DNA of 64,000 bases from Paenibacillus borealis (GTDB lineage Bacteria > Bacillota > Bacilli > Paenibacillales > Paenibacillaceae): assembly GCF_000758665.1 (NCBI RefSeq), contig NZ_CP009285.1, positions 5,456,001-5,520,000 of the forward strand, read 5' to 3'. Under the pieces are notes generated by a model. The model saw nothing but the letters and a program-made list of their open reading frames with translations. It was not told the DNA's origin and made no database searches. A program made the position numbers and the translations under genes. Shown here piece by piece: positions 1-64,000 of the stretch (the first letter of the stretch is position 1; every line of letters begins with the position of its first letter).

Positions 1-829
1 GTGGTGCCGTCTGTTGTTTTGATGACGGCGGAGTAACTTCCGGTACGATATCAATCACTTCTCTGTTCGCGTGCTCCGCAATCTCTGCTTTGACCTCTTC
101 AGGCGTCACATCGATACGCTCTTCATACTCATTATCTGTCGACCGATTAATAGCATCGACCAGCAGGTCGCTGTCGTCACTGGTGTTGATGTAAGCCTTG
201 GCCGCACGGTTGATAACAGTCCGCTTTGCCATTTCTTGCGGGAATTTTTTATGGACAGATTGACTTGTTTTACTCTGACTCCACGATGCGTCAACTTCCT
301 TTTTTGTCATAACGGTAAGGATTTCTTCATCATCAACCGACTTCACGACGGCATACACACCTAGAATTTCATTGTCCCGATTCTCAAAACTGGTTTCGTG
401 TTTGACTAATTTTTCGCGTCCACCTGCCACTTCATATTCAAAAACATCACCCTTATAAATCACGTTTGCCCAAATATCCTTTACGTTGGACAAACGCTTA
501 AGAACAGCTTGTGTACCGAAATAGGAGCGATTAAGCTGAAGCTTGCTGCCGTACACAATGAAATAACATTGTGTCTTGGCCGGGCTTAAACCTTGCACAA
601 CCATATCCAGCAGGGCATTTGCGACAGATTCCCGCGAGCAAACCTCCAACGCAGGCTTGCCATTCTTATCCTGAACCTCCTGGAGCTTGAAGAAGGCGCT
701 TTTTAGCGCATTGCTCGCATTGTAATTCATAGGCAAGATCAACCCGTCATCCTGCAACCGTGTAAGACTCCGATTAACATCATCGGTGATGTCCTTTTGA
801 ATAATCGCCACCTGATTACCTGTACTCAT
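1..829 (-). CDS. recT: RecT-family single-strand annealing recombinase (3' end outside window)
   Basis: Phage-type recombinase that coats single-stranded DNA and anneals it to complementary strands. I translated the reverse strand by hand: an open frame begins with ATG at 829 (MSTGNQVAIIQKDI) and stays open to the window edge, so about 276 residues are visible and the C-terminus is missing. Recognisable RecT signatures include ALLDMVVQGLSPAKTQCYFI near residue 75, YGSKLQLNRSYFGTQAVLKR near 95 and the KRTVINRAAKAYIN segment near 205. It starts 3 nt after the stop of the SbcC-like ATPase, so the two are probably translated together as a phage recombination module. The family call is confident; the exact C-terminus cannot be seen. 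Confidence 0.9.
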   Translation of the reverse strand, partial: MSTGNQVAIIQKDITDDVNRSLTRLQDDGLILPMNYNASNALKSAFFKLQEVQDKNGKPALEVCSRESVANALLDMVVQGLSPAKTQCYFIVYGSKLQLNRSYFGTQAVLKRLSNVKDIWANVIYKGDVFEYEVAGGREKLVKHETSFENRDNEILGVYAVVKSVDDEEILTVMTKKEVDASWSQSKTSQSVHKKFPQEMAKRTVINRAAKAYINTSDDSDLLVDAINRSTDNEYEERIDVTPEEVKAEIAEHANREVIDIVPEVTPPSSKQQTAP

Positions 830-832
830 CCC

Positions 833-2821
833 TTAAATCGCCTCCTGTATAGCTGCCGTCTCAATGCGCAGCTTCTTATCAGCTTCACTTACAACCAGCC
901 GGATTACCTGAGCGTCCGTTCCGATCAGCTTGGTAACGGCCTCCGCATTGTCCACGAAGATCGGAGCGCTGAAACCGTAATGCTCACCCAGCGTATTGAT
1001 GATGTCCAGTCCGACATTGATCCGGGCCGCATTGTTCAGCCCGCCGTCATACGGAACGCCCTTATACAGCGTGTCACAAACCTCCTTGATCCCGCCGTTG
1101 ATCTGATCCTCGAAGAGGCGGAACCGGGCGAGCTTGAATTTACTGTTGATCTTGGCATCCAGCATGCTGACCTTGGTCTTGGTGAACTCTTCACAGAGGA
1201 ACAACTCATGCTGTAGGCGTTCGTATTCAGCAGCCAATTCCCGCTCCTGGTTCTCTAGCTCCGTCACACGCAGTTGCGCGCGGCGGACACCATCAAATTT
1301 AGCAAGATCACTTTCCATTCCTGCAATTTCAGAACGCTGCAGGAGAATGCTCTGCCGGACAGCAGCAGCCGCATCATTAGAAGAAGCTTTCAGATCGCTG
1401 ATCTGCTGCTGTACTGTCGCTGCCTCAGCCTGCTTGCTGGCATAATCTGGATCCGCTGCAGGATCTTTAACACCAGCTCGAAGATCAGTCAGTTCAGCAT
1501 CGGCGTCAGTCAACTCTGCTTGGAGCAGCTGCAGTGCGCTCTTCAAGCTCTCAATTTCTCCCTGGAACCGGACAATCTCTTGTTCAAACTTCTGAGTATC
1601 AGCCACCGCCGCTTTGCCGGAAGCGTTAATACGTTCCTTTCGCTCGGCCAACCTACGGTTAAAATCAGCCTCTGCCTTGTCATGAGCAGCCTTGACCTGA
1701 TCTTCAGGTAAAGACTGGCCGCAGGCGGAGCAATGAGCATCGTGATCACCAGCAGGTTCAAAGGTCAAACCCTTCAGTTCAGAAAACTCTGTCCGGAGAC
1801 GATCCGCTTCCTGCTGACGATCCTTGGCCTTCCGCTCATTGATCTGAATACGCTGCTGCTTATCTTCAATGTCCCGGCGGTACCGGTTGACTTCCATGTG
1901 CATTTGGTTGACCGCATCCCGTTTAAGAGCAACCTTATCCAGGACATCTGACTGCATGCGGCTCTTAATGGCGATCAGTTCGCCCTCAATCTCCCGCAGC
2001 CGTTTCTCTTTCACGGCCACTTCGCCCCCGGAGAGAATTCGGGAAAGCTCAGCTTCACCTGATACAACCCGATTGCGAAGGACGGCCATGTCTTCTTTAA
2101 GTGAATCTTCATCCAACTCCGTAACATCCGGCATCTGGCGCTGAACTTCGCTGATGCGAACCGGCAGCTCCTTGATCTCCTTGTTGATCACGGCGCACCG
2201 GGAAGAGATCACTTTCTTGTGAGAATCAAGGTCACGCCCGCTGAGGATGCCGGGCAGAGGAGCAAGCTCCTTGTTACCGTGAATCACTTCGGCATCCGTA
2301 AGGTCGCCGCATACTTCCAGCAAAGTCTTCCGGCGATCCTCCTTCTTCATTTGTTCATTGAAGTAAGAAGGTGAAGTCAGAAGCTTGAACAGTTCCTCTT
2401 TAATGAGGGAATCCACTTCAGCGGTGTACTCTCCCTTTTTGACAGGAACCCCATCCAAGAAGTAATTCGTCTCATGCCCTTCGAAGGCGTCCGTTGCGGA
2501 TCCGCGCTTCTTAGTCCATTTCTCTGAGAAGACCCTGCGGAACGTCCGGCGGCGGCCATCGATCAGGAATACTCCCTCGACCTCATGCTCCAGCTTGTGC
2601 TGTAGGACCTTACCGGCACCGTCCAAGCCTTTGATTTCGAAGTCGGCCTTGTTCTGACTGTCCTTACCGAAGAACAACCAGGTGAATCCATCAAAAATTG
2701 TTGTCTTTCCAGTAGCGTTATCGCCATAGACAGCAGCGTAACCACCATTGACGGTCAGAGTAAACTCCTTAATACCCTTGAAATTACGTAGCCCTAAGCG
2801 CTCCAACTCTATACGACTCAA
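833..2821 (-). CDS. Rad50/SbcC-like AAA family ATPase of a phage recombination module
   Basis: A 662-residue ABC-type ATPase with SMC/Rad50 layout. The N-terminal P-loop is GDNATGKTT at about residues 33-41. Two long charged coiled-coil stretches follow (about 200-350 and 380-560), with CSACGQ at about 364 placed between them like the CxxC of a zinc hook. The C-terminal ATPase half ends with IFVDNAEAV, a Walker-B-like strand in which the usual DE is replaced by DN. Phage proteins of this type accompany RecT and are thought to act in end processing or recombination. The start overlaps the upstream small gene by 4 nt (ATGA), so it belongs to the same leftward operon. No SbcD-like nuclease is visible; it may lie beyond the window edge. 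Confidence 0.85.
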   Translation of the reverse strand: MSRIELERLGLRNFKGIKEFTLTVNGGYAAVYGDNATGKTTIFDGFTWLFFGKDSQNKADFEIKGLDGAGKVLQHKLEHEVEGVFLIDGRRRTFRRVFSEKWTKKRGSATDAFEGHETNYFLDGVPVKKGEYTAEVDSLIKEELFKLLTSPSYFNEQMKKEDRRKTLLEVCGDLTDAEVIHGNKELAPLPGILSGRDLDSHKKVISSRCAVINKEIKELPVRISEVQRQMPDVTELDEDSLKEDMAVLRNRVVSGEAELSRILSGGEVAVKEKRLREIEGELIAIKSRMQSDVLDKVALKRDAVNQMHMEVNRYRRDIEDKQQRIQINERKAKDRQQEADRLRTEFSELKGLTFEPAGDHDAHCSACGQSLPEDQVKAAHDKAEADFNRRLAERKERINASGKAAVADTQKFEQEIVRFQGEIESLKSALQLLQAELTDADAELTDLRAGVKDPAADPDYASKQAEAATVQQQISDLKASSNDAAAAVRQSILLQRSEIAGMESDLAKFDGVRRAQLRVTELENQERELAAEYERLQHELFLCEEFTKTKVSMLDAKINSKFKLARFRLFEDQINGGIKEVCDTLYKGVPYDGGLNNAARINVGLDIINTLGEHYGFSAPIFVDNAEAVTKLIGTDAQVIRLVVSEADKKLRIETAAIQEAI

Positions 2822-3078
2822 GCGATCCCCTCCTCGATAGCCGATTCACATTCGGCATGTAAGATCATTTGTTGATCAGGTGTTTCGGGATAACGGATGC
2901 CTTCCAGATAGGTCCGGATGGCATATTCGACTTCAGCCAATTGCTCGGGATCAGCATGCAGCTGAAAGCTCCCGAACTGCTGCCGGATCGAAAGCACTGG
3001 TGGCGAGTAATTAGTAGGAGGTACAATCTCTACTTCGATGCGCTGACCGCTAATGTCAGCAGAATAGGCAGTTGACAT
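2818..3078 (-). CDS. Small phage protein of unknown function
   Basis: An 86-residue acidic protein that I do not recognise. A longer reading frame exists, but the ATG at 3078 is preceded by AGAGGGAGTGA at a good distance, so I chose it. The C-terminus is glutamate-rich (HAECESAIEEGIA). It overlaps the ATPase start by 4 nt, which indicates translational coupling, so it may be an accessory factor of the RecT/ATPase module. No motif supports a specific function. Confidence 0.6.
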   Translation of the reverse strand: MSTAYSADISGQRIEVEIVPPTNYSPPVLSIRQQFGSFQLHADPEQLAEVEYAIRTYLEGIRYPETPDQQMILHAECESAIEEGIA

Positions 3079-3157
3079 TCCATTCACTCCCTCTTGTGTA
3101 GTGCGCCTCCACCTGCTAAGATGGAGGCAAGTTGATATTTCAGTTTTCAAAGAGCAG

Positions 3158-3187
3158 GCGTCCCGGTGCAACGGGGCGTTTTTTATT
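3158..3187 (+). terminator. Rightward-facing intrinsic terminator inside the leftward operon
   Basis: GCGTCCCG (3158-3165) pairs with CGGGGCG (3172-3178), including one G-U pair, and is followed by a run of six T on the plus strand. The genes here are read from the minus strand, so the hairpin would stop antisense (rightward) transcription. Confidence 0.55.
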
Positions 3188-3413
3188 TGCGATTTTGCTT
3201 GCGAGATTTACGAACAGCCTTCCGGCGCTTCTTCCGTTGGGCCTTAGCCCATTTGGACAATGGTCCGTTGGATGAAAGATCGACAATCACGCTGTCTTTT
3301 TCACTCAAATGCTTATTGGCTTCGCGCTGCAGCTCCCGTGGAATCGGTACAAATCCACCCGATACGGGCTGAGATTGCTTAAGGCGGATCAATTCGCCTG
3401 TGTCGATATTCAA
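3183..3413 (-). CDS. Small basic phage protein of unknown function
   Basis: 76 residues with an extremely basic C-terminus (runs of K and R over the last 20 residues), which suggests nucleic-acid binding. It starts with TTG overlapping the upstream TGA; AAGGAAGGGAG lies just before it. Part of the early leftward operon. No family recognised. Confidence 0.6.
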   Translation of the reverse strand: MNIDTGELIRLKQSQPVSGGFVPIPRELQREANKHLSEKDSVIVDLSSNGPLSKWAKAQRKKRRKAVRKSRKQNRK

Positions 3414-3655
3414 ACCGTTTCACTCCCTTCCTTAAGCTCATCCAGCGCAATTTCTAGCACTTCCAGCTTTTCTTCCACATCTCCGACTTCATCTGCAACT
3501 TCTTCGAGTTCGTCAACCAAATCGTTCAGATCATCATCAATGAAGTCCGAAATGCTGACCAAGATATCAGTTGTCGTATGTTTCGCATCGTCCACTGCGT
3601 TTTGAAAATCTTTAAGTGTCTGAACTGCTTTCTCAATCCGTTTCTGTAAAGTCAT
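3410..3655 (-). CDS. Acidic coiled-coil phage protein of unknown function
   Basis: 81 residues, strongly acidic from about residue 38 onward (DDDLNDLVDELEEV), with heptad spacing of leucine and valine expected of a coiled coil. ATG at 3655 is preceded by a strong AAGGAGGA. The stop overlaps the next gene's TTG. The acidic, helical build would suit an oligomeric adaptor or DNA-mimic protein, but nothing in the sequence proves that. Confidence 0.6.
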   Translation of the reverse strand: MTLQKRIEKAVQTLKDFQNAVDDAKHTTTDILVSISDFIDDDLNDLVDELEEVADEVGDVEEKLEVLEIALDELKEGSETV

Positions 3656-3672
3656 TTCTCTTGTCCTCCTTC

Positions 3673-3864
3673 CTATGTAAGATCAAGGTGGGCCGGGACT
3701 TGAACCCGGCATCGGTTTGCATCGTAGTTTATGGCCGCCATGTTTCGGGCAAGCTTCACCGGAAAGGCTAAGTGGGCGTTTTTCTGTACGATCATGCCGT
3801 ACAAACTCTTATAAGCGCCGGAGAATTTCACTCCTACTTCACTTTTCGTTTTAAGGCGCTGCAT
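3673..3864 (-). CDS. Hypothetical protein; its C-terminal codons form a tRNA T-arm-like hairpin
   Basis: 63 residues (MQRLKTKSEVGVKF...), unrecognised. ATG at 3864 has GAGGTGGTGG about 10 nt upstream. The coding sequence near the 3' end contains a perfect 6-bp stem with a 7-nt loop (3692-3710) which, read on the minus strand, gives the TTCAAGT loop typical of a tRNA T-arm. I see no D-arm, anticodon arm or acceptor partner upstream, so I do not call a tRNA. Whether the protein is real is uncertain. Confidence 0.4.
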   Translation of the reverse strand: MQRLKTKSEVGVKFSGAYKSLYGMIVQKNAHLAFPVKLARNMAAINYDANRCRVQVPAHLDLT

Positions 3865-3973
3865 ACTCGTTCTGCCACCACCTCGGATGCGTCAGCCGCA
3901 TCTCCAAACGCCAACCCGGAGGAAAGGTTATTTCTAAGGGTCGACGCTTGGAGACAGGGGCCGAAGCCGCTGC

Positions 3974-4243
3974 TCAGATAGCTTTTTCTCTACGTTTCAA
4001 CTCCACATCGAACGCTATCTTGATAGTGGGAGTAAGAAGGTGGTTCGTAATATCTGAAATCAAATCCCAATTATGTGTGGCCTTCTCGTTCTGTTTAACA
4101 GCCCGGTTGTAACGGTGAGGATCGGCGAATCGATCTGAGTACGCTGCTTGCGTCAAGTCCAGAGCTTCAAACCACCGTTGTCTGTAATGGAGAAAAGATG
4201 ATACCAGGGCTACGGCGAATTCCTGCACTTCCTGCTCTGTCAC
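3974..4243 (-). CDS. Hypothetical phage protein
   Basis: 89 residues, mostly helical by composition, not recognised. It begins with GTG at 4243, overlapping the TGA of the upstream gene by 4 nt, which indicates coupled translation in the early operon. The aromatic-rich N-terminal half (FLHYRQRWFEAL) and charged C-terminus show no catalytic motif. Confidence 0.55.
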   Translation of the reverse strand: MTEQEVQEFAVALVSSFLHYRQRWFEALDLTQAAYSDRFADPHRYNRAVKQNEKATHNWDLISDITNHLLTPTIKIAFDVELKRREKAI

Positions 4244-4533
4244 ACCGCTTCCCCCTTGCTTTTGCGGTCATCGTCCCGTAAAATGGACGCAACGAGATAC
4301 TTTAGACGAGTTCTCAATGAGGTCCGCCCTGCCAGGCGGGCTTTTTTCATTTGTACCTTTGCTGCTGCCAGATCCTTCTGATGCAAAGAAATCATCATTT
4401 CAAGCCACTTAATGTTGCTCTCCAGCTTTGCCGGGTCAATTACCGCTGCCTGCTGTTTAACCAGCTTCAGGTTGTGCTTAGCGTTCTGTGCCACGAATCT
4501 CGCTTCCCCTTCCAATTGTTCGAGTGTTATCAT
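4240..4533 (-). CDS. Hypothetical phage protein with coiled-coil tendency
   Basis: 97 residues from ATG at 4533 (MITLEQLEGEARFV). An upstream ATG at 4548 is in frame, but the GAGGG that follows it sits 8 nt before 4533, so the shorter start is better supported. The protein is rich in K, L and E with helical periodicity and a basic segment in the last third. A plus-strand terminator-like hairpin lies within this gene (4323-4347). Function unknown. Confidence 0.55.
   Translation of the reverse strand: MITLEQLEGEARFVAQNAKHNLKLVKQQAAVIDPAKLESNIKWLEMMISLHQKDLAAAKVQMKKARLAGRTSLRTRLKYLVASILRDDDRKSKGEAV
4323..4347 (+). terminator. Rightward-facing intrinsic terminator-like hairpin
   Basis: CCGCC (4324-4328) and GGCGG (4335-4339) form a short GC stem, followed by C and six T on the plus strand. 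It lies inside a minus-strand coding gene, so it would act only on antisense transcripts. Confidence 0.45.
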
Positions 4534-4544
4534 TTCAGCTTCCC

Positions 4545-5060
4545 TCATTTCATGTATTGTTTGGCCTTCAGGTCAGCGCGGTGTTCTTTCCAGGTCGACA
4601 ACCAACTGAAGGAATATTCCTTGCAAAGCACAGCGGCCAGATGAGTTAGAGCCGTAATCGCCTCTACTGTCTCCATCAACAACCGCTTGATCTGCTTTCG
4701 TTCCGAATCATTGAGCTGCTTGTTTGTCTTGCTGATTGGAGCGTCGCTGGAGGCTTCCAGTACTTCCTTGACCTCTTCTATTGTCTTGAACATCACGCTT
4801 GCTCTATGTAGGTCCACATTATCCAGCCAAGGAGCAGATGCACCACCGGTGACTTCTGCCGCCGCTGCCAGATAGAGTTGACCGTCATCGTAATGCTCAG
4901 CTGCCGCACTCATGACAGGCTTTGATGCCTTACGGGTCCCTCTGGCGATTTTCCCTACTAATGAAGCGTCAGCATGAACGATGAGCCCTGCCTTCTCCCT
5001 GGTATCGCCTGAGCGCTTTAACGCTTGTTCTAATGCTGGTCCGAATTGTCCGATTGCCAA
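4545..5060 (-). CDS. Phage HTH-type regulator-like protein
   Basis: 171 residues beginning with TTG at 5060; AAAGGAGAGG lies upstream. The N-terminal part (ALEQALKRSGDTREKAGLIV, then DASLVGKIARGTRKASKP) resembles the first helices of an XRE-type HTH in which a small residue and a K/R-rich recognition region follow a turn. The C-terminal part is helical and unassigned. It lies between the cro-like genes and the recombination genes, a usual place for an early-gene regulator. The HTH assignment is inference. Confidence 0.5.
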   Translation of the reverse strand: MAIGQFGPALEQALKRSGDTREKAGLIVHADASLVGKIARGTRKASKPVMSAAAEHYDDGQLYLAAAAEVTGGASAPWLDNVDLHRASVMFKTIEEVKEVLEASSDAPISKTNKQLNDSERKQIKRLLMETVEAITALTHLAAVLCKEYSFSWLSTWKEHRADLKAKQYMK

Positions 5061-5155
5061 CTTCTGATCCTCTCCTTTGTCCGGTTTTGCGGGTTATATC
5101 GGACAGAGGCCTGATGTATGATTGTCTTAAGCAATTCCCCTTGCCGCTTTCCCTG

Positions 5156-5191
5156 CCCGCCGCTGCCGGTACAGCTCGGCGGGTTTTCTTT
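5156..5191 (+). terminator. Rightward-facing intrinsic terminator
   Basis: CCCGCCG (5156-5162) and CGGCGGG (5177-5183) form a perfect 7-bp stem with a 14-nt loop, followed by TTTTCTTT on the plus strand. It sits immediately beyond the stop of the leftward gene at 5190 but has no U-run in the leftward direction. Confidence 0.6.
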
Positions 5192-5513
5192 ATCCTGTAG
5201 CATGATTACGTATTGCCTTGAACTTGTCGCCGACGTTATCTTCAGCCCAATCGGTGTGTTCTTCAATCCAGCGGAGCAACAAGGCTGTTGGAATCCGTGG
5301 ATTGCCGAACTCGCGGTTGACTGGAAAATCAGGACGTTTAAACAATGCTGTTGCGACTGGAGCACTGATATTCAATAGCTCCATGAATTGAGTTCTGCTC
5401 AGCACCGGTGGTAAGGACACTGGAACTTGCACGGCATAAGCTTCGATTGCTCGCGATACGACTTTATCGAGCAATCTTTCCAGGTCATCACTGTCCATCA
5501 CGACTACGGCCAT
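5190..5513 (-). CDS. Phage DNA-binding (excisionase/HTH-like) protein
   Basis: 107 residues. The central part, LSRTQFMELLNISAPVATAL followed by a basic, aromatic segment and a short C-terminal helix, has the look of the winged/MerR-like HTH in phage excisionase and antirepressor-type proteins. ATG at 5513 directly follows the stop of the Cro-like gene, with AAAGAGGTGA upstream. It is probably co-transcribed with the Cro-like repressor as the first genes of the leftward operon. Exact role inferred only. Confidence 0.55.
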   Translation of the reverse strand: MAVVVMDSDDLERLLDKVVSRAIEAYAVQVPVSLPPVLSRTQFMELLNISAPVATALFKRPDFPVNREFGNPRIPTALLLRWIEEHTDWAEDNVGDKFKAIRNHATG

Positions 5514-5753
5514 CTAGATCACCTCTTTGGCGTTTTCATAATTCTTATTTTCTAAGAGTTTTTGATCAAAAAAATAACCTGGATTCACTCTTAATGATGA
5601 ACAAATTGTTTCATATTCATCAGTATCAATTTTTTGTTTTCCGGTCATCATACGAGAAAACTTCTTCATATCAATATTGGATTCCTTAGCCACGTAAGTA
5701 AACTTAAGCCCATTAGTCTTTATGAATTCACGAATACGCTGATTTATTTCCAT
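5514..5753 (-). CDS. Cro-like XRE-family repressor
   Basis: 79 residues, a single Cro/C1-type HTH: FTYVAKESNIDMKKFSRMMT forms helices 2 and 3, followed by a KIDTDEYETICSSLRVNPGY helix. ATG at 5753 is preceded by AAAGGGG. It is divergent from the CI-like gene at 5909, with a 155-bp AT-rich region holding repeated operator-like half-sites between them. A CTAAGAGTT half-site also lies near the 3' end of this gene (5552-5560). The arrangement is that of a lysis-lysogeny switch. Confidence 0.75.
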   Translation of the reverse strand: MEINQRIREFIKTNGLKFTYVAKESNIDMKKFSRMMTGKQKIDTDEYETICSSLRVNPGYFFDQKLLENKNYENAKEVI

Positions 5754-5770
5754 TGTCTACGCCCCTTTCT

Positions 5771-5876
5771 CTTAGATATTAAGATTTCGTACTCATAATA
5801 TAACTCTTAGTTTCTAATACGTCAAGCTTAAATTCTATATTTCTAAGAGTTAATTCTTTGTTACTAGGAATTTAGT
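5771..5876. promoter_or_regulatory. Divergent operator region of the lysogeny switch
   Basis: Between the divergent HTH genes, AACTCTTAG (5802-5810) and CTAAGAGTT (5843-5851) are perfect inverted copies. Additional TTAG-nnn-YTAA sites lie at 5772-5782 and 5807-5817, and ACTA...TAGT at 5863-5876. The repeated TTAG/CTAA core suggests several repressor-binding sites. Confidence 0.6.
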
Positions 5877-5908
5877 TATAATTATTGAAGTCAAGGAGGT
5901 GAGTAAAT

Positions 5909-6253
5909 TTGTCAGTTGTATCGGATAGATTAAGAAAAGCAAGAAAGAAGAAAGGTTATACACAGGTTGAAGTACAAAAGAAGACTGGCATCCATAATAA
6001 GACTTTAAGTGGATATGAAAACGAGGTAAGTGAACCTGATATCGGTTCAATTAATTTGTTGTCGGACCTTTATGAAGTATCAGTGGATTGGCTATATGGA
6101 AAGACGGATGATCCTAAGAAGAAAAACAATCAAGCATCGAGAGAAATTGATGAGAACAGAAAATACCTTATTGATAAAATCATGCGCGCATCTGATGAAG
6201 TCTTGCCGGATCTTACAATAATAGTGAACAGAGTTATTCCTGATAAAGATTAA
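5909..6253 (+). CDS. CI-like XRE-family repressor
   Basis: 114 residues. Residues 5-65 are a classic XRE HTH (RLRKARKKKGYTQVEVQKKT then the GYENEVSEPD and VSVDWLYGKTD helices seen in many Gram-positive phage repressors). A short charged C-terminal tail replaces any protease or dimerisation domain. The start is TTG at 5909, supported by AAGGAGGTGA at 5893-5902; no ATG is available there. It is divergent from the Cro-like gene and overlaps the 40-residue minus-strand ORF by 4 nt at its 3' end. Likely keeps the integrated element silent. Confidence 0.8.
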   Translation: MSVVSDRLRKARKKKGYTQVEVQKKTGIHNKTLSGYENEVSEPDIGSINLLSDLYEVSVDWLYGKTDDPKKKNNQASREIDENRKYLIDKIMRASDEVLPDLTIIVNRVIPDKD

Positions 6254-6372
6254 GTCTCTTCACAACTCTCTTTTTGTTCTACTTCATATTCTTTGAATAA
6301 CATCATAAGTTCATTAATTTCTTCATCAGTAGCCGCAATGATCTTAGTGATCAGGCATTCTCTATTGTTCAT
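6250..6372 (-). CDS. Hypothetical 40-residue protein
   Basis: I translated this from the sequence: MNNRECLITKIIAATDEEIN and then a helical acidic tail ending ESCEET. It converges on the CI-like gene and shares 4 nt with it. The upstream GGATGGTG is only a modest ribosome-binding site. The amphipathic helix pattern (I, L, M every 3-4 residues) suggests a small helical protein. Function unknown; reality uncertain but the codon pattern looks coding. Confidence 0.4.
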   Translation of the reverse strand: MNNRECLITKIIAATDEEINELMMLFKEYEVEQKESCEET

Positions 6373-6419
6373 ATTGCACCATCCATTTCATAGGTGGATT
6401 ATTTTATCATATTAACATA

Positions 6420-6459
6420 CGAACTCATGTTCGTAAATGTTCCAGAAAAATAGTATAAT
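6420..6459 (+). promoter_or_regulatory. LexA/DinR (SOS) box overlapping a promoter
   Basis: CGAACTCATGTTCG at 6420-6433 is a perfect inverted repeat and fits the Gram-positive LexA box CGAACnnnnGTTCG. A TATAAT -10 hexamer follows at 6454-6459; the expected -35 position overlaps or abuts the box. The regulated gene would be the HTH gene at 6478. Confidence 0.75.
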
Positions 6460-6477
6460 AGTTAGGTGGGCAGTGCG

Positions 6478-6729
6478 ATGGAACTTGTTCCCGTCCGCTG
6501 TCGCATTCCCGAGTTGCTTGTCCGGCGCCACAAGATGGAGTCGGCGACGAGTCAGATTAAGATCAATCAGCAATGGTTAGCAGATAAGATAGGCATTAGT
6601 AAGCAACAAATGTCTGATTACATCAATCTCCGCTCAGGATACACGAGCATGAGTATTCAGCGTGCAGCATTGATTGCTTACCACCTTGACTGTTTACAAG
6701 ATGATCTGTTTGTCTGGGAATGGCGATAG
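6478..6729 (+). CDS. SOS-box-controlled XRE/HTH protein
   Basis: 83 residues. A Cro/C1-type HTH lies at about residues 30-75: INQQWLADKIGISKQQMSDY followed by a helix and a second helical pair ending DDLFVWEW. An in-frame GTG occurs 12 nt earlier, but AGGTGGG sits 7 nt before ATG 6478, so I use the ATG. The gene is preceded by a LexA box and TATAAT, so it should be induced by DNA damage. Small SOS-controlled HTH proteins of integrated elements usually act as antirepressors or activators of excision; that role is inferred from position. Confidence 0.7.
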   Translation: MELVPVRCRIPELLVRRHKMESATSQIKINQQWLADKIGISKQQMSDYINLRSGYTSMSIQRAALIAYHLDCLQDDLFVWEWR

Positions 6730-6919
6730 CAGAGTAGCTCAGCTGCTCTTAAGGAACAAGTACATGTATATCAGTACCTATTGATTCTCTCGATCACCTC
6801 ACAATCACGAAATCTATTTGCTGTAATACATACTTTATCACATTAAGTAAGAAAGCGTTGTCGAAAAAGGACGAACGAAAGACACCCCTAAACCCCATTG
6901 AAGGGGTTGACTTTCGCTA

Positions 6920-7252
6920 TTAAATTTGCTTCAAAACGTACAATTTATTACCGTCTTTGAACGTAATCAATGATCCATTATTTTCTATTGATTGTATGTT
7001 GTCGATTTTCGATTCCTGGACAAGCGCCGTTCGTCCGACCAAGACAAAACCTTCACCTTTTAGAGATTCGGCTGCTTCCGCTAGAATATCCAAGTCCTGA
7101 TAAGATCCGGTGGTAGTATGATACGCGAGTACTGATTGTGAATGTTCTGTCCGTTGCCATTTATCAATATAATTAACGTCCTTAAGATCAACGTCCTTCC
7201 ATTCAAATATATCCTTCTTCTTATGCTGTAGCCTCTTCATTCGTCTTATCAT
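6920..7252 (-). CDS. Solitary LytTR-like DNA-binding protein
   Basis: 110 residues. The pattern DVNYIDKWQR..., a central TTGSYQDLDILAEAAESL helix and then FVLVGRTALVQESKIDNIQS followed by SLITFKDGNKLYVLK matches the LytTR domain (F-x-R-V-H-R-S-x-x-V-N-x-x-x-I and the final dG..l.vs strand). There is no receiver domain. ATG at 7252 is preceded by GAGGAGATACAT. It is divergent from the unknown gene at 7354 and lies next to the integrase. The LytTR call is made by eye and is moderately confident; the target is unknown. Confidence 0.55.
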   Translation of the reverse strand: MIRRMKRLQHKKKDIFEWKDVDLKDVNYIDKWQRTEHSQSVLAYHTTTGSYQDLDILAEAAESLKGEGFVLVGRTALVQESKIDNIQSIENNGSLITFKDGNKLYVLKQI

Positions 7253-7353
7253 ATGTATCTCCTCTGCCGATTTCTGGATGGGTTTAGATTATTTTACGAC
7301 AAAGTTCTACATACGGCATTACATAAAATATTACAGGCTTCGGAGGTGATCCG

Positions 7354-7794
7354 ATGGATTATGGATTCTATTACTCAAAGTCTACTTACGATGAAGATGA
7401 AGAATACCTTGTCGGCAAAGCTGTGGAGGTTATTCACGATCCTTATGATCTCCATTACATGTATGAGAGTTTGATCATCTTCTATAACAATTACCTAGAT
7501 TATCAGAGCGATGCTGCGGACAAGCTCGTAATGGTCTGCCGACTGGATATAGAGTTTTATTATTGTTTCCTGGATGCCTGGCGGGCCCGCTATCGAAATG
7601 ATAGGCTCCCCATCGATCCATTGTCTTTCAGAACTCTCTGGCGTTTTTACGAAAGCAGAGAGCTCTTATATGAGGCCATCGATATCTGTTATGCAGCAAT
7701 TGAATATGAGATCAGAGATTACACGCAGGGTGGATATCTTGAACGGTTAGCGAGGATAGAAAAGCGGTTGGAAGATCATTTAAAAAATTCCTAA
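7354..7794 (+). CDS. Hypothetical protein next to integrase
   Basis: 146 residues, rich in Tyr, Asp and Glu (MDYGFYYSKSTYDEDEEYLV). The middle (IIFYNNYLDYQSDAADKLVM) and C-terminal half are strongly helical with no catalytic motif visible. CGGAGGTGAT gives a strong ribosome-binding site. It ends 14 nt before the integrase and is probably co-transcribed with it. I do not recognise the family; an accessory role in integration or element maintenance would be guesswork. Confidence 0.65.
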   Translation: MDYGFYYSKSTYDEDEEYLVGKAVEVIHDPYDLHYMYESLIIFYNNYLDYQSDAADKLVMVCRLDIEFYYCFLDAWRARYRNDRLPIDPLSFRTLWRFYESRELLYEAIDICYAAIEYEIRDYTQGGYLERLARIEKRLEDHLKNS

Positions 7795-7808
7795 GAGGAG
7801 CGATCTTT

Positions 7809-9023
7809 ATGGCCTACACAAAGAAAATACCCGCAAACAATAAACAAGGATACAAATGGCTTTGTGTTATGGAGGGTCCTCCCGATCCTGCCAGTGGGGT
7901 CCGCCGGCAAATTTCTCGTAGAGCTGATACCAAGACGGAAGCCACTAACCGTGCTCAAGCAGTCGTAGATCAGCTGACAGCTGGGTTCGATTTAAAAAAG
8001 GCAAAACGTACTTCATTCGAAGATGCTGCCAATGCCTGGGTTGAGGTATACTCTGCCACAGACGTCAAAGCCAGCTCTATACGCCTGCGGAAAAAGACGT
8101 TACAGGTATTGCTTACGAAAATCTCAAAGATCAATATAGACCGGGTAACGCATACTCAATATCAGAAGGCACTCAATGAACTATTCAAAGAAAATGCCTA
8201 TTCGAATTCTTATATCCGAAGTATCCATATTTGTGCCAATATGATTTTTGAATGGGCTATTAAAAATAATCTCCGTGGCGATAATCCCTGTAAAGGAATT
8301 ACCATGCCCAAAAATAAGGTTACTGTCGAAGATTTGGAGAATGGAAACATTTCGGAGAAATATTTAGAACGGGATGAGCTACAAGAATTTCTGGGCGAAG
8401 TTATAAAGCATGGATTATGGGGAGATACGGAAATGTTCTACATGCTTACCTATAGTGGTATGCGTCCCGGGGAGATGTGCGCATTGTATGAAGAGGATTT
8501 GAAGTTGAAAGAAAAAGATGTTCGCATCACCAAAACCATTTACTATCCTAATAATAAAAATGAACATTTTCAAATCACACCGCCTAAGACTCCGGGTTCT
8601 GTGCGCAGATTTGATTTGGATGACTTGATTATAGATATGATGCAAAAATATATCTTAGTAAAAAAAGAACGCCAGGCCCGATACAAGAAACTGCATGATG
8701 ATTTTTATGAATCCAAGTTCTTGTTTGCCAAAGAGAACGGTCGTCCTATTTCACAGAAGCTTTTGTTGGAGCGTATGAATCGTATTCTTAAAAGAACCAC
8801 CATCACAAAAAAGGCCACCCCGCATATCTTCCGGCACACTCATGTGAGTTTTTTGGCGGAAGCCGGGGTGGACCTACCAACGATCATGCAGCGAGTAGGT
8901 CATGACGATTCTAAGACAACCTTGAAAGTATATACTCATGTAACCGAGATGATGAAAAAAAATTCTTCTCAGAAAAGACGGATTCACTTCAACAACATCC
9001 TAAATCCAGAGAATTTGCAGTAA
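7809..9023 (+). CDS. int: Tyrosine site-specific recombinase (integrase)
   Basis: 404 residues. An N-terminal arm-binding domain (about 10-60) is followed by a SAM-like core-binding domain (about 70-170) and the catalytic domain. Visible catalytic residues are R219 in SGMRPGEMCAL, probable K260 in TPPKTPGS, H339 and R342 in HIFRHTHVS, H365 in QRVGHDDS and Y375 in LKVYTHV, so the active site is complete. GAGGAG precedes ATG 7809. It is the last gene of the element, facing the chromosomal spoIIM region, so the attachment site probably lies in 9024-9096 or just beside it. No tRNA target is visible. Confidence 0.93.
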   Translation: MAYTKKIPANNKQGYKWLCVMEGPPDPASGVRRQISRRADTKTEATNRAQAVVDQLTAGFDLKKAKRTSFEDAANAWVEVYSATDVKASSIRLRKKTLQVLLTKISKINIDRVTHTQYQKALNELFKENAYSNSYIRSIHICANMIFEWAIKNNLRGDNPCKGITMPKNKVTVEDLENGNISEKYLERDELQEFLGEVIKHGLWGDTEMFYMLTYSGMRPGEMCALYEEDLKLKEKDVRITKTIYYPNNKNEHFQITPPKTPGSVRRFDLDDLIIDMMQKYILVKKERQARYKKLHDDFYESKFLFAKENGRPISQKLLLERMNRILKRTTITKKATPHIFRHTHVSFLAEAGVDLPTIMQRVGHDDSKTTLKVYTHVTEMMKKNSSQKRRIHFNNILNPENLQ

Positions 9024-9096
9024 ATGTGATTTTTCCGTTATTTTCTCATCATGTTCACTACTTATTAACCCAATATCACCAGCGTTTACAGCGTTT

Positions 9097-9723
9097 CTAA
9101 ATTAGAAGAGGTGTAACCCACCGCATCATCGCCGGGGTCACCCAAGCCTCAAATCCGGAGATTCCCATAACCAGCAGTGCCATGCCGAGTGACAGCAGGG
9201 TATACATTACAAAAGGCCGGGTCACCCCGGTACGCCGCTGCTGGCCCAGCACCCGGCTGCGGATCATCAGCAGGGAGAAGGCGATCGCTGCCGCACTGCA
9301 TACAAGCAGCACCGGAATCAGCACCAGATTATGCGGCGCTACGGAGACCAGGGCAAACAGCATGCCGTGCCAGGAATACTGGCTGACGAGACAGCCGACG
9401 GTGAAGCCGATCAGCACGCCTTTGAGGAAATCCAGAATCAGAATGCCCGGGAGTCCGATCACCGACAAGCCGAGAATCCAGATCAGTCCGACCCACTTCA
9501 GATTGAATGCGGCAATCCCCCAGTACGAATCCTGAGCGGCAGGCAGTCCCTGCTGATCCACGGTCATGAAGAAATTGCCCAGATAATCCCCCAGCTCCTG
9601 CTGCTGATCCAGCGTCAGTGCACTGACAATGAGCGCTCCAAATACGACCCCGACCAGAAATAACACCGCAACAAAAATATAAAGAGGCGTCTGTTCCTTC
9701 ATCATCAGCCTTAAACTGCGCAT
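9097..9723 (-). CDS. spoIIM: Stage II sporulation protein M
   Basis: 208 residues with about five hydrophobic segments (PLYIFVAVLFLVGVVFGALI, a WVGLIWILGLSVIGLPGILI pair, two more in the centre and one near the C-terminus). SpoIIM works with SpoIID and SpoIIP in peptidoglycan remodelling during engulfment in the mother cell. An in-frame GTG lies 24 nt upstream, but AAAGGAG fits ATG 9723. A sigma-E-like promoter precedes it (9755-9784). It follows the yqxK and nudF homologues as in B. subtilis. Confidence 0.9.
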   Translation of the reverse strand: MRSLRLMMKEQTPLYIFVAVLFLVGVVFGALIVSALTLDQQQELGDYLGNFFMTVDQQGLPAAQDSYWGIAAFNLKWVGLIWILGLSVIGLPGILILDFLKGVLIGFTVGCLVSQYSWHGMLFALVSVAPHNLVLIPVLLVCSAAAIAFSLLMIRSRVLGQQRRTGVTRPFVMYTLLSLGMALLVMGISGFEAWVTPAMMRWVTPLLI

Positions 9724-9754
9724 CAGGACATTCTCCTTTCCGGTCACATGTTAC

Positions 9755-9784
9755 ACCATATGAAGGAATGTCCCGCTCTATGAC
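9755..9784 (-). promoter_or_regulatory. Probable sigma-E promoter of spoIIM
   Basis: On the minus strand, GTCATAGA and CATATGGT are separated by 14 nt, resembling the sigma-E pattern (KMATATT, N13-15, CATACAnT). It lies about 30 nt upstream of the chosen ATG. Call is by eye. Confidence 0.55.
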
Positions 9785-9794
9785 TTGTCCTTGA

Positions 9795-10991
9795 TTACTT
9801 ATCCTTAATGACCTTGCCGTAAGTCCCTCCGCCTCCTGAAGAGAGCGCAAGCCTGCCTGTACGGGCAAGTACAATCTGCTCCGCAAGAATTGGCCCGGCG
9901 ACAGCGGCCAGCTCGGCTTCCGCCGCCTTGTGCAGGATATTCATCTCTGTGCCAAACGCCTGCAGCAGATCATCCAGCTTGCGCTTCCCGAGTCCGGGAA
10001 TAAACTCCAGAGGCACCTGGTAATGATACGGCGGACGGTACGCCGGAACCAGCGGCTGCCCGCGGTCGGCAATATCGAGAATACGGTCCAGCACACCCTT
10101 CACCAGCTTCGCACTGCCGCAATACGGACAGCGCTCTGAAGTTGCATAGGCCTCATCGATAATGCTGCCGCAGCCGCCGCAGTAAGTGCGGTGATATTTA
10201 CCCAGCCGGGGATTCAGCCCGAAGTTGGCGCTGATCCGGCGTCCTTCCGAGCGCATCAGCGCAAGCTTCAGCTCATGGAACGAGGGCCGCTGCATCTCAA
10301 TCACATTATACTCACGGCCGATTTTGCCCAGGGAATGGGCGTCGGAATTGGTCAGGAAGCTGTACGGGTCAAGCTCCGAGATATACCCGGCCATCTCCGA
10401 ATCTGCACTGAGTCCAAGCTCTACCGCCGCAATGCGTTCCAGGTCAAATAATTCAGCCATCCGCTCCGCTGCACAGCCGTACAACCCTTTGTGCGGGGTG
10501 AAAATATGCGCCGGAATCAGCAGGCCTCCCCGCCCGGTAATCTCATCCTGCAGCACCCGGGAGGGGGCATAGAGGCGCTGGGAGCTGAGATTCACATTGC
10601 GCATGTGGGCGCTCATCCAGCCGCTGAACTCCTCCATCGTCCCAAGGTCCGGCATGAAGGCCAGGACATGGCACTCTTTTCGCCCGGACTCACGGATCTC
10701 AATCTCGGTCCCCAGCAGGATCGTGGTTCCCCTGTAGGCAATCCCTCCGCCTTCCGCCACCGTCATCTCGCCGGACTCCAGGGCCGCATGAATATCCCGC
10801 AGCACGCCCGGTGAGTGGCTGTCGATAATGCCGATGAGCCCTACCCCCTTGCGCTCCGCCGCCTCTTTGGCAATACCGGCGAAGGTGAGCCCGCGGCTGC
10901 CGCTGATTTTGACCGCCTGCCCCTCTGAAGTCCGCCCGATATGCACGTGCAGGTCGCAGTAAACGCTCTGCAGCGCAGACTCTAGTGCCAT
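9795..10991 (-). CDS. yqxK: Endonuclease Q / PHP-domain protein (YqxK-like)
   Basis: 398 residues. The N-terminal PHP fold shows DLHVHIGRTSEGQ, IIDSHSPGVL, GTEIEI, IPAHIFTPH and TNSDAHSLG, metal-ligand motifs of the TIGR00375/endonuclease-Q family. A zinc-ribbon-like pair CGGC...CPYC lies at about 270-295. The C-terminal helix-hairpin-helix segment (EFIPGLGKRKLDDLLQAFG) would bind DNA. Archaeal EndoQ cuts 5' of deaminated bases; the bacterial role is inferred. The start overlaps nudF by 10 nt, indicating translational coupling. Confidence 0.85.
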   Translation of the reverse strand: MALESALQSVYCDLHVHIGRTSEGQAVKISGSRGLTFAGIAKEAAERKGVGLIGIIDSHSPGVLRDIHAALESGEMTVAEGGGIAYRGTTILLGTEIEIRESGRKECHVLAFMPDLGTMEEFSGWMSAHMRNVNLSSQRLYAPSRVLQDEITGRGGLLIPAHIFTPHKGLYGCAAERMAELFDLERIAAVELGLSADSEMAGYISELDPYSFLTNSDAHSLGKIGREYNVIEMQRPSFHELKLALMRSEGRRISANFGLNPRLGKYHRTYCGGCGSIIDEAYATSERCPYCGSAKLVKGVLDRILDIADRGQPLVPAYRPPYHYQVPLEFIPGLGKRKLDDLLQAFGTEMNILHKAAEAELAAVAGPILAEQIVLARTGRLALSSGGGGTYGKVIKDK

Positions 10992-11554
10992 TGTCCAGTC
11001 AGCGTATACAGATGCCAGGCGTAGACAGCCATCATGGTCTTGGCATCGGCAATACGTCCATCCGCGATATACTGGTAGGCTTCCTCCAGCGTAAGCTCGG
11101 AGACCTCCAGGAATTCATCCTCATCCAGCGCCATCTCTCCAGGCTGGACATCCTCCGTCACGTAGAGGTGAATGATCTCATCGGCGAAGCCGGGAGACGT
11201 ATAGAAGGACTTCAGCAGTTTCAGACCGCCGCTGTGGAATCCGGTCTCTTCCTGAAGCTCACGGCCAGCAGCCGCTAGCGGATCTTCGCCTTTATCCAGC
11301 TTACCTGCCGGAATCTCTACCTCGGTCCGGTGCATCGGCTGACGGTATTGCTCCACTACAAGCATTTTACCGTTATTCAGCGCCAGCACAGCTACAGCTC
11401 CCGGGTGCTTCACAACCTCACGGGTTGCTGTATTGCCGTCCGGCAGCTTCACCGTATCCACCTGTAGCGAAATAATATTACCTGTGAAGATCGGCTTCGT
11501 CGACAATGTTTCTTCATCCAATGCGGGGTTGCGGTTGATTTCATCTTTTTTCAT
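10982..11554 (-). CDS. nudF: ADP-ribose pyrophosphatase, Nudix family
   Basis: 190 residues. The Nudix box is complete: GKLDKGEDPLAAAGRELQEE followed by TGF at about residues 90-112. The enzyme hydrolyses ADP-ribose to AMP and ribose-5-phosphate. ATG 11554 is preceded by AAAGGAGA; longer in-frame starts upstream have no ribosome-binding site. It is divergent from mciZ, and its leader overlaps the mciZ promoter. The order nudF-yqxK-spoIIM is conserved with B. subtilis. Confidence 0.9.
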   Translation of the reverse strand: MKKDEINRNPALDEETLSTKPIFTGNIISLQVDTVKLPDGNTATREVVKHPGAVAVLALNNGKMLVVEQYRQPMHRTEVEIPAGKLDKGEDPLAAAGRELQEETGFHSGGLKLLKSFYTSPGFADEIIHLYVTEDVQPGEMALDEDEFLEVSELTLEEAYQYIADGRIADAKTMMAVYAWHLYTLTGQWH

Positions 11555-11570
11555 AGATTTGTGGTCTCCT

Positions 11571-11599
11571 TTGGCATGGTTATGCATAGGGTGTATTAT
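11571..11599 (+). promoter_or_regulatory. Sigma-A-like promoter for mciZ
   Basis: TTGGCA (11571-11576), 17-nt spacer, TATTAT (11594-11599), about 32 nt upstream of the mciZ ATG. It overlaps the divergent nudF ribosome-binding region. A CATAGGGT within the spacer could alternatively be a weak sigma-E -10. Confidence 0.5.
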
Positions 11600-11631
11600 A
11601 GCAAACTTAAGAGGAAAGAAGGAATGCAGGC

Positions 11632-11805
11632 ATGAATGACATCCTTGTCCGTACAAGCTCATCCGCTGTTACAATGGTAGGGAAACCGGAGCAAATAATG
11701 GCCGTCATGGCCGGGTGGATGAAGCAATATGGGCGTGATATGCCCCTGGCCTACATCCTGCTGCTCCAGGCGGAACCGCGGATCAAAGCTTCCAAGGCCG
11801 GGTAA
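11632..11805 (+). CDS. mciZ: MciZ-like inhibitor of Z-ring formation
   Basis: 57 residues, translated directly: it contains SAVTMVGKPEQIMAVMAGWM then KQYGRDMPLAYIL. This fits B. subtilis MciZ (VVLVGKAWEIRAKLKEYGRT...), a mother-cell peptide that caps FtsZ filaments and blocks Z-ring assembly during sporulation. AAGGA precedes the ATG at 11632. The protein is longer than the 40-residue B. subtilis peptide at both ends. It is divergent from nudF and followed by a strong bidirectional terminator. Similarity is by eye on a short protein, hence the moderate confidence. Confidence 0.75.
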   Translation: MNDILVRTSSSAVTMVGKPEQIMAVMAGWMKQYGRDMPLAYILLLQAEPRIKASKAG

Positions 11806-11855
11806 TGCCGCTTCGTTCTTCCGGAGTTCCTTGAGGCAGATTTAACTTCACTAAG

Positions 11856-11906
11856 TAACAAGAAGGAGCTGTTTCCCGGTGAATCCGGAACAGCTCCTTC
11901 TTGTTA
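11856..11906. terminator. Strong bidirectional terminator between mciZ and the M20 peptidase
   Basis: An 18-bp perfect stem (TAACAAGAAGGAGCTGTT and its complement) separated by about 13 nt. It lies between convergent genes. Confidence 0.8.
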
Positions 11907-11959
11907 TATTTAACCCCAGCCGGCCCCATTACCGGCGGGCATTTGAGCAGTTTTTGAAA

Positions 11960-13087
11960 TCAGCCCTTCTGGCTTTCGGCCACAATAGCTACAACCAGGC
12001 TGGCTACTTTGACAATATCTTCGGCTTTGATCCGTTCCTTTGTCGTGTGGATATCCTCATAGCCGACAGCCAGATTCACAGTAGGAACCTTCAGGCCGTT
12101 GAACACATTGGCATCACTGCCGCCGCCGGAAGCGAACAGCCGGGTGGTCAGTCCCAGCGAAGTAATCGCGCGGTCTGCCAGCTGTACTACCGGATCATGC
12201 TCATTAAAGCTGAACGCCGGATAAATAATTTCACTGCGGAATTCACTCTGCGCGCCATTGTCACGTGCGGTCGTCTCCAGGGCTTCACGCATAGAGGCAA
12301 TCTGCAGTTCTACCTTCTCCTGCACAATACTGCGGGCTTCCGCATCCAGCTGCACATGGTCACAGACGACATTGGTCGGGCCGCCGCCGGCAAATTTGCC
12401 GATATTCGCTGTCGTTTCATTATCAATCCGCCCAAGCTTCATCGCCGAAATCGCTTTGCTGGCCACTTGAATCGCACTGATTCCATCCTCCGGATTCACC
12501 CCTGCATGAGCGGATTTGCCGAAGATCTGCATCGTTACCCGCGCCTGTGTCGGCGCAGCAATCGCGATAGCACCTACTTCACCATTGGAATCGAGCGCGA
12601 AGCCCAGATCGGCATCCAGATGCGCCGGGTCCATTGCACGTGCGCCCATCAGCCCGGACTCTTCGCCTGCCGTAATGACAAACTGGATCTGCCCGTGCGG
12701 AAGCTTCTGCTCCTGAATCACCCGGATCGCTTCGAACAGGGCAGCAAGTCCCGCTTTGTCATCGGCTCCGAGAATCGTACTGCCGTCGCTGGTAATCCAG
12801 CCGTCTGCCCCAAGGGAAGGCTTGATATTCTGCCCTGGAACCACTGTATCCATGTGGCAGGTGAACAGCAGCTTAGGCGCGCTTACGCCGCTGTCCGCAG
12901 GCCAGGTCACGAACAGATTGCCCGCTCCGTGTCCCGTTCTCTCCTGGGAGTCATCTTCAACTGCTGTCAGTCCCAGACTGCTGAATTTTTCCTTAAGCAC
13001 ATCGGCAATCCGCCGTTCATTTCGGGTTTCACTATCAATACGGACAAGCTCCATGAATTCATTGATCAACCGGTCTTGTGATATCAC
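11960..13087 (-). CDS. M20-family peptidase (PepT/YqjE-like)
   Basis: 375 residues from GTG 13087. Zinc-site motifs are visible: FTCHMDTVVPG (H and D), GADDKAG (bridging D), ITAGEESGLMGA (catalytic and metal E), FALDSNGEVG and GGGSDANVF. KSAHAGVNPEDGISA marks the dimerisation/lid domain of tripeptidase-like M20 enzymes. B. subtilis YqjE occupies a similar neighbourhood. An in-frame GTG 21 nt upstream is possible, but AGAGGGAAG is correctly spaced only for 13087. It probably trims peptides in the cytoplasm; the substrate is not deducible. Confidence 0.85.
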   Translation of the reverse strand: MISQDRLINEFMELVRIDSETRNERRIADVLKEKFSSLGLTAVEDDSQERTGHGAGNLFVTWPADSGVSAPKLLFTCHMDTVVPGQNIKPSLGADGWITSDGSTILGADDKAGLAALFEAIRVIQEQKLPHGQIQFVITAGEESGLMGARAMDPAHLDADLGFALDSNGEVGAIAIAAPTQARVTMQIFGKSAHAGVNPEDGISAIQVASKAISAMKLGRIDNETTANIGKFAGGGPTNVVCDHVQLDAEARSIVQEKVELQIASMREALETTARDNGAQSEFRSEIIYPAFSFNEHDPVVQLADRAITSLGLTTRLFASGGGSDANVFNGLKVPTVNLAVGYEDIHTTKERIKAEDIVKVASLVVAIVAESQKG

Positions 13088-13184
13088 TTGGACTTCCCTC
13101 TCTTTCACGGATACGTTACAATGGTTGTACTGCGTTCATTTACGCCTACGTTCTTAACTTAAACTAATCTCAAAGGAGTCACTC

Positions 13185-13286
13185 ATGCAACAGAAAAAAT
13201 GGTTCCGCATCATTATCTACATTATGCTGATCGCCATGATCGCCTCTACGGTGCTGTTTGTCATCGAGCCGTTTATGGCCGGTTAA
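13185..13286 (+). CDS. Prli42-like stressosome-associated membrane miniprotein
   Basis: 33 residues: a basic start MQQKKWFR, then one transmembrane helix (IIIYIMLIAMIASTVLFV) and a short tail. AAAGGAG precedes the ATG. It fits the Prli42 family, a miniprotein that in Listeria anchors the stressosome to the membrane. The assignment rests on length, topology and overall resemblance. It has its own terminator just downstream. Confidence 0.6.
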   Translation: MQQKKWFRIIIYIMLIAMIASTVLFVIEPFMAG

Positions 13287-13305
13287 TCTCGTTTAGTACT
13301 TAATT

Positions 13306-13334
13306 AACAGCGTCCGGGTTCCCCGGGCGCTGTT
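13306..13334. terminator. Intrinsic terminator after the Prli42-like gene
   Basis: AACAGCG-t-CCGGG pairs with CCCGG-GCGCTGTT. It lies between the miniprotein gene and the convergent lipB gene and could serve both. Confidence 0.6.
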
Positions 13335-13359
13335 TGGCTTTACCTGGATGCAGCATTCC

Positions 13360-14070
13360 TTATTCTGCAGCATGTACAGCCCCGGCAACCGCTTCATACG
13401 GAAACTGCTGCAGGAAATAAGGCACCAGCTCCGACGCAACGGTCTCTATGCCAAAAGAACGCCCGGTGCATTCCTCAAGTGAAGTGACTCCGTACTCAGC
13501 AATGCCGCAGGGGATGATTCCCGAGAATCCGCTTTGGCTGATTCCGGCTGAGATGTTGAACGCGAAGCCGTGGCTGGTAATAAAACCTCTGCGGAATTTA
13601 CTCTTGTTGAATTTGACGCCGATCGCACAAATCTTCTCATCGCCGACCCATACGCCCGTATATCCCTGCTTGCGGGTTCCTGATATCCCGTATGAAGCCA
13701 GATAGGCAATAATAACGGCCTCCAGCCTGCGCAGATACCCGTGCAGATCGACCTTGCCGTCTTCGCCAAGCTTCAGGAGAGGGTAACCGACAAGCTGGCC
13801 CGGCCCGTGATATGTAATATCTCCTCCGCGGTCGATTTCAAACAGCGCAATCCCCTGTTTCTTAAGCTGTTCCCCGCTAAGGAGCAGATGTTCCGGATGA
13901 TTCTGTGAACCGACGGTATAGGTTGGCGGATGCTGCAAAAGGATCAGCCGCTCGTAAGCGGTACCTGCGTCGATCCCCTGCACCGCTTCCTTTTGCAGCT
14001 CCCAGGCCGCGCCGTATTCTATCAGCGGGAGATAGGAAACTTCCAGTTTGCTTAAGTTCAGGTTGTCCAT
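13360..14070 (-). CDS. lipB: Octanoyl-[acyl carrier protein] transferase
   Basis: 236 residues. RGGDITYHGPGQLVGYPLL is the family signature, with KQGYTGVWVGDEKICAIGVK and PCGIAEYGVTSLEE (candidate catalytic Cys) further on. The enzyme moves octanoyl from ACP to lipoyl domains. ATG 14070 follows AAAGGGGA. It lies directly downstream of the lipoyl-dependent E2 gene on the same strand, so its product is positioned to help lipoylate that complex. Fold relatives such as LipM or LipL lack this RGGDITYHGPGQ form. Confidence 0.9.
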   Translation of the reverse strand: MDNLNLSKLEVSYLPLIEYGAAWELQKEAVQGIDAGTAYERLILLQHPPTYTVGSQNHPEHLLLSGEQLKKQGIALFEIDRGGDITYHGPGQLVGYPLLKLGEDGKVDLHGYLRRLEAVIIAYLASYGISGTRKQGYTGVWVGDEKICAIGVKFNKSKFRRGFITSHGFAFNISAGISQSGFSGIIPCGIAEYGVTSLEECTGRSFGIETVASELVPYFLQQFPYEAVAGAVHAAE

Positions 14071-14137
14071 GGTTATCAGGTCCCCTTTGCTTCTTATTCT
14101 CCCTGTCACAGGGTTCAGCAGCAGCTTAAAGTACTAA

Positions 14138-15583
14138 CTAGTACAGCTTCGTGTCCGGCGTATATCCTTCCACATTATCCTTCACACGCTGCAGGAAGCG
14201 TCCGCTGATGACTCCATCCAGAATCCGGTGATCCAGCGACAGGCAGATATTGGCCATCGAGCGGACGGCGATCATATCATTGATGACTACAGGCTTTTTC
14301 ACGATAGATTCAAAGGTTAGGATAGCCGCCTGCGGATAGTTGATAATCGGGTAGGACAGAATCGAGCCGAACGAGCCGGTATTGTTAACCGTGAACGTGC
14401 CGCCCTGCATGTCGTCCAGCCGCAGCTTGCCTTCACGGGTCTTCAGCGCCAGTTCGTCGATCTCGCGGGCCAGCCCGGCGACATTCTTCTGATCGGCTTT
14501 TTTGATGACCGGTGTCATTACGGAATCCTCTGTGCCTACGGCGAGCGAGATGTTGATATCGCGTTTGACAATGATTTTGTCAACAGCCCAGACGGAGTTC
14601 ATGATCGGATAATCCTTGATTGCACTGACAACCGCCTTCATCAGGAAGGCCAGATAGGTCAGGTTAATGCCCTCTTTGCGCTTGAACTCATCCTTCAGCT
14701 TGTTGCGCAGCACGACAAGATTGGTCACATCGACCTCAATCATCGTCCAGGCATGCGGAATCTCTGAGACGCTCTGGCGCATACGGGTAGCTATGGTATT
14801 GCGGATCGGTGTAACATCGATCAGATATTCCGAGCTGCTGCCCCGGCCGCCTTCCACTTCAATCGTCGGAATCTTCGGCGATTCGCTTAAGTGCAGGCCG
14901 GAATGACGCAAATGCTGAAGCTCTTCGCGCACTTCTTCCTGAATAGGCTGGAATAAAGGCTGCTGCGGTGCAGGAGCAGCAGCCATTGGGGCTGTAGGTG
15001 CAGGCTGCGCCGCAGCTGCGCCGCTCTCCAGGAACGCGAGCACATCCTTACGTGTGATGCGTCCGCCCAGGCCGGTGCCCGGCACGGCCGTAAGGTTGAC
15101 GCCGTGCTCGGCGGCCAGCGTCTGCACAGCCGGAGAGTAACGGGAACGCATCGGAGCATCCGCGTCATATGGCGCAGCCGGCACGGACGGCCGGACGGAG
15201 GCGTGGGCCGCCTGCGGCGCGGCGCCGGATGCCGCCGGTGCGGCGGCATTGGCAGGTCCCGCAGCGGCAGCTGCCGGTGACGGTGCTGCTGCGGACGCCG
15301 CAGGGACTTGGGCAGCAGGGGCCTCGGCACCAGCTACTGCGATGCGGGCAATGATCTCACCGACGCTGACCGTCTGGCCTTCTTCGGCGAGCAGCTCCAC
15401 CAGCGTACCGTCTACGGTAGCCGGAAGTTCAGCATTTACCTTATCCGTAATCAGCTCACAGATCGGCTCATATTGCTCGATCGTATCTCCCGGCTGCTTC
15501 AGCCACTTCCCGATCGTCGCCGACACCAGCGATTCTGCAAGCTGCGGCATGATTACATCCGTCAGCTTTGTATTGTCAGACAT
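14138..15583 (-). CDS. bkdB: 2-oxoacid dehydrogenase E2 (branched-chain type, dihydrolipoamide acyltransferase)
   Basis: 481 residues. Lipoyl domain at 1-85 with the modified lysine K48 in LITDKVNAE; an Ala/Pro-rich linker (85-140); E1/E3-binding domain at about 147-186 (RYSPAVQTLAAEHGVNLTAV then GGRITRKDVLAFL); a second linker; catalytic domain from about 255 with the HxxxDG motif in SLDHRILDGVISGRF near the end. ATG 15583 is preceded by AAGGAGTGA; the longer frame reads into a repeat. A 375-bp gap full of repeats separates it from E1beta, unusual within such an operon. Branched-chain specificity is inferred from neighbours and B. subtilis synteny. Confidence 0.88.
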   Translation of the reverse strand: MSDNTKLTDVIMPQLAESLVSATIGKWLKQPGDTIEQYEPICELITDKVNAELPATVDGTLVELLAEEGQTVSVGEIIARIAVAGAEAPAAQVPAASAAAPSPAAAAAGPANAAAPAASGAAPQAAHASVRPSVPAAPYDADAPMRSRYSPAVQTLAAEHGVNLTAVPGTGLGGRITRKDVLAFLESGAAAAQPAPTAPMAAAPAPQQPLFQPIQEEVREELQHLRHSGLHLSESPKIPTIEVEGGRGSSSEYLIDVTPIRNTIATRMRQSVSEIPHAWTMIEVDVTNLVVLRNKLKDEFKRKEGINLTYLAFLMKAVVSAIKDYPIMNSVWAVDKIIVKRDINISLAVGTEDSVMTPVIKKADQKNVAGLAREIDELALKTREGKLRLDDMQGGTFTVNNTGSFGSILSYPIINYPQAAILTFESIVKKPVVINDMIAVRSMANICLSLDHRILDGVISGRFLQRVKDNVEGYTPDTKLY

Positions 15584-15596
15584 AATGTCACTCCTT

Positions 15597-15724
15597 AAAG
15601 TTTGGTAAGCACAAGCTCCCTGAGTTAGCTTCGACAAAACTAGCTTAGAAAGCATACGCTTAAAGTTTTGTAAGCTCTGCTTCCCGAATTAGCTTCGTAC
15701 AAAACTGGCTTCGGAAGCATACAG
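15597..15724. repeat. Repeat family A, two tandem copies before the E2 gene
   Basis: Two related units of about 64 bp (15597-15660 and 15662-15724). In the second, AGTTTTGT (15664-15671) pairs with ACAAAACT (15699-15706), while GCTTCCCGAA (15679-15688) pairs, with one bulge, with TTCGGAAGC (15710-15718). The order a-b-a'-b' is that of an H-type pseudoknot. The repeat ends at the E2 ribosome-binding site. Confidence 0.7.
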
Positions 15725-15726
15725 CC

Positions 15727-15950
15727 ACGAAATCCTGCCCAAAATACAACATTTAACCACTTAAACCGGCCAGAATTCAAAAAAGTTGTAAAAAAGGCAG
15801 CATTTCTCTCTATCCAAGCGGATAAGCGTGCCAATTGTTGTATTTCATACAGCAATCGTACCCAATCCACTGCTAATTTCGAATCAAAGTTGCAATAATT
15901 GCAACATTCATGCCCAATGTACATACAGGGTGAAGATTCCAGCTGTTGTC
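15727..15950 (-). repeat. Repeat family B, copy 1 (intergenic, E1beta-E2)
   Basis: Read on the minus strand this stretch aligns by eye with 20455-20660 on the plus strand. Shared blocks, in order: AATGTTG...TTGCAACTTTG, GATTGYTGTATGAAATACAA, CTGCnTTTTnTACAAC, GGCCGGT and AAATGTTGTATTT ending GCAGG. It contains ATTGTTGTATttcATACAGCAAT at 15833-15855. The 105-residue reading frame here is not credible as a gene. Together with repeat family A it fills the 375-bp gap. Confidence 0.65.
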
Positions 15951-15958
15951 CCCACATA

Positions 15959-16945
15959 TTAGTACTGTGCCAAACGAAGCATCTCAGCCTTTAATTTGTC
16001 CTTGCTCAGCATGAAGAACTTCTCCATCGGCGGAGAGATCGGCATCGCCGGCACATCCGGTCCGCACAGGCGGAAGATTGGCGCGTCCAGATCAAACAGG
16101 CAGTGCTCAGCAATAATCGCTGCCACTTCACCGCCGATGCCTCCGGTCTTATTGTCCTCGTGGACAATCAGCACCTTACCGGTCTGGCGGACAGCGGCAA
16201 TAATCGCCTCACGGTCCAGCGGCTGCAAGGTGCGCAGATCCAGAATATGCGCGGTGATGCCTTGCTCCCGCTCCAGCTCTTCCGCTGCCTGCATCGCAAA
16301 ATGCAGCGGCAGACTGTACCCGATCACCGTAATATCGCTGCCTTCACGCAGCAGATTCGCTTCACCGATCGGCACAATGTAGTCGCCCTCCGGCACATCT
16401 TCCTTGATCAGCTTGTAGCATTTCTTGTTCTCGAAGAACAGCACCGGATCAGGGTCACGGACAGCAGCTTTCAGCAGTCCCTTGGCATCTGCGGCTGAAT
16501 AAGGGGCTACAATCTTCAGTCCCGGAGTCCCGAAGAAGATCGATTCCGGACACTGGGAGTGATATAATCCGCCGAAGATCCCGCCGCCTATAGGCGCGCG
16601 GATCACTACCGGACAATTCCAGTCGTTATTGGAGCGGTAGCGGATTTTGGCCGCCTCGCTGATAATCTGGTTCGTTGCCGGAAGCATGAAATCCGAGTAC
16701 TGCATTTCAGCAATCGGCTTCATGCCGTACATCGCTGCCCCGATCGCCACGCCGGCAATCGCTGACTCCGCAAGCGGTGTATCAAGCACGCGCTCTGCAC
16801 CGAACTGCTCCTGCAGTCCTTTGGTAGTCGTGAATACGCCGCCCTTCACGCCGACATCCTCACCCAGCACGAACACCGAATCATCGCGCTCCATCTCTTC
16901 CTTCATTGCCAGCCGGATTGCATCGATATATTCCATCATCGCCAT
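15959..16945 (-). CDS. bkdAB: 2-oxoacid dehydrogenase E1 beta subunit
   Basis: 328 residues, full length for the family. The N-terminal AMKEEMERDDSVFVLGEDVG and the PLAESAIAGVAIGAAMYGMK segment form the TPP-binding interface; a C-terminal transketolase domain (VLIVHEDNKTGGIGGEVAA) follows. With E1alpha it decarboxylates 2-oxoacids and reductively acylates E2. ATG 16945 lies 3 nt after the E1alpha stop, with GGAGGAG within the end of E1alpha, so the two are coupled. Confidence 0.88.
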   Translation of the reverse strand: MAMMEYIDAIRLAMKEEMERDDSVFVLGEDVGVKGGVFTTTKGLQEQFGAERVLDTPLAESAIAGVAIGAAMYGMKPIAEMQYSDFMLPATNQIISEAAKIRYRSNNDWNCPVVIRAPIGGGIFGGLYHSQCPESIFFGTPGLKIVAPYSAADAKGLLKAAVRDPDPVLFFENKKCYKLIKEDVPEGDYIVPIGEANLLREGSDITVIGYSLPLHFAMQAAEELEREQGITAHILDLRTLQPLDREAIIAAVRQTGKVLIVHEDNKTGGIGGEVAAIIAEHCLFDLDAPIFRLCGPDVPAMPISPPMEKFFMLSKDKLKAEMLRLAQY

Positions 16946-16948
16946 GGC

Positions 16949-17980
16949 TTATGCTCCTCCCTTGAGGCCGGATTCATCGTACACATGCAGCAGCGTATCT
17001 TCCGGTTTCGGGAACGGTGCATTTTCGGCGTAGGTTATGGCCTCTTTCAATTCAAGATTATATTCGGCAACCAGGTCGCTCTCCTGCTCGTCACTCCACA
17101 GGCCCAGTCCGGTCAGGTACGAGCGGAACGCGGCGATGCCGTCTTTTTTCCAATTCTCATCGACTTCTTCCTTAGTCCGGTACGCCAGATCATTATCCGA
17201 GGTAGAATGCGGTGACAGGCGGTACATCATCGCTTCAATCAGAGTGGGTCCTTCTCCGGCAAGCGCACGCTCCCGCGCTTCCTTCACCACACGGTAGACC
17301 TCAAGCGGATCATTACCGTCCACCCGGAAGCCCGGGAAGCCATAGCCGAGGGCGCGGTCACTGACCTTGCCGCCAAGCTGCTTGTGGGCCGGAATGGAAA
17401 TCGCATACTGGTTATTCTGGCAGAAGATAATGACCGGCAGCTTATTTACACCGGCGAAGTTACACGCTTCATGAAAATCACCCTGGTTGCTGGAGCCTTC
17501 ACCGAACGTAACAAAAGAAACGAACTTTTTCTTCTGCATTTTGGCCGCCAGTGCGAAGCCTACAGCATGCGGAACCTGAGTCGTTACCGGACTTGATCCG
17601 GTTACGATGCGCAGGCGTTTGCTTCCGAAGTGGCCCGGCATCTGCCGGCCGCCGCTGTTCGGATCCTCCGCCTTGGCGAATACGGACAGCATCAGCTCCC
17701 GCGTCGTCATTCCAACGGACAGCACGAAAGCATAATCACGGTAATAGGGGAGGAAATAATCATTCTCCCGGTCCAGTGCAAATGCCGCTGCGACCTGCGC
17801 CGCTTCCTGCCCGATGCCGGACACGTGGAAATTGATCTTGCCTGCGCGCTGAAGCAGCAGACTGCGTTCATCATACTTACGCCCGAGCTGCATGAATCTG
17901 TACATATCGATGACCTGGCCGTCGCTGAGTCCAAGCTGTTTATGTCGGTTAACGGTTTCTACAGTACCTTGGGATTCCAT
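16949..17980 (-). CDS. bkdAA: 2-oxoacid dehydrogenase E1 alpha subunit
   Basis: 343 residues. TPP-binding motif at about 160-192: GEGSSNQGDFHEACNFAGVN then PVIIFCQNNQYAIS. The phosphorylation-loop-like YRLSPHSTSDND also fits. ATG 17980 is preceded by AGGAGGT; upstream frame belongs to a family-A repeat. Branched-chain rather than pyruvate substrate is inferred from the neighbouring lpdV-type E3 and lipB and from B. subtilis synteny. The ptb, bcd, buk and bkdR genes found there in Bacillus are not present in this window. Confidence 0.87.
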   Translation of the reverse strand: MESQGTVETVNRHKQLGLSDGQVIDMYRFMQLGRKYDERSLLLQRAGKINFHVSGIGQEAAQVAAAFALDRENDYFLPYYRDYAFVLSVGMTTRELMLSVFAKAEDPNSGGRQMPGHFGSKRLRIVTGSSPVTTQVPHAVGFALAAKMQKKKFVSFVTFGEGSSNQGDFHEACNFAGVNKLPVIIFCQNNQYAISIPAHKQLGGKVSDRALGYGFPGFRVDGNDPLEVYRVVKEARERALAGEGPTLIEAMMYRLSPHSTSDNDLAYRTKEEVDENWKKDGIAAFRSYLTGLGLWSDEQESDLVAEYNLELKEAITYAENAPFPKPEDTLLHVYDESGLKGGA

Positions 17981-17996
17981 ATAAGAGGTACCTCCT

Positions 17997-18062
17997 AAAA
18001 GTTTTGTAAGCATAGCTTTCTGAATTTACTTCGTAAAAACAAGTTTCATAAGCATTTGCTAA
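17997..18062. repeat. Repeat family A, copy before E1 alpha
   Basis: Degenerate unit of about 65 bp beginning AAAAGTTTTGTAAGCATAGC, directly abutting the AGGAGGT ribosome-binding site of E1alpha. Its second complementary segment is weaker than in the copies at 15.6 and 51 kb. Confidence 0.6.
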
Positions 18063-18169
18063 CTTTATTCAGCATGTTTAACAAAGTATATGCCCTGATC
18101 TTAAAACCAGGTACTAAATTCATTCTAAGTTCATTATAATCTCTTTCCATACAAAAAGAAAAGCCAAGA

Positions 18170-18225
18170 AATGCCGCTATGGAGCTGTTTAAGCGCATCA
18201 AGCGCCTTCAGCTCCGTCCGGCATT
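18170..18225 (-). terminator. Intrinsic terminator after the E3 gene
   Basis: Stem AATGCCG...CGGCATT with an inner GAGCTG/CAGCTC stem and a further AAGCGC/GCGC stem; the minus strand continues into TTCTTGGCTTTTC. It separates E3 from E1alpha, so lpdV and the E1/E2 genes may be separate transcripts or attenuated. Confidence 0.6.
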
Positions 18226-18248
18226 CACTTTAGCCCCTTCATCGTTTG

Positions 18249-19670
18249 CTAGAATCCGATTGCTCTTCCATCCACCGCAAGCATAGCTTCCCCGATGATC
18301 TCCGAGAGTGTCGGGTGGGCATGAATAGCCTCGCCAACCTCCCAAGGTGTTGCATCCAGGATCTGTGCCAATGCTGCTTCACCGATCAGATCCGTCACAT
18401 GCGGGCCAATCATCTGCACCCCGAGAATATCCCCGCTCTTCGCATCTGCGACCACCTTCACGAAGCCATCCTTCATTCCGTAGACAATCGCTTTGCCGAT
18501 CGCCGAGAACGGGAACTTGCCGGTTACAGTCTCATGTCCCAGCGCTTTCGCTTCCTTCTCGGTATAACCGACACTTGCCACTTCCGGCCGCGTATAGACG
18601 CAGCGGGGAACCAGATGGGCTTCATAAGGATGAAGCGTTTCGCCCGCCAGGTGATTCACGGCACGGATGCCTTCATGGCTGGCGGCATGGGCCAGCTGCA
18701 GTCCGCCGATGCAGTCGCCGATGGCATAAATATGCGGCTCTCCTGTCTGCATATTGGCATTCACTCCGATGACACCTTTGTCGAAGCGGATATCTGTATT
18801 TTCCAGGCCGATATTCTCGATATTCGCTACGCGTCCAACGGATACCAGCAGCTTCTCTGCCGACAGGCTCTGACTCTGCTCACTCTTGCGGGCTTCAATT
18901 GTAATTCCGGCTTCCGATATGCTACAGGTCTCTGCATCCACGGTAGTACCGGTCAACACTTTGACTCCGCGTTTCTTCAGCAGACGCAGCAGTTCACGGG
19001 CAACCTCTTCGTCTTCCTGGGGCAGCAGCTGGCCTGCAGCCTCAACTACAGTTACCTGCACACCGAAATCGGCCAGCATCGAAGCCCATTCCACGCCGAT
19101 AACCCCGCCGCCGACAATAATAATCGAAGCCGGAAGCTCTTCAAGCGTCAACGCTTCTTCACTGCTCAGAATCACCTTACCGTCAGGCGCAAGGCCAGGC
19201 AGAATACGCGGGCGTGATCCGGTTGCAATGATGAGATTGGTAGAGACTACAGTCTCCATCTCGCCATCCTCCAGCTCCACGGCAACGGAACCGCTTCGCG
19301 GAGAGAAAATAGACGGGCCGATAATCCGGCCTTTGCCTTTCAGAATCTGAATTTTATTCTTGCGCATCAAATACTGTACGCCCTGATGGAGCTGCTCCAC
19401 AACCGCTTCCTTGCGCAGCTGCACTTTGGGAAACACCAGCTCTACACCAGTCGTCTCTATGCCGTAGCTTTCGCTCTCCTTGATTTCAGCAAATACCTCG
19501 GCACTGCGCAGCAGTGATTTGCTGGGAATGCAGCCGCGGTGCAGGCAGGTTCCGCCCAGCTTGTCCATTTCGATGACGACGACGGATTTGCCGAGCTGCG
19601 CGGCGCGGATCGCCGCCACATAACCACCGGTACCTCCACCAAGTATCGCCACGTCACAGGTAATTGTCAT
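18249..19670 (-). CDS. lpdV: Dihydrolipoyl dehydrogenase (E3)
   Basis: 473 residues, full length. FAD-binding GGGTGGYVAAIRAAQLGK at the N-terminus, redox-active disulfide C42/C47 in GGTCLHRGCIPSK, NAD-binding IIIVGGGVIGVEWASMLADF near 180, and the C-terminal interface with HAHPTLSEI containing the catalytic His. It reoxidises dihydrolipoamide on E2. ATG 19670 is preceded by TGGAGGATA. It is the first gene of the branched-chain dehydrogenase cluster. A TATAAT lies upstream on the minus strand (about 19712), but I see no convincing -35 nor a sigma-54 -12/-24 pair. Confidence 0.92.
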   Translation of the reverse strand: MTITCDVAILGGGTGGYVAAIRAAQLGKSVVVIEMDKLGGTCLHRGCIPSKSLLRSAEVFAEIKESESYGIETTGVELVFPKVQLRKEAVVEQLHQGVQYLMRKNKIQILKGKGRIIGPSIFSPRSGSVAVELEDGEMETVVSTNLIIATGSRPRILPGLAPDGKVILSSEEALTLEELPASIIIVGGGVIGVEWASMLADFGVQVTVVEAAGQLLPQEDEEVARELLRLLKKRGVKVLTGTTVDAETCSISEAGITIEARKSEQSQSLSAEKLLVSVGRVANIENIGLENTDIRFDKGVIGVNANMQTGEPHIYAIGDCIGGLQLAHAASHEGIRAVNHLAGETLHPYEAHLVPRCVYTRPEVASVGYTEKEAKALGHETVTGKFPFSAIGKAIVYGMKDGFVKVVADAKSGDILGVQMIGPHVTDLIGEAALAQILDATPWEVGEAIHAHPTLSEIIGEAMLAVDGRAIGF

Positions 19671-19837
19671 GATATGTATCCTCCAGTCATTCCTCTAAAA
19701 TTCAGCTTAACCTATTATATTGTACTCTCTTTTGATTCTATTACAAAACTGATAAACATCATGTATCCATGGACTTTTGCCAATTGAAGCGTTATCATAT
19801 GGGTGAATTCAAACGGCTGCGAAGAGGAGGGACTGTT

Positions 19838-20143
19838 ATGAAACTGCTTATTTCACGCTTCATTGCCATCCTTATTCTGGTGTTCCCCGGCCTCTTGGCC
19901 ATGAAGGGCTTCCTGATGATGAAAGATGATATATTCAACTACATCTCCATGCATGGTGACGACTCCGTTACACCGGATTTCGCCTGGCTGCATTTTGGCG
20001 GCGGATTGCTGCTATTTCTGGCCGGAATGAGCTTCCTCGGCGGCTGGATTCTGACCCGGGACCGCAAGAAGAACTATGTAGGACCACGCTTCAGAGAGAA
20101 GCAGAACGCGCAGCAGCCCCCGTCCACCGAGGCAACTCCCTAA
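19838..20143 (+). CDS. yqzF: DUF2627 (YqzF-like) membrane protein
   Basis: 101 residues with two transmembrane segments: ISRFIAILILVFPGLLAMKG at the N-terminus and LHFGGGLLLFLAGMSFLGGW near residue 60; the C-terminal tail is basic and then polar. The family is conserved next to the bkd cluster in Bacillales; its function is unknown. ATG 19838 follows AGAGGAGGGA; the longer frame upstream is unsupported. Divergent from lpdV. Confidence 0.75.
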   Translation: MKLLISRFIAILILVFPGLLAMKGFLMMKDDIFNYISMHGDDSVTPDFAWLHFGGGLLLFLAGMSFLGGWILTRDRKKNYVGPRFREKQNAQQPPSTEATP

Positions 20144-20168
20144 CACCAGTCAATAACTTAAATAAGCA

Positions 20169-20217
20169 GGGGATGTCCCAGGCCAGGAATGAACTGGCTG
20201 CCGGGGCATCCCCTTTT
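20169..20217 (+). terminator. Terminator after the DUF2627 gene
   Basis: GGGGATG (20169-20175) pairs with CATCCCC (20207-20213), with further pairing inside the loop, followed by TTTT. Confidence 0.65.
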
Positions 20218-20454
20218 GTATGTCCGGATGTCCAGAAATTAACCGCATAGCAGCCTGAGCTGGAGAAAATCCCGATCCGCACCGGTCCCCTCACTTGTTT
20301 GCAATTTACAGGCTATGCGCCAAGAGACTCCCGCTCAAGTTCCAAATTGAGCCAGCATTGCGGCGGGAGAGCTTTAATTCCCCACTCTCTCTTATACCTA
20401 CAATCTGCCGGAATACGTCAATCTCTTATAGTTGTTTCGCTGCCGGCTAGGAAG

Positions 20455-20660
20455 CACTGTCAATTAGGCCGCTGTAGACAACAATGTTGTACGTTTTGCA
20501 ACTTTGTACCCGGACAGCCAGGTGTTCAGGTGGATTGTTGTATGAAATACAACAATCATCCGGCTAAGCCGGTTAAATAAGGTGAAATCCTGCATTTTCT
20601 ACAACAATTTAGGATTTAGGCCGGTAGGATGAGGAAAATGTTGTATTTGGTGCAGGGTTT
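20455..20660 (+). repeat. Repeat family B, copy 2, in an 816-bp gene-free interval
   Basis: This copy carries a perfect palindrome, GATTGTTGTAT-gaa-ATACAACAATC (20533-20557). A following CTGC...GCAGG block of about 65 bp contains TACAAC and GTTGTATTT. It aligns in reverse with 15727-15950. The rest of the interval 20144-20959 holds only the terminator at 20169 and unassigned sequence; the 93-residue frame over the repeat is not credible. No promoter is clear. Confidence 0.65.
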
Positions 20661-20959
20661 CATTAAATTCGCCCGATTTCTGCCCCGGAAAGCGGATATA
20701 ATCGGGCGATTCTTGCGGCCACAGCATCAGCAGTCGCCCAGAAATCCAACTGTCCACAAGTGAAGGATTGATTTCATATTACAATCTTAAATTCAGCTCA
20801 CATGTGCTCTATTGTGCTATAAGCAGTTATTCCGCTCTCCGGCTATTCGCCGGCTTATAACAACGGGATTATATTAATCCGGCGCGCGTTCTGCACTGCC
20901 TGTTTCAGCACCGTATCTTCGCATTCTCATCCTTACCGGAAGCATTTACTGCGCAGCAC

Positions 20960-22807
20960 TTACTGCGCAGCAGCCCCCTTGCTCCCCTGCACCAGCTCGC
21001 TGTAGAGACCGCCCTGCCGCAGCAGCTCCTCATGGGAACCCTGCTGAATCAGTCGGCCACCTTGCAGCACCAGTATGCGGTCAGCAGCCCGGATGGTACC
21101 CAGTCTGTGGGCGATGACGAAGCTGGTCCGGCCCCGCATCAGCGCCTGAAGGCCTTCCTGAATCTTGATCTCGGTCACCGTATCGATACTGCTCGTAGCT
21201 TCATCCAGCACCAGCATAGACGGATTCGCAAGAATTGCCCGGGCAATAGCAAGCAGCTGCTTCTGCCCCTGGCTGATGCCGCTGCCGTCTACGGACAGCA
21301 TCCGGTCATAGCCCCCTTGCAGTCTCATAATGAAGGCGTGAGCGTTGGCAAGCTTAGCGGCTTCCTCCACCTCTTCATCGGATGCATCCAGTCTGCCGTA
21401 GCGGATATTGTCGCGGATCGTACCTTTGAACAGGAAGGAATCCTGCAGTACGAAGGCCATATGGCTGCGCAGACTTTCCCTGGTGATCGTGGAGAGCTCT
21501 CTTCCGTCCAGCGTAATACTTCCTTTACTCGGATCGTAGAAGCGGGATAGCAGGCCGATCAGGGTGGTTTTGCCGGCTCCTGTAGGTCCAACCAGCGCAA
21601 TCATCTCTCCCGGCTTAGCTTCAAAAGAAATATCCTGCAGCGTATCCGCGCCTCCATCATAGGAGAAGGACACGCCTGAGAACTTCACCGCGCCTTCCAC
21701 ATGCTGCAGCTTTACCGCTGCCCCCTCATCCCTGGCTTCGGTTTCTTCATCTAGTACTTCGAATACCCGCTCCGCACCGGCAATTGCCGATAGCAGGGTG
21801 TTCCACTGATTCGCCAGATCATTCAGCGGGCGTGTGAATTGGCGTGCATATTCGGCAAAAGCGATAATCACCCCGACCGTTACGAGTCCGCGGATGGCGA
21901 GCAGCCCCCCGACTCCGGCAACGATTGCAAAGCTCAGGTTGTTCAAACCATTCATCAGCTTGGGAATAAAGCCGGAAATCGCCTGGGCCCAATACCCTGA
22001 CAGCATGATCCGTGTATTGCGCTCCCTGAAGCCGGTAATGACCCGCTCCTCCTGCGAGAACGCTTTGATAATCCGCTGCCCGGACAAGGTTTCTTCTATA
22101 TATCCGTTCAGCTCCCCCATATTGCGCTGCCGCTCCTTGAACAGCGGGCCGGTCCGCTTGGTAATCCAGCGCATGCCCAGCATCATCAGCGGCACAACAA
22201 CGAAGGTCAGCAGGGTCAGCAGCGGACTGAGCCACAGCATTACGCCCACCGTACCCACCAGCGTCAGGATACTGGAGAAAATCTGAATCGCCGAGCTGTT
22301 CAGCGTCGAGCTGATATTCTCTATATCATTGGTAAGCCGGCTCATAATCTCCCCCTGCTGCCTGCGGTTGAAGAAGGAAATGGGCAGACGGTGCAGATGA
22401 GAGAACAAATCCGTACGCATCCGGTACACGGTCTCCTGGGCAATCTCGATCATCCAGATATTCTGCAGCCAGGAGATCAGAGAATTAAGCAGGTAGACAA
22501 GGGCCAGCGTGATCAGAAAAATCACCCAGGTTCTGCCCCCGCTCCCTTCAAGGTAATGGTCCACCGCCCGGCTGATCAGGTAAGGTCCGAGCAGGGACAG
22601 GCCGGAGCTGAGCAGAACCATAAACAGTACCAGTATCAGCTTAGCCCTGCGCTCCGCAAGATAACTCCATATGCGTCCAAGCGTACCGGACCAGTTCTTG
22701 GCCTTGGCCTTCGGTTTCCGGGCGCCCATGGCCCCGAAGATCTTCCCTTCCCCCAGTCCGACTTCCAGCTTCGGATGGCGGAACGGCTCAATGAGTGCTT
22801 TGAACAT
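20960..22807 (-). CDS. ABC exporter, heterodimeric type, subunit with catalytic NBD (BmrD/YheH-like)
   Basis: 615 residues: six-helix exporter TMD (about 60-350) then an NBD. Walker A GPTGAGKTT, signature ISQGQKQLL (non-canonical; usual LSGGQ), Walker B LVLDEATSSID with catalytic E present. ATG 22807 follows GGGGAGG and overlaps the partner gene by 20 nt. A non-canonical signature here paired with a catalytic-E-lacking partner is the hallmark of heterodimeric exporters with one degenerate ATP site, as in BmrCD. The substrate (drug, lipid or peptide) cannot be read from sequence. Confidence 0.85.
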   Translation of the reverse strand: MFKALIEPFRHPKLEVGLGEGKIFGAMGARKPKAKAKNWSGTLGRIWSYLAERRAKLILVLFMVLLSSGLSLLGPYLISRAVDHYLEGSGGRTWVIFLITLALVYLLNSLISWLQNIWMIEIAQETVYRMRTDLFSHLHRLPISFFNRRQQGEIMSRLTNDIENISSTLNSSAIQIFSSILTLVGTVGVMLWLSPLLTLLTFVVVPLMMLGMRWITKRTGPLFKERQRNMGELNGYIEETLSGQRIIKAFSQEERVITGFRERNTRIMLSGYWAQAISGFIPKLMNGLNNLSFAIVAGVGGLLAIRGLVTVGVIIAFAEYARQFTRPLNDLANQWNTLLSAIAGAERVFEVLDEETEARDEGAAVKLQHVEGAVKFSGVSFSYDGGADTLQDISFEAKPGEMIALVGPTGAGKTTLIGLLSRFYDPSKGSITLDGRELSTITRESLRSHMAFVLQDSFLFKGTIRDNIRYGRLDASDEEVEEAAKLANAHAFIMRLQGGYDRMLSVDGSGISQGQKQLLAIARAILANPSMLVLDEATSSIDTVTEIKIQEGLQALMRGRTSFVIAHRLGTIRAADRILVLQGGRLIQQGSHEELLRQGGLYSELVQGSKGAAAQ

Positions 22808-24548
22808 GCTGCGCCTCCCCTGTCTGTGACTGATAGATTTTGCGGTACAGCGCGGACTCATCCATCAGTTCTGTATGCGTACCCTGTGCAATCAGCCGTC
22901 CTTCGTCCAGCAGCAGAATCAGATCTGCCGACACGGTGGAACTGATCTTCTGGGTGATAAGGAACGTTGTGCAGGACATTGTCTTCAGCTCCGCCAGTAA
23001 AAGCCCCTCCGTCACCGCATCAAGCGCACTGGTGCTGTCATCCAGAATCAGAATCGCCGGTTTGCGTACCAGCGCCCGCGCGATGGTCAGACGCTGCTTC
23101 TGTCCGCCGGACAGATTGACTCCGCGTTGCCCCAGCCGGGTATCGTATCCGTCCGGCAGTCCTGCAACTGTCTCATGAATCTGTGCCGCTGCGGCTGCCT
23201 GCTCAATGTCCGCCTGATCCGCCTTACCGTTCCCCCAGGCAATATTCTCACGGATCGAGCCAGTGAACAGCAGGACCTCCTGCGGTACATATCCAATAGA
23301 TCCCCGCAGACCCTGTATGCCCATCTCCGTATGCTTCATCCCGTCAATCCTGATGACACCGCTGCCACATTCGTACAGACGGGGGATCAATGTTACCAGA
23401 GAGGATTTACCGGAGCCCGTTGCACCCATTATCGCCACACGTTCTCCAGGCTGCACTGTGAAGGAAATGTCCTCCAGCACTTTAATCTCACTGCCGGGAT
23501 AACTGAAGCCGACCTGCTGGAACTCAACCTTCCCTTTAATGGCTGGCACCTGCTTCTGATTCGGAGTACCCGTTTGCGCTGGTGCCATCCCCAATTCCCC
23601 CTGGCCTTCACTGGCCGACATCACTTCAGCAATACGCACGGAGGAAGCCCGGGCGCGCGAGAAGCTTACCATTATCCAAGACAGCGCAGACAGCGCTCCC
23701 ATGGTGCGCAGGGAGTAGTTAATAACCGCAACGGTCTGCCCGAGCGTCGCATCACCTGCGGAAATCTCAATCCGTCCAAACCATAATACAGCCAGAATCC
23801 CTGCATTCACGATGATCATAATAAATGGTGTCGAGGTCTCCGTCAGCCGCAGCGCGGCGACTGTAGATTTCATCAGATTCCCGCTGAACGAGGCAAAGCG
23901 GCCAATCTCGTGACCCATGCGCACAAAGACACGAATCAGGCGGATGCCGGTAAGATTCTCCTGAATAACACCATTGACATCATCCAGCCGGTTCTGCACA
24001 TTGCGGAACAGGACAGAGGCCCTCCGCATCAGCCATAGGAGGAAAATCACCAAAAACGGCAGCGTCACCGTCAGCAGCAGTCCCAGCTTGACATGCACCA
24101 CGAGCGCCATAATTACGCTGCCCACCACGACCAGCGGGATGCGGGTCATGAACCGCAGACCCATGAATATCGTATCCTGCAGCTGAGACACATCACCGGT
24201 AAGCCGTGTAATCAGCGACGAGGTAGGAAAGCGGCTGAAGATTTCATAAGAGAAGGATTGCACCTTCTCATACAGCTTGTCCCGCAGGTCGAAAGCGAAC
24301 CCCTGGCTGGTATGCGATGCAAAAAAGGAGCTGAGTACACCGGCAAGAAACGCCACTGCCGCGCTTCCCACAAGCACACCGCCCCACAGCCAGACTACAG
24401 CTGTATCTTTTTCCCGGATACCTTCATCAATGATTTTGGAGATCAGCAAAGGCTGCGACAGCTCTACTGCCAGTTCGATCAGCATCATTACCAGCGCGGC
24501 AATGGCTGCAACACGGTATTTTTTAAGATAAGAGAAGGTTAGATTCAT
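22788..24548 (-). CDS. ABC exporter, heterodimeric type, subunit with degenerate NBD (BmrC/YheI-like)
   Basis: 586 residues: TMD with six hydrophobic helices from the N-terminus (YRVAAIAALVMMLIELAVEL onward), then NBD with Walker A GATGSGKSS, canonical signature LSGGQKQRL, but ILILDDSTSALD has Asp where the catalytic Glu is expected. It precedes and overlaps the second subunit, so both form one exporter. The canonical ATPase site would combine this signature with the partner's Walker B. A 69-residue gene lies immediately upstream. Confidence 0.85.
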   Translation of the reverse strand: MNLTFSYLKKYRVAAIAALVMMLIELAVELSQPLLISKIIDEGIREKDTAVVWLWGGVLVGSAAVAFLAGVLSSFFASHTSQGFAFDLRDKLYEKVQSFSYEIFSRFPTSSLITRLTGDVSQLQDTIFMGLRFMTRIPLVVVGSVIMALVVHVKLGLLLTVTLPFLVIFLLWLMRRASVLFRNVQNRLDDVNGVIQENLTGIRLIRVFVRMGHEIGRFASFSGNLMKSTVAALRLTETSTPFIMIIVNAGILAVLWFGRIEISAGDATLGQTVAVINYSLRTMGALSALSWIMVSFSRARASSVRIAEVMSASEGQGELGMAPAQTGTPNQKQVPAIKGKVEFQQVGFSYPGSEIKVLEDISFTVQPGERVAIMGATGSGKSSLVTLIPRLYECGSGVIRIDGMKHTEMGIQGLRGSIGYVPQEVLLFTGSIRENIAWGNGKADQADIEQAAAAAQIHETVAGLPDGYDTRLGQRGVNLSGGQKQRLTIARALVRKPAILILDDSTSALDAVTEGLLLAELKTMSCTTFLITQKISSTVSADLILLLDEGRLIAQGTHTELMDESALYRKIYQSQTGEAQHVQSTH

Positions 24549-24566
24549 CGGTTATACCCCATTTAT

Positions 24567-24776
24567 TTATTCGTAGAGCGCATCCCGCAGACGGGTTGAC
24601 ATCGCTGAGCCCTGTCCTGACTTCAGGATCACCCGGCGCAATGCCTTATTGCTGCGGTTAAGCTCTGTCAATTCTGCCAGCATTTCGGCCAGTAACTCCT
24701 CTGACTCTGGGCTTAGCCCCCCCTTCTCCTGAAGTAGGTTCAGCCGTTCCTTATATTGCTCCAATTTCTCTGTCAC
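24567..24776 (-). CDS. Small coiled-coil protein upstream of the ABC exporter
   Basis: 69 residues, highly charged and helical (MTEKLEQYKERLNLLQEKGG then LLAEMLAELTELNRSNKALR). GTG start at 24776 with AAAGGAAG upstream. It ends 18 nt before the exporter genes, so it is probably co-transcribed. In BmrCD a small leader gene (bmrB) acts by ribosome-mediated attenuation; nothing here shows that mechanism, and this protein looks folded rather than leader-like. Family not recognised. Confidence 0.55.
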   Translation of the reverse strand: MTEKLEQYKERLNLLQEKGGLSPESEELLAEMLAELTELNRSNKALRRVILKSGQGSAMSTRLRDALYE

Positions 24777-24959
24777 TAGGGCAACTTCCTTTCTGTTTGC
24801 AAGATTCTCCTGCTGAAGACATAATTGCGTTCATTATATCACATCCCTGGCTGGAGCAATCTTTTCACTGGCTACCCCGGCCCCGAATATGATACTCTAA
24901 TAAGGTCGCATTTTTCGGATGAATATTAACCAAGCTGAACAGCGAAAGGATAGATGGAC

Positions 24960-25529
24960 GTGGCACAGTTGTTTTTCAAGTATGGGGCAATGAATAGCGG
25001 CAAATCCATTGAGATTCTCAAGGTTGCGCATAATTACGAGGAGCAGGGCAAGTCGGTACTCATCTTCACTCCATCCCTTGACGACCGGGACGAAGTCGGT
25101 TATATCTCCTCCCGGATCGGACTGCGCAAGCAGGCCATCCCTATCGACGAGAATACAGATATCTACAGCATTGTCAGCAGTAATCTGCCTAAGCCTCACT
25201 GTGTGCTGATAGACGAGTGCCAGTTCCTGACTAAAGACTGCATTCTCCAGCTCGTGCGCATTGTTGATGAGCTCGGCATTCCGGTCATGGCCTTCGGCCT
25301 CAAAAATGATTTCCAGAACAATCTGTTCGAAGGCAGCAAATATATGCTGATCTACGCCGACAAGATTGAAGAAATGAAGACCATCTGCTGGTTCTGCGAG
25401 CGGAAAGCCACCATGGCCCTGCGGGTTGAGAACGGCAAACCTGTATACAGCGGCAAACAGATTCAGATTGGCGGCAATGAAGCCTATTACCCGGTCTGCC
25501 GTAAATGCCACAAGAATCCTCCATTGTGA
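24960..25529 (+). CDS. tdk: Thymidine kinase
   Basis: 189 residues, type II thymidine kinase. P-loop [11 protein letters not shown] at residues 5-15, Walker-B-like VLIDECQFL, and zinc-site cysteines in ICWFCERKA and VCRKCH. It phosphorylates thymidine to dTMP with ATP (salvage). The frame also has ATG at 24954, only 3 nt after AAAGGA; GTG 24960 has proper spacing and gives the family's usual MAQLFF start. A minus-strand frame over this gene is an antisense artefact. Confidence 0.93.
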
Positions 25530-25554
25530 TAAGACCATAATTAGTATTTAAACC

Positions 25555-25595
25555 AAAAAGCATCCCAGCCCTCTCAGGCCGGAATGCTTTTTTTT
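25555..25595 (+). terminator. Terminator of thymidine kinase gene
   Basis: AAAAAGCATCC pairs with GGAATGCTTTTT with one mismatch; eight T follow. Confidence 0.75.
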
Positions 25596-25609
25596 GCCGG
25601 ATTCGCTAA

Positions 25610-25864
25610 TTAATGAATAGCCTTCAGTGCTCTGTGCTCATCTTCCTTACGGACATACAGATCATGCTGAACCGTAGCACTCCCTCCATAATTAGCACGC
25701 TGGGCGGTTGCTTTCATTCCGCCGTTAATTCTCGAGCGGTGCCGTACTCCTGCCGCCGTCAAAAGACCCTTAATCTTAAAATATTGTCCCTGATCAAAAG
25801 TGGTATACACTAATGTGCGTTCTCTCGGAATGAAGAAATGCCAGATGCCTTTTAGCAAGCTCAT
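25610..25864 (-). CDS. DUF2007-like small protein
   Basis: 84 residues. The pattern LVYTTFDQGQYFKIKGLLTA followed by QHDLYVRKEDEHRALKAI resembles the DUF2007/'putative signal transducing' fold, a ferredoxin-like domain with short beta strands and a terminal helix. The first residues (LLKGIWHFFI) are hydrophobic and may be a membrane-proximal anchor. AGGAGGGGAG precedes ATG 25864. Function unknown. Confidence 0.55.
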   Translation of the reverse strand: MSLLKGIWHFFIPRERTLVYTTFDQGQYFKIKGLLTAAGVRHRSRINGGMKATAQRANYGGSATVQHDLYVRKEDEHRALKAIH

Positions 25865-25895
25865 AAGCGCTCCCCTCCTGTCTAATTACAGCACT

Positions 25896-26414
25896 TTAGT
25901 TCAAGTAACGTTCATGAAGGATCCGCAGATGATGCAGCTCATGTCCGATAATGAGGCAGGTCTGCGCTCTAACCGACATGGCTACGCCACCGAAGCTGCC
26001 AGTGCGTGTATAGGAATCCTCCGGCAGACTATCCAGCAGCGCCAGGGTGGACTCCCGGACGATCCGGTAATGCGTGATCATCTCCTCCAGCGAGAAGCGG
26101 TCGAATCCGCCAGCAGCAGCATAATCATTCTCTTCATAGCCGGGCAGCGGCGCCTGCTCTCCTCTGGCAAAACAAAGCAGACGGTAGGACATAATCCGGT
26201 CGTTATCCGTCAGATGCCCTATCATTTCTTTGATGCTCCACTTCCCTGGTGCATACCGGTATGCGCCTTGCTCCTCCGTAAGTCCGTCAAGCAGAGCCAA
26301 TACTTGCTGCGTCTGCTCTCTTAGAATGACCCTCAAATCTCCTTCCGGCGGCACCAAAGTAATATATCTGGACTGGAATTCGGTGTATTCTCCCTGCTCT
26401 GGACGCTCAATCAT
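25896..26414 (-). CDS. DinB-superfamily protein
   Basis: 172 residues, DinB/YfiT four-helix fold. Putative metal ligands appear in KEMIGHLTDNDR (His) and IIGHELHHLRILHERY (His pair) in the final helix; YAPGKWSIKEM is the typical early motif. Members are metal-dependent, often thiol transferases, but many have no known substrate. GAGAGGAG points to ATG 26414 rather than the ATG 24 nt upstream. It lies just left of the AT-rich Agr-like island and is divergent from it. Confidence 0.8.
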   Translation of the reverse strand: MIERPEQGEYTEFQSRYITLVPPEGDLRVILREQTQQVLALLDGLTEEQGAYRYAPGKWSIKEMIGHLTDNDRIMSYRLLCFARGEQAPLPGYEENDYAAAGGFDRFSLEEMITHYRIVRESTLALLDSLPEDSYTRTGSFGGVAMSVRAQTCLIIGHELHHLRILHERYLN

Positions 26415-26475
26415 GGTAAAACTCCTCTCAAAATACATTTTTTAAGAAATATTTGCCGGAAAGTGTCAAAACCTG

Positions 26476-26504
26476 TTGTTGCATTTTATCCTATTATGTA
26501 TAAT
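26476..26504 (+). promoter_or_regulatory. Sigma-A-type promoter of the Agr-like cassette
   Basis: TTGTTG (26476-26481), exactly 17 nt, TATAAT (26499-26504), 43 nt before the first ATG. It could drive all four genes. I could not find a convincing LytTR direct-repeat box next to it. Confidence 0.65.
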
Positions 26505-26546
26505 ATCACCAGGATGAATAGTTAATCTATCTTTGGGAGTGTAGGC

Positions 26547-27215
26547 ATGCTGGATTTTGTGCTATATATGGTATTTTCCATACTTGAGACATCTGCAATG
26601 TTTTATTTAGCCTTCAAGGTTTTTAAGATTGACTTGTATCCCAAAGAAATGTTATTTGCTGGCGCCCTTATGGCATTTGTGTCGTATGTTCTCCGTAATG
26701 ATTATGGGCTGATACTTACCGATGTAGCTATTCAATATCTGTTAACTTTCTGCTTTTTATGGCTTTTGTTTCGAATTCATATTTTTTATGCTGCTATTAT
26801 GACAGGATTAACATATTTATCATATATGCTCATTCAATCCACATGCTATTTTCTTATGAGATTAACAGGTTTATACTCTATTGAATTTCCCTTTTTGACC
26901 GTTGGTGTTTATATTCTTCAAATGATCTCTGTCGTACTTACAATCATTATTGGTTTTAATATCGGTAAACATAGAAAAGGATTCGATTTTGTACCTGACA
27001 AACAAAACGTCAAAGTAAAAATAGCCCTTCGTGAAATCAAAATTTTCATCCTAAGTGCGCCTGCTATATTCATCGTTATATTAATGTTAATCCTAACACA
27101 AAGATATTCACAGTATTTCTTCCTGATGCCTATGCTTTATGGCATTTTGCTTTATGCCTACCTATATCTTTCATATAAAAAGGATCGAACCGACGATGAA
27201 TTTATTAGCCTATAG
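26547..27215 (+). CDS. AgrC-sensor-like multi-TM protein without a kinase domain
   Basis: 222 residues, about six or seven hydrophobic segments covering almost the whole length (FVLYMVFSILETSAMFYLAF at the start, LMPMLYGILLYAYLYL at the end), then a short charged tail KKDRTDDEFISL. Size and helix spacing resemble the N-terminal sensor half of AgrC-type histidine kinases, but the protein stops where the dimerisation and kinase domains would begin. Next come AgrB, AgrD and a LytTR protein, overlapping or closely spaced. It may be the receptor of the peptide, or a membrane inhibitor of the LytTR protein. The AgrC relation is inference. The DNA is AT-rich compared with its neighbours. Confidence 0.6.
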   Translation: MLDFVLYMVFSILETSAMFYLAFKVFKIDLYPKEMLFAGALMAFVSYVLRNDYGLILTDVAIQYLLTFCFLWLLFRIHIFYAAIMTGLTYLSYMLIQSTCYFLMRLTGLYSIEFPFLTVGVYILQMISVVLTIIIGFNIGKHRKGFDFVPDKQNVKVKIALREIKIFILSAPAIFIVILMLILTQRYSQYFFLMPMLYGILLYAYLYLSYKKDRTDDEFISL

Positions 27216-27720
27216 AATTGCAAGGGCAATAAAGAATGCAAATCCTGAGGAAACCCATTCTGTCGAAGTCATGCAGTATTCACTAGGCATTATTATAAAC
27301 ACACTGTTAATCATAGTTGGCACAGCTGTAATAGGTTTTATTTCAGGATCATTTGCTGAATGCATGACTTTTCTACTGTGTTTCTCGATATTACGCCTCA
27401 CTTCTGGCGGTTTTCATTTAAAAACAGCTATGGCTTGTAATATTGTTACTATTTTATTAAGCACCTTACTGCCCTCTTTAATTACCTTTTCAGATTCAAC
27501 CCTTTGGATTGCTAACATAATCAGTTTGATCATTATTATTATATTTGCTCCAAACCCGGACAAAAACGCTAGAATTCCCACTTCTATATATCCTTTATTG
27601 AAGTTGGTTTCTATATTAATGATTTCCTCTAATTTCTTCCTTCAATCAGCTGTAATCGGATTGGCATTTACAGTCCAATCATTAACAGTAATTCCTTGGA
27701 CAAGGAGGAGAATACATTGA
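27196..27720 (+). CDS. agrB: AgrB-family peptide-processing protease
   Basis: 174 residues. The catalytic motif LRLTSGGFHLKTAMAC has H74 and C81 seven residues apart, exactly as H77/C84 of S. aureus AgrB; hydrophobic helices follow to the C-terminus. AgrB cuts the AgrD precursor on its C-terminal side and cyclises it. ATG 27196 lies inside the end of the previous gene (20-nt overlap) behind AAAAGGAT. Its TGA overlaps the TTG of agrD. The short C-terminal tail WTRRRIH is basic. Confidence 0.85.
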   Translation: MNLLAYRIARAIKNANPEETHSVEVMQYSLGIIINTLLIIVGTAVIGFISGSFAECMTFLLCFSILRLTSGGFHLKTAMACNIVTILLSTLLPSLITFSDSTLWIANIISLIIIIIFAPNPDKNARIPTSIYPLLKLVSILMISSNFFLQSAVIGLAFTVQSLTVIPWTRRRIH

Positions 27721-27836
27721 AAAAAGCTATCGCTAAACAAGTTTCAGCCGCTCTTGCCGGATCTGCACGTTTCTTTGTTTCAATTATGAAGCCAGCCTTC
27801 CATAGCCCAGAAGCACCCAAAGAATTGCGCAAGTAA
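27717..27836 (+). CDS. agrD: AgrD-like autoinducer precursor lacking cysteine
   Basis: 39 residues, too short for automatic calling. A basic amphipathic leader MKKAIAKQVSAALAGSARFF is followed by VSIMKPAFH and the acidic/proline tail SPEAPKELRK, whose PKEL matches the conserved AgrD C-terminus. There is no Cys; Ser22 is the only good ring nucleophile, so the product would be a lactone (as in the Ser-type peptides of some staphylococci) or linear. TTG start at 27717, supported by AAGGAGGAG and overlapping the agrB stop. Confidence 0.75.
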   Translation: MKKAIAKQVSAALAGSARFFVSIMKPAFHSPEAPKELRK

Positions 27837-27857
27837 TCAAACAAGGATGGGGAAAAC

Positions 27858-28190
27858 ATGCGTGTCTTACTAAACGACGGCTCCTCCCGGAGTATCCGGG
27901 AGGAGGATATATTGTATTTCTCAAACCATAAGAATACAATATTCGTCCATACGAAAGAAGGCGAATTTGTTCTCCCCACCACTCTTTCCGATTTATACGC
28001 AGCATACGGGAGTACCGGCTTTGAACGTCTTGACCGCAGTAATGTAGTCAACATCGGCAATATTGACGGTTATGATCCGGAACGGAAGATCGTTCTGTTC
28101 AATCAAGGAGAACAATTTGCTACCGTATCAGAATCCAATGAAGCACGCATTAGAAGATTTTTAGCCTCTCGGAAGAATGATACACCTTAA
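27858..28190 (+). CDS. Stand-alone LytTR DNA-binding regulator
   Basis: 110 residues, a LytTR domain only: EEDILYFSNHKNTIFVHTKE, VLPTTLSDLYAAYGSTGFER, LDRSNVVNIGNIDGYDPERK and a final strand with a charged tail. GFERLDRSNVVN corresponds to the F-x-R-x-H-R-S-x-x-V-N signature with D in place of the usual H. No receiver domain or phospho-acceptor is present, so control must be through expression or protein contact, not phosphorylation. AAGGATGGGG precedes the ATG. It is the last gene of the Agr-like cassette, before a strong terminator. Confidence 0.8.
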   Translation: MRVLLNDGSSRSIREEDILYFSNHKNTIFVHTKEGEFVLPTTLSDLYAAYGSTGFERLDRSNVVNIGNIDGYDPERKIVLFNQGEQFATVSESNEARIRRFLASRKNDTP

Positions 28191-28216
28191 ACACAGAAGA
28201 ATAGAAACATCCCCAC

Positions 28217-28249
28217 TTCCCGGTGCCCAATGGCTACCGGGATTTTTTT
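28217..28249 (+). terminator. Terminator of the Agr-like cassette
   Basis: TCCCGGT...ACCGGGA stem followed by TTTTTTT at 28243-28249. Confidence 0.85.
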
Positions 28250-28452
28250 CCCTCCGATAAATTCAATTCAAATTCTCATTCGAACCAAAGTCAATCATTA
28301 TCCCATATTACCCATCTTTTGTAAAGGTGAATTCAGAGGGCGAATGACAGCAGACGGATTAGCTTCCAAATGGTACCATTTTAATAGATTCGCAAATATA
28401 TGAAACATTTTACTTATTCGCTCGCACTCTCAACTACAGATGGAGGAAACTA

Positions 28453-28632
28453 ATGGAATATTATTTTCATCCTTCTCCGCGCCCCTCATCACTTGAGCTA
28501 TTGTCTGACGAACAATTAATTAACATCTATGAATTGGCGCTGGAAGCCAAAGCTTCAGCTGATTTTGTCGACATCATCAGAAATGTCCTCTCTGGCCGAA
28601 ATCTGTTAGGCTCAGATCATTATGATGCCTAA
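28453..28632 (+). CDS. sda: Sda-like inhibitor of sporulation histidine kinases
   Basis: 59 residues, translated directly. After a 17-residue N-terminal extension, LSDEQLINIYELALEAKASA then DFVDIIRNVLSGRNL matches B. subtilis Sda ([35 protein letters not shown]). Sda binds the DHp domain of KinA and blocks phosphorelay start when replication is disturbed. GGAGG lies 6 nt before ATG 28453. The extension is absent from the 46-residue B. subtilis protein. A TTATCCCATA sequence at about 28298 is only a poor match to the DnaA boxes that control sda in Bacillus. Confidence 0.8.
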   Translation: MEYYFHPSPRPSSLELLSDEQLINIYELALEAKASADFVDIIRNVLSGRNLLGSDHYDA

Positions 28633-28674
28633 TCCCTATTAATAAGCCCTCCTATACAGCCATCCTGATCATTG

Positions 28675-28717
28675 GTATATTGACCCGGCCTGCCGGGCAA
28701 TATACTTTTTTGTCATT
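28675..28717 (+). terminator. Terminator of sda
   Basis: GTATATTG-a-CCCGGC pairs with GCCGGG-CAATATAC, followed by TTTTTTG. Confidence 0.8.
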
Positions 28718-28824
28718 TTATTATAATTAAATTTTAATTTTTTAATTTCAATTTCAATATCTTTCCTATATAATATTCTTTGTGTTTGTTACCTAACTTA
28801 ACAACAGAAGGGATGAAAGATTGC

Positions 28825-31452
28825 ATGAGGCATAATTTTCAGCACTTATTGCACAAAACCGTTCTATCTTCACTCGTAATTTCTATGACCGCATTGCCAT
28901 TCAGTGGAATGTTCGCGGCAGCTGCGCCGGCTGACTCCACAATGAAGCTGCGCATCATGGAGACTACAGATATCCACACCAACCTGCTCCCGTATGACTA
29001 TTACAAGAGTGCCACATCCCTTACCGTCGGACTGGCCCGTACCGCGAACCTGGTGAAGGAAGCCCGCCAAGAGGCTGGCAATACGCTGCTGGTAGATAAC
29101 GGGGACCTTATCCAGGGTACACCTCTAGGAACTTACAAAGCGCTTGTGAACCCTATTAAGGGCACTGAAATTCACCCTGTCTATAAAGCGATGAACCTGA
29201 TGGGGTACGATGTGGCCACCTTCGGTAATCATGAATTCAACTATGGTCTGGATTATCTGGATCAGGCGATCAAGGGTGCCAATTTCCCTTATATTAACGC
29301 CAATGTATATGTAGATGACAAAGACAGCAATCCGGATAACGATGTTAACAAATACAGCCCTTATCAGATTATTACTAAATCGTATAAAGATGAAGCCGGC
29401 AACGTGCAGACACTGAAGATTGGTGTGCTCGGGCTTGTAACTCCGCAAATTACCGAATGGGACAAGAGCAATCTGGAAGGCAAAGTTATCACTAAGGATA
29501 TCGTAACCACTGCCGAGAAATTCATCCCGCAGATGCGCGCAGCCGGTGCGGATCTGATTATCGCCATGACCCACTCCGGATTTAACGGCAGCGCCGAAGC
29601 TTACGTGAAGGCAGAGGATGCTATTTTCCCGCTGAGCAAGGTTGCCGGTATTGATGCAATTACCTTCTCTCATACGCATAAAGTATTCCCTGCAGCAGAT
29701 GAGAAGTCGCTGGATGCCCTCTTCAAGGATGCTTCCGGCAAAGTATTGCCTGGCGTCGACAATGCCAAAGGAACCATCAACGGTGTCCCTGCGGTACAGG
29801 CCGGCTACGGCGGCAGCAACCTGGGTCTGATCGATCTGACTCTGGAAAAAACAGACGGCAAGTGGAAGGTCGCTTCCTCGCAATCCTCCACCAAAGCCAT
29901 CTATGATGCCGTTGCCAAAAAATCTACGGTAGACGTGGATCAGGCCATTGTGGATGCCGTGCAGGCCGATCATGAAGCAACGATTGCCTATGCGAACAGT
30001 CCAATTGGTACAACTACTGCACCGATCTACAGCTACTTCGGCCTGGTTCAGGATGATCCATCCGTACAGATCGTTACCACTGCGCAGAAGCAGTATGTGG
30101 AGAATTACATCAAAGCTAATCTTCCGCAATATGCAGACATCCCGGTCCTGTCCGTCGGCGCTCCATTCAAGGCCGGACGTAACGGCCCGGAAGAATATAC
30201 AGACATCGCCCAGGGACCACTGGCCATTAAGAGCGCAGGGGATCTGTACCTGTATGACAATACGCTGAAAGCGATTCTGGTGAAGGGCTCTGTCGTCAAA
30301 GAATGGCTGGAAATGTCCGCCGGCAAATTCAATCAGATCGATCCGTCCTCAACAGAAGCGCAGGAGCTGCTCAATTCCTCCTTCGCGGTCTACAACTTCG
30401 ATGTAATCGATGGTGTAACTTATCAGGTAGATGTTACGAAACCAGCCAAATACAAACCGGATGGCACTGTGAATGATGCCTCCTCCAGCCGGATTATCAA
30501 TTTGCAATATAACGGCAAAGCGATTGATCCGAATCAGGATTTCATCATGGCAACCAATAACTACCGCGCAAGCGGCGGCGGCAACTTCCCTGGAGTCAAA
30601 GGCAGCAAATACATCATCGACTCACCGGATGAGAACCGCCAGATCCTGATGGATTATATCACCGCCAGCAAAACCATTAATCCGTCTGCCGACAACAACT
30701 GGTCGATCGCACCCATCTCCGGGAATGTGAAGGTAACCTTCACCTCCTCGCCAAAAGCAGAGACCTATGCCAAAACGACGGACAACATTGCTTATACAGG
30801 TCAAGTGGATGAAAAAGGCTTCGGCGTCTTCACTCTTGACGTGAGTAAAGCTGTAACTCCTTCCCTGCCGGCTGCCGATCCGGTTACGGAACAGCCTGCC
30901 GTTGCGGTATTCAAGGATGTTCCCGTGTCACACTGGGCTGCAGGTTACATCAACAGTCTCGCTGCGGATAAGATCATCTCCGGCAAAACAGCCGATACTT
31001 TTGATCCAAACGGCCTGGTAACCCGTGCTGAATTCGCCAGCTTGCTGACCAAAGCCTTGAAGCTGCAAGTCAGCGTATCTCCAGCCTTCAAAGATGTACC
31101 CGCAGCCGCCTGGTATGCAGGTGCCGTTGCAGCAGCTCATGAGAACAAGCTGGTTAGCGGTGTAACCGCCGATACCTTCGCACCTAATGCCTCCATCACC
31201 CGTGAACAGATGGCGGTAATGGTGAAGCAGGGGCTTGATCTCCGTGCCGGTAAAATCTTGACCGCCATCACAGCTGTCAGCTTCAGCGATTCGGCTTCCA
31301 TCAGCGCCTGGGCGACATCTGCTGTAGCAGTTACTGTCGATAAGAAAATCATCGCCGGACGCACAGATGGCAGCTTCGCCCCTAAGGCTACTGCCACCCG
31401 TGCTGAAGCCGCCAAAGTAATCTCCAGCCTGTTGTTTGCTTCTGTAGAGTAG
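28825..31452 (+). CDS. SLH-anchored 2',3'-cyclic-nucleotide phosphodiesterase / 3'-nucleotidase
   Basis: 875 residues, cell-surface enzyme. Signal peptide to about residue 35 (basic start, hydrophobic core, AAAAPA). Metallophosphoesterase domain with TTDIHTNLLPYDYY, LLVDNGDLIQGTPLG, TFGNHEFNYGLDY and THSGFNG; the DxHTN form is typical of CpdB. A 5'-nucleotidase C-terminal domain follows (NNYRASGGGNFPG for base stacking). Three SLH domains (FKDVPVSHWAAGYI, FKDVPAAAWYAGAV, FSDSASISAWATSA) would tether it to secondary cell-wall polymer. ATG 28825 is preferred; an earlier TTG at 28780 has no ribosome-binding site. Confidence 0.9.
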   Translation: MRHNFQHLLHKTVLSSLVISMTALPFSGMFAAAAPADSTMKLRIMETTDIHTNLLPYDYYKSATSLTVGLARTANLVKEARQEAGNTLLVDNGDLIQGTPLGTYKALVNPIKGTEIHPVYKAMNLMGYDVATFGNHEFNYGLDYLDQAIKGANFPYINANVYVDDKDSNPDNDVNKYSPYQIITKSYKDEAGNVQTLKIGVLGLVTPQITEWDKSNLEGKVITKDIVTTAEKFIPQMRAAGADLIIAMTHSGFNGSAEAYVKAEDAIFPLSKVAGIDAITFSHTHKVFPAADEKSLDALFKDASGKVLPGVDNAKGTINGVPAVQAGYGGSNLGLIDLTLEKTDGKWKVASSQSSTKAIYDAVAKKSTVDVDQAIVDAVQADHEATIAYANSPIGTTTAPIYSYFGLVQDDPSVQIVTTAQKQYVENYIKANLPQYADIPVLSVGAPFKAGRNGPEEYTDIAQGPLAIKSAGDLYLYDNTLKAILVKGSVVKEWLEMSAGKFNQIDPSSTEAQELLNSSFAVYNFDVIDGVTYQVDVTKPAKYKPDGTVNDASSSRIINLQYNGKAIDPNQDFIMATNNYRASGGGNFPGVKGSKYIIDSPDENRQILMDYITASKTINPSADNNWSIAPISGNVKVTFTSSPKAETYAKTTDNIAYTGQVDEKGFGVFTLDVSKAVTPSLPAADPVTEQPAVAVFKDVPVSHWAAGYINSLAADKIISGKTADTFDPNGLVTRAEFASLLTKALKLQVSVSPAFKDVPAAAWYAGAVAAAHENKLVSGVTADTFAPNASITREQMAVMVKQGLDLRAGKILTAITAVSFSDSASISAWATSAVAVTVDKKIIAGRTDGSFAPKATATRAEAAKVISSLLFASVE

Positions 31453-31501
31453 CCATCAGCTGCAAGCGCTGAAAGGCTTCACAGACCAGCCTACACAGAC
31501 G

Positions 31502-31546
31502 CACAAAAGCCATCCTCCACATAAAGTGCGGGGATGGCTTTTGTGT
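31502..31546. terminator. Bidirectional terminator after the nucleotidase gene
   Basis: CACAAAAGCCATCC (31502-31515) and GGATGGCTTTTGTG (31532-31545) form a perfect 14-bp stem between convergent genes. Confidence 0.85.
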
Positions 31547-31560
31547 TAATACGCAAGGAT

Positions 31561-31869
31561 CTACTCGATAAATTCTGTTTTGAAGACATTCTCCAGCTTG
31601 CCGCCGAGTCTCTTCTTAAGCGGAACCTTGATATCACGTCCCAGCTCTTTGAAGAACGTATCCACATCGCATTTCACATTCTGCGCCAGTGCAATGATCG
31701 TACCGTCGCCCACGATGTTCTGGTTCACTTCAAGAGGCACATCCACTTCAATATCGTATTTCTTAGTAAGTGTTTTGATGTATCTTGCAAAGATCTCCAG
31801 CAGCTCATCGTTATTGAAATTCTCGATTGCAGCTTTACCTTTGCTGGTAAACTTCATATTGATTCTCAT
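31561..31869 (-). CDS. Hypothetical protein
   Basis: 102 residues, soluble, Lys- and Asn-rich (MRINMKFTSKGKAAIENFNN). Alternating short strands and helices (EVDVPLEVNQNIVGDGTIIA) suggest a small alpha/beta fold. GGGGA lies before ATG 31869; the ATG at codon 5 is also possible. It follows the XRE regulator gene on the same strand and may share its transcript. Family not recognised. Confidence 0.6.
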   Translation of the reverse strand: MRINMKFTSKGKAAIENFNNDELLEIFARYIKTLTKKYDIEVDVPLEVNQNIVGDGTIIALAQNVKCDVDTFFKELGRDIKVPLKKRLGGKLENVFKTEFIE

Positions 31870-31988
31870 GATTCGTATCCCCTTTTCTGTCTAACCATTT
31901 GTAATTGTTTATGGATCAAGATGAATAGATGGCTGCAAGAAAGGGCAACATTATTCATTTTTGACAACAAGCTGAGCCGGGCCCTTCT

Positions 31989-32648
31989 TCACTTATACAC
32001 ACCCTTGATCTGTTGCACTTTGAACTGGGTGAATTCCTTCAATGACTGGATAACCTGGTCCTGCTCTTCTTCCTTCAGCTCATAAATACATTCGCGCAGC
32101 CACTCTCCGAACAAATAGGCCTGACGGCCTTTGCGGGGCTGTTTACGGAGGCTGTCCAGACTTCCCTCGAATTTATCGTTCAGGACGTCGGTCAGGTTGT
32201 ATTTCTCGATCTTCTCTATTACCATTCCTGCCCCATATTCCGTTTCATAAACGATAACTTCGTCAGAATCAAACGAAACATATGACGTTTCTTTGTCTTC
32301 CTTGGCCCGGAACTCCTTCAGCTTGTTAAACGCCGTTTCATAGATGTAATCCTGGGACTGATTATGCTGCGGCAGCTTGTAGCCCTGCTTGAGCGTCTTA
32401 ATGTATTCAATGTCAGGCATGTAATCCGCCAAATGATACATCCGGTTCTTAAGATCTCCTCCGAGCGCCTCAATGATCTTGTCCAGGTTATCTTTAAGCG
32501 GAATACTCTCTCCCCGTTCAATCTTGCTAAGCTGTGAATAGCTGATGCCGCTCTTCTCTTCAAGCCCTCGTAAGGTCAAACCCCGGGCTTTGCGGAAGTG
32601 CCGGATGAAATTCCCCAGCTCATCGGGATAGTTATCGAAATCGTTCAT
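31989..32648 (-). CDS. XRE-family transcriptional regulator with C-terminal sensor-like domain
   Basis: 219 residues. N-terminal HTH at about 10-70: FIRHFRKARGLTLRGLEEKS, GISYSQLSKIERGESIPLKD. The remainder (about 95-219) is a charged alpha/beta domain with no recognised ligand motif. AGAGGTGG points to ATG 32648. Inverted repeats just upstream (32673-32695) suggest autoregulation. Its regulon is not evident beyond the small gene downstream. Confidence 0.78.
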   Translation of the reverse strand: MNDFDNYPDELGNFIRHFRKARGLTLRGLEEKSGISYSQLSKIERGESIPLKDNLDKIIEALGGDLKNRMYHLADYMPDIEYIKTLKQGYKLPQHNQSQDYIYETAFNKLKEFRAKEDKETSYVSFDSDEVIVYETEYGAGMVIEKIEKYNLTDVLNDKFEGSLDSLRKQPRKGRQAYLFGEWLRECIYELKEEEQDQVIQSLKEFTQFKVQQIKGVYK

Positions 32649-32672
32649 AGGAGCCACCTCTACCTATATCAT

Positions 32673-32712
32673 AACACAAGATAACAATTTGTGTTTCATT
32701 ATAACAATTGTT
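32673..32712. promoter_or_regulatory. Operator-like inverted repeats before the XRE gene
   Basis: AACACAA (32673-32679) and TTGTGTT (32689-32695) are perfect inverted copies; AACAATTGTT (32703-32712) is a second palindrome. Probable binding sites for the adjacent regulator. Confidence 0.5.
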
Positions 32713-32917
32713 TGTGTAAATTCTTTAGGCAGAATCGTTAAAATTTGCATTATTAACGCTTCTGAGCGGCTATTCTTCAGGTTAAACCTTCTCCAAATGT
32801 AGGTAATTCCCATAATTGAGAACGGATCCGGATTGATTTCCTTATTCTCTCAAATGCAGCGCAATATTATCCGATAAAGTCTAATGTAAAATCAAAATCA
32901 CTACTGGAGGAATTATC

Positions 32918-33289
32918 ATGTCTTACACCATGGAAGTAAATGTAGCAAAAAATCAGGTGATTGTTAGAGCCTATGGCCTCACCGAAGGTGACGTGCCTTC
33001 ATACATAGCTGATTTCGAGAATGCTCTGAAGAAACTGAAACCGGGATTCACCGGTGTAACCGATGTAACGGGTTCCCCGACTGTACTGTCTCCGGAAGTA
33101 GCAGCTTTGCTTGCTCCGACTGGCGACTTGGCTATTGCTGCCGGTGTCGGCGGCTGGGTCTACGTTGCAGATTCCCCGGTATGGAAAATGCAGATGAAAC
33201 GATTGTTCGGTAAATTCGCTGTTCATTACCCGACCTATGAAGAAGCGGATGCTTACCTGAACGGCTTGTCTAACCAGTCGGTTAACTAA
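32918..33289 (+). CDS. Hypothetical STAS/SpoIIAA-like fold protein
   Basis: 123 residues. The alternation MEVNVAKNQVIVRAYG, SYIADFENALKKLKPGFTGV, VTDVTGSPTVLSPEVAALLA, GVGGWVYVADSPVWKMQMKR resembles small STAS-like alpha/beta domains often annotated as SpoIIAA-like. TGGAGGAATT precedes the ATG. It is monocistronic by position. The fold is inference; a role in anti-sigma-type signalling cannot be concluded. Confidence 0.55.
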   Translation: MSYTMEVNVAKNQVIVRAYGLTEGDVPSYIADFENALKKLKPGFTGVTDVTGSPTVLSPEVAALLAPTGDLAIAAGVGGWVYVADSPVWKMQMKRLFGKFAVHYPTYEEADAYLNGLSNQSVN

Positions 33290-33448
33290 AAACACAGCAC
33301 AAGGTGATCCGGACCAGAAATGGCTTGGGATCACCTTTTTTTATATGCGGATTATTCACGGAAAAGAACCCGAAAGCTTATTTCAACGCTTAGAATTTCC
33401 GATATAGATTCCATATGGTATTTAATTCATTCGTTGGGAGGAATTTTC

Positions 33449-34270
33449 TTGTCATCCGTCACTTCAACTTCTTCACAGAGCTCTATGCCTGTTTCCAGCA
33501 CAAGCCATCAGGTTAAATCCAATTCCCGGGACAAAGAAATTCAAAGCCTGATCAAACAAAAGTCCAACCTGAACGAACAGATTGAAGCTGTCAGATCCAA
33601 TGAGAACTTGGATAAGAAACTGAAGCAAGAACGTGTACAAGCCCTCAAAGCCTCTATTCAGGAAGTGGATGCGCAGATCGCACAGATCAAAGCTGAGCAA
33701 ATGCAGGAAAAATTGGAGAGCAGCAAGCCCAAACAGACTGAAGCCAAAAAAGCTGAATCCGATACATACACAGATATAAATGCTGAATCGATGCATGCGC
33801 TCATCAAAAACAGCACGACATATGACCGGATGGGTAAGCTTGTGAACCTCAGCAAGCAGCTGGAAGGCGAAATCAAGCCCATTCAAAGTGAAATAAAGAT
33901 GGAAAGAGACAGGTTAGCCAACAACCCTACCAATGATATCGGCCGGCCGTTGATGCTCGAGAATGCAGAGCGTATTATTTTCCAGGCTAAACGGGAGGAG
34001 ATTCTGGATATGAAGTCCACCATCCGCAGGATCGACAGCAAGATTGGCGATTTAGTCACTGAACTGAAGGACAACAGCAAAGCGGCGGCAAAAGACAGTA
34101 TTATTCCAAGCTCGCCCTCCCGTACGGAGGATACGGAAGAAACAAATGAGACTAATAAATCCACCAAAAGTGGGGATAAAAGCAGCACCGTTGAAGCAGC
34201 AGGTTCAGGGGGAGCAGGCCCGGTAACTGGTTCAGCCCCAGCTTCTGCGTCGTTGGATATTTGGGTGTAG
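33449..34270 (+). CDS. FlxA-like coiled-coil protein
   Basis: 273 residues from TTG 33449, which has GGGAGG seven nt upstream; the longer frame upstream is not supported. After a Ser/Thr-rich start, residues 25-90 form a long coiled coil (RDKEIQSLIKQKSNLNEQIE, QALKASIQEVDAQIAQIKAE) fitting the FlxA-like family, with a second helical region at about 130-210 and a low-complexity Ser/Thr/Gly/Ala tail. FlxA in E. coli is flagellar-regulon linked, but no flagellar genes are nearby here. Cellular role unknown. Confidence 0.65.
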   Translation: MSSVTSTSSQSSMPVSSTSHQVKSNSRDKEIQSLIKQKSNLNEQIEAVRSNENLDKKLKQERVQALKASIQEVDAQIAQIKAEQMQEKLESSKPKQTEAKKAESDTYTDINAESMHALIKNSTTYDRMGKLVNLSKQLEGEIKPIQSEIKMERDRLANNPTNDIGRPLMLENAERIIFQAKREEILDMKSTIRRIDSKIGDLVTELKDNSKAAAKDSIIPSSPSRTEDTEETNETNKSTKSGDKSSTVEAAGSGGAGPVTGSAPASASLDIWV

Positions 34271-34342
34271 AATACGAAAATCAGAAGAAGAGTAAATGAT
34301 GAAGGGCAATGTTTGATTTTTAGTAATTTATATATATCAAAA

Positions 34343-34393
34343 AAATGCCACACCGTTATGGGATCACTCTTCCCCAATAACAGTGTGGCATTT
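34343..34393. terminator. Bidirectional terminator between the FlxA-like gene and spo0A
   Basis: AAATGCCACAC (34343-34353) and GTGTGGCATTT (34383-34393) with inner GTTATGGG/CCCCAATAAC pairing, T and A runs on both sides. Confidence 0.85.
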
Positions 34394-34440
34394 CTAAACG
34401 CTAAAACGCAAACCTTTCACGTATCCTGATCCTTACCCCT

Positions 34441-35259
34441 TCAAGAAACCTTATGCTCAATCCGCAGCTTGTCGGCTACCATGGCAATAAATTCCGAGTT
34501 AGTTGGCTTGGATTTGGAGATATTAATCGTATAGCCGAACAGATGGCTGATGCTGTCAATGTTGCCGCGGGTCCAGGCGACTTCGATCGCATGGCGGATG
34601 GCGCGCTCCACGCGTGAAGGCGTTGTCTTGAATTTCTCGGCAATGGCAGGGTAGAGCGTCTTAGTAATGGCGCCCAGGATCTCGATATTGTTGTAGACCA
34701 TGGTGATGGCTTCACGCAGGTACTGATAGCCTTTGATATGCGCAGGAACGCCGATTTCATGAATGATCGAAGTAATATTCGCATCCAGATTCTTGCCCTT
34801 GGACAGAGGGACCACATTACTGGAAGATCTGGAACTTGAGTAGCCGGACATGCTGGCGGAAGTGCTCATACTGCCTTGAGCGCCCACAAGCTGACGCACG
34901 CGGTTCGCCAGAACCTCCATATCGAACGGTTTCAAAATATAATAAGATGCTCCTAGCTGAACAGCTCTTTGTGTGATGTTCTCCTGGCCGAAAGCCGTCA
35001 GCATGATGATCTTCGGCTGCGGGTTCAGATCCATATCGCGCAGGCGTTCAAGAACGCCGAGGCCGTCAAGATGCGGCATAATGATATCAAGAATAAGGAC
35101 ATCGGGAATTTTGCGTGCTCCGCTCAGCATTTGAAGCACTTCTTCACCATTATAGGCAATGCCTGTCACGGTCATATCTTCCTGTTCGGTAATGTACTCG
35201 GCAAGCAAGTTAGTGAACTCCCTGTTATCATCGGCCAACAACACTTCAATATTCTGCAC
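34441..35259 (-). CDS. spo0A: Stage 0 sporulation response regulator
   Basis: 272 residues. Receiver domain: acidic pocket D10/D11, phosphorylation site D58 in [14 protein letters not shown] and K of MLTAFG and YYILKPF. A Ser-rich linker of about 20 residues precedes the effector domain, whose recognition region includes [20 protein letters not shown]. Spo0A~P binds TGTCGAA boxes to start sporulation. ATG 35259 has GGAGGAAGC upstream. It follows spoIVB as in Bacillus, and the intergenic region carries a sigma-H-like promoter and 0A boxes. Confidence 0.97.
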
Positions 35260-35294
35260 TGGCTGCTTCCTCCTTATTATCTTCTCTCCCTTAA

Positions 35295-35330
35295 GTTTTC
35301 GACATGAAGATTTAATATCCTTCTGTCGAA
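35295..35330 (-). promoter_or_regulatory. Sigma-H-like promoter and 0A boxes of spo0A
   Basis: On the minus strand GAAGGATAT, 11 nt, GTCGAAAAC fits the sigma-H pattern RnAGGAwww-N11/12-RnnGAATww with two mismatches in the -10. A TGTCGAA 0A box overlaps the -10 (35298-35304) and an opposite one lies at 35324-35330, next to the -35. Confidence 0.6.
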
Positions 35331-35409
35331 AATTATTTTTCTTTATTTTTTTTCGGCGTTGATTTATAATTAAATATTTTGTTTCACGATTCGATGTTTC
35401 TCGCTGCCC

Positions 35410-35418
35410 TTCGACAAA
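35410..35418 (-). promoter_or_regulatory. Consensus 0A box upstream of spo0A
   Basis: TTTGTCGAA on the minus strand, a full match to the 0A-box consensus, about 85 nt upstream of the sigma-H-like -35 and just beyond the spoIVB stop. Confidence 0.55.
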
Positions 35419-35430
35419 AAAATCTTAAGG

Positions 35431-36564
35431 CTAAACCGCCTTAAGATTGGAGGGAAGCAGATGTTCTTGTTGCACGACACCGGAGTCTCTAAGCATCCAT
35501 TCGATGAAACAGCCATACCCCGACTTGGGATCGTTGACGAATACATGGGTTACTGCGCCGATCAGACGGCCATCCTGGACAATCGGGCTGCCGCTCATCC
35601 CCTGGACAATCCCGCCGGTCTTATCAATCAGACGGGAATCGGTAATACGCAGCACCATCCCCTTGGTTGCCGGACTCTGCTGCCGGGCCACATGGATGAT
35701 CTCCACATTGAAACGCTCCACCTGTTGACCGTCGACTACTGTAAGAATCTGTGCCGGGCCTTCCTTCACTTCAGCGCTCATGGCAACGGGAATCGGCTCC
35801 TGGTACAGACTATGCTCCGGATTGCGGGTCATTTTGCCGAAGATTCCGAAATCCGTATTGCTCTCCACATTGCCGAGAACCTGGCTTTCCTTCAGAAAAT
35901 GGGCCCGTTTCTCCCCAGGATCGCCATCCTGGCTTTTGGAAATGGAGGTGACACTGGACTGCACGATATGGCCGCTGCCGACAACGATCGGTGTGCCGGT
36001 GTTCATGTCGGTAATGACATGCCCCAGAGCACCGTATACCCCTTGTTTCGGGGCATAGAAAGTCAGGGTACCCACACCAGCTGCGGAATCGCGGATGTAG
36101 AGCCCCAGTCTCCATACCTTGTCATTGCGGTCATATGCGGGCTTAAGCTGGGCTTTGTGCTCTTTGCCGCTGCGTTTGTACACAATACTTAAGGAATCAT
36201 TGCTTTTACCGGCACGTTCCACAAGCTTTGCTACCTTGGATACCTCGTCCAGCTTGACCCCGTTAATGGAGATCATCAGATCACCGGGCATCAGTCCGCT
36301 GTTCTCGCCTGGTGAAATCTTGGACTGCTCCGATACTTCAATCAGATGATGACCCACAACCAGCACGCCTGCAGATTTCACTTTCACGCCAATCGTCTGA
36401 CCTCCCGGGATGACCTTAAGCTCATTGTCATTCCCCTGAACCGCTTTATGCGGCTGATGTTCCAGCGGTGCTGCAAAGCTTTGTTGAGGTCCCGTTATGC
36501 CTGATAAGCTGAGAAAGAAGGCAAATAAAAGGCCGGGCATTAACTTCCTGAGGTTCGGCTTCAA
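35431..36564 (-). CDS. spoIVB: SpoIVB serine peptidase (S55)
   Basis: 377 residues. N-terminal membrane/signal segment (LMPGLLFAFFLSLSGITG), PDZ domain at about 100-165 (SGLMPGDLMISINGVKLDEV) and a trypsin-like S55 domain with GALGHVITD (His) and GMSGSPIVQDG (Ser). Made in the forespore, it cleaves SpoIVFA to trigger pro-sigma-K processing in the mother cell. Start is TTG 36564; AAAGGGAG lies about 11 nt upstream. It sits between recN and spo0A, as in B. subtilis. Confidence 0.93.
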   Translation of the reverse strand: MKPNLRKLMPGLLFAFFLSLSGITGPQQSFAAPLEHQPHKAVQGNDNELKVIPGGQTIGVKVKSAGVLVVGHHLIEVSEQSKISPGENSGLMPGDLMISINGVKLDEVSKVAKLVERAGKSNDSLSIVYKRSGKEHKAQLKPAYDRNDKVWRLGLYIRDSAAGVGTLTFYAPKQGVYGALGHVITDMNTGTPIVVGSGHIVQSSVTSISKSQDGDPGEKRAHFLKESQVLGNVESNTDFGIFGKMTRNPEHSLYQEPIPVAMSAEVKEGPAQILTVVDGQQVERFNVEIIHVARQQSPATKGMVLRITDSRLIDKTGGIVQGMSGSPIVQDGRLIGAVTHVFVNDPKSGYGCFIEWMLRDSGVVQQEHLLPSNLKAV

Positions 36565-36678
36565 TGGCTGTCACGCTCCCTTTTGCTTCTTTCGCTTGAC
36601 GAAAAAGGTGGTCGCCAATTGCGTACCTATAAGATAACCTTGCCCCCAGGCTTTTATTACTGTCAATCATTGTCCCGC

Positions 36679-38406
36679 TTACCCAGCAGCAGCTTTGCTG
36701 GCCTCGGCCAAACCGAGCATTTCCTGTGCGTGATGCAATGTTTTTTCGGTAATTTCCACACCACCCAGCATACGGGCCAGCTCCAGCACCCGGCCTTCCG
36801 CCGAGAGGGAGTCCACTTCGGTCATCGTGCGTCCGTCTTCGACTTTTTTGACAATCAGATATTGATGATCCGCCATACAGGCCACCTGCGGCAAGTGGGT
36901 AATGGAGAACACCTGACAGGTGGAGGACAGCTTGTATAATTTATCTGCAATGGACTGTGCCGCCCGCCCGCTGACACCGGTATCCACTTCATCGAAGATC
37001 AGGACAGGGATGGCGTCATGCCGGGCAAAAATACTCTTCATCGCCAGCATGATGCGTGACAGCTCACCGCCGGAGGCGATTTTGCCCAGCGGCCGCAGCG
37101 GTTCGCCAGGGTTCGGAGAGATCATAAACTCAGCGCTGTCGATCCCCTGCCGGGTCAGACGGTAACGCCGGTCCTGATATTCAATACCGCGTGGGTCTTC
37201 GAGCGTATCCATTTTGACCTGAAGCGAAGTCCGCTCCATCTGCAGATCCTTTAGTTCACCTTCCACTTGGGAAGCAAGATCTGTAGCACACTGGCGGCGT
37301 GCCGTGCTAAGCGCTCCGGCAGCTTTCATTAAAGTGCCGAGCAGACCATCGCGTTTGGCCGTCAATTTCTCAATGTACTCGTCCTTATTCTCCAGGAGAT
37401 CGGTCTCCCGGTGAATCTGCTCATAGTACGCCAGAATTTGCTCTACACTGTCTCCGTATTTGCGCCGCAGCCCTGTGATCAGATCCAGCCGGTTCTCAAT
37501 TTCCTCCAGCCGCGCCGGATTGAATTCAATCTCTTCACGGTAATCGCGTAATTGGAATGCCGCATCCTCCAGCTGGTAATACGACGACTGCAGCTGCTCG
37601 AACACAGCCCTCAGGCCCTTCTCGTCATAGCGGATCGCATCCTCCAGCTTGGAGATTACACTTCCAATGGATTCCAGCCCTTGCCTGTCATACAGCAGCT
37701 CGTATGCGCCGGATACTGAATCCATCATTTTCTCACTGTGGGATAGTTTGACCCTTTCTTCGTTAAGTAATTCATCTTCTCCCGGTTTTAATCCTGCGGC
37801 AGAAATTTCCTCCAGCTGAAAACGGTACAAATCAAGCATTTGATACGCTTTTTGACTGGATTCCTGAAGTTCCCGGAGTTCTTTTTCCACTTTGGCAAAG
37901 GCCGTATATTTCTCCTGGTAATCAGCCTTCAGCGGACCGATCACAGCTTCGCCGTAAGTATCCAGCAGCCCCAGATGACGTTCTGCCTTAAGCAGGTTCT
38001 GATGCTCATGCTGCCCGTGGATATTTACCAGCTGCTCACCGATTTCCCGCAGCATGCTGAGGTTTACCATCTGACCGTTTACCCGCGAGGTGCTTTTGCC
38101 CTGAGAGGTAATCTCCCGGCGGATCACCAGATGCTCTTCACGTTCTGCTGCAATGCCAAGCCGTTCCAGCGTATCCCAGACCGGGTGGGTTCCCGGCAAG
38201 CTGAAAAGCGCTTCCATTTCTGCCTTTTCACACCCATACCGGATAGAGTCCGCAGAACCGCGGCCCCCGGCAATGAGTGCTAGCGCATCGATAATAATTG
38301 ATTTCCCTGCACCGGTCTCCCCTGTAAGGACATGAAAACCGGGATAAAAATGCACATCCACCGCCTCTACGACGGCCAGATTGCGGATTGATAACGTTTC
38401 TAACAC
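36679..38406 (-). CDS. recN: DNA repair protein RecN
   Basis: 575 residues, SMC-like. Walker A GETGAGKSIIIDAL at about 29-42, long coiled coil in the middle (about 160-350), signature/Walker B region IASGGELSRIMLAMKSIF and VLIFDEVDTGVSGRAAQSIA in the C-terminal half. RecN gathers double-strand breaks early in repair. The start is GTG 38406 with GGAGGTG upstream. No LexA box is visible upstream, unlike in many bacteria. The order spoIVB-recN-argR is conserved. Confidence 0.95.
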   Translation of the reverse strand: MLETLSIRNLAVVEAVDVHFYPGFHVLTGETGAGKSIIIDALALIAGGRGSADSIRYGCEKAEMEALFSLPGTHPVWDTLERLGIAAEREEHLVIRREITSQGKSTSRVNGQMVNLSMLREIGEQLVNIHGQHEHQNLLKAERHLGLLDTYGEAVIGPLKADYQEKYTAFAKVEKELRELQESSQKAYQMLDLYRFQLEEISAAGLKPGEDELLNEERVKLSHSEKMMDSVSGAYELLYDRQGLESIGSVISKLEDAIRYDEKGLRAVFEQLQSSYYQLEDAAFQLRDYREEIEFNPARLEEIENRLDLITGLRRKYGDSVEQILAYYEQIHRETDLLENKDEYIEKLTAKRDGLLGTLMKAAGALSTARRQCATDLASQVEGELKDLQMERTSLQVKMDTLEDPRGIEYQDRRYRLTRQGIDSAEFMISPNPGEPLRPLGKIASGGELSRIMLAMKSIFARHDAIPVLIFDEVDTGVSGRAAQSIADKLYKLSSTCQVFSITHLPQVACMADHQYLIVKKVEDGRTMTEVDSLSAEGRVLELARMLGGVEITEKTLHHAQEMLGLAEASKAAAG

Positions 38407-38454
38407 GAATACAGCACCTCCGAAAAGATGATCGCTTGCTTAAGTATGATGAAC

Positions 38455-38904
38455 TTACGAGATATAGCCCATTATTTGTGCAATAACGCCCTTGCTGTCC
38501 TCAGGCTGGCGGCAAATGATCAGAATGGTGTCATCGCCCGAGATGGTGCCCATAATTTGCGGCCAGTCAATATTATCAATCAGTGCCGCCACAGAATTGG
38601 CTGTACCCGGCAGACATTTCATGACCACAAGATTGGCGGAGAAATCGATCTGCACAAAATTATCCACCAGCACCCGCTTAAGCTTCTGGGTCGGATTGTA
38701 GCGCTGATCTGTCGGCAGGGAGTACTTGTACCGCCCGTCATCCATCGGCACCTTAATCAGCAGCAATTCCTTGATGTCACGGGATACTGTAGCCTGGGTT
38801 ACCTGAAATCCGGATTCACGCAGAGCCTCCACCAGATCATCCTGGGTTTCGATCTCCCTCTGCGTAATAATTTCTCTTATTTTGATGTGCCTGTGTCCCT
38901 TCAT
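38455..38904 (-). CDS. argR: Arginine repressor ArgR/AhrC
   Basis: 149 residues, exactly family size. Winged-HTH N-terminus ([40 protein letters not shown]) and C-terminal hexamerisation/arginine-binding domain ([26 protein letters not shown]). It represses arginine biosynthesis and activates catabolism when arginine is bound. ATG 38904 follows GGGAGG. Located between recN and the TlyA cluster as in B. subtilis ahrC. Confidence 0.95.
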
Positions 38905-38932
38905 TGTTGCCTCCCGTATTTATAAGTTGTTC

Positions 38933-39403
38933 TCAATTGGATTCACCATCGTCTTTACCTAACTTAATCACATGAATGGCTGAATTCACCGTATCTACGT
39001 AGAGCACACCGCTGCAATCCGGGTAGATCAGCAGATACGGAAGCAAGGTGTCGCGGAGCCCGCTGCCGGTGAACTCAAGAGCTTTGCGCGGCCGTGACAG
39101 AATGACCAGATAGAAATGCTCCTCATCTTTGCTGGCAACATAATCAATGAACAGCCTGCTGTACATCGGCGCCCCGTTCACTTGAAAGGACAGTGGAATC
39201 TTCAGCTTGCCGCCAATGACCTCGTAACCGGCATCCTCTAATAATCCTATGGACGGATGAGGTTGAATAATGGTATTGATCGGCACCCGGTCCTTCATGA
39301 AGGATCTTGGAGAACCTTGGAGCCAGATGTAAATCCGGTAAATGATAAAGATTGCTGCCGCCAGTCCAATGAGTGCCACAACGGCCTTGTCAGAGCTCGC
39401 CAC
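38933..39403 (-). CDS. Membrane-anchored hypothetical protein
   Basis: About 156 residues with one N-terminal transmembrane helix (VVALIGLAAAIFIIYRIYIW) and a cytoplasmic alpha/beta domain (HPSIGLLEDAGYEVIGGKLK, SRLFIDYVASKDEEHFYLVI). GAGGTG fits GTG 39403 best; ATG 39409 is the alternative. It is placed between tlyA and argR, a position not occupied by a known gene in B. subtilis. Family not recognised. Confidence 0.65.
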   Translation of the reverse strand: MASSDKAVVALIGLAAAIFIIYRIYIWLQGSPRSFMKDRVPINTIIQPHPSIGLLEDAGYEVIGGKLKIPLSFQVNGAPMYSRLFIDYVASKDEEHFYLVILSRPRKALEFTGSGLRDTLLPYLLIYPDCSGVLYVDTVNSAIHVIKLGKDDGESN

Positions 39404-39515
39404 TCCCATCACCTCGGTGAATCTATTCGCGTGCGGGCAAGCGAAATCCTGCTTCGGGGTAACAACAAACATGGTTCAGCAGCAGAAAGCTTCTTCTATT
39501 TGCAGCAAAAGAAAC

Positions 39516-40406
39516 TCATCGCTTCGATGAGTTTCCATTGTTCGCAGCGCTAAAGGTTGCATTCGCTTCCTTAATCACGGAGTCGGCAAGCGCGGCGAAA
39601 TTATTCGGCTGTGCTTCAGCCGGGGAAAGCTGTTGTCCGTCCGGAGCGTTCTCCACTCCCTCAGATAGCAGCTTCCAGTGAGCCAGGAATTCAATATTCC
39701 CTTCCCCTCCGGTAATTGGTGAGAAGGTCAGCCCTTCCAGCTTGTAGCCCAGCTCAGCCGCCATAGACAGCACATTAACAAGCACCTCTTTATGGACAGC
39801 CGATTCGCGGACTACGCCGGATTTCCCCACCTTTTCCCGTCCGGCCTCGAACTGCGGCTTGATCAGCGCAGCGATATCAGCCGGGCGGTTCAGGAGCGCC
39901 ATAAGCGGCGGAAGAATGATCTTAAGCGAGATAAAGGATACATCAATACTGGCAAAATCAGGTACCGGCCCTTTGAGGTCAGGCGGGGTCATATAGCGGA
40001 AGTTGGTCTGCTCCATAACCGTTACCCGCCCGTCATTGCGCAGGCTCCAGTCCAGCTGGTTATGGCCAACATCAATAGCATACACATGGCTCGCTCCGTT
40101 CTGGAGCGCACAATCAGTGAAGCCTCCTGTAGAGGAGCCGATATCCAGCATAATCCGCCCATCCAGGACAATGCCGAACTGCCGCAGCGCCTTCTCCAGC
40201 TTCAAGCCGCCCCTGCTGACATAAGGGTGCACAGCTCCTTTGACTCTCAGGACAGCGCTGCGCAGCACCTTCATTCCCGGCTTCTCAATCCGTTCTTCAT
40301 TCGCCAGCACCAGACCAGCCATTATGGCAGCCTTGGCCTTCTCCCGGCTGTCGTAAAAGGCTTGTTCTACTAACAGTACATCTATACGTTCTTTAGGGTG
40401 TTCCAT
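39516..40406 (-). CDS. yqxC: TlyA-family rRNA 2'-O-methyltransferase
   Basis: 296 residues: N-terminal S4 RNA-binding domain (RIDVLLVEQAFYDSREKAKA), then an FtsJ-like SAM domain with LDIGSSTGGFTDCALQNGAS and the catalytic K-D-K-E type motifs (SIDVSFISLKIILP, ALIKPQFEAGREKVGKSGVV). Members methylate 16S/23S rRNA, and some were once called haemolysins. AGGAGA supports ATG 40406; ATG 40412 directly abuts it. The C-terminal extension beyond about 265 (Asn/Ala-rich) is unusual. B. subtilis homologue: yqxC. Confidence 0.9.
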   Translation of the reverse strand: MEHPKERIDVLLVEQAFYDSREKAKAAIMAGLVLANEERIEKPGMKVLRSAVLRVKGAVHPYVSRGGLKLEKALRQFGIVLDGRIMLDIGSSTGGFTDCALQNGASHVYAIDVGHNQLDWSLRNDGRVTVMEQTNFRYMTPPDLKGPVPDFASIDVSFISLKIILPPLMALLNRPADIAALIKPQFEAGREKVGKSGVVRESAVHKEVLVNVLSMAAELGYKLEGLTFSPITGGEGNIEFLAHWKLLSEGVENAPDGQQLSPAEAQPNNFAALADSVIKEANATFSAANNGNSSKR

Positions 40407-40447
40407 GGTCATCTCCTGGTCACTTGGGTCCGGCTTCCACCCTGTAC

Positions 40448-42361
40448 TCAGGAATTGGAAGTCGACTTGTAAGTATAAGTGCTTAGCGCCTTCATCGCCT
40501 TAATCCGCGCGCACAAGGCTTCAACGGTAAGGCCGGTTTCCTGGCGCTGCTCCTTGATCGAACCATGCTCAACGAAGATATCCGGCACGCCCATCAAATG
40601 GACACGTGCATCGTAAATCTCATGTTCCGCATAGAATTCGAGCACTGCGCTGCCAAGACTGCCTGCCTGGCTGGCTTCTTCAAGCACAACCATGCTGGTT
40701 CCCGCATGCGCCAGTTCAAGCAGCATGGTATTATCCAGCGGCTTCAGGAACCGGGCGTTCACTACGCTAAGCTGGATGCCTTCACGCTTCAGCAGCTCAG
40801 CTGCCTCCTCGGCTAACTGGACCATAGGGCCGCAGGCCAGCACTGCGTAATCATCACCCGGACGCAGACGCTCCCAGGAGCCGATAGGCAGACAACGCAG
40901 TTCTGCATCAGCAGTCACGCCGGTGCCCTCAATCCGGGGATAACGGTAAGCAATAGGTCCGTCATTGTATTCCAGTGCCGTCTTCATCATATGGCGCAGC
41001 TCATTCTCATCCTTCGGCATCATAAGCACTATATTCGGGATATGGCGCATGAAGGCTATATCATATACCCCTTGATGAGTCTCCCCGTCCGCACCGACGA
41101 ATCCGGCGCGGTCGATGGCGAACATCACATTAGCGTTATGTCTGCAGATATCATGGACAATCTGGTCATACGCGCGCTGCATAAAAGTGGAGTAGACCGC
41201 ATAGACCGGCTTCATCCCTTCCATGGCCAGAGCGGCGCACAGGGTCGCCGCATGCTGCTCAGCGATACCGACATCGATCATCCGGTCTGGGAATTCCTTA
41301 GCGAACGGGAACAGGCCCGAGCCGCCCGGCATTGCCGGTGTGACCGCAATCAGTCTGGAATCCTGCCGGCCCAGCTCAATCAGCGTCTCCCCGAACACTT
41401 CGGTATACATCGGGTGGCTGACAGCCTTCACGGCTTTAAGGGACTGGCCGGATTCAATCTTATAGGGTGAGATTGCATGTGATTTATAGAAGTCAGTTTC
41501 GGCCGGTTTGTAGCCCTTGCCCTTCGTCGTCAGCACATGTACCAGCACAGGACCAGACACATTATCAGCCTGATGGAAGGTGTCGATCATTTTCTCCAGA
41601 TCATGACCATCCACGGGTCCAAGATACGTAAACCCGAGCTCCTCGAACAGAACACCGGGAACGAGCATGTTCTTCAGGCCGTCCTTCACATTCTGTGCCG
41701 TCTTGGCCAGCCGCCCGCCAATCGCCGGGATTTTCTTGAGCAGGCCTTCAACTTCATCCTTAGCACGCAGGTAATGGCGGTCCGAGCGGATTTTGCTCAA
41801 ATAATTATGCATGGCTCCTACATTCGGTGCGATGGACATCTCATTGTCATTGAGGATCACCATCAGCTTGCGGCGTTCATGCCCAATGTGGTTCAGCGCC
41901 TCAAAGGCCATCCCCCCGGTAAGTGCACCGTCGCCGATCACAGCGATGACCCTATTGTCCTCGCCCTTCAAATCCCGGGCCATGGCCATACCCATTGCAG
42001 CAGACAAAGAGGTACTGCTGTGTCCGGCTTCCCAGACATCATGCTCGCTCTCCGAACGCTTCACAAAGCCGCATAGGCCGCCCTGCTTGCGGAGCGTGTC
42101 AAACCGGTCCTGGCGGCCTGTCAGTATCTTGTGCACATAGGCCTGATGACCGACGTCATATATCATCTTGTCCCGGGGACTGTCATAGCAGTAATGCAGG
42201 GCCAGCGTGAGCTCCACTACCCCGAGGTTGGATCCGAGATGCCCTCCGGTTACTGTAAGTTTGTCAATTAAAAACCGGCGGATTTCTTCCGCAAGGGCTG
42301 CCAGCTCCTCGACTGACAAAGATTTAAGTTGCTGAGGATCATTTATTTGTGGAAGCAGCAC
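40448..42361 (-). CDS. dxs: 1-deoxy-D-xylulose-5-phosphate synthase
   Basis: 637 residues. TPP motif [20 protein letters not shown] near 150, the transketolase pyrimidine domain ([20 protein letters not shown]) and a C-terminal domain. It makes DXP from pyruvate and glyceraldehyde 3-phosphate, the first step of the MEP isoprenoid route. GTG 42361 is preceded by GGGGA; the in-frame extension to 42436 is not supported. Next to ispA, with which it supplies isoprenoid precursors. Confidence 0.95.
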
Positions 42362-42455
42362 GAGTATTCCCCGCTTTCCTAGATGTTGTAAAATATAAAC
42401 CCCATTATAACACAAACGAAACGGCTGTCGAAACACAGCCGTTTCCGAAATTTAC

Positions 42456-43403
42456 CTAATGATCGCGTGACATCAAATAATCCGCAATTTCAAGCAGCCG
42501 GGTATGATCCTGAAATCCGCCCTCGAGGACCGCGCTGCGTGCTGCAGCCGTCAGCCGCTTCACCTCTTCGCGCGAAGCTTCAAGGCCGATGAAGTAAGGA
42601 TAGGTCACCTTTTGCTGCTTGATATCACTGCCGGTTTTTTTGCCGAGCTTGCTCTCATCGCCGACCAGATCAAGGATATCATCCTGAATCTGAAAAGCCA
42701 GGCCAATCTGAGTACCGAATTGGCGCAGCGCTTCCAGCTGACTCTCATCTGCCCCGGCAATTCTGCCTCCTGCCAGCAGCGAGAAGATCATCAGATCCCC
42801 CGTCTTGTGAAGATGAATATACTGAAGCTGATGGAGATCGGTTAAGCCCTGCTCGCCTTCCATATCGGCAACCTGCCCGCCGACCATGCCGCGCGGACCG
42901 GCCATTTCGGCCAGATCCTCGACGATCGACAGCACATTCTCCGCCGGAACGCCAAACTTGCGTGAAGCCTGTACCACGCTATAGAACGCATGCGTCAGCA
43001 GGGCATCCCCGGCCAGAATCGCCGCAGCTTCTCCGTAGACCTTATGGTTCGTAAGCTTGCCGCGCCGGTAGTCGTCATTATCCATGGCCGGCAGATCATC
43101 ATGAATCAGGGAATAGGTATGCACCATTTCAATCGCAGCCGCTACGGGCAGCGCAGCCTCACGGCTGCCGCCCAGGGCCTCACAGGCGGCGATGACCAGC
43201 AGCGGGCGCAGGCGTTTGCCTCCAGCCTGCAGCGAGTAGTCCATCGCATCTTTGAGTACCTGAGGCACAGTCCACTGTGCAGGCAGGGTTGCCGTCAGAG
43301 CATCAGCGACCCAATGGCCCACCTCTGCAATGTACTGTTCAAGGGGTACGCGCCCTTGTGCTTCCGCTTCGCTGCTGCCCGGTTCCAGCTCAGAACGACT
43401 CAT
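42456..43403 (-). CDS. ispA: Farnesyl diphosphate synthase
   Basis: 315 residues. First Asp-rich motif LIHDDLPAMDNDDYRRG and second motif QIQDDILDLVGDESKLGKK are intact. It condenses IPP with DMAPP and GPP to FPP for quinones and undecaprenyl lipids. ATG 43403 overlaps the xseB 3' end by 14 nt; AAGG lies 8 nt upstream. The N-terminus is about 20 residues longer than in many homologues. Confidence 0.93.
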   Translation of the reverse strand: MSRSELEPGSSEAEAQGRVPLEQYIAEVGHWVADALTATLPAQWTVPQVLKDAMDYSLQAGGKRLRPLLVIAACEALGGSREAALPVAAAIEMVHTYSLIHDDLPAMDNDDYRRGKLTNHKVYGEAAAILAGDALLTHAFYSVVQASRKFGVPAENVLSIVEDLAEMAGPRGMVGGQVADMEGEQGLTDLHQLQYIHLHKTGDLMIFSLLAGGRIAGADESQLEALRQFGTQIGLAFQIQDDILDLVGDESKLGKKTGSDIKQQKVTYPYFIGLEASREEVKRLTAAARSAVLEGGFQDHTRLLEIADYLMSRDH

Positions 43404-43659
43404 CGCCATCGCCTTCCAGCCGGGTCCCGAATGGCTTCTTGCGCAATTCGCCATCCTCTACCGTAATCATCTCGATCTTGCGCTCTACCTGCTCCAGCTT
43501 ACTGCCGCAGAGCTGCGACAGCTTCATTCCCTGCTGGAATAAATCAATCGCCTTCTCCAGGGGAACGTCGCCATGCTCAAGCTCGCGCACGATACCCTCC
43601 AGGCGCTCCATGGCTCCCTCAAAATCCAGTTCCGCTTCCTTTGCCATTCGTTTAAACAT
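43390..43659 (-). CDS. xseB: Exodeoxyribonuclease VII small subunit
   Basis: 89 residues with the family core LDFEGAMERLEGIVRELEHG and DVPLEKAIDLFQQGMKLSQL. With XseA it forms the processive single-strand exonuclease. It overlaps xseA by 8 nt and ispA by 14 nt, so all three are coupled. Confidence 0.93.
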   Translation of the reverse strand: MFKRMAKEAELDFEGAMERLEGIVRELEHGDVPLEKAIDLFQQGMKLSQLCGSKLEQVERKIEMITVEDGELRKKPFGTRLEGDGDESF

Positions 43660-45004
43660 CCTCCTTCATTCCCCATACCTGGCAGTTTAGCTGTCCATCA
43701 TTAAGCTTTATGTTCACCTTATCGCCTACTTCAACTTCCTTCAGCGATTTGATTAAATGCTCTTCGTTCTCGTCGTACACGAGGCTGTAGCCCCGTGACA
43801 TAACCTTGAGCGGGCTGAGCGCATCCAGATGGCGCAGCTCAGCCACATAGCGTGCGCGCTTATCCTGGAGGCGCGCCTGCATGGCCCCCGTCAGCTCACG
43901 GGTAAGGCTATCCGTGCGCCGGCGGGCAGCGCTGATGCTGTCCCGCGGATGGAAGCGCTGCAGGCTCTGATGCAGCAGCGCGCTGCGCCCCTGCGCGCGG
44001 CTGTGCCTTGCCTCGGCTGCGCGGACCAGGGCCGCGCGCAGCATGTCCAGCCGCTGCGCGTGCTGGGCCAGCTGCCGGCGCGGGCCGGCCAGCGCCAGCG
44101 AGCGCTGCAGCGCCGCGAGGCGCTCGCCGCTGCGCTGGGAGCGGCGCAGCAGCCCTTGGCGCAGCCGCTGCTGGGCAGTGCGCAGCTGCCCGGCGAGCTC
44201 GGCTGCGCTCGGCACGGCAAGCTCCGCTGCCGCCGTAGGGGTTGCCGCCCGCAGATCGGCGGCGAAGTCGGCGATCGTGAAGTCGGTCTCGTGGCCGACG
44301 GCCGAGATGACCGGGATCCTGGAGGCTGCAATCGCCCGGGCGACGGCCTCCTCATTGAAGGCCCAGAGCTCCTCCAGGGAGCCGCCTCCGCGCCCTACGA
44401 TCAGCACATCGGCCTCGCCCATGGCGTTCAGGTTCTCGATGGCCTTCACAATGGAAGGGCCGGCGCCTTTACCCTGTACAAGCACAGGATAGAGCACAAC
44501 CGCAACCTGCGGATAACGGCGCTGCAGGGTAATGATGATGTCCCGCACTGCCGCTCCTGTCGGCGACGTAACTACACCAATGCAGCGCGGGAACCGCGGC
44601 AGCGGACGCTTGCGCGCCGCTGCGAACAGCCCTTCCTTCTCCAGCTTGCTCTTCAACTGCTCGTAAGCCAGATACAGGCTGCCGATTCCGTCGGGCTGCA
44701 TATGGGTGGCATAGAATTGATACTGCCCGTCCCGTTCATAGACCGTCACGTTGCCTCTGGCAATGACCTTGGTGCCTTCCTTCGGTACAAAGGGCAGCCG
44801 CGCGTTATGTGAAGCGAACATGATTGCTTTAATCCGGCTGCTCTCATCCTTCAGCGTGAAATACATATGCCCGCTTCCGTGATGGGTGAAATTCGAGATT
44901 TCACCGCGGATCCATACATCGGAGAGTACAGCATCCGAATCCAGCTTCATGCGGATATACTTGTTAAGTTCCTTAATGGAGTAGACCTGCCGCTCTGCCG
45001 CCAT
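43652..45004 (-). CDS. xseA: Exodeoxyribonuclease VII large subunit
   Basis: 450 residues. N-terminal OB fold (VWIRGEISNFTHHGSGHMYF), catalytic core with GVVTSPTGAAVRDI, VGRGGGSLEELWAFN and SAVGHETDFTIADFAADLRA, then an Arg/Ala/Gln-rich coiled coil that is very GC-rich at DNA level. That composition creates long spurious frames on the opposite strand. ATG 45004 starts 9 nt downstream of folD. Confidence 0.95.
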   Translation of the reverse strand: MAAERQVYSIKELNKYIRMKLDSDAVLSDVWIRGEISNFTHHGSGHMYFTLKDESSRIKAIMFASHNARLPFVPKEGTKVIARGNVTVYERDGQYQFYATHMQPDGIGSLYLAYEQLKSKLEKEGLFAAARKRPLPRFPRCIGVVTSPTGAAVRDIIITLQRRYPQVAVVLYPVLVQGKGAGPSIVKAIENLNAMGEADVLIVGRGGGSLEELWAFNEEAVARAIAASRIPVISAVGHETDFTIADFAADLRAATPTAAAELAVPSAAELAGQLRTAQQRLRQGLLRRSQRSGERLAALQRSLALAGPRRQLAQHAQRLDMLRAALVRAAEARHSRAQGRSALLHQSLQRFHPRDSISAARRRTDSLTRELTGAMQARLQDKRARYVAELRHLDALSPLKVMSRGYSLVYDENEEHLIKSLKEVEVGDKVNIKLNDGQLNCQVWGMKEDV

Positions 45005-45013
45005 AAGCTTAGC

Positions 45014-45871
45014 CTACTTCAGGCCGTGGCGGCGTTTGGCCGCGATCAGCGTGTTGCTCATCAGCATCGTGATCGTCATCGGCCCTACTCCGCCCGGCAC
45101 AGGCGTAATAAACCCGGCAACTTCACGGGCACTCTCGTAATCGACATCACCGGCAAGCTTGCCGGTATCCAGGCGGTTCATCCCGACATCGATGACAATC
45201 GCACCCGGCTTCACGAAGGAAGCATCGATGAAATTGGCCCGGCCGATGGCCACTACCAGAATATCGGCCTGACGACTGAGTTCAGCCATGTTGGCCGTAC
45301 GTGAATGGCACATGGTAACTGTGGCATTCTCGCGCTGCAGCAGCAGGGACACCGGCTTGCCGACAATATTGCTGCGGCCGATAACTACAGCATGCTTACC
45401 GGAAATATCAGTACCTGTCCGTTTGATTAACTCAATGACTCCTGCAGGAGTACATGGGAGCAGACTGTCATCCCCGATCACCAGGTTCCCTACATTGACA
45501 GGATGGAACCCGTCAACATCCTTCTCCACGGAGATGGCATCAATGACTGCCTTCTCTTCAATATGCTTCGGAAGCGGCAATTGCACGAGAATGCCGTCAA
45601 TGTCATCGCGGCTGTTCAAATCCGCCACCAGCGCCAGCAGCTCCTCCTGGCTGGTTCCGGCATCCAGCCGGTGAACCTCGGAATGGAAGCCCAGCTCGAT
45701 GCATGATTTCTCTTTGTTGCGCACATAGACCTGAGAAGCCGGATCTTCACCGACCAGAACGACAGCAAGACCGGGCTTAACGCCACGCTCCGCGAGTTCC
45801 GCAACCTCCCGGGCAATGCTGATCCGAATTTCGTCCGATACCTGTTTACCGCTGATAATCGCTGCTGTCAT
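45014..45871 (-). CDS. folD: Methylenetetrahydrofolate dehydrogenase / cyclohydrolase
   Basis: 285 residues. [13 protein letters not shown] contains the catalytic Lys region, [10 protein letters not shown] the substrate loop, and [16 protein letters not shown] the NADP fold; [16 protein letters not shown] is the C-terminal family signature. It interconverts 5,10-methylene-, methenyl- and 10-formyl-THF. AAAAGGGGAG precedes ATG 45871. Confidence 0.96.
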
Positions 45872-45902
45872 GTAAGTCTCTCCCCTTTTGTCTATTTAAC
45901 TG

Positions 45903-46352
45903 TTACAGATCTGCTCTAAGCGTATCTACGTCCTGAATCATCTTGCCGAGTACACCGTTTACGAATTTACCGGAATCCTCTGTGCCGAAATGCTTGGCCA
46001 GATCAATTGCCTCATTAACAGCTACCTTGGCCGGCACATCGCTGGCAAAGATCATCTCGAACGTGGCCAGACGCAGAATCTGACGGTCTACACGGGACAG
46101 ACGGCTCATCTGCCAGCCTTTGAGGTAATGCTCCAGCATATCGTCGATGGCCATTTTGTGTTCCCATACGCCGTTAACATGCGCAACCACATAAGCCTTC
46201 AGCTCGATCTCGTCAGTAATGACGCGCTCGGTTTCGTTCTCATCAGCGGCTTCCTCAATCAGCATTTCTACAGCCTCGGTAACTTCCACATCATTCATTT
46301 CCATCTGGTACAAACTCTGGACAATAATTTCTCTCGCTAAACGTCTTTTCAT
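45903..46352 (-). CDS. nusB: Transcription antitermination factor NusB
   Basis: 149 residues, full length, all-helical. MKRRLAREIIVQSLYQMEMN and VDRQILRLATFEMIFASDVP, then VAVNEAIDLAKHFGTEDSGK are diagnostic. Works with NusE in rRNA antitermination. TAGGAGGAA precedes the ATG. Confidence 0.95.
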   Translation of the reverse strand: MKRRLAREIIVQSLYQMEMNDVEVTEAVEMLIEEAADENETERVITDEIELKAYVVAHVNGVWEHKMAIDDMLEHYLKGWQMSRLSRVDRQILRLATFEMIFASDVPAKVAVNEAIDLAKHFGTEDSGKFVNGVLGKMIQDVDTLRADL

Positions 46353-46483
46353 GTGTTCCTCCTACAATCTTAACTATCATACTTTGTATTTGTATTTCTT
46401 AAATCTTATTAAGGCCTTTGCAGCAGTTACAGTTATTCTGAGCTATTCTCTACAACTTCAATCCCTAATCGTAGTGTGTAAAA

Positions 46484-46568
46484 ACAAAAAACCGCGCAGC
46501 CATTCTTCCGCAGGTCAGCAACTCAAAGTAACGGGTTCCAGGCTTCCGGGAGAAAGACTATCGCGGTT
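46484..46568 (-). terminator. Terminator of the Asp23/AmaP operon
   Basis: AACCGCG and CGCGGTT stems enclose about 65 nt with further internal pairing. On the minus strand the stem is followed by TTTTTTGTTTT. It lies in the gap between the DUF2273 gene and nusB. Confidence 0.55.
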
Positions 46569-46801
46569 CATTTGAAGGGACGCCAGCGTCCGGACAACCG
46601 GCTTACGAGCTCCTGCCACTGAAACAGGGGAGCCTGCGCGGTATCCTTTCTTTTGCCAAGCGTATATCCGATGAACACTACCAGTGCAAAGAACAGCATA
46701 TCCCAAAAACCGCTAATCAGATAAATCAGACCGAGAACGACCCCGAAGGTAACTCCGGCAATTCTACCCCCGTGACTTTCCCATACTTCTCTCCAAGACA
46801 T
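46568..46801 (-). CDS. DUF2273 small membrane protein
   Basis: 77 residues with a hydrophobic centre (IAGVTFGVVLGLIYLISGFW, DMLFFALVVFIGYTLGKRKD), as in the DUF2273 proteins that accompany Asp23 and AmaP in Firmicutes. It lies 15 nt after amaP on the same strand. Probably assists anchoring or envelope stress response; direct evidence is lacking. Confidence 0.75.
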   Translation of the reverse strand: MSWREVWESHGGRIAGVTFGVVLGLIYLISGFWDMLFFALVVFIGYTLGKRKDTAQAPLFQWQELVSRLSGRWRPFK

Positions 46802-46816
46802 AAGGGAAACCCACCT

Positions 46817-47356
46817 CTATTCCACTCGACTTTTGAAGCTTGGTGACTGTGTGAGGTTAGCAATATATACAGATACATCAGCAACCGGAATCCCGGTTGT
46901 TTCCTGCACGAAATCATGCACCTGGCGCTGCACCTCCGTAGTAAGCAGAGGCAGGGAATGCTCGCCGTCCACAACCGCACGGATCATAATTTCAAGTCCG
47001 GCCTGGGAGACGCGGATGCGCGACTTCAGATCACGGATGCCCTTCACTTTGCCGGCAGCCTTCAGGCTCAGGTTCTCAATGGTTTCCATGGAGATCTGAA
47101 TGTCCCCGTACTCTGTACGCTGATCCACGGACGGCAGGGAAGCGCGGTCGCGGCGCAGGGAGATGTAGAAGAAACGGATGCTCAGCAGGAAAAGAATCAC
47201 AGCGATTGTAATCGCAGCGATATAGGCCCCCGGCCCGTCAGGAATCTCAATCGTATCCGAGATGGCGCCGCTCAAGAGGAGGATGGCAATAACAGATAGT
47301 ATTCCGATACTTAAGCTGTAAAGGAACAGCAGAAGCCTGTCCAAAATTTTGGCCAC
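46817..47356 (-). CDS. amaP: AmaP-like alkaline-shock membrane anchor
   Basis: 179 residues with two N-terminal transmembrane helices (LLLFLYSLSIGILSVIAILL and GAYIAAITIAVILFLLSIRF), then an Asp23-like cytoplasmic domain (TEYGDIQISMETIENLSLKA, ATTVQR-like C-terminal strand). AmaP tethers Asp23 to the membrane. Neighbouring genes are the Asp23-type partner and DUF2273, supporting the call. Confidence 0.8.
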   Translation of the reverse strand: MAKILDRLLLFLYSLSIGILSVIAILLLSGAISDTIEIPDGPGAYIAAITIAVILFLLSIRFFYISLRRDRASLPSVDQRTEYGDIQISMETIENLSLKAAGKVKGIRDLKSRIRVSQAGLEIMIRAVVDGEHSLPLLTTEVQRQVHDFVQETTGIPVADVSVYIANLTQSPSFKSRVE

Positions 47357-47384
47357 GAGTCACATAACCTCCCTAAATTAAGGT

Positions 47385-47411
47385 AAACCCTCGACGTACT
47401 GTCGGGGGTTT
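47385..47411 (-). terminator. Hairpin between asp23-like and amaP genes
   Basis: AAACCCTCGAC and GTCGGGGGTTT form a stem with one G-T and one mismatch, loop GTACT. Without a strong U-run on the minus strand it may be a partial terminator or mRNA-processing site. Confidence 0.4.
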
Positions 47412-47429
47412 ATGGAAAACACAAGGCCC

Positions 47430-47846
47430 TTACTTCACGCGGATAACCGCGTCTGTATCTTCGCTTTTGTCAACGCTTGTGGTGTTTCTGAACTGCACAT
47501 CATGGATATGCACATTCACTTCTACAACGGTCAGGCCCGTCATGGTTTCGATGGAACGCTTCACGTTGCGCTGAATTTCAGCAGCCACTTCAGGAAGACG
47601 GTTGCCGTATTCGATGATTACGGATACATCCACTGCAGCTTCGCGTTGTCCAACTTCTACCTTAACACCCTTAGACAAATTCTTGCGTCCGAGAAGCTCC
47701 ACGATTCCTCCGGCGAAACCGCCGCTCATTCCGGCCACGCCTTTAACCTCTACGGTTGCCAAACCTGCGATAACCTCGATCACTTCAGGAGCGATCTGGA
47801 TTTCACCAATTTCCGTACGTTCGTATTCTGTCGGCAATGTACTCAT
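47430..47846 (-). CDS. yqhY: Asp23/Gls24-family envelope stress protein (YqhY-like)
   Basis: 138 residues with the family features YERTEIGEIQIAPEVIEVIA, VKGVAGMSGGF and a long second half (VSVIIEYGNRLPEVAAEIQR, GLTVVEVNVHIHDVQF). GTG 47858 is an alternative start. Located before accC, as yqhY is in B. subtilis, where it is linked to acetyl-CoA carboxylase activity. Confidence 0.85.
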   Translation of the reverse strand: MSTLPTEYERTEIGEIQIAPEVIEVIAGLATVEVKGVAGMSGGFAGGIVELLGRKNLSKGVKVEVGQREAAVDVSVIIEYGNRLPEVAAEIQRNVKRSIETMTGLTVVEVNVHIHDVQFRNTTSVDKSEDTDAVIRVK

Positions 47847-47965
47847 TTTGGACTTCACACCTTTCCGGTAAAAAAGTTATTCGGGCATTTCAAGGAGGCA
47901 GCACGTCTCTTATTAAACATACTATATCATTTGACGAACTTTATGACAAACAATGAGAAGTCGTC

Positions 47966-49309
<1,344 letters not shown>

Positions 49310-49365
49310 GCTTTTCCTCCCAAAGTTTAGCGAAGCTTGCAGGCTCCTCATGATTCTCGCGGCAG

Positions 49366-49875
49366 TTATTCCGCTCTCACCAGAAACAGCGGCTGGCCGT
49401 ATTCCACTAACTGGCCGTTCTCGGCCAGGACAGAGACGATTTCGCCTTTCACTTCCGCTTCCAGCTCATTCATCAGCTTCATGGCTTCAATGATGCAGAC
49501 AGTTGATTTCTCATGAACCCGGTCTCCCACATTGACAAAGGACGGTGTTTCCGGTGAAGCGGCACTATAGAAGGTCCCTACCATTGGAGAGACGATTTTA
49601 TGTAATGCGCCTTCAGCGGAGGGTGCTTGCTGCTGCGGTGCAGCAGGAACTTCACTTACAACCGGAGGAGCAACATGCTGCGGACTTTGCGGCTGCGGTG
49701 CGGGCGTAAAGGGGTAGGCATAAGGAGTCGCCTGGATTGCTGTTCCATCAGCTTCAGGGCGATCCGGTTTGCGAATAGCCAGCTTCATACCTTCGCTTTC
49801 AATCTCCAGCTCATGTACGGAGGAGGTCTGGTCCAGCAATTTAATTAATTCCTTAATCTCGCTTAACTTGAACAT
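49366..49875 (-). CDS. accB: Acetyl-CoA carboxylase biotin carboxyl carrier protein
   Basis: 169 residues. N-terminal helical region, Pro/Ala/Gln-rich linker at about 50-90, then the biotinyl domain with EAMKLMNE in which K133 is biotinylated. ATG 49875 follows AAGGAGTGA at long spacing; the upstream frame extension is not supported. The leader upstream contains two perfect palindromes and a sigma-A-like promoter. Confidence 0.95.
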
Positions 49876-49947
49876 TGGGTAGTTCACTCCTTCAGCTTTC
49901 TCTCGAAGCCATTTTGGACGCAGATAAGCAGGGTACGATATTCCGTT

Positions 49948-49995
49948 CTTCCCGGGAAGCCTATAATTCGGTCTACTGCGATTCTGTAGAATCGC
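49948..49995. promoter_or_regulatory. Palindromes in the accBC leader
   Basis: CTTCCCGGGAAG (49948-49959) and GCGATTCTGTAGAATCGC (49978-49995) are perfect inverted repeats 73-120 nt upstream of the accB start and downstream of its promoter. They may form RNA stems or bind a regulator. Confidence 0.5.
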
Positions 49996-50050
49996 TTTCA
50001 GGATAACCGCTGCCTGCGTATTCTTCTTATATTTCAAGATAACTTTATGT

Positions 50051-50078
50051 ATTATATCACAAACGCTAGAAATGGAAA
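50051..50078 (-). promoter_or_regulatory. Promoter of accBC
   Basis: Minus strand TTTCCA, 16 nt, TATAAT. It begins within the spoIIIA terminator stem and would give a leader of about 170 nt. Confidence 0.5.
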
Positions 50079-50105
50079 GAGCCCGGGACGTGCCCGGGCT
50101 CTTTC
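50075..50105 (-). terminator. Terminator of the spoIIIA operon
   Basis: GAAAGAGCCCGGG (50075-50087) and CCCGGGCTCTTTC (50093-50105), perfect 13-bp stem with a 5-nt loop, just beyond spoIIIAH. Confidence 0.8.
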
Positions 50106-50143
50106 GGCATTTTATTCTGTTTTCTTTCATTTTATTCAGGCGC

Positions 50144-51043
50144 TTACTGCTCCGATACGTACTGGACCTTGATCTTGTCCTGTGACACACTCAGTTCTTT
50201 CATTACAAGGTCTACGATGCCTACGGCCTGCTTCACATCCAGCTTATCACTGAGCACTACGATAGTGTACGCATCTCCGGCTTCCTCTTTCACAATAGCT
50301 TCACCATACTTCTGCTGGAGCTGCTCTTCAATTCCTGTAATTTTGGATTCTTTTTCCTCCAGCTTGCTTAGTTGTTCCTGGGCAACCGCGTTCTCTGCCG
50401 GTGTCTTATCCATGTCATTAATCAGTGCCAGCAGATCATTGTGGTCCTTAAGGTTCTGCTGCTCACGTTCGTAGAGGTAGTTGGTGAACAGGCTGGAGGC
50501 CGAAACGCTCTGGGAAGCCACTTCATCCAGAATAGCCGCATCATCCTTGGCCGGAGTTTTGTCGCTGGCAGCTACCGTATCCTTGGTGTCTTTGCCTTGA
50601 TCGGCTGCAGCTGTTGCTGCTTTGTCCGTTTTGCCCGCGGTGTCTGCTGCGGCGGTATCTTTGGCGGCATCGCCGGTGTCTGCACTGCCGTTATCCGCCA
50701 CTGCAGCAGTGCTGTCATCCGTAACGGCTGCAGCCGCAGCTTCGTCTGCCGCAGCCTTGCTGCTGTCTTCAGTTACTGCAGCCGTATTGCTGTCGTCAGT
50801 CAATGTCCCCGCATCCGCAACCACGGAGCCGTCTGTGCTGACTTCGTTGATTACGAGGCCGCTGTCGAGCGTAGTCGCTGTTCCGCCGCCTGTACCGTCC
50901 TTCACCGTGTCCACCTGGATGCTTCCTGCGGTTTCTTTGGGAATGGACGCACCGGTGTCTTCCGTGAACAGGTAATATGCCGAGAGCACCACCATCAAAC
51001 TGAGCATGGAAACCAGCCAAATCGTTTGTCTTTTGCCCTTCAT
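50144..51043 (-). CDS. spoIIIAH: Stage III sporulation protein AH (channel component)
   Basis: 299 residues. One N-terminal transmembrane helix (IWLVSMLSLMVVLSAYYLF), then a periplasmic (intermembrane) region whose C-terminal part from about 175 is the YscJ/FliF-like ring domain (EREQQNLKDHNDLLALINDM, VVLSDKLDVKQAVGIVDLVM). Between about 60 and 170 there is a low-complexity Ala/Asp/Thr/Lys stretch, making it about 80 residues longer than B. subtilis SpoIIIAH (218). It binds forespore SpoIIQ across the membranes. AGGAGG precedes ATG 51043; the longer frame runs into family-A repeats. Confidence 0.92.
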   Translation of the reverse strand: MKGKRQTIWLVSMLSLMVVLSAYYLFTEDTGASIPKETAGSIQVDTVKDGTGGGTATTLDSGLVINEVSTDGSVVADAGTLTDDSNTAAVTEDSSKAAADEAAAAAVTDDSTAAVADNGSADTGDAAKDTAAADTAGKTDKAATAAADQGKDTKDTVAASDKTPAKDDAAILDEVASQSVSASSLFTNYLYEREQQNLKDHNDLLALINDMDKTPAENAVAQEQLSKLEEKESKITGIEEQLQQKYGEAIVKEEAGDAYTIVVLSDKLDVKQAVGIVDLVMKELSVSQDKIKVQYVSEQ

Positions 51044-51056
51044 TTTTATTCCTCCT

Positions 51057-51271
51057 AAAAGTTTGTTAGCATTCGCTTCCGTGAATCCGTTTCGGACAAA
51101 CTCGCTTCGGAAGCATACACTTAGTTTGTTAGCAGCCGCTTCCGTGAATCTGCTTCGCGAACTTGCTTCGGACAACCTCTCTTCCAAAGCATATGCTTGA
51201 GTTTTGTTAGAATATGCTACCTCGGCCATGCTTCGGACAACAATTATTTCGGAAGCGGAGCATACGCTTAA
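51057..51271. repeat. Repeat family A, three tandem copies before spoIIIAH
   Basis: Units at about 51057-51121, 51122-51198 and 51199-51271. In the first, AGTTTGT (51060-51066) complements ACAAACT (51096-51102), and GCTTCCG (51075-51081) complements CGGAAGC (51108-51114), in a-b-a'-b' order. The array runs up to the spoIIIAH ribosome-binding site and lies within the spoIIIA operon. Confidence 0.75.
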
Positions 51272-51289
51272 AGCCGCTTGCCTTAATGT

Positions 51290-51928
51290 CTATTCCTGCT
51301 TGCGCGGAACGACGGAGATCCGGTAGCTCGGCACGTTCAGCCCTTTCTCGACTGCCTGCTCGATCAGGCTTCGCACCACTTTGTTCTCCGCCCCTTTGGC
51401 GACAACCAGTACGCCGCGCACCTGGGGTTTGATCCGTTTGGTGATAATCGGCGTCTCGTCGCCTGATTGGCTGTAAGTGACGATTTCACCGTCCCTGGTA
51501 TACTGGGTGGTATGCCTTTTGCCGCCGCTGGCATCCGTTTCCTCACTCTGCTGCTGCGAATCATTCATATTGCGCTGCACGACTATTTCCTCCGTGGAAT
51601 CCACGGTGACCATAATGTCCACTGTGCCGACCCCGACGATTTTCTCCAGAATCTCCTTCGTCCGGTTCTCCATTGCCAGCTCGATGCTGTCAAAGGAATT
51701 GGTGGTTACAGCCTCCTGCTGCAGGACAGCCTGTGAGGTCTCGCTGGCCGGCGGTTCACGCCCCGTATTCTCGTTGTCCAGCTTCTTCACATTCACGAAG
51801 GAGTTGAACAGCATAATTGCAACGCCCAGCAGGCCGATAATGATCAGCCAGCGGAAAGTATGACTCCTTTTCGGGCTGCCGCTCCCGCCGCCAGCCCACT
51901 GCTCCAGCTTTTTCAGCCATTTGCCCAT
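51290..51928 (-). CDS. spoIIIAG: Stage III sporulation protein AG
   Basis: 212 residues. One transmembrane helix (FRWLIIIGLLGVAIMLFNSF) followed by an extracytoplasmic ring-building domain (KEILEKIVGVGTVDIMVTVD, KRIKPQVRGVLVVAKGAENK). Forms the large ring of the A-Q feeding-tube channel. AGAAGGAGGG precedes ATG 51928. Confidence 0.93.
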   Translation of the reverse strand: MGKWLKKLEQWAGGGSGSPKRSHTFRWLIIIGLLGVAIMLFNSFVNVKKLDNENTGREPPASETSQAVLQQEAVTTNSFDSIELAMENRTKEILEKIVGVGTVDIMVTVDSTEEIVVQRNMNDSQQQSEETDASGGKRHTTQYTRDGEIVTYSQSGDETPIITKRIKPQVRGVLVVAKGAENKVVRSLIEQAVEKGLNVPSYRISVVPRKQE

Positions 51929-51981
51929 TGATTTCCCTCCTTCTGTATAAGGCATCCTGCCCTATCCCTGCGGCTTCTGTC

Positions 51982-52779
51982 TTATGATTTCACGGCATTG
52001 GCACCGCCGCTCAGCACATTAATCAAATCCGGGTCCAGATTCCAGTTCTGCTCCAGCAGCTTAATAATCGATTCGGCCTCAGCATCCGCCGGCGCCTCCT
52101 GTGCCCCGTTCCCTGCGGCTGAGGACGGGGAGACACCCGCGCTGGCATCCGAGCCTTCACTTGCCGCACCGTCATTATCCAAACTGACCTGGACCGGCTC
52201 TACAGGGGTGATCCGAATCGGTCCGGATGCGGGGTTCGCAGCAGGCGGTGAGCCTGTTCCTGAACCCGGCGATCCGCTCGCCGCAACCGCTCCTGCCGCC
52301 GGCAGATCTACCGTGACCGAAGAGATCAGCGGCACATCTTCTCCCAGAGGCGCGCTTGGATTCGGCCCCATGCCCAGCTTCACCGTAACATTCACTCCGC
52401 GGATTCCGGTGCTGCCTGCGATCTGATCCCGCATCTGCCCTGCGATTTCTTCGGCGGCAAGCTTGAGACTCTGATCACGCGCCCCCTCTGCCAGCATCCG
52501 CCCGTCAGCCAGAATCTTCTCCAGCGAGTCCGCTCCGTCCCCTGCTCCTGAGAGCAGCCCTCCATTACGCTCCTGCTGCTCCATGGCCAGGCTAAGCTCC
52601 TTGCTGGCATCCCCCTTCAACATGGAGACAATCGGATTCAGCATCGTAAGCAGAACCAGCAGACTGAGCACTAGTCTGGCATAGCGTTCCATGGATTTGC
52701 TGGGCAGCAGCATCTCGACAAACGCGGCCATCAGCACCACCAGAATCAGTTCATGGAGCCATCCGCTGAGCCAGCTCAT
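51982..52779 (-). CDS. spoIIIAF: Stage III sporulation protein AF
   Basis: 265 residues: two N-terminal transmembrane helices (LHELILVVLMAAFVEMLLPS, YARLVLSLLVLLTMLNPIVS) and a long polar C-terminal part, Gly/Ala/Pro/Ser-rich near 165-235. Longer than the B. subtilis protein (206). ATG 52779 follows AGGAGGTG; a degenerate family-A repeat unit abuts it upstream. Confidence 0.9.
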   Translation of the reverse strand: MSWLSGWLHELILVVLMAAFVEMLLPSKSMERYARLVLSLLVLLTMLNPIVSMLKGDASKELSLAMEQQERNGGLLSGAGDGADSLEKILADGRMLAEGARDQSLKLAAEEIAGQMRDQIAGSTGIRGVNVTVKLGMGPNPSAPLGEDVPLISSVTVDLPAAGAVAASGSPGSGTGSPPAANPASGPIRITPVEPVQVSLDNDGAASEGSDASAGVSPSSAAGNGAQEAPADAEAESIIKLLEQNWNLDPDLINVLSGGANAVKS

Positions 52780-52792
52780 GGCGCACCTCCTG

Positions 52793-52837
52793 AAATTTTG
52801 TTCGCATACCCAACCTCGCACAAACTGTCTTATATGT
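52793..52837. repeat. Degenerate family-A repeat unit before spoIIIAF
   Basis: GAAATTTTGTTCGCATACCC...GCACAAACTG resembles the first half of family A and abuts the AGGAGGTG ribosome-binding site of spoIIIAF. Complementary arms are incomplete. Confidence 0.4.
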
Positions 52838-52845
52838 TATCTGCC

Positions 52846-54105
52846 TCACCGCATCATTACGGTGACATTACCGGCAGTCAGCATAATAGTGACGGCCAGG
52901 AAGAACATCAGCGATACGGCTGCCAGTGCAGCGAACACATAGATCATGCTTTTGCCGATCGTCTGCAGGCAGACCACAATCGGCGTTTCTCCAAGCGGCT
53001 GCATCACGGCGGCGGCCACATTATAGATCAGGGCAAGCACGAGAATTTTGATGGCCGGGAACGCGCAGAGGAAGAGGATGATAATGACTCCCGAGAGCCC
53101 GATGGCGTTCTTCACCAGCAGCGATGCCGAGATCACCGTATCTGTGGCATCCGCGAACATTTTCCCGATGACCGGCACGAAATTGCCTGTGATATATTTG
53201 GCGGCGCGTATCGTGACCCCGTCCGTAACTGAGCTGGTGATCCCCCGGACAGAGATGACACCGAGAAAGACGGTAAGCAATACTCCCAGCAGTCCCGCCC
53301 CGATATTGCGCAGCAGGTTGGCCAGCTGGGTCAGCTTGTATTTCTCCGACATGGCACTCACCAGATGCAGTACCGCCGAGAAGAACAGCAGCGGGAAGAC
53401 AATGGTGTGAATCATCGTGCCCACCGTATGAATCATGAACACGATCAGCGGATGGGTCACCGATACAGTCACGATGTTGCCCATTGAAGCCAGCAGCGCG
53501 AACAGCAGCGGAATCATCGCCATCATGAAGTCGATCATCCGGTCAATGGCATCCTTGGCATAGCCGATGGCAATGTTGAAGCTGTTGACGGCGATGACCA
53601 GCACCACCATATAACAGAGCATATATGCGATTTTACTGACGGATTTCCGTTCAAAAGCGGTCTGCAGTGTCTCCAGAATCATGCTCAGCACACTGATCAT
53701 CACAATCGTAACCAGCAGCTTGCCGTTATAGAGCACCTCATGCCACATGAAGCGGGTGAGGCCGGACAATACGCTTTTGAAGCTAAGACCGTTATCTCCG
53801 GGAAGCAGCATATCCATCAGCGAAGGGGTTTTACCGTCCGGGAAGAATCCCCCGTAGTCCTTCATCAGCTGATCCCAATAAGTCTGCACCCCGTCTGTCG
53901 GAAGGTTCTCGACCTGCCCCTTCACCCACTGGTCTACAGCGGATGGGGAGCCTCCTCCGGTGCTTCCTCCGGATTGTGCCTGTGCCTGCGTTGGCGGAGC
54001 CGGAGCGGCATAAGTGGTCCCGGCACACAGCAGAAGCAGCAGACAGGGGAGCAGAACGAGCAGCTTGTATAATTTTGGCGGACGAAAAACACTGCGCTCC
54101 TGCAT
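52846..54105 (-). CDS. spoIIIAE: Stage III sporulation protein AE
   Basis: About 419 residues. Signal/TM start (LYKLLVLLPCLLLLLCAGTT), an extracytoplasmic Gln/Gly-rich stretch, then at least seven transmembrane helices (for example VTIVMISVLSMILETLQTAF, YMLCYMVVLVIAVNSFNIAI) to the end. Polytopic core of the SpoIIIA complex. The frame starts at 54156, overlapping spoIIIAD by 4 nt, but GGGGTGAGG better supports ATG 54105. Confidence 0.93.
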   Translation of the reverse strand: MQERSVFRPPKLYKLLVLLPCLLLLLCAGTTYAAPAPPTQAQAQSGGSTGGGSPSAVDQWVKGQVENLPTDGVQTYWDQLMKDYGGFFPDGKTPSLMDMLLPGDNGLSFKSVLSGLTRFMWHEVLYNGKLLVTIVMISVLSMILETLQTAFERKSVSKIAYMLCYMVVLVIAVNSFNIAIGYAKDAIDRMIDFMMAMIPLLFALLASMGNIVTVSVTHPLIVFMIHTVGTMIHTIVFPLLFFSAVLHLVSAMSEKYKLTQLANLLRNIGAGLLGVLLTVFLGVISVRGITSSVTDGVTIRAAKYITGNFVPVIGKMFADATDTVISASLLVKNAIGLSGVIIILFLCAFPAIKILVLALIYNVAAAVMQPLGETPIVVCLQTIGKSMIYVFAALAAVSLMFFLAVTIMLTAGNVTVMMR

Positions 54106-54152
54106 ACCCTCACCCCGCTTTTCTGTGGCCTTTCCCGTACTCTTACCGAATC

Positions 54153-54542
54153 TCATGCAGGCAGCAGCTTCATCACTGTTTCTATAATGATGCTGATAAT
54201 CGGTACGGCCAGCACCATGATCAGCACCTTCCCGGCCAGCTCGATTTTGGAAGCGATCGATTCCTGTCCGGCGTCCCGCACGATCTGTGCCCCGAACTCC
54301 GCGATATACGAAATGCCGATGATTTTAAACACAGTTTTGATGTAGATCATTTCCATCCCGGAGGATTCTGCCACCCGCTCCAGTGTGCCGAGAATCGTTC
54401 CGATCTTGCCGATCAGGAACAGAAAAATCAATATGCCTGTCGCGGTAGCCAGCAGAAAAGCGAACATCGGCTTTTGTTCCTTCAGAACGAGGATGAGGAC
54501 GGTCGACAGGATCCCTATTCCCACTACTTGAATGATTTCCAT
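54153..54542 (-). CDS. spoIIIAD: Stage III sporulation protein AD
   Basis: 129 residues, four hydrophobic helices (VVGIGILSTVLILVLKEQ, FLLATATGILIFLFLIGKIG, then two more), family length. Co-transcribed with its neighbours; only 9 nt separate it from spoIIIAC. Confidence 0.93.
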   Translation of the reverse strand: MEIIQVVGIGILSTVLILVLKEQKPMFAFLLATATGILIFLFLIGKIGTILGTLERVAESSGMEMIYIKTVFKIIGISYIAEFGAQIVRDAGQESIASKIELAGKVLIMVLAVPIISIIIETVMKLLPA

Positions 54543-54551
54543 AATCCCAGC

Positions 54552-54755
54552 CTATTGAAAAAGAAAAATCGTTTTGATTTCCTGCAGCAGTCCGTCCAGC
54601 ATGCGGATTACCATGAACAGCACGATGATAAAGCCGACAATCGTTACCCAGTGGGCGATGTCCTCTTTGCCCATCTGCTTAAGCACCGTGTGGATCATGG
54701 CGATAATGATGCCGATGCCGGCAATCTGAAAGATCGCGTTGACTTCAATATTCAT
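54552..54755 (-). CDS. spoIIIAC: Stage III sporulation protein AC
   Basis: 67 residues, two transmembrane helices (IFQIAGIGIIIAMIHTVLKQ, WVTIVGFIIVLFMVIRMLDG). GAGGTG is spaced for ATG 54755; an in-frame ATG 9 nt upstream is less likely. Small membrane subunit of the channel. Confidence 0.93.
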   Translation of the reverse strand: MNIEVNAIFQIAGIGIIIAMIHTVLKQMGKEDIAHWVTIVGFIIVLFMVIRMLDGLLQEIKTIFLFQ

Positions 54756-54768
54756 TCCTGGCACCTCG

Positions 54769-55287
54769 CTAAAAGATCAAAATGACGATCAATGCTCCAA
54801 GCAGCAGACCCAGGCTTTTGCTAACTTTCTCATATTTGCCCTGATCTTCTCTGGCCGCTGTCTCTTCCTGCTTCAATTGCTGTAAAGCCAGTGCAATATG
54901 CGTGCTCTGATTCGACCGGTCGCTGGTTCCGAGTGTGCAGCTGAGCTGCCGGAAAATTTCCTTCTCTGTTCCTTTCAGGGAGGCGCTATTCCAGTGAATC
55001 TCCATGGACCGCCGCACGGCTTCCTCGGCACTGCAGTTATGCGGCGGGCTCATCTCTTCCGCTGCGGTGAGGAAGAACGCTCTCAGCGGGTCCTTGCTCT
55101 GCATCCCGATCCGGCGCAGCGCCTCCGGCAGCGGCGTATAGCCGTACTGGATCTCCGTCTCCAGCCGCTGCAGCGCTGCGATCAGGCCTCTGATGTGCCG
55201 GGGCCTGTCAGCATACTGGGCAGCCCGCTTGAAGCCGGCCAGCGTGCCTGCAAGCACGATGAGCACTGCCCCGAGCAGCTTAAGCAT
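54769..55287 (-). CDS. spoIIIAB: Stage III sporulation protein AB
   Basis: 172 residues. MLKLLGAVLIVLAGTLAGFK N-terminal helix as in B. subtilis, helical centre (RGLIAALQRLETEIQYGYTP) and C-terminal helix (LGLLLGALIVILIF), resembling a GspF-like fold. Overlaps spoIIIAA by 8 nt. Works with the SpoIIIAA ATPase. Confidence 0.93.
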   Translation of the reverse strand: MLKLLGAVLIVLAGTLAGFKRAAQYADRPRHIRGLIAALQRLETEIQYGYTPLPEALRRIGMQSKDPLRAFFLTAAEEMSPPHNCSAEEAVRRSMEIHWNSASLKGTEKEIFRQLSCTLGTSDRSNQSTHIALALQQLKQEETAAREDQGKYEKVSKSLGLLLGALIVILIF

Positions 55288-56281
55288 GCCGGTCACCGCC
55301 TATCCGCTCTTCCGGCGAGATCAGCAGCAGCCCGCGCTTCTGCGCGTCCAGGATGCGGAAGGACAAGCCTGACTCCGAGCGGTGCAGAATGACATACCGC
55401 TCGAACATCCGGTGCTCCAGCAGGCCGCCAAGGCCGGGCCGGCGGGCCAGCTCGGACACTTCCTTGCCATGCGCGGAAGCGACCACTGAGATGCCGGCGT
55501 GCAGCGCTTCGGTTACTGCATCCGCATCCTCAAGGCGGCCGATCTCATCGGCGATCAGCACATCGGGCGACAATGAGCGGATCATCATCATCATGCCTTC
55601 CGCTTTGGGGCAGCCGTCGAGGATGTCCGTGCGCGGGCCGACGTCGAAGGCGGGAATCCCGCGGCGGCTGCCGGCGATCTCCGAGCGTTCATCGACGATT
55701 CCGACCTTGAGACCGGGACGGCTGCCTTCGCGTCCGCCCTGCCCCCCTGCCGAGATCTGCCTGGCAAGATCGCGCAGCAGGGTGGTCTTGCCATGCTGCG
55801 GCGGCGAGAGGATCAGCGTATGCATAATCCGCTGCCGCCCCCGGTCCAGCAGATAAGGCAGCACGCCGTCTGCCAGCCCGTGCACTTCGCGGGCTATACG
55901 CACATTGAAGCCGGTAATATCACGGAGATGCTCAACCCCCCCGCCGCTTAAAACCGTCCGGCCGGAGAGGCCGATCCGGTGCCCGCCGGGAATGGTGATG
56001 AAGCCCTTGCGCAGCTCCTCTTCCATCGTATACAGCGAATGATTACTAATGAGGTCCAGCAGCCGGTGCGTATCCTCCCGGTCCGGCTTGTACGCTTCAC
56101 CGGGAAGCTGTGTCAGACTGCAGTTAACGCCGACAAAATGATATTTGCCGGAGTAATTGATCTCAAGCGGCCGTCCTTCACGGACGCGCACTTCCTCCAC
56201 CTTGTCCAGGAGCGCAGCGGGGAGGCCGCCGAGCAGCGCTCTTACTTTTTCGGGAAATAATAGAAGCCAATCATTTGCCAT
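55280..56281 (-). CDS. spoIIIAA: Stage III sporulation protein AA (ATPase)
   Basis: 333 residues. Secretion-ATPase fold: Walker A LSPPQHGKTTLLRDLARQ near 160, VGIVDERSEIAG (Walker B-like), RSLSPDVLIADEIGRLEDAD, and a C-terminal ATP-binding sequence. It energises the channel from the mother-cell side. GGGGGT supports ATG 56281. A sigma-E-like promoter lies just upstream, after yqhV. Confidence 0.95.
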   Translation of the reverse strand: MANDWLLLFPEKVRALLGGLPAALLDKVEEVRVREGRPLEINYSGKYHFVGVNCSLTQLPGEAYKPDREDTHRLLDLISNHSLYTMEEELRKGFITIPGGHRIGLSGRTVLSGGGVEHLRDITGFNVRIAREVHGLADGVLPYLLDRGRQRIMHTLILSPPQHGKTTLLRDLARQISAGGQGGREGSRPGLKVGIVDERSEIAGSRRGIPAFDVGPRTDILDGCPKAEGMMMMIRSLSPDVLIADEIGRLEDADAVTEALHAGISVVASAHGKEVSELARRPGLGGLLEHRMFERYVILHRSESGLSFRILDAQKRGLLLISPEERIGGDRHA

Positions 56282-56325
56282 ACAAAGTACCCCCAAGTTG
56301 TCCTCTACTTAATAGCTTTATTCCA

Positions 56326-56354
56326 TATTTATGCTTGTACTTGTACTTTATGAC
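56326..56354 (-). promoter_or_regulatory. Probable sigma-E promoter of the spoIIIA operon
   Basis: On the minus strand GTCATAAA (56347-56354), 13 nt, CATAAATA (56326-56333), close to the sigma-E consensus, 45 nt upstream of spoIIIAA. Confidence 0.65.
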
Positions 56355-56363
56355 TATCATCTA

Positions 56364-56636
56364 TCATTTCTTCAGAATGCCGATTAAGAGAAAGGCCACG
56401 CCGCAGCCGATCCAGCCGAGCTTGCCCCATGACAGCTGCTGGGCCATCCCTGTCAGGCCAACCGCTGTGGTCAGAATCAGGATAGTCGGGCCGACCAGCG
56501 CCAGCCCCGAATTAACTGCAAGCGCCTTATCCACCTGGTTCAGCCTCAGCATAATCAGTGCAGCCGCAATCTCCACACTGCCCGACAGCAACCGCAGTCC
56601 CGCCATCCAGCTCACATACTTGTCCAAACTGTTCAA
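56364..56636 (-). CDS. yqhV: YqhV-family (DUF2619) membrane protein
   Basis: 90 residues with three hydrophobic helices (LRLLSGSVEIAAALIMLRLN, GLALVGPTILILTTAVGLTG, GCGVAFLLIGILKK). Conserved immediately upstream of spoIIIAA in Bacillales. Function unknown. Confidence 0.85.
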   Translation of the reverse strand: MNSLDKYVSWMAGLRLLSGSVEIAAALIMLRLNQVDKALAVNSGLALVGPTILILTTAVGLTGMAQQLSWGKLGWIGCGVAFLLIGILKK

Positions 56637-56967
56637 CTCCCTTTTACAAATCTATGGATATCAAAGAACCCGCTGCGCATTAAACAAGCTGTTATCCATG
56701 GATATGCGGAAGATGCCCACTTTAGACAAGAAGAAATGGGGGAAGCTAGCAGAGATTTGAGGAGATGTGAAAGAAATCATAGTGCTCTCCTCTATAAAAA
56801 AATATCATCGGTATGATAAAATTAATTTTGCGCGTGCAAAAAATGGAGCTCTTAAAAATAGAAGGGCAGGCTGCGGGAGAAACTATACCTTCCTAACTGC
56901 TCCTGAAGAGGTTCTGAGCGCCGCAGAAATCTAGATAAAGACATCGGAAAAAGAGGGGATCACAGTC
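56637..56967. other. Gene-free interval with two small palindromes
   Basis: About 330 bp between yqhV and the divergent yitT-family gene. It holds TATCAT-cggt-ATGATA (56803-56818) and TTTTGC-gcgt-GCAAAA (56826-56841), which could be operator sites for the yitT-family gene. No credible reading frame and no clear -35/-10 pair. Confidence 0.45.
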
Positions 56968-57834
56968 ATGCAAGTTCGTAATTTCGTAGTACCGCTCGTA
57001 TCAGGAACAGTAGCCAGACAGGTAAAAGAAGTAGCCATTATCATTTTTTCAGCCTTTCTGGTGGCGGGCGGGCTCCGGCTGTTCCTGATTCCGCATCAGC
57101 TGCTCAGCGGCGGTGTAGCAGGGACGGCATCCATCATTGGTTATTTAACGAATCCGAAGTATATCTCGCTGTATTATTTCGCTATCAACCTGCCGATCCT
57201 GATCTGGGGCTTCGTAGCTGTGGGGAAGAAATACATCTGCTATAGCATGCTGTCTGTTATCTCCACCACCTGGTTCCTGAACATCATTCCTGTGGTGAAG
57301 CTCACCAAAGACCCGATTCTGGCCAGTATCTTCGGCGGTGTTATCATTGCCGGCGGTGTCGGCTTCTCGCTGCGTGCGGGGGGATCTTCCGGCGGATTCG
57401 ATATTCTCGGCTCCATTATTACCCGCAAACGGGACATTCCTATGGGAACGGTACTGTTCGTGATGGACGGTCTCGTCATCCTAAGCCTGGGCTTCTTCAA
57501 AAGCTGGGATTCGGCGCTGTACGCGATGCTCTGTATATTCGTCAAAAGCCGTGTGGTTGATATGATCCACATCCGCCACGTCAAGCTGACCTGCTTCATT
57601 GTCACGAAGGAGCGGGAGAAAATGCTGAACCGCCTGACCTGTCTGCCGCACGGTGTCACCGTTGTTAATGCGGAGGGCGGATACAGCCATGAGGGCAATA
57701 CGATGCTGATGACGGTAACTACCCGTTATGAGCTGGCTGACCTGCGCAAGACTATTCTTGAGACAGATCCGAAATCCTTTGTAAACGTGCTGGAGACGGT
57801 AGAGATTATGGGCCGGTTCAGACGGTTGAGTTAA
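56968..57834 (+). CDS. YitT-family membrane protein
   Basis: 288 residues. Five transmembrane helices in the first 190 residues (VAIIIFSAFLVAGGLRLFLI, FAINLPILIWGFVAVGKKYI...), with the LRAGGSSGGFDILGSII motif typical of the YitT family, then a soluble DUF2179 domain (HVKLTCFIVTKEREKMLNRL). GAGGGGATC precedes the ATG. In B. subtilis this locus lacks such a gene; here it lies between yqhV and lysC. Transport role unproven. Confidence 0.85.
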   Translation: MQVRNFVVPLVSGTVARQVKEVAIIIFSAFLVAGGLRLFLIPHQLLSGGVAGTASIIGYLTNPKYISLYYFAINLPILIWGFVAVGKKYICYSMLSVISTTWFLNIIPVVKLTKDPILASIFGGVIIAGGVGFSLRAGGSSGGFDILGSIITRKRDIPMGTVLFVMDGLVILSLGFFKSWDSALYAMLCIFVKSRVVDMIHIRHVKLTCFIVTKEREKMLNRLTCLPHGVTVVNAEGGYSHEGNTMLMTVTTRYELADLRKTILETDPKSFVNVLETVEIMGRFRRLS

Positions 57835-57837
57835 ACG

Positions 57838-58030
57838 AGGATAGTTGTATAATGTGCAATTAAAAACAGCAAAAAGGGATGCGAACATCTTATAACTGTA
57901 TTCCGTACAACTAAATTTGCCCAATTGGGCCGGAACCAAGGTACAACGTCAGTTTAATTGTACGAAATACAACTATATGGATAATCGCTAATAAATCAGA
58001 CGATTTAGTTGTACAAAGTACAATTAAGCA
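57838..58030. repeat. Repeat family B, divergent copy 3
   Basis: Several GTTGTA/TACAAC hairpins: AATTGTACgaaATACAACT (57956-57973), TAGTTGTACaaaGTACAATTA (about 58007-58027), and AACTGTA...TACAACT earlier. It shares the TTGTAYGAAATACAA core with copies 1 and 2, but the spacers have diverged. With the terminator at 58067 and the family-C repeat it makes up most of the 577-bp gap 57835-58411. Confidence 0.5.
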
Positions 58031-58066
58031 TATTGCCTATACCGTTACTAGCCACATTTACTATGC

Positions 58067-58113
58067 AAAAAGAGTGCTGTTCTCCGCTTATGCGGGTAAC
58101 AGCACTCTTTTTT
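58067..58113. terminator. Terminator after the yitT-family gene
   Basis: AAAAAGAGTGCTGTT (58067-58081) pairs with AACAGCACTCTTTTTT (58098-58113). Confidence 0.85.
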
Positions 58114-58188
58114 ACTTATGATTGTTGGTCACTGATAGGTCTTTGTGTCTTTGTCTTATATATTGTCCGCTTTACATTGACGTTCGCA

Positions 58189-58271
58189 CAATGTATTCGG
58201 TTTTTCTCATACATTTGGCCCATCTATCCTATCGTCGGGGCAATGTATTCGGTTTTTCGCATACATTCGGC
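58189..58271. repeat. Family-C tandem hairpin repeat
   Basis: A 31-bp unit occurs twice with a 52-bp period (58189-58219 and 58241-58271), differing at two bases. Each contains AATGTAT and ATACATT arms around CGGTTTTTC. Intergenic between the yitT-family gene and lysC; the rest to 58411 shows nothing identifiable. Confidence 0.65.
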
Positions 58272-58411
58272 TCGTGTGCCTAACGTTTCTCTCAAGCCAC
58301 CAATCAGTTTATGAATCACCCGCCGCCAGACGCCAAACAGGGATGCCCTCCAGCCTTCCTGCTGAAGAAACATCCCTGATGTAGTCCTATTGCTGAATTA
58401 TACTCTGCGGC

Positions 58412-59665
58412 CTAGCGGCGGTCCTGAGGGCCGCCAACGAAGGCTTGCTCCGTAGTGTCGAGATTATAAGCGGTATGCAGCGCCTGAATAATCTGCTGCA
58501 GATTGCCTGATTCAATGACACAGGAGACCTTAATCTCGGAGGTGCTGACCATCTTGATGCTCACGCCTTCATTCGAGATCACCTCGAACATCTGGGCGGC
58601 AACCCCCGGATGGCTGACCATGCCGGCGCCTACAATGGACACCTTGACCAGATTATCCTCGGAAGTCACTTCACGGTATGGCAGCACACTGTGCAGCCCT
58701 TCAATCACCTGTTTGGCCTTCTCCAGATCGCTAAGTGCTACTGTAAAGGAAAAGTCTGCAGTCTGGTTCTGCACGCCGCTCTGTACGATAATATCAACGT
58801 CCACACCCTCTTCGGCCAGCTTGCCGAAGACCTGGGCGAGGACACCCGGAACATCCGGAACTCCCAGAATACTGATCCGGGCCACATTCTTGTCATATGC
58901 AATGCCGCTTACTACTACACCCTGCTCCATGCTTGCTTCCTCCTTCACAACGGTTCCTTCATTATGGTTAAAGCTGGATCTTACGACCAGCTTCACTTGA
59001 TATCGCTTGGCATATTCCACCGCTCGCGGATGCAGAACTGCCGCACCCAGATTGGCCAGCTCCAGCATCTCGTCATACGAGATTTCCTTCAGCTTGCGCG
59101 CGGTCTTCACGATGCGCGGGTCCGTAGAGTAAATCCCGTCCACATCGGTATAGATTTCGCAGACATCCGCTTTGATGGCTGCAGCCAGTGCAACCGCTGT
59201 TGTATCCGAACCACCGCGGCCCAGCGTGGTAATCTCGCCGTCCAGTGTCATCCCCTGGAAGCCGGCAACGATAACAATCTGCTCACGCTCCAGAGACTCC
59301 AGAACACGGCGTGGAACGATTTCACTAATCCGCGCACGGCCATGGGTTTCATCGGTACGGAACCCGGCCTGCCAGCCTGTATAGGATACGGCATTCCGCC
59401 CGATCCCATGAAGAGCGATGGATAGAAGCGCTACAGAAATCTGTTCCCCCGTAGTCATCAGCATATCCATTTCCCGTGCGGGAGGCTGCCCGTTCAGCTG
59501 TTTCGCCTGATCGATCAGTTCATCTGTCGTATCCCCCATAGCGGATACAACCACAACGCAGCGATGTCCCTCATCCTGCTTATCTGCGATGCGCTTGGCG
59601 ACACGCTTCATACGTTCAATATCGCCGACGGAGCTGCCTCCGAATTTCATGACATAAAGTGACAA
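58412..59665 (-). CDS. lysC: Aspartate kinase
   Basis: 417 residues. Kinase domain with VMKFGGSSVGDIERMKRVAK, TTGEQISVALLSIALH and TLGRGGSDTTAVALAAAIKA, then two ACT domains in the last 150 residues (VARISILGVPDVPGVLAQVF, VKVSIVGAGMVSHPGVAAQM). First step of the Lys/Thr/Met/diaminopimelate pathway. TTG 59665 is spaced 10 nt from GGGAG and matches homologue starts; ATG 59677 lies directly next to it. No lysine riboswitch is visible in the 250-bp leader. Confidence 0.92.
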   Translation of the reverse strand: MSLYVMKFGGSSVGDIERMKRVAKRIADKQDEGHRCVVVVSAMGDTTDELIDQAKQLNGQPPAREMDMLMTTGEQISVALLSIALHGIGRNAVSYTGWQAGFRTDETHGRARISEIVPRRVLESLEREQIVIVAGFQGMTLDGEITTLGRGGSDTTAVALAAAIKADVCEIYTDVDGIYSTDPRIVKTARKLKEISYDEMLELANLGAAVLHPRAVEYAKRYQVKLVVRSSFNHNEGTVVKEEASMEQGVVVSGIAYDKNVARISILGVPDVPGVLAQVFGKLAEEGVDVDIIVQSGVQNQTADFSFTVALSDLEKAKQVIEGLHSVLPYREVTSEDNLVKVSIVGAGMVSHPGVAAQMFEVISNEGVSIKMVSTSEIKVSCVIESGNLQQIIQALHTAYNLDTTEQAFVGGPQDRR

Positions 59666-59845
59666 AGTCCCATTCACTCCCTATTTCGCTGTAAGTAGTA
59701 GCTTTTATTTGGTTTTCGCTTTAACACAGTATAATACGAAAATCATAACATGCGTTAATGGTTTCACAAAAAAAGCGCCCAATTTTCCGAACATGGCCCA
59801 TTCCTCATAACCAGGCACGGCAAATTATATTCAGTTGAAGCTGTA

Positions 59846-59880
59846 CAAAAAGCCTCCGCCGCACAATGCGGGGAGGCCGG
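59846..59880 (-). terminator. Terminator of efp
   Basis: GCCTCC-gc-CGC and GCGGGGAGGC stem; the minus strand continues into TTTTTGT. Lies between efp and lysC. Confidence 0.7.
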
Positions 59881-59915
59881 TTTGAATCACGTTGAACCCG
59901 GAGCTAAGTAAGCTC

Positions 59916-60473
59916 CTACGCGCGGGAGATGTATTTACCTTCGCGGGTATCGATCAGGAGAACATCGCCTTCATTAATGAACAATGGAACCTGTACAGTA
60001 TGTCCGGTTTCCAGTGTAGCCGCTTTGGTTGCGCCTTGAGCGGTGTTGCCTTTTACGCCCGGTTCTGTTTCAGTAACCTTCAGCTCAACGCTTGTAGGCA
60101 GGTTAATCCCGAGGATTTCGCCCTGGTAGCTGACGATATTGACAGTCATATTCTCTCTCAGGAAGTTAAGCTCCCATTCCAGCTGCTTCGCAGTCAACTC
60201 GAACTGGTCATAAGTTTCGTTGTCCATGAATACATGCTCTGAACCGCTGGCATACAGGTACTGTACTCCACGGTTCTCGATAATAGCGCGGCCGATCGTT
60301 TCGCCTGCACGGAAAGTGCGCTCAACGGTGTTGCCGTTACGCAGGTTCTTCAGCTTGGAGCGGACAAATGCCGCGCCCTTACCCGGCTTTACGTGCTGGA
60401 AATCGAGGACGGTGAAGATATCCCCTTCTACTTCTACGGTCAAGCCTGTCTTGAAATCATTAACTGAAATCAC
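59916..60473 (-). CDS. efp: Translation elongation factor P
   Basis: 185 residues. N-terminal KOW-like domain with loop [15 protein letters not shown] (K32 at the modifiable tip), then two OB domains (NRAVIENR..., [40 protein letters not shown]). Rescues ribosomes stalled at polyproline. GTG start 60473 after AGGAGGGA. It follows the aminopeptidase P gene as in B. subtilis (yqhT-efp). Confidence 0.95.
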
Positions 60474-60518
60474 AAAAAATCCCTCCTGGAATCGATGAAT
60501 TAACTGAATAAGTGTGCC

Positions 60519-61589
60519 TTACAGTACCGTATAATCCTTCGATGAATGTGTCAGCAGCGTTATACCGCTTTCGGTAATGACAATATCATCTTCAATCCGC
60601 ACGCCGCCAAGGCCGGAGAGATAAATTCCCGGTTCTACGGTAACTACCATGCCCGGCTCCATAATTTCATCGGCAAGCTTGGACAGACGCGGAAATTCAT
60701 GAACCTCCATGCCCAGACCATGGCCTGTGCTGTGGCCGAAATACTCACCATACCCGTAACGGGTGATGATGTCACGGGCCAGGGCATCGCATTCACGGCC
60801 GGTCATGCCTGGTTTGATATGTGCCAGCGTATGCAGCTGCGCTTCAAGCACAATATCATAGATTTCCTTCAGCTTGGGATCCGGCGATCCCAAGGCGATC
60901 GTGCGTGTTACATCCGAGCAGTAGCCGTCCAGCAGTGCACCGAAGTCGAAGGTGACGAATTCGTTGTTCTGGATAATCTTGCTGCTGGCTACGCCATGCG
61001 GCATGGCCGAGCGTTCGCCGGAAGCAACAATCGTATCGAACGAGGATGAGGTTGCACCGTGGGTGCGCATGTAGAATTCCATTTCCAGATCGACATCACG
61101 TTCAGTCATGCCTGGCTTGATCACATTCAGGATATGGCTGTACGTTGCATCTGCCAGATCGCAAGCCCGCTGCATGATCGCCAGCTCTTCCTCATCCTTG
61201 AACATGCGCAGATTCTCGACGGCTTTGGATACCGGAACCATAACTGCCGGCTGCAGAGCTGCCGCATATGCAGTGTACGCGCTGAAGGTTACGTCATCCT
61301 GCTCGAAGCCGATACGGACTTGTCCGCCCTGCGGCAGCAGTTCGCGTACAGTGTCAATGAATTTCGCAGCATGCTGAACAATCTTCAGTCCGGTCACCTG
61401 TTCCGAAGCCTGTGTCATATACCTGAAGTCAGTCAGCAGATAACTGTCATCACCGGTAACCAGCACATAACCGGAGGAGCCGGTGAATCCGCTCAAATAG
61501 CGGCGGTTATAGCCGCTGGTAATTAACATCGCATCCAGTCCCTGTTCCTGCAAAACCTTACGCAGCTTGGAGACGCGCTTGTTGCCCAT
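60519..61589 (-). CDS. yqhT: Xaa-Pro aminopeptidase / M24 metallopeptidase (YqhT-like)
   Basis: 356 residues. Metal ligands in FDFGALLDGYCSDVTRT, HSTGHGLGMEVHEFP, TVEPGIYLSGLGGVR (E) and RIEDDIVITESG (E). AGAGGAG supports ATG 61589; longer in-frame ATGs lack a site. Between yqhR and efp. The yqhS (aroQ) gene that lies next to it in B. subtilis is absent here. Confidence 0.9.
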   Translation of the reverse strand: MGNKRVSKLRKVLQEQGLDAMLITSGYNRRYLSGFTGSSGYVLVTGDDSYLLTDFRYMTQASEQVTGLKIVQHAAKFIDTVRELLPQGGQVRIGFEQDDVTFSAYTAYAAALQPAVMVPVSKAVENLRMFKDEEELAIMQRACDLADATYSHILNVIKPGMTERDVDLEMEFYMRTHGATSSSFDTIVASGERSAMPHGVASSKIIQNNEFVTFDFGALLDGYCSDVTRTIALGSPDPKLKEIYDIVLEAQLHTLAHIKPGMTGRECDALARDIITRYGYGEYFGHSTGHGLGMEVHEFPRLSKLADEIMEPGMVVTVEPGIYLSGLGGVRIEDDIVITESGITLLTHSSKDYTVL

Positions 61590-61664
61590 TTTCATTCTCC
61601 TCTCGAAATAGCCACATTGTATTTTAACATAGTGGCATGCCACCTGAGAAGTTTTTTCGGACGC

Positions 61665-62156
61665 TCAGGCCAGCTTTGTCTGCTGCTCGCGTTTCCGCTC
61701 ATCAGTGTACTCAATCGCTGCCGTATATCCGATGAATAATCCCCAGAGCAAAAAGAGGCAAAATTCACTGATTACAGAGTTCCAGGGCAGTCTGAAAGGC
61801 GGCTGCATCAGGAACTGCCAGGAACCGGCCAGGAACACGGCCGACCACCACAGTACACCGTAAATCATACCCGGCCAGGGTCCCTTCAGCCTGCGGAAAA
61901 TAAGCACATAGATCAGCGAAACGATCACCGAGAAGACGATAAAGGATAAATATCCGAGCAGATGCCCGGCAGGTGTCATCAAAAATTCATGCTTGAAAAA
62001 AGGCTCCGCCAAAAAACCCGGAATAACCTTGGTGAAATGCAGGACATACATCAGCCAGCGGGCCCCTCCCCAGATTAAACCGGCGAAAAAACCCAGTTCA
62101 ATGGCAAAATAAAACGGATTCGTATGGACTGACTTTTGCTTGTTAGAAGAACTCAT
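61665..62156 (-). CDS. yqhR: YqhR-family membrane protein
   Basis: 163 residues, four transmembrane helices (FAIELGFFAGLIWGGARWLM, GYLSFIVFSVIVSLIYVLIF, MIYGVLWWSAVFLAGSW, FCLFLLWGLFIGYTAAIEYT). Function unknown; conserved between yqhT and yqhQ in Bacillales. GAGAGG precedes ATG 62156. Confidence 0.85.
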   Translation of the reverse strand: MSSSNKQKSVHTNPFYFAIELGFFAGLIWGGARWLMYVLHFTKVIPGFLAEPFFKHEFLMTPAGHLLGYLSFIVFSVIVSLIYVLIFRRLKGPWPGMIYGVLWWSAVFLAGSWQFLMQPPFRLPWNSVISEFCLFLLWGLFIGYTAAIEYTDERKREQQTKLA

Positions 62157-62312
62157 AGAGCAGCCTCTCTTTCAGTATAGGGTTAATCCGGTTTCCACTC
62201 CGCTCTCTATAGACTAGTATGTACAGCAAACGGCAATCCAACTAGTAATGTGCTTAAAAATTAGTTACAATGTATTATATAAATCACATTAAAATACGGG
62301 AAGGTGAATTGG

Positions 62313-63317
62313 TTGTCCCAGGAAACTCCCAGTTACGGCGGCCAAGCCGTCATTGAAGGCGTCATGTTCGGCGGCAAGCATATCAACGTAACAGCCGTAA
62401 GAAGGAAGAATCAGGAAATCACATTTTTGGAGGTGCCGAAGAGCGATAAGAGCTGGGTCCTTAAACTGCGAAAGATTCCGCTGCTACGCGGCATTGTCAG
62501 TATTATAGATTCCAGCGCCAAAGGCTCGAAGCATCTGAATTATTCGGCGGAATCCTATGCCGAGGATGAGACAGAACCTGAAGAGCTTGCCAAGCAGAAA
62601 GAGAAAGATAAAGACAAGAAGAAGGATGAGGGCTGGAGCCTCGGTATGATTTTCGGCGTAGCTGTCATGGGTATTCTTTCTTTCCTTTTCGGCAAGATTA
62701 TTTTTACACTGGTGCCGGTGTTCGTAGAAGATTTTTTATTTAAGAATGCATTTGACAACTATATTCTGCACAACCTTGTTGAAGGTGCAATTAAGCTGAC
62801 TCTCCTGCTCGTTTATCTGTTTGCCATTTCACAGACACCGGTGATCAAACGGCTGTTCCAGTATCACGGTGCGGAGCATAAGGTAATCAGTGCTTTTGAA
62901 GCCGGCGAAGAACTGACTGTCGCAAATGTACAGAAATACAGCCGTCTGCATTACCGCTGCGGCAGCAGCTTCATGATGCTGACCATTATCCTCGGCGTTA
63001 TTATCTACTCCGTTGTCCCATGGGATAATCTTATGGAACGGGTACTGCAGCGGATTATTCTGCTGCCTGTAGTCATCGGCATCTCGTTTGAGGTTCTCAA
63101 GGGAACCAATGCGGTGAGAGATATTCCCGGGCTCAAGTATCTGGGATATCCGGGTCTGTGGCTGCAGCTGCTGACCACCAAAGAACCTAAGGACGATATG
63201 GTTGAGGTGTCCATCGCCTCGTTCAACCGGATGCGGGAGCTGGATGCCGCAATTGAAGCAAGAGGATATTCGGAGGCAAGTGTGTCAGGCGGCATTTTGG
63301 ATCCTGCGAAAGGATGA
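62313..63317 (+). CDS. yqhQ: YqhQ-family (DUF1385) membrane protein
   Basis: 334 residues. PSYGGQAVIEGVMFGGKHIN is the family hallmark, with KYSRLHYRCGSSFMMLTIIL and a Lys/Glu/Asp-rich cytoplasmic insert near 85-110. Several transmembrane helices follow. TTG 62313 matches GAAGGTG spacing and family starts; GTG 62304 is the alternative. It diverges from yqhR and precedes yqhP. Confidence 0.88.
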   Translation: MSQETPSYGGQAVIEGVMFGGKHINVTAVRRKNQEITFLEVPKSDKSWVLKLRKIPLLRGIVSIIDSSAKGSKHLNYSAESYAEDETEPEELAKQKEKDKDKKKDEGWSLGMIFGVAVMGILSFLFGKIIFTLVPVFVEDFLFKNAFDNYILHNLVEGAIKLTLLLVYLFAISQTPVIKRLFQYHGAEHKVISAFEAGEELTVANVQKYSRLHYRCGSSFMMLTIILGVIIYSVVPWDNLMERVLQRIILLPVVIGISFEVLKGTNAVRDIPGLKYLGYPGLWLQLLTTKEPKDDMVEVSIASFNRMRELDAAIEARGYSEASVSGGILDPAKG

Positions 63318-63324
63318 TTAGCCC

Positions 63325-63663
63325 ATGATCAGACATGCTTTGATTTTTTGGATTTCAATAGCTCTCGCAGCATTGGGTCTGGTAACACAATTTATGGCAC
63401 GCGGTCTTTCTGCTTTGTCCATTTTCATTCTTCCTGCACTGCTGCTGGCGCTGCTGTATTACGCCTACAAGGTGCTACCGGGAAGAGTGGCAGGCGGTTC
63501 CGGACGGTCACGCACCAAAGTTAAACCATCTGCCAAGACGATGTCCAAGGTTGCCGGTATCCGCAAAACCCAGGCTTCACCAGGGAAGCGTAAAACCTAT
63601 CCCTTCCAGGTGATTGAAGGCAGCAAGGGCAAAAACGACGATCAGCTTCCCAAATATCATTGA
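63325..63663 (+). CDS. yqhP: YqhP / SA1362-family membrane protein
   Basis: 112 residues with two N-terminal helices (LIFWISIALAALGLVTQFMA, ALSIFILPALLLALLYYAYK) and a long basic tail. Follows yqhQ by 7 nt, consistent with one operon. Function unknown. Confidence 0.75.
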   Translation: MIRHALIFWISIALAALGLVTQFMARGLSALSIFILPALLLALLYYAYKVLPGRVAGGSGRSRTKVKPSAKTMSKVAGIRKTQASPGKRKTYPFQVIEGSKGKNDDQLPKYH

Positions 63664-63696
63664 ACTCCCGGCCGGCCGGCTAAGAATTCAAGTAAC

Positions 63697-63745
63697 AAAA
63701 AGGCATCTCCACGTAGCCATTACGACGTGCGGGATGCCTTTTTGG
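63697..63745. terminator. Bidirectional terminator after yqhP
   Basis: AAAAAGGCATC (63697-63707) and GATGCCTTTTTG (63733-63744) between convergent genes. Confidence 0.85.
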
Positions 63746-63746
63746 G

Positions 63747-64000
63747 TTATAGTTTAGGGCCAGTAAGCTGATTAGGGTGAATATATGGGCGTGTACTATG
63801 AGGTGGCCGCCAATTTTTGAAGAAATCCGCTCCGGCAGCCAGTCCTGCAGCATAGATTGCATCACTCTGCTCCGGGGAGATATGAAATTGGGTGGTGGAA
63901 ATGCCCAGTGTGGGAATTTTGACGGTACGTACGAATTTATCTGTCTCAATATAACGTTCATCATGGGCCGAGAGCATCGTCCCTACCATAGCCTGAAGCA
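63747..64000 (-). CDS. yqhO: Patatin-like phospholipase, C-terminal part (YqhO-like)
   Basis: Open frame to the window edge on the minus strand; the visible part is the last 84 residues or so (MVGTMLSAHDERYIETDKFV, TVKIPTLGISTTQFHISPEQ, AAGLAAGADFFKNW). The order yqhQ-yqhP-yqhO and the IPTLGISTTQF element fit the C-terminal region of patatin-like YqhO proteins. The catalytic Ser and Asp would lie beyond the window. Start codon not in view. Confidence 0.65.
   Translation of the reverse strand, partial: LQAMVGTMLSAHDERYIETDKFVRTVKIPTLGISTTQFHISPEQSDAIYAAGLAAGADFFKNWRPPHSTRPYIHPNQLTGPKL

Follow-up and report, generated by a model that had tools for sequence, protein, structure and literature searches.

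Agr circuits, in the accounts consulted here, pass their peptide signal on by phosphate, from AgrC to AgrA. The cassette examined here lies in a 64,000-nucleotide stretch of Paenibacillus borealis DNA (hereafter the window; positions 5456001-5520000 of the single 8.16-Mb contig that was the genome searched) and encodes neither a kinase nor a receiver. How could a peptide signal be read and passed on from such a locus?

A conserved agr cassette without kinase or receiver

Four packed genes on the + strand make up the cassette: a membrane protein of 222 aa (26547..27215), the peptidase/cyclase AgrB (27196..27720, 174 aa; Pfam AgrB 79.2 bits, cut-off 23) with His74 and Cys81 present, an AgrD-like pro-peptide of 39 aa (27717..27836) that has a TTG start behind AGGAGG and is recognised by its position and a C-terminal HSPEAPKEL tail in register, and a LytTR DNA-binding protein of 110 aa (27858..28190; Pfam LytTR 52.3 bits) with no match to a receiver. 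All four ORFs, their order and their boundaries agree with the first-pass annotation, as do the AgrB residues, the 39-residue peptide and the receiver-less LytTR domain that it had named. The membrane-protein gene shares 20 bases with the AgrB gene, which in turn shares 4 with that of AgrD, and the gap from AgrD to LytTR is 21 bases; given these overlaps and the short gap, translation of the four genes is likely coupled. The AT-rich island that had been described was likewise recovered, with a GC content of 36.5% against 51.1% for the 64-kb window (as low in 2 of 312 windows of equal length). AT-richness is concentrated in the membrane-protein (32.6% GC) and AgrB (34.5%) genes and weaker in those of AgrD (44.2%) and LytTR (43.5%). 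The bounding signals also held: the promoter TTGTTG-17-TATAAT (26474..26504, +) sits in a block conserved in window-type loci, and a stem-loop with a T-run forms an intrinsic terminator after lytTR (~28218..28249, +; -17.4 kcal/mol, z -4.3).

The same annotation had reported both phosphorelay modules missing and no kinase nearby, which is borne out: none of the 18 HATPase_c_5 matches in the genome lies at either of its cassettes. Compared with AgrC, a sensor joined to a histidine kinase, the locus has the sensor homology and lacks the kinase; compared with AgrA, a receiver plus LytTR, it has LytTR alone. Only two AgrB matches were found in the genome, and the second (C1:3517002) belongs to a cassette of identical gene order, with a 208-aa membrane protein, a 178-aa AgrB, a 47-aa AgrD and a 123-aa LytTR. 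Homology is remote both between the two membrane proteins (24% in alignment A1, BLAST E 0.003) and between the two LytTR proteins (E 3e-4), and the two cassettes represent old diversity and no recent duplication. A further solitary LytTR-like ORF of 110 aa lies elsewhere in the window (6920-7252, - strand; Pfam LytTR 34.2 bits in its frame), near an ORF that by eye resembles a phage-type integrase (7809-9023).

We then surveyed the genus, in which AgrB is present in 85 of 100 genomes searched. From among the matches listed, 120 AgrB loci of 77 genomes were fetched as stretches of up to 7.5 kb, excluding the window's own cassette, and their ORFs were labelled with iterated profiles made from the loci available at that stage. 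The membrane protein lies directly upstream of AgrB in 100 of the 120 loci, and a short LytTR (67-153 aa) follows downstream in 89, so the four-gene order without a kinase recurs in 89 of the 120 fetched loci and in 65 of the 77 genomes; 50 of these 65 have no sampled locus without the membrane protein. Among the 20 loci lacking it, 19 have a GHKL kinase and a LytTR regulator of 244-276 aa, and L055 has neither. Two ORFs were left unmended: the membrane protein of L080, which is in two pieces (67 + 176 aa), and the 67-aa short LytTR of L085, which contains an unknown base. A single membrane-protein locus out of 100 (L106) has a kinase/regulator pair in reach, on the opposite strand and 2.7-3.5 kb off. 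LytTR is not obligatory, since 11 of the 100 membrane-protein loci have no short LytTR: at ten, LytTR was not detected within reach of the fetched stretch, and at L170 the sole LytTR protein is 238 aa long and ~2 kb away (downstream ORFs were inspected for 9 of the 11). One locus, L110 (G024), holds a tandem pair of complete membrane protein-AgrB-LytTR cassettes.

Chance or an annotation artefact is ruled out by this survey. So is loss of the kinase by a local frameshift in this strain, which the first-pass annotation had named as a refutation, because not one of the 100 surveyed membrane-protein ORFs runs into a kinase. Its other potential refutation, a partner AgrC/AgrA elsewhere in the genome, was sought as well: two GHKL-kinase/LytTR-response-regulator pairs exist, neither adjoining agrBD. 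One adjoins an AraC/Cache regulator and a beta-lactamase-fold protein and the other an ABC transporter, and it is unlikely that these distant pairs serve AgrBD in trans. The kinase-less cassette is real and conserved, and no local accident; the genus survey proposed in the first-pass annotation came out in favour of its interpretation, which is supported.

The membrane protein and AgrC-type sensors

The multi-TM protein of the first-pass annotation is predicted by AlphaFold2 to contain seven helices (mean pLDDT 88.9). Neither Pfam (at E 1) nor NCBIfam (at E 0.1) has a family that matches it, and its closest database protein, 98% identical, is named from Paenibacillus phytohabitans. Within the order, the membrane-protein profile has matches in 192 of 296 genomes, spread over 35 of 48 genera. 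Across 398 genomes of the phylum, profile A2 (75 membrane-protein sequences) matches 27, including 23 that do not belong to the order, at weak to moderate E-values of 3e-13 to 6e-4. For 24 of the 27 matches outside the order, loci of 2.4-3.6 kb were available; an AgrB ORF is present in 20, and the remaining four have a GHKL kinase, which is fused to the matching region in L208 and L218 and adjacent in L209 and L219. The presence of AgrB or a GHKL kinase at 24 of 24 outside loci is a strong specificity control for a membrane-helix profile, and the profile behaves as agr-specific.

L208 and L218 encode 456-aa proteins in which kinase domains (SPOB_a and GHKL by Pfam in L208) stand behind the matching region, and a LytTR protein of 236 aa comes next. 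Homologs of the L208 sensor numbered three, insufficient for a profile; a relative of L208 carries the annotation of a GHKL protein from Syntrophomonas. Split sensor/kinase loci occur in other Bacillota (L241, L242, L245). In L241 and L242, a sensor piece of 166-167 aa, cut after ~5 helices, is followed by a GHKL kinase, AgrB and a LytTR protein, and the kinase (282-304 aa) starts with two hydrophobic segments by plain hydropathy count. Two database proteins, P0060 and P0061, fuse the membrane protein to AgrB. The comparison with AgrC N-terminal domains suggested in the first-pass annotation came out in its favour by way of fused and split kinases, although hhalign of the membrane protein directly with Paenibacillus AgrC sensors was weak, with a local probability of 14% one way and 4% the other. 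The homology argument therefore rests on the fused and split kinases. That the membrane protein is homologous to the sensing half of an AgrC-type kinase is well supported, and we read the forms as one sensor type, fused to its kinase, split from it or, as here, complete in seven helices without it. The membrane protein is accordingly proposed to be a kinase-less AgrC-type peptide receptor and is called the receptor below. Another family of the order has receptor paralogs in arrays that surround a single AgrB gene and a single LytTR gene, with seven receptor-profile ORF matches in L253 (G102) and four in L269 (G110); each of these two genomes has at least 10 receptor-profile matches (10 candidates scored).

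The peptide and its co-diversification with the proposed receptor and AgrB

The AgrB patterns GGxH and H-x6-C are present in all 58 window-type and all 42 other membrane-protein loci. Peptides were aligned on their C-terminal PxEL, and those passing the tail pattern were scored, which left 7 of 20 classical and 6 of 42 other membrane-protein loci unscored. At position -5, classical loci have Cys (13 of 13) and other membrane-protein loci Ser (34) or Cys (2) in 36 peptides, whereas the window-type class has Met or Leu in 53 of 60 rows, one of which is a spurious L097 ORF, with one Cys and one Ser. The window AgrD itself has Met at -5 and thus no Cys or Ser ring nucleophile there, while the second-cassette AgrD has Ser; NCBIfam TIGR04223 matches the latter (37.9 bits, cut-off 19) and does not match the window AgrD at E 0.1. 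The L110 peptide has Cys at -5.

Two other positions of the window-type peptides are nearly invariant in the genus: Ser at -13 in 58 of 60 rows, and Lys at -4 in 59, the exception being the spurious ORF. Among 20 further loci from other genera of the order, 12 carry a window-type peptide, with Cys at -13 in 11 (three genera) and Ser in one, and Lys at -4 in all 12. An exchange of Ser for Cys is expected of a ring nucleophile, and we therefore predict a 13-residue ring with the nucleophile at -13. With the cleavage site taken from the register with classical peptides, the predicted cyclised segment is SARFFVSIMKPAF (27762..27800, +), from Ser -13 to Phe -1. In classical chemistry, AgrD Cys28 attacks the AgrB-bound thioester, yielding a 16-membered thiolactone (PMC4979651), and known agr peptides have Cys or Ser rings, of which the 9-residue ring of GBAP is given as the largest described (PMC12312760); the predicted ring, if true, exceeds it. 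A lactam through Lys -4 is a minor alternative. It would draw on the near-invariance of that lysine within and outside the genus, and by arithmetic a Lys(-4) ring has 16 atoms, like a 5-residue thiolactone, but the replacement of Ser by Cys at -13 outside the genus is what a nucleophile would show. The peptide may also be linear or cut at a different site. At nine loci with names from L256 to L264, an additional solitary LytTR gene of 133 or 153 aa is convergent to the cassette LytTR, and L266 has a 123-aa one likewise convergent.

Window-type cassettes keep one chromosomal neighbourhood. DinB lies upstream in 54 of 58 loci, a 191-aa ORF called thymidine-kinase-like (TK) by eye is present in 50, and an Sda-like gene lies downstream in the same direction in all 58; none of the three was found at the 42 other membrane-protein loci. 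Against this background we compared protein distances in the 46 window-type loci with all compared genes usable. Pairwise distances of receptor, AgrB and AgrD correlate at 0.74-0.86, whereas LytTR distances track those of neighbouring DinB (0.74), and receptor and LytTR correlate at 0.55. After regression on DinB and TK, partial correlations within the block are 0.79, 0.71 and 0.64, compared with 0.22 for receptor-LytTR and 0.23 for AgrB-LytTR (0/500 permutations each); the values for AgrD-LytTR and receptor-Sda are 0.07 (16/500) and 0.06 (43/500).

The same block is visible in DNA. In 43 locus pairs, DinB differs by <20% yet the receptor by >40%. L125 and L147 are 94.8% identical upstream, 60.4% in the receptor gene, 55.6% in AgrB, 65.5% in AgrD, 97.3% in LytTR and 95.3% downstream; identity drops past the first receptor codons and recovers to 90-100% over the final quarter of AgrD, which encodes the constant tail. 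The window and L075 follow suit at 89.5% upstream, 60.2% in both receptor and AgrB, 71.7% in AgrD and 85.8% downstream, with LytTR at 74.5% having diverged there too, whereas the window and L129 are 89-97% identical in every part. Within the 58 window-type receptors, whose sides were assigned by combining the helices of the model with the positive-inside rule, the mean majority fraction is 0.53 on the outer and 0.71 on the inner side (Mann-Whitney p 7e-7), which fits a peptide site outside and a constant partner inside. Receptor, AgrB and AgrD form one co-diversifying block like the agr specificity groups, and LytTR follows the flanks. The same kind of hypervariable block, agrB/agrD/agrC, distinguishes the S. 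aureus agr groups (PMC12312760, PMC10482373). A diversifying block whose LytTR follows the flanks points to a kinase-less peptide receptor that feeds a shared LytTR.

Signal transfer, rival readings and regulatory context

We consider it fairly probable that the cassette is an agr-type peptide quorum-sensing system without a phosphorelay, in which the seven-helix receptor signals by contact to the receiver-less LytTR. AgrB would cut and cyclise AgrD; the cyclised peptide would exit the cell and be read, presumably by binding, by the seven-helix protein, the sensor half of an AgrC-type kinase whose kinase is gone. From the inner face of the receptor, the signal would go to LytTR by protein contact. 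Per-segment conservation singles out the predicted cytosolic loop between helices 5 and 6 (26970..27026, +), with a conserved RKGFDFVPDK, as a candidate contact site. The receptor would probably hold LytTR at the membrane or release it, as the first-pass annotation had proposed, and LytTR would act on its own promoter, with putative autoregulation, and on further targets. Phosphate-free coupling of receptor to LytTR is the most economical reading. More tentatively, and at a level of confidence that falls short of the basic scheme, the cassette might represent a widespread kinase-free agr branch in which a bare LytTR is switched directly and the window-type peptide forms a ring of 13 residues, a macrolactone with Ser or a thiolactone with Cys. 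Several observations count against the contact model: the weak direct match to Paenibacillus AgrC sensors, the small receptor-LytTR partial correlation (though none of the permutations equalled it), a match of LytTR to AgrA structures only at E 0.15, the membrane-protein loci without a short LytTR, and the lack of a recognised LytTR-type direct repeat in the promoter.

In one rival reading, the membrane protein is half of a split AgrC acting in trans, with a GHKL kinase encoded elsewhere that phosphorylates another regulator while LytTR is constitutive; such splits do occur in L241, L242 and L245, and the genome has 18 HATPase_c_5 matches. At those split loci, however, the kinase gene adjoins that of the sensor and encodes the final two helices, whereas the receptor here has all seven; L106 alone has a kinase in reach, and LytTR has no receiver, which together make this reading unlikely. 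Co-diversification by itself would equally suit a specificity-bearing processing protein, so the membrane protein might be a second processing or export factor with LytTR regulated otherwise, in a role like that of MroQ, the second peptidase of the S. aureus pathway (PMC12312760); its fusion to AgrB in P0060 and P0061 would fit. Its homology to the N-terminus of GHKL kinases and the lack of a Pfam peptidase match render that role quite improbable. The peptide might also be mainly antimicrobial, with the membrane protein conferring self-immunity and LytTR controlling the cassette, as genes for a peptide, its maturation and its immunity that co-diversify fast would look alike. Here the kinase-fused form implies a sensing role of the receptor domain, and window-type cassettes keep one neighbourhood with DinB and the Sda-like gene; we regard the antimicrobial reading as very improbable.

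The preferred contact model places the cassette between described systems. It shares with classical agr (AgrBDCA, including Paenibacillus loci) the AgrB His/Cys pattern, an AgrD-like precursor with a PxEL tail, a multi-helix sensor, LytTR output and the hypervariable block of sensor, AgrB and AgrD. Unlike classical agr, it has no kinase or receiver, its receptor gene comes first where the classical sensor gene follows agrD, and the window-type peptide has no ring nucleophile at -5. LytTR regulatory systems (LRS) such as HdrRM and BrsRM (PMC6193735) also encode a receiver-less LytTR with a multi-helix membrane protein and no kinase, but their regulator gene precedes that of the membrane protein; the cassette starts with its membrane-protein gene and has agrB and agrD ahead of lytTR. 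LRS are further marked by inhibition of the regulator by the membrane protein, by positive autoregulation and by direct repeats upstream of the -35 box; an LRS-like direct repeat was not recognised upstream of the cassette (53 loci). The text of that paper does not contain the word 'Paenibacillus' and has 'agr' twice. The split-sensor loci L241, L242 and L245 resemble the cassette in a homologous sensor piece adjoining AgrB but retain a GHKL kinase, and L242 also keeps a receiver-bearing LytTR regulator. Clostridial agrBD loci without agrC and agrA, alike in what is missing, have already been published (PMC12312760). No description of a kinase-less agr cassette was found among the titles and abstract openings of the papers listed; as far as the search reaches, this real and conserved cassette is an undescribed agr signalling variant. 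If the contact model is true, an AgrC-type sensor can transmit by contact alone, without kinase or receiver, and a conserved kinase-less form joins agr to the LytTR regulatory systems. The soil and plant genus offers natural specificity groups with near-identical flanks as ready comparisons.

Regulatory DNA was profiled in window-type loci, 55 of 59 upstream regions of which fit the promoter search pattern. Across the 53 non-redundant regions, the promoter spacer is also conserved although the pattern leaves it free, and no spaced direct repeat of 21-22 nt of the LytTR/LRS type stood out. The cassette promoter is absent from the output of the consensus promoter scan, and the terminator was missed by the same signal scan because its loop is too long for it. 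In the genome, the window-type promoter pattern has a single match at up to 3 mismatches and the second-cassette pattern a single match at up to 2, against 4 for a reversed control pattern; with each pattern occurring once, the whole-genome regulon search with both found no targets beyond the cassettes. The second-cassette promoter (G000:C1:3516275-3516308) has a good -10 and no TTGACA-like -35, and AGTATACG-N16-TATATAATTA recurs upstream of many second-cassette-type relatives, which suggests that it may depend on an activator.

Within the first lytTR codons (27881-27905) lies a strong hairpin whose 3' arm has an SD-like GGAGG before an in-frame TTG. Its mean longest stem is 7.3 in 49 loci, compared with at most 5.4 in 200 synonymous-codon shuffles. 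Over 48 sequences, pairing holds in 83.5% of cells, and in 38 cells both sides are changed (0/500 shuffles each), while both-side-changed pairs (177/500) and pair types (338/500) are not above shuffles; the covariation score rises when the hairpin is slid by +1. It folds at -12 kcal/mol or better in 22 of 58 loci.

The constant Sda-like neighbour (28453..28632, +; Pfam Sda 27.4 bits) follows LytTR at a gap of 83-279 bases in 52 of 58 loci and of 342-1999 in six, and the genome has a second, stronger Sda match at another place. In B. subtilis, Sda is an inhibitor of sporulation kinases, and it is tempting to draw a putative connection between the cassette and sporulation. Behind the terminator, the Sda-like gene is preceded by a conserved leader of its own. 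No Rfam match at E 1 or better was obtained across 25800-28900, the leader included. At 28300-28452, the leader carries a conserved block TGTAAAG..AATTC..GGGCGAATGACAGGAGACGG..CCAAATGGTACCATTT, and GGTACC is present in 49 of 59 leaders.
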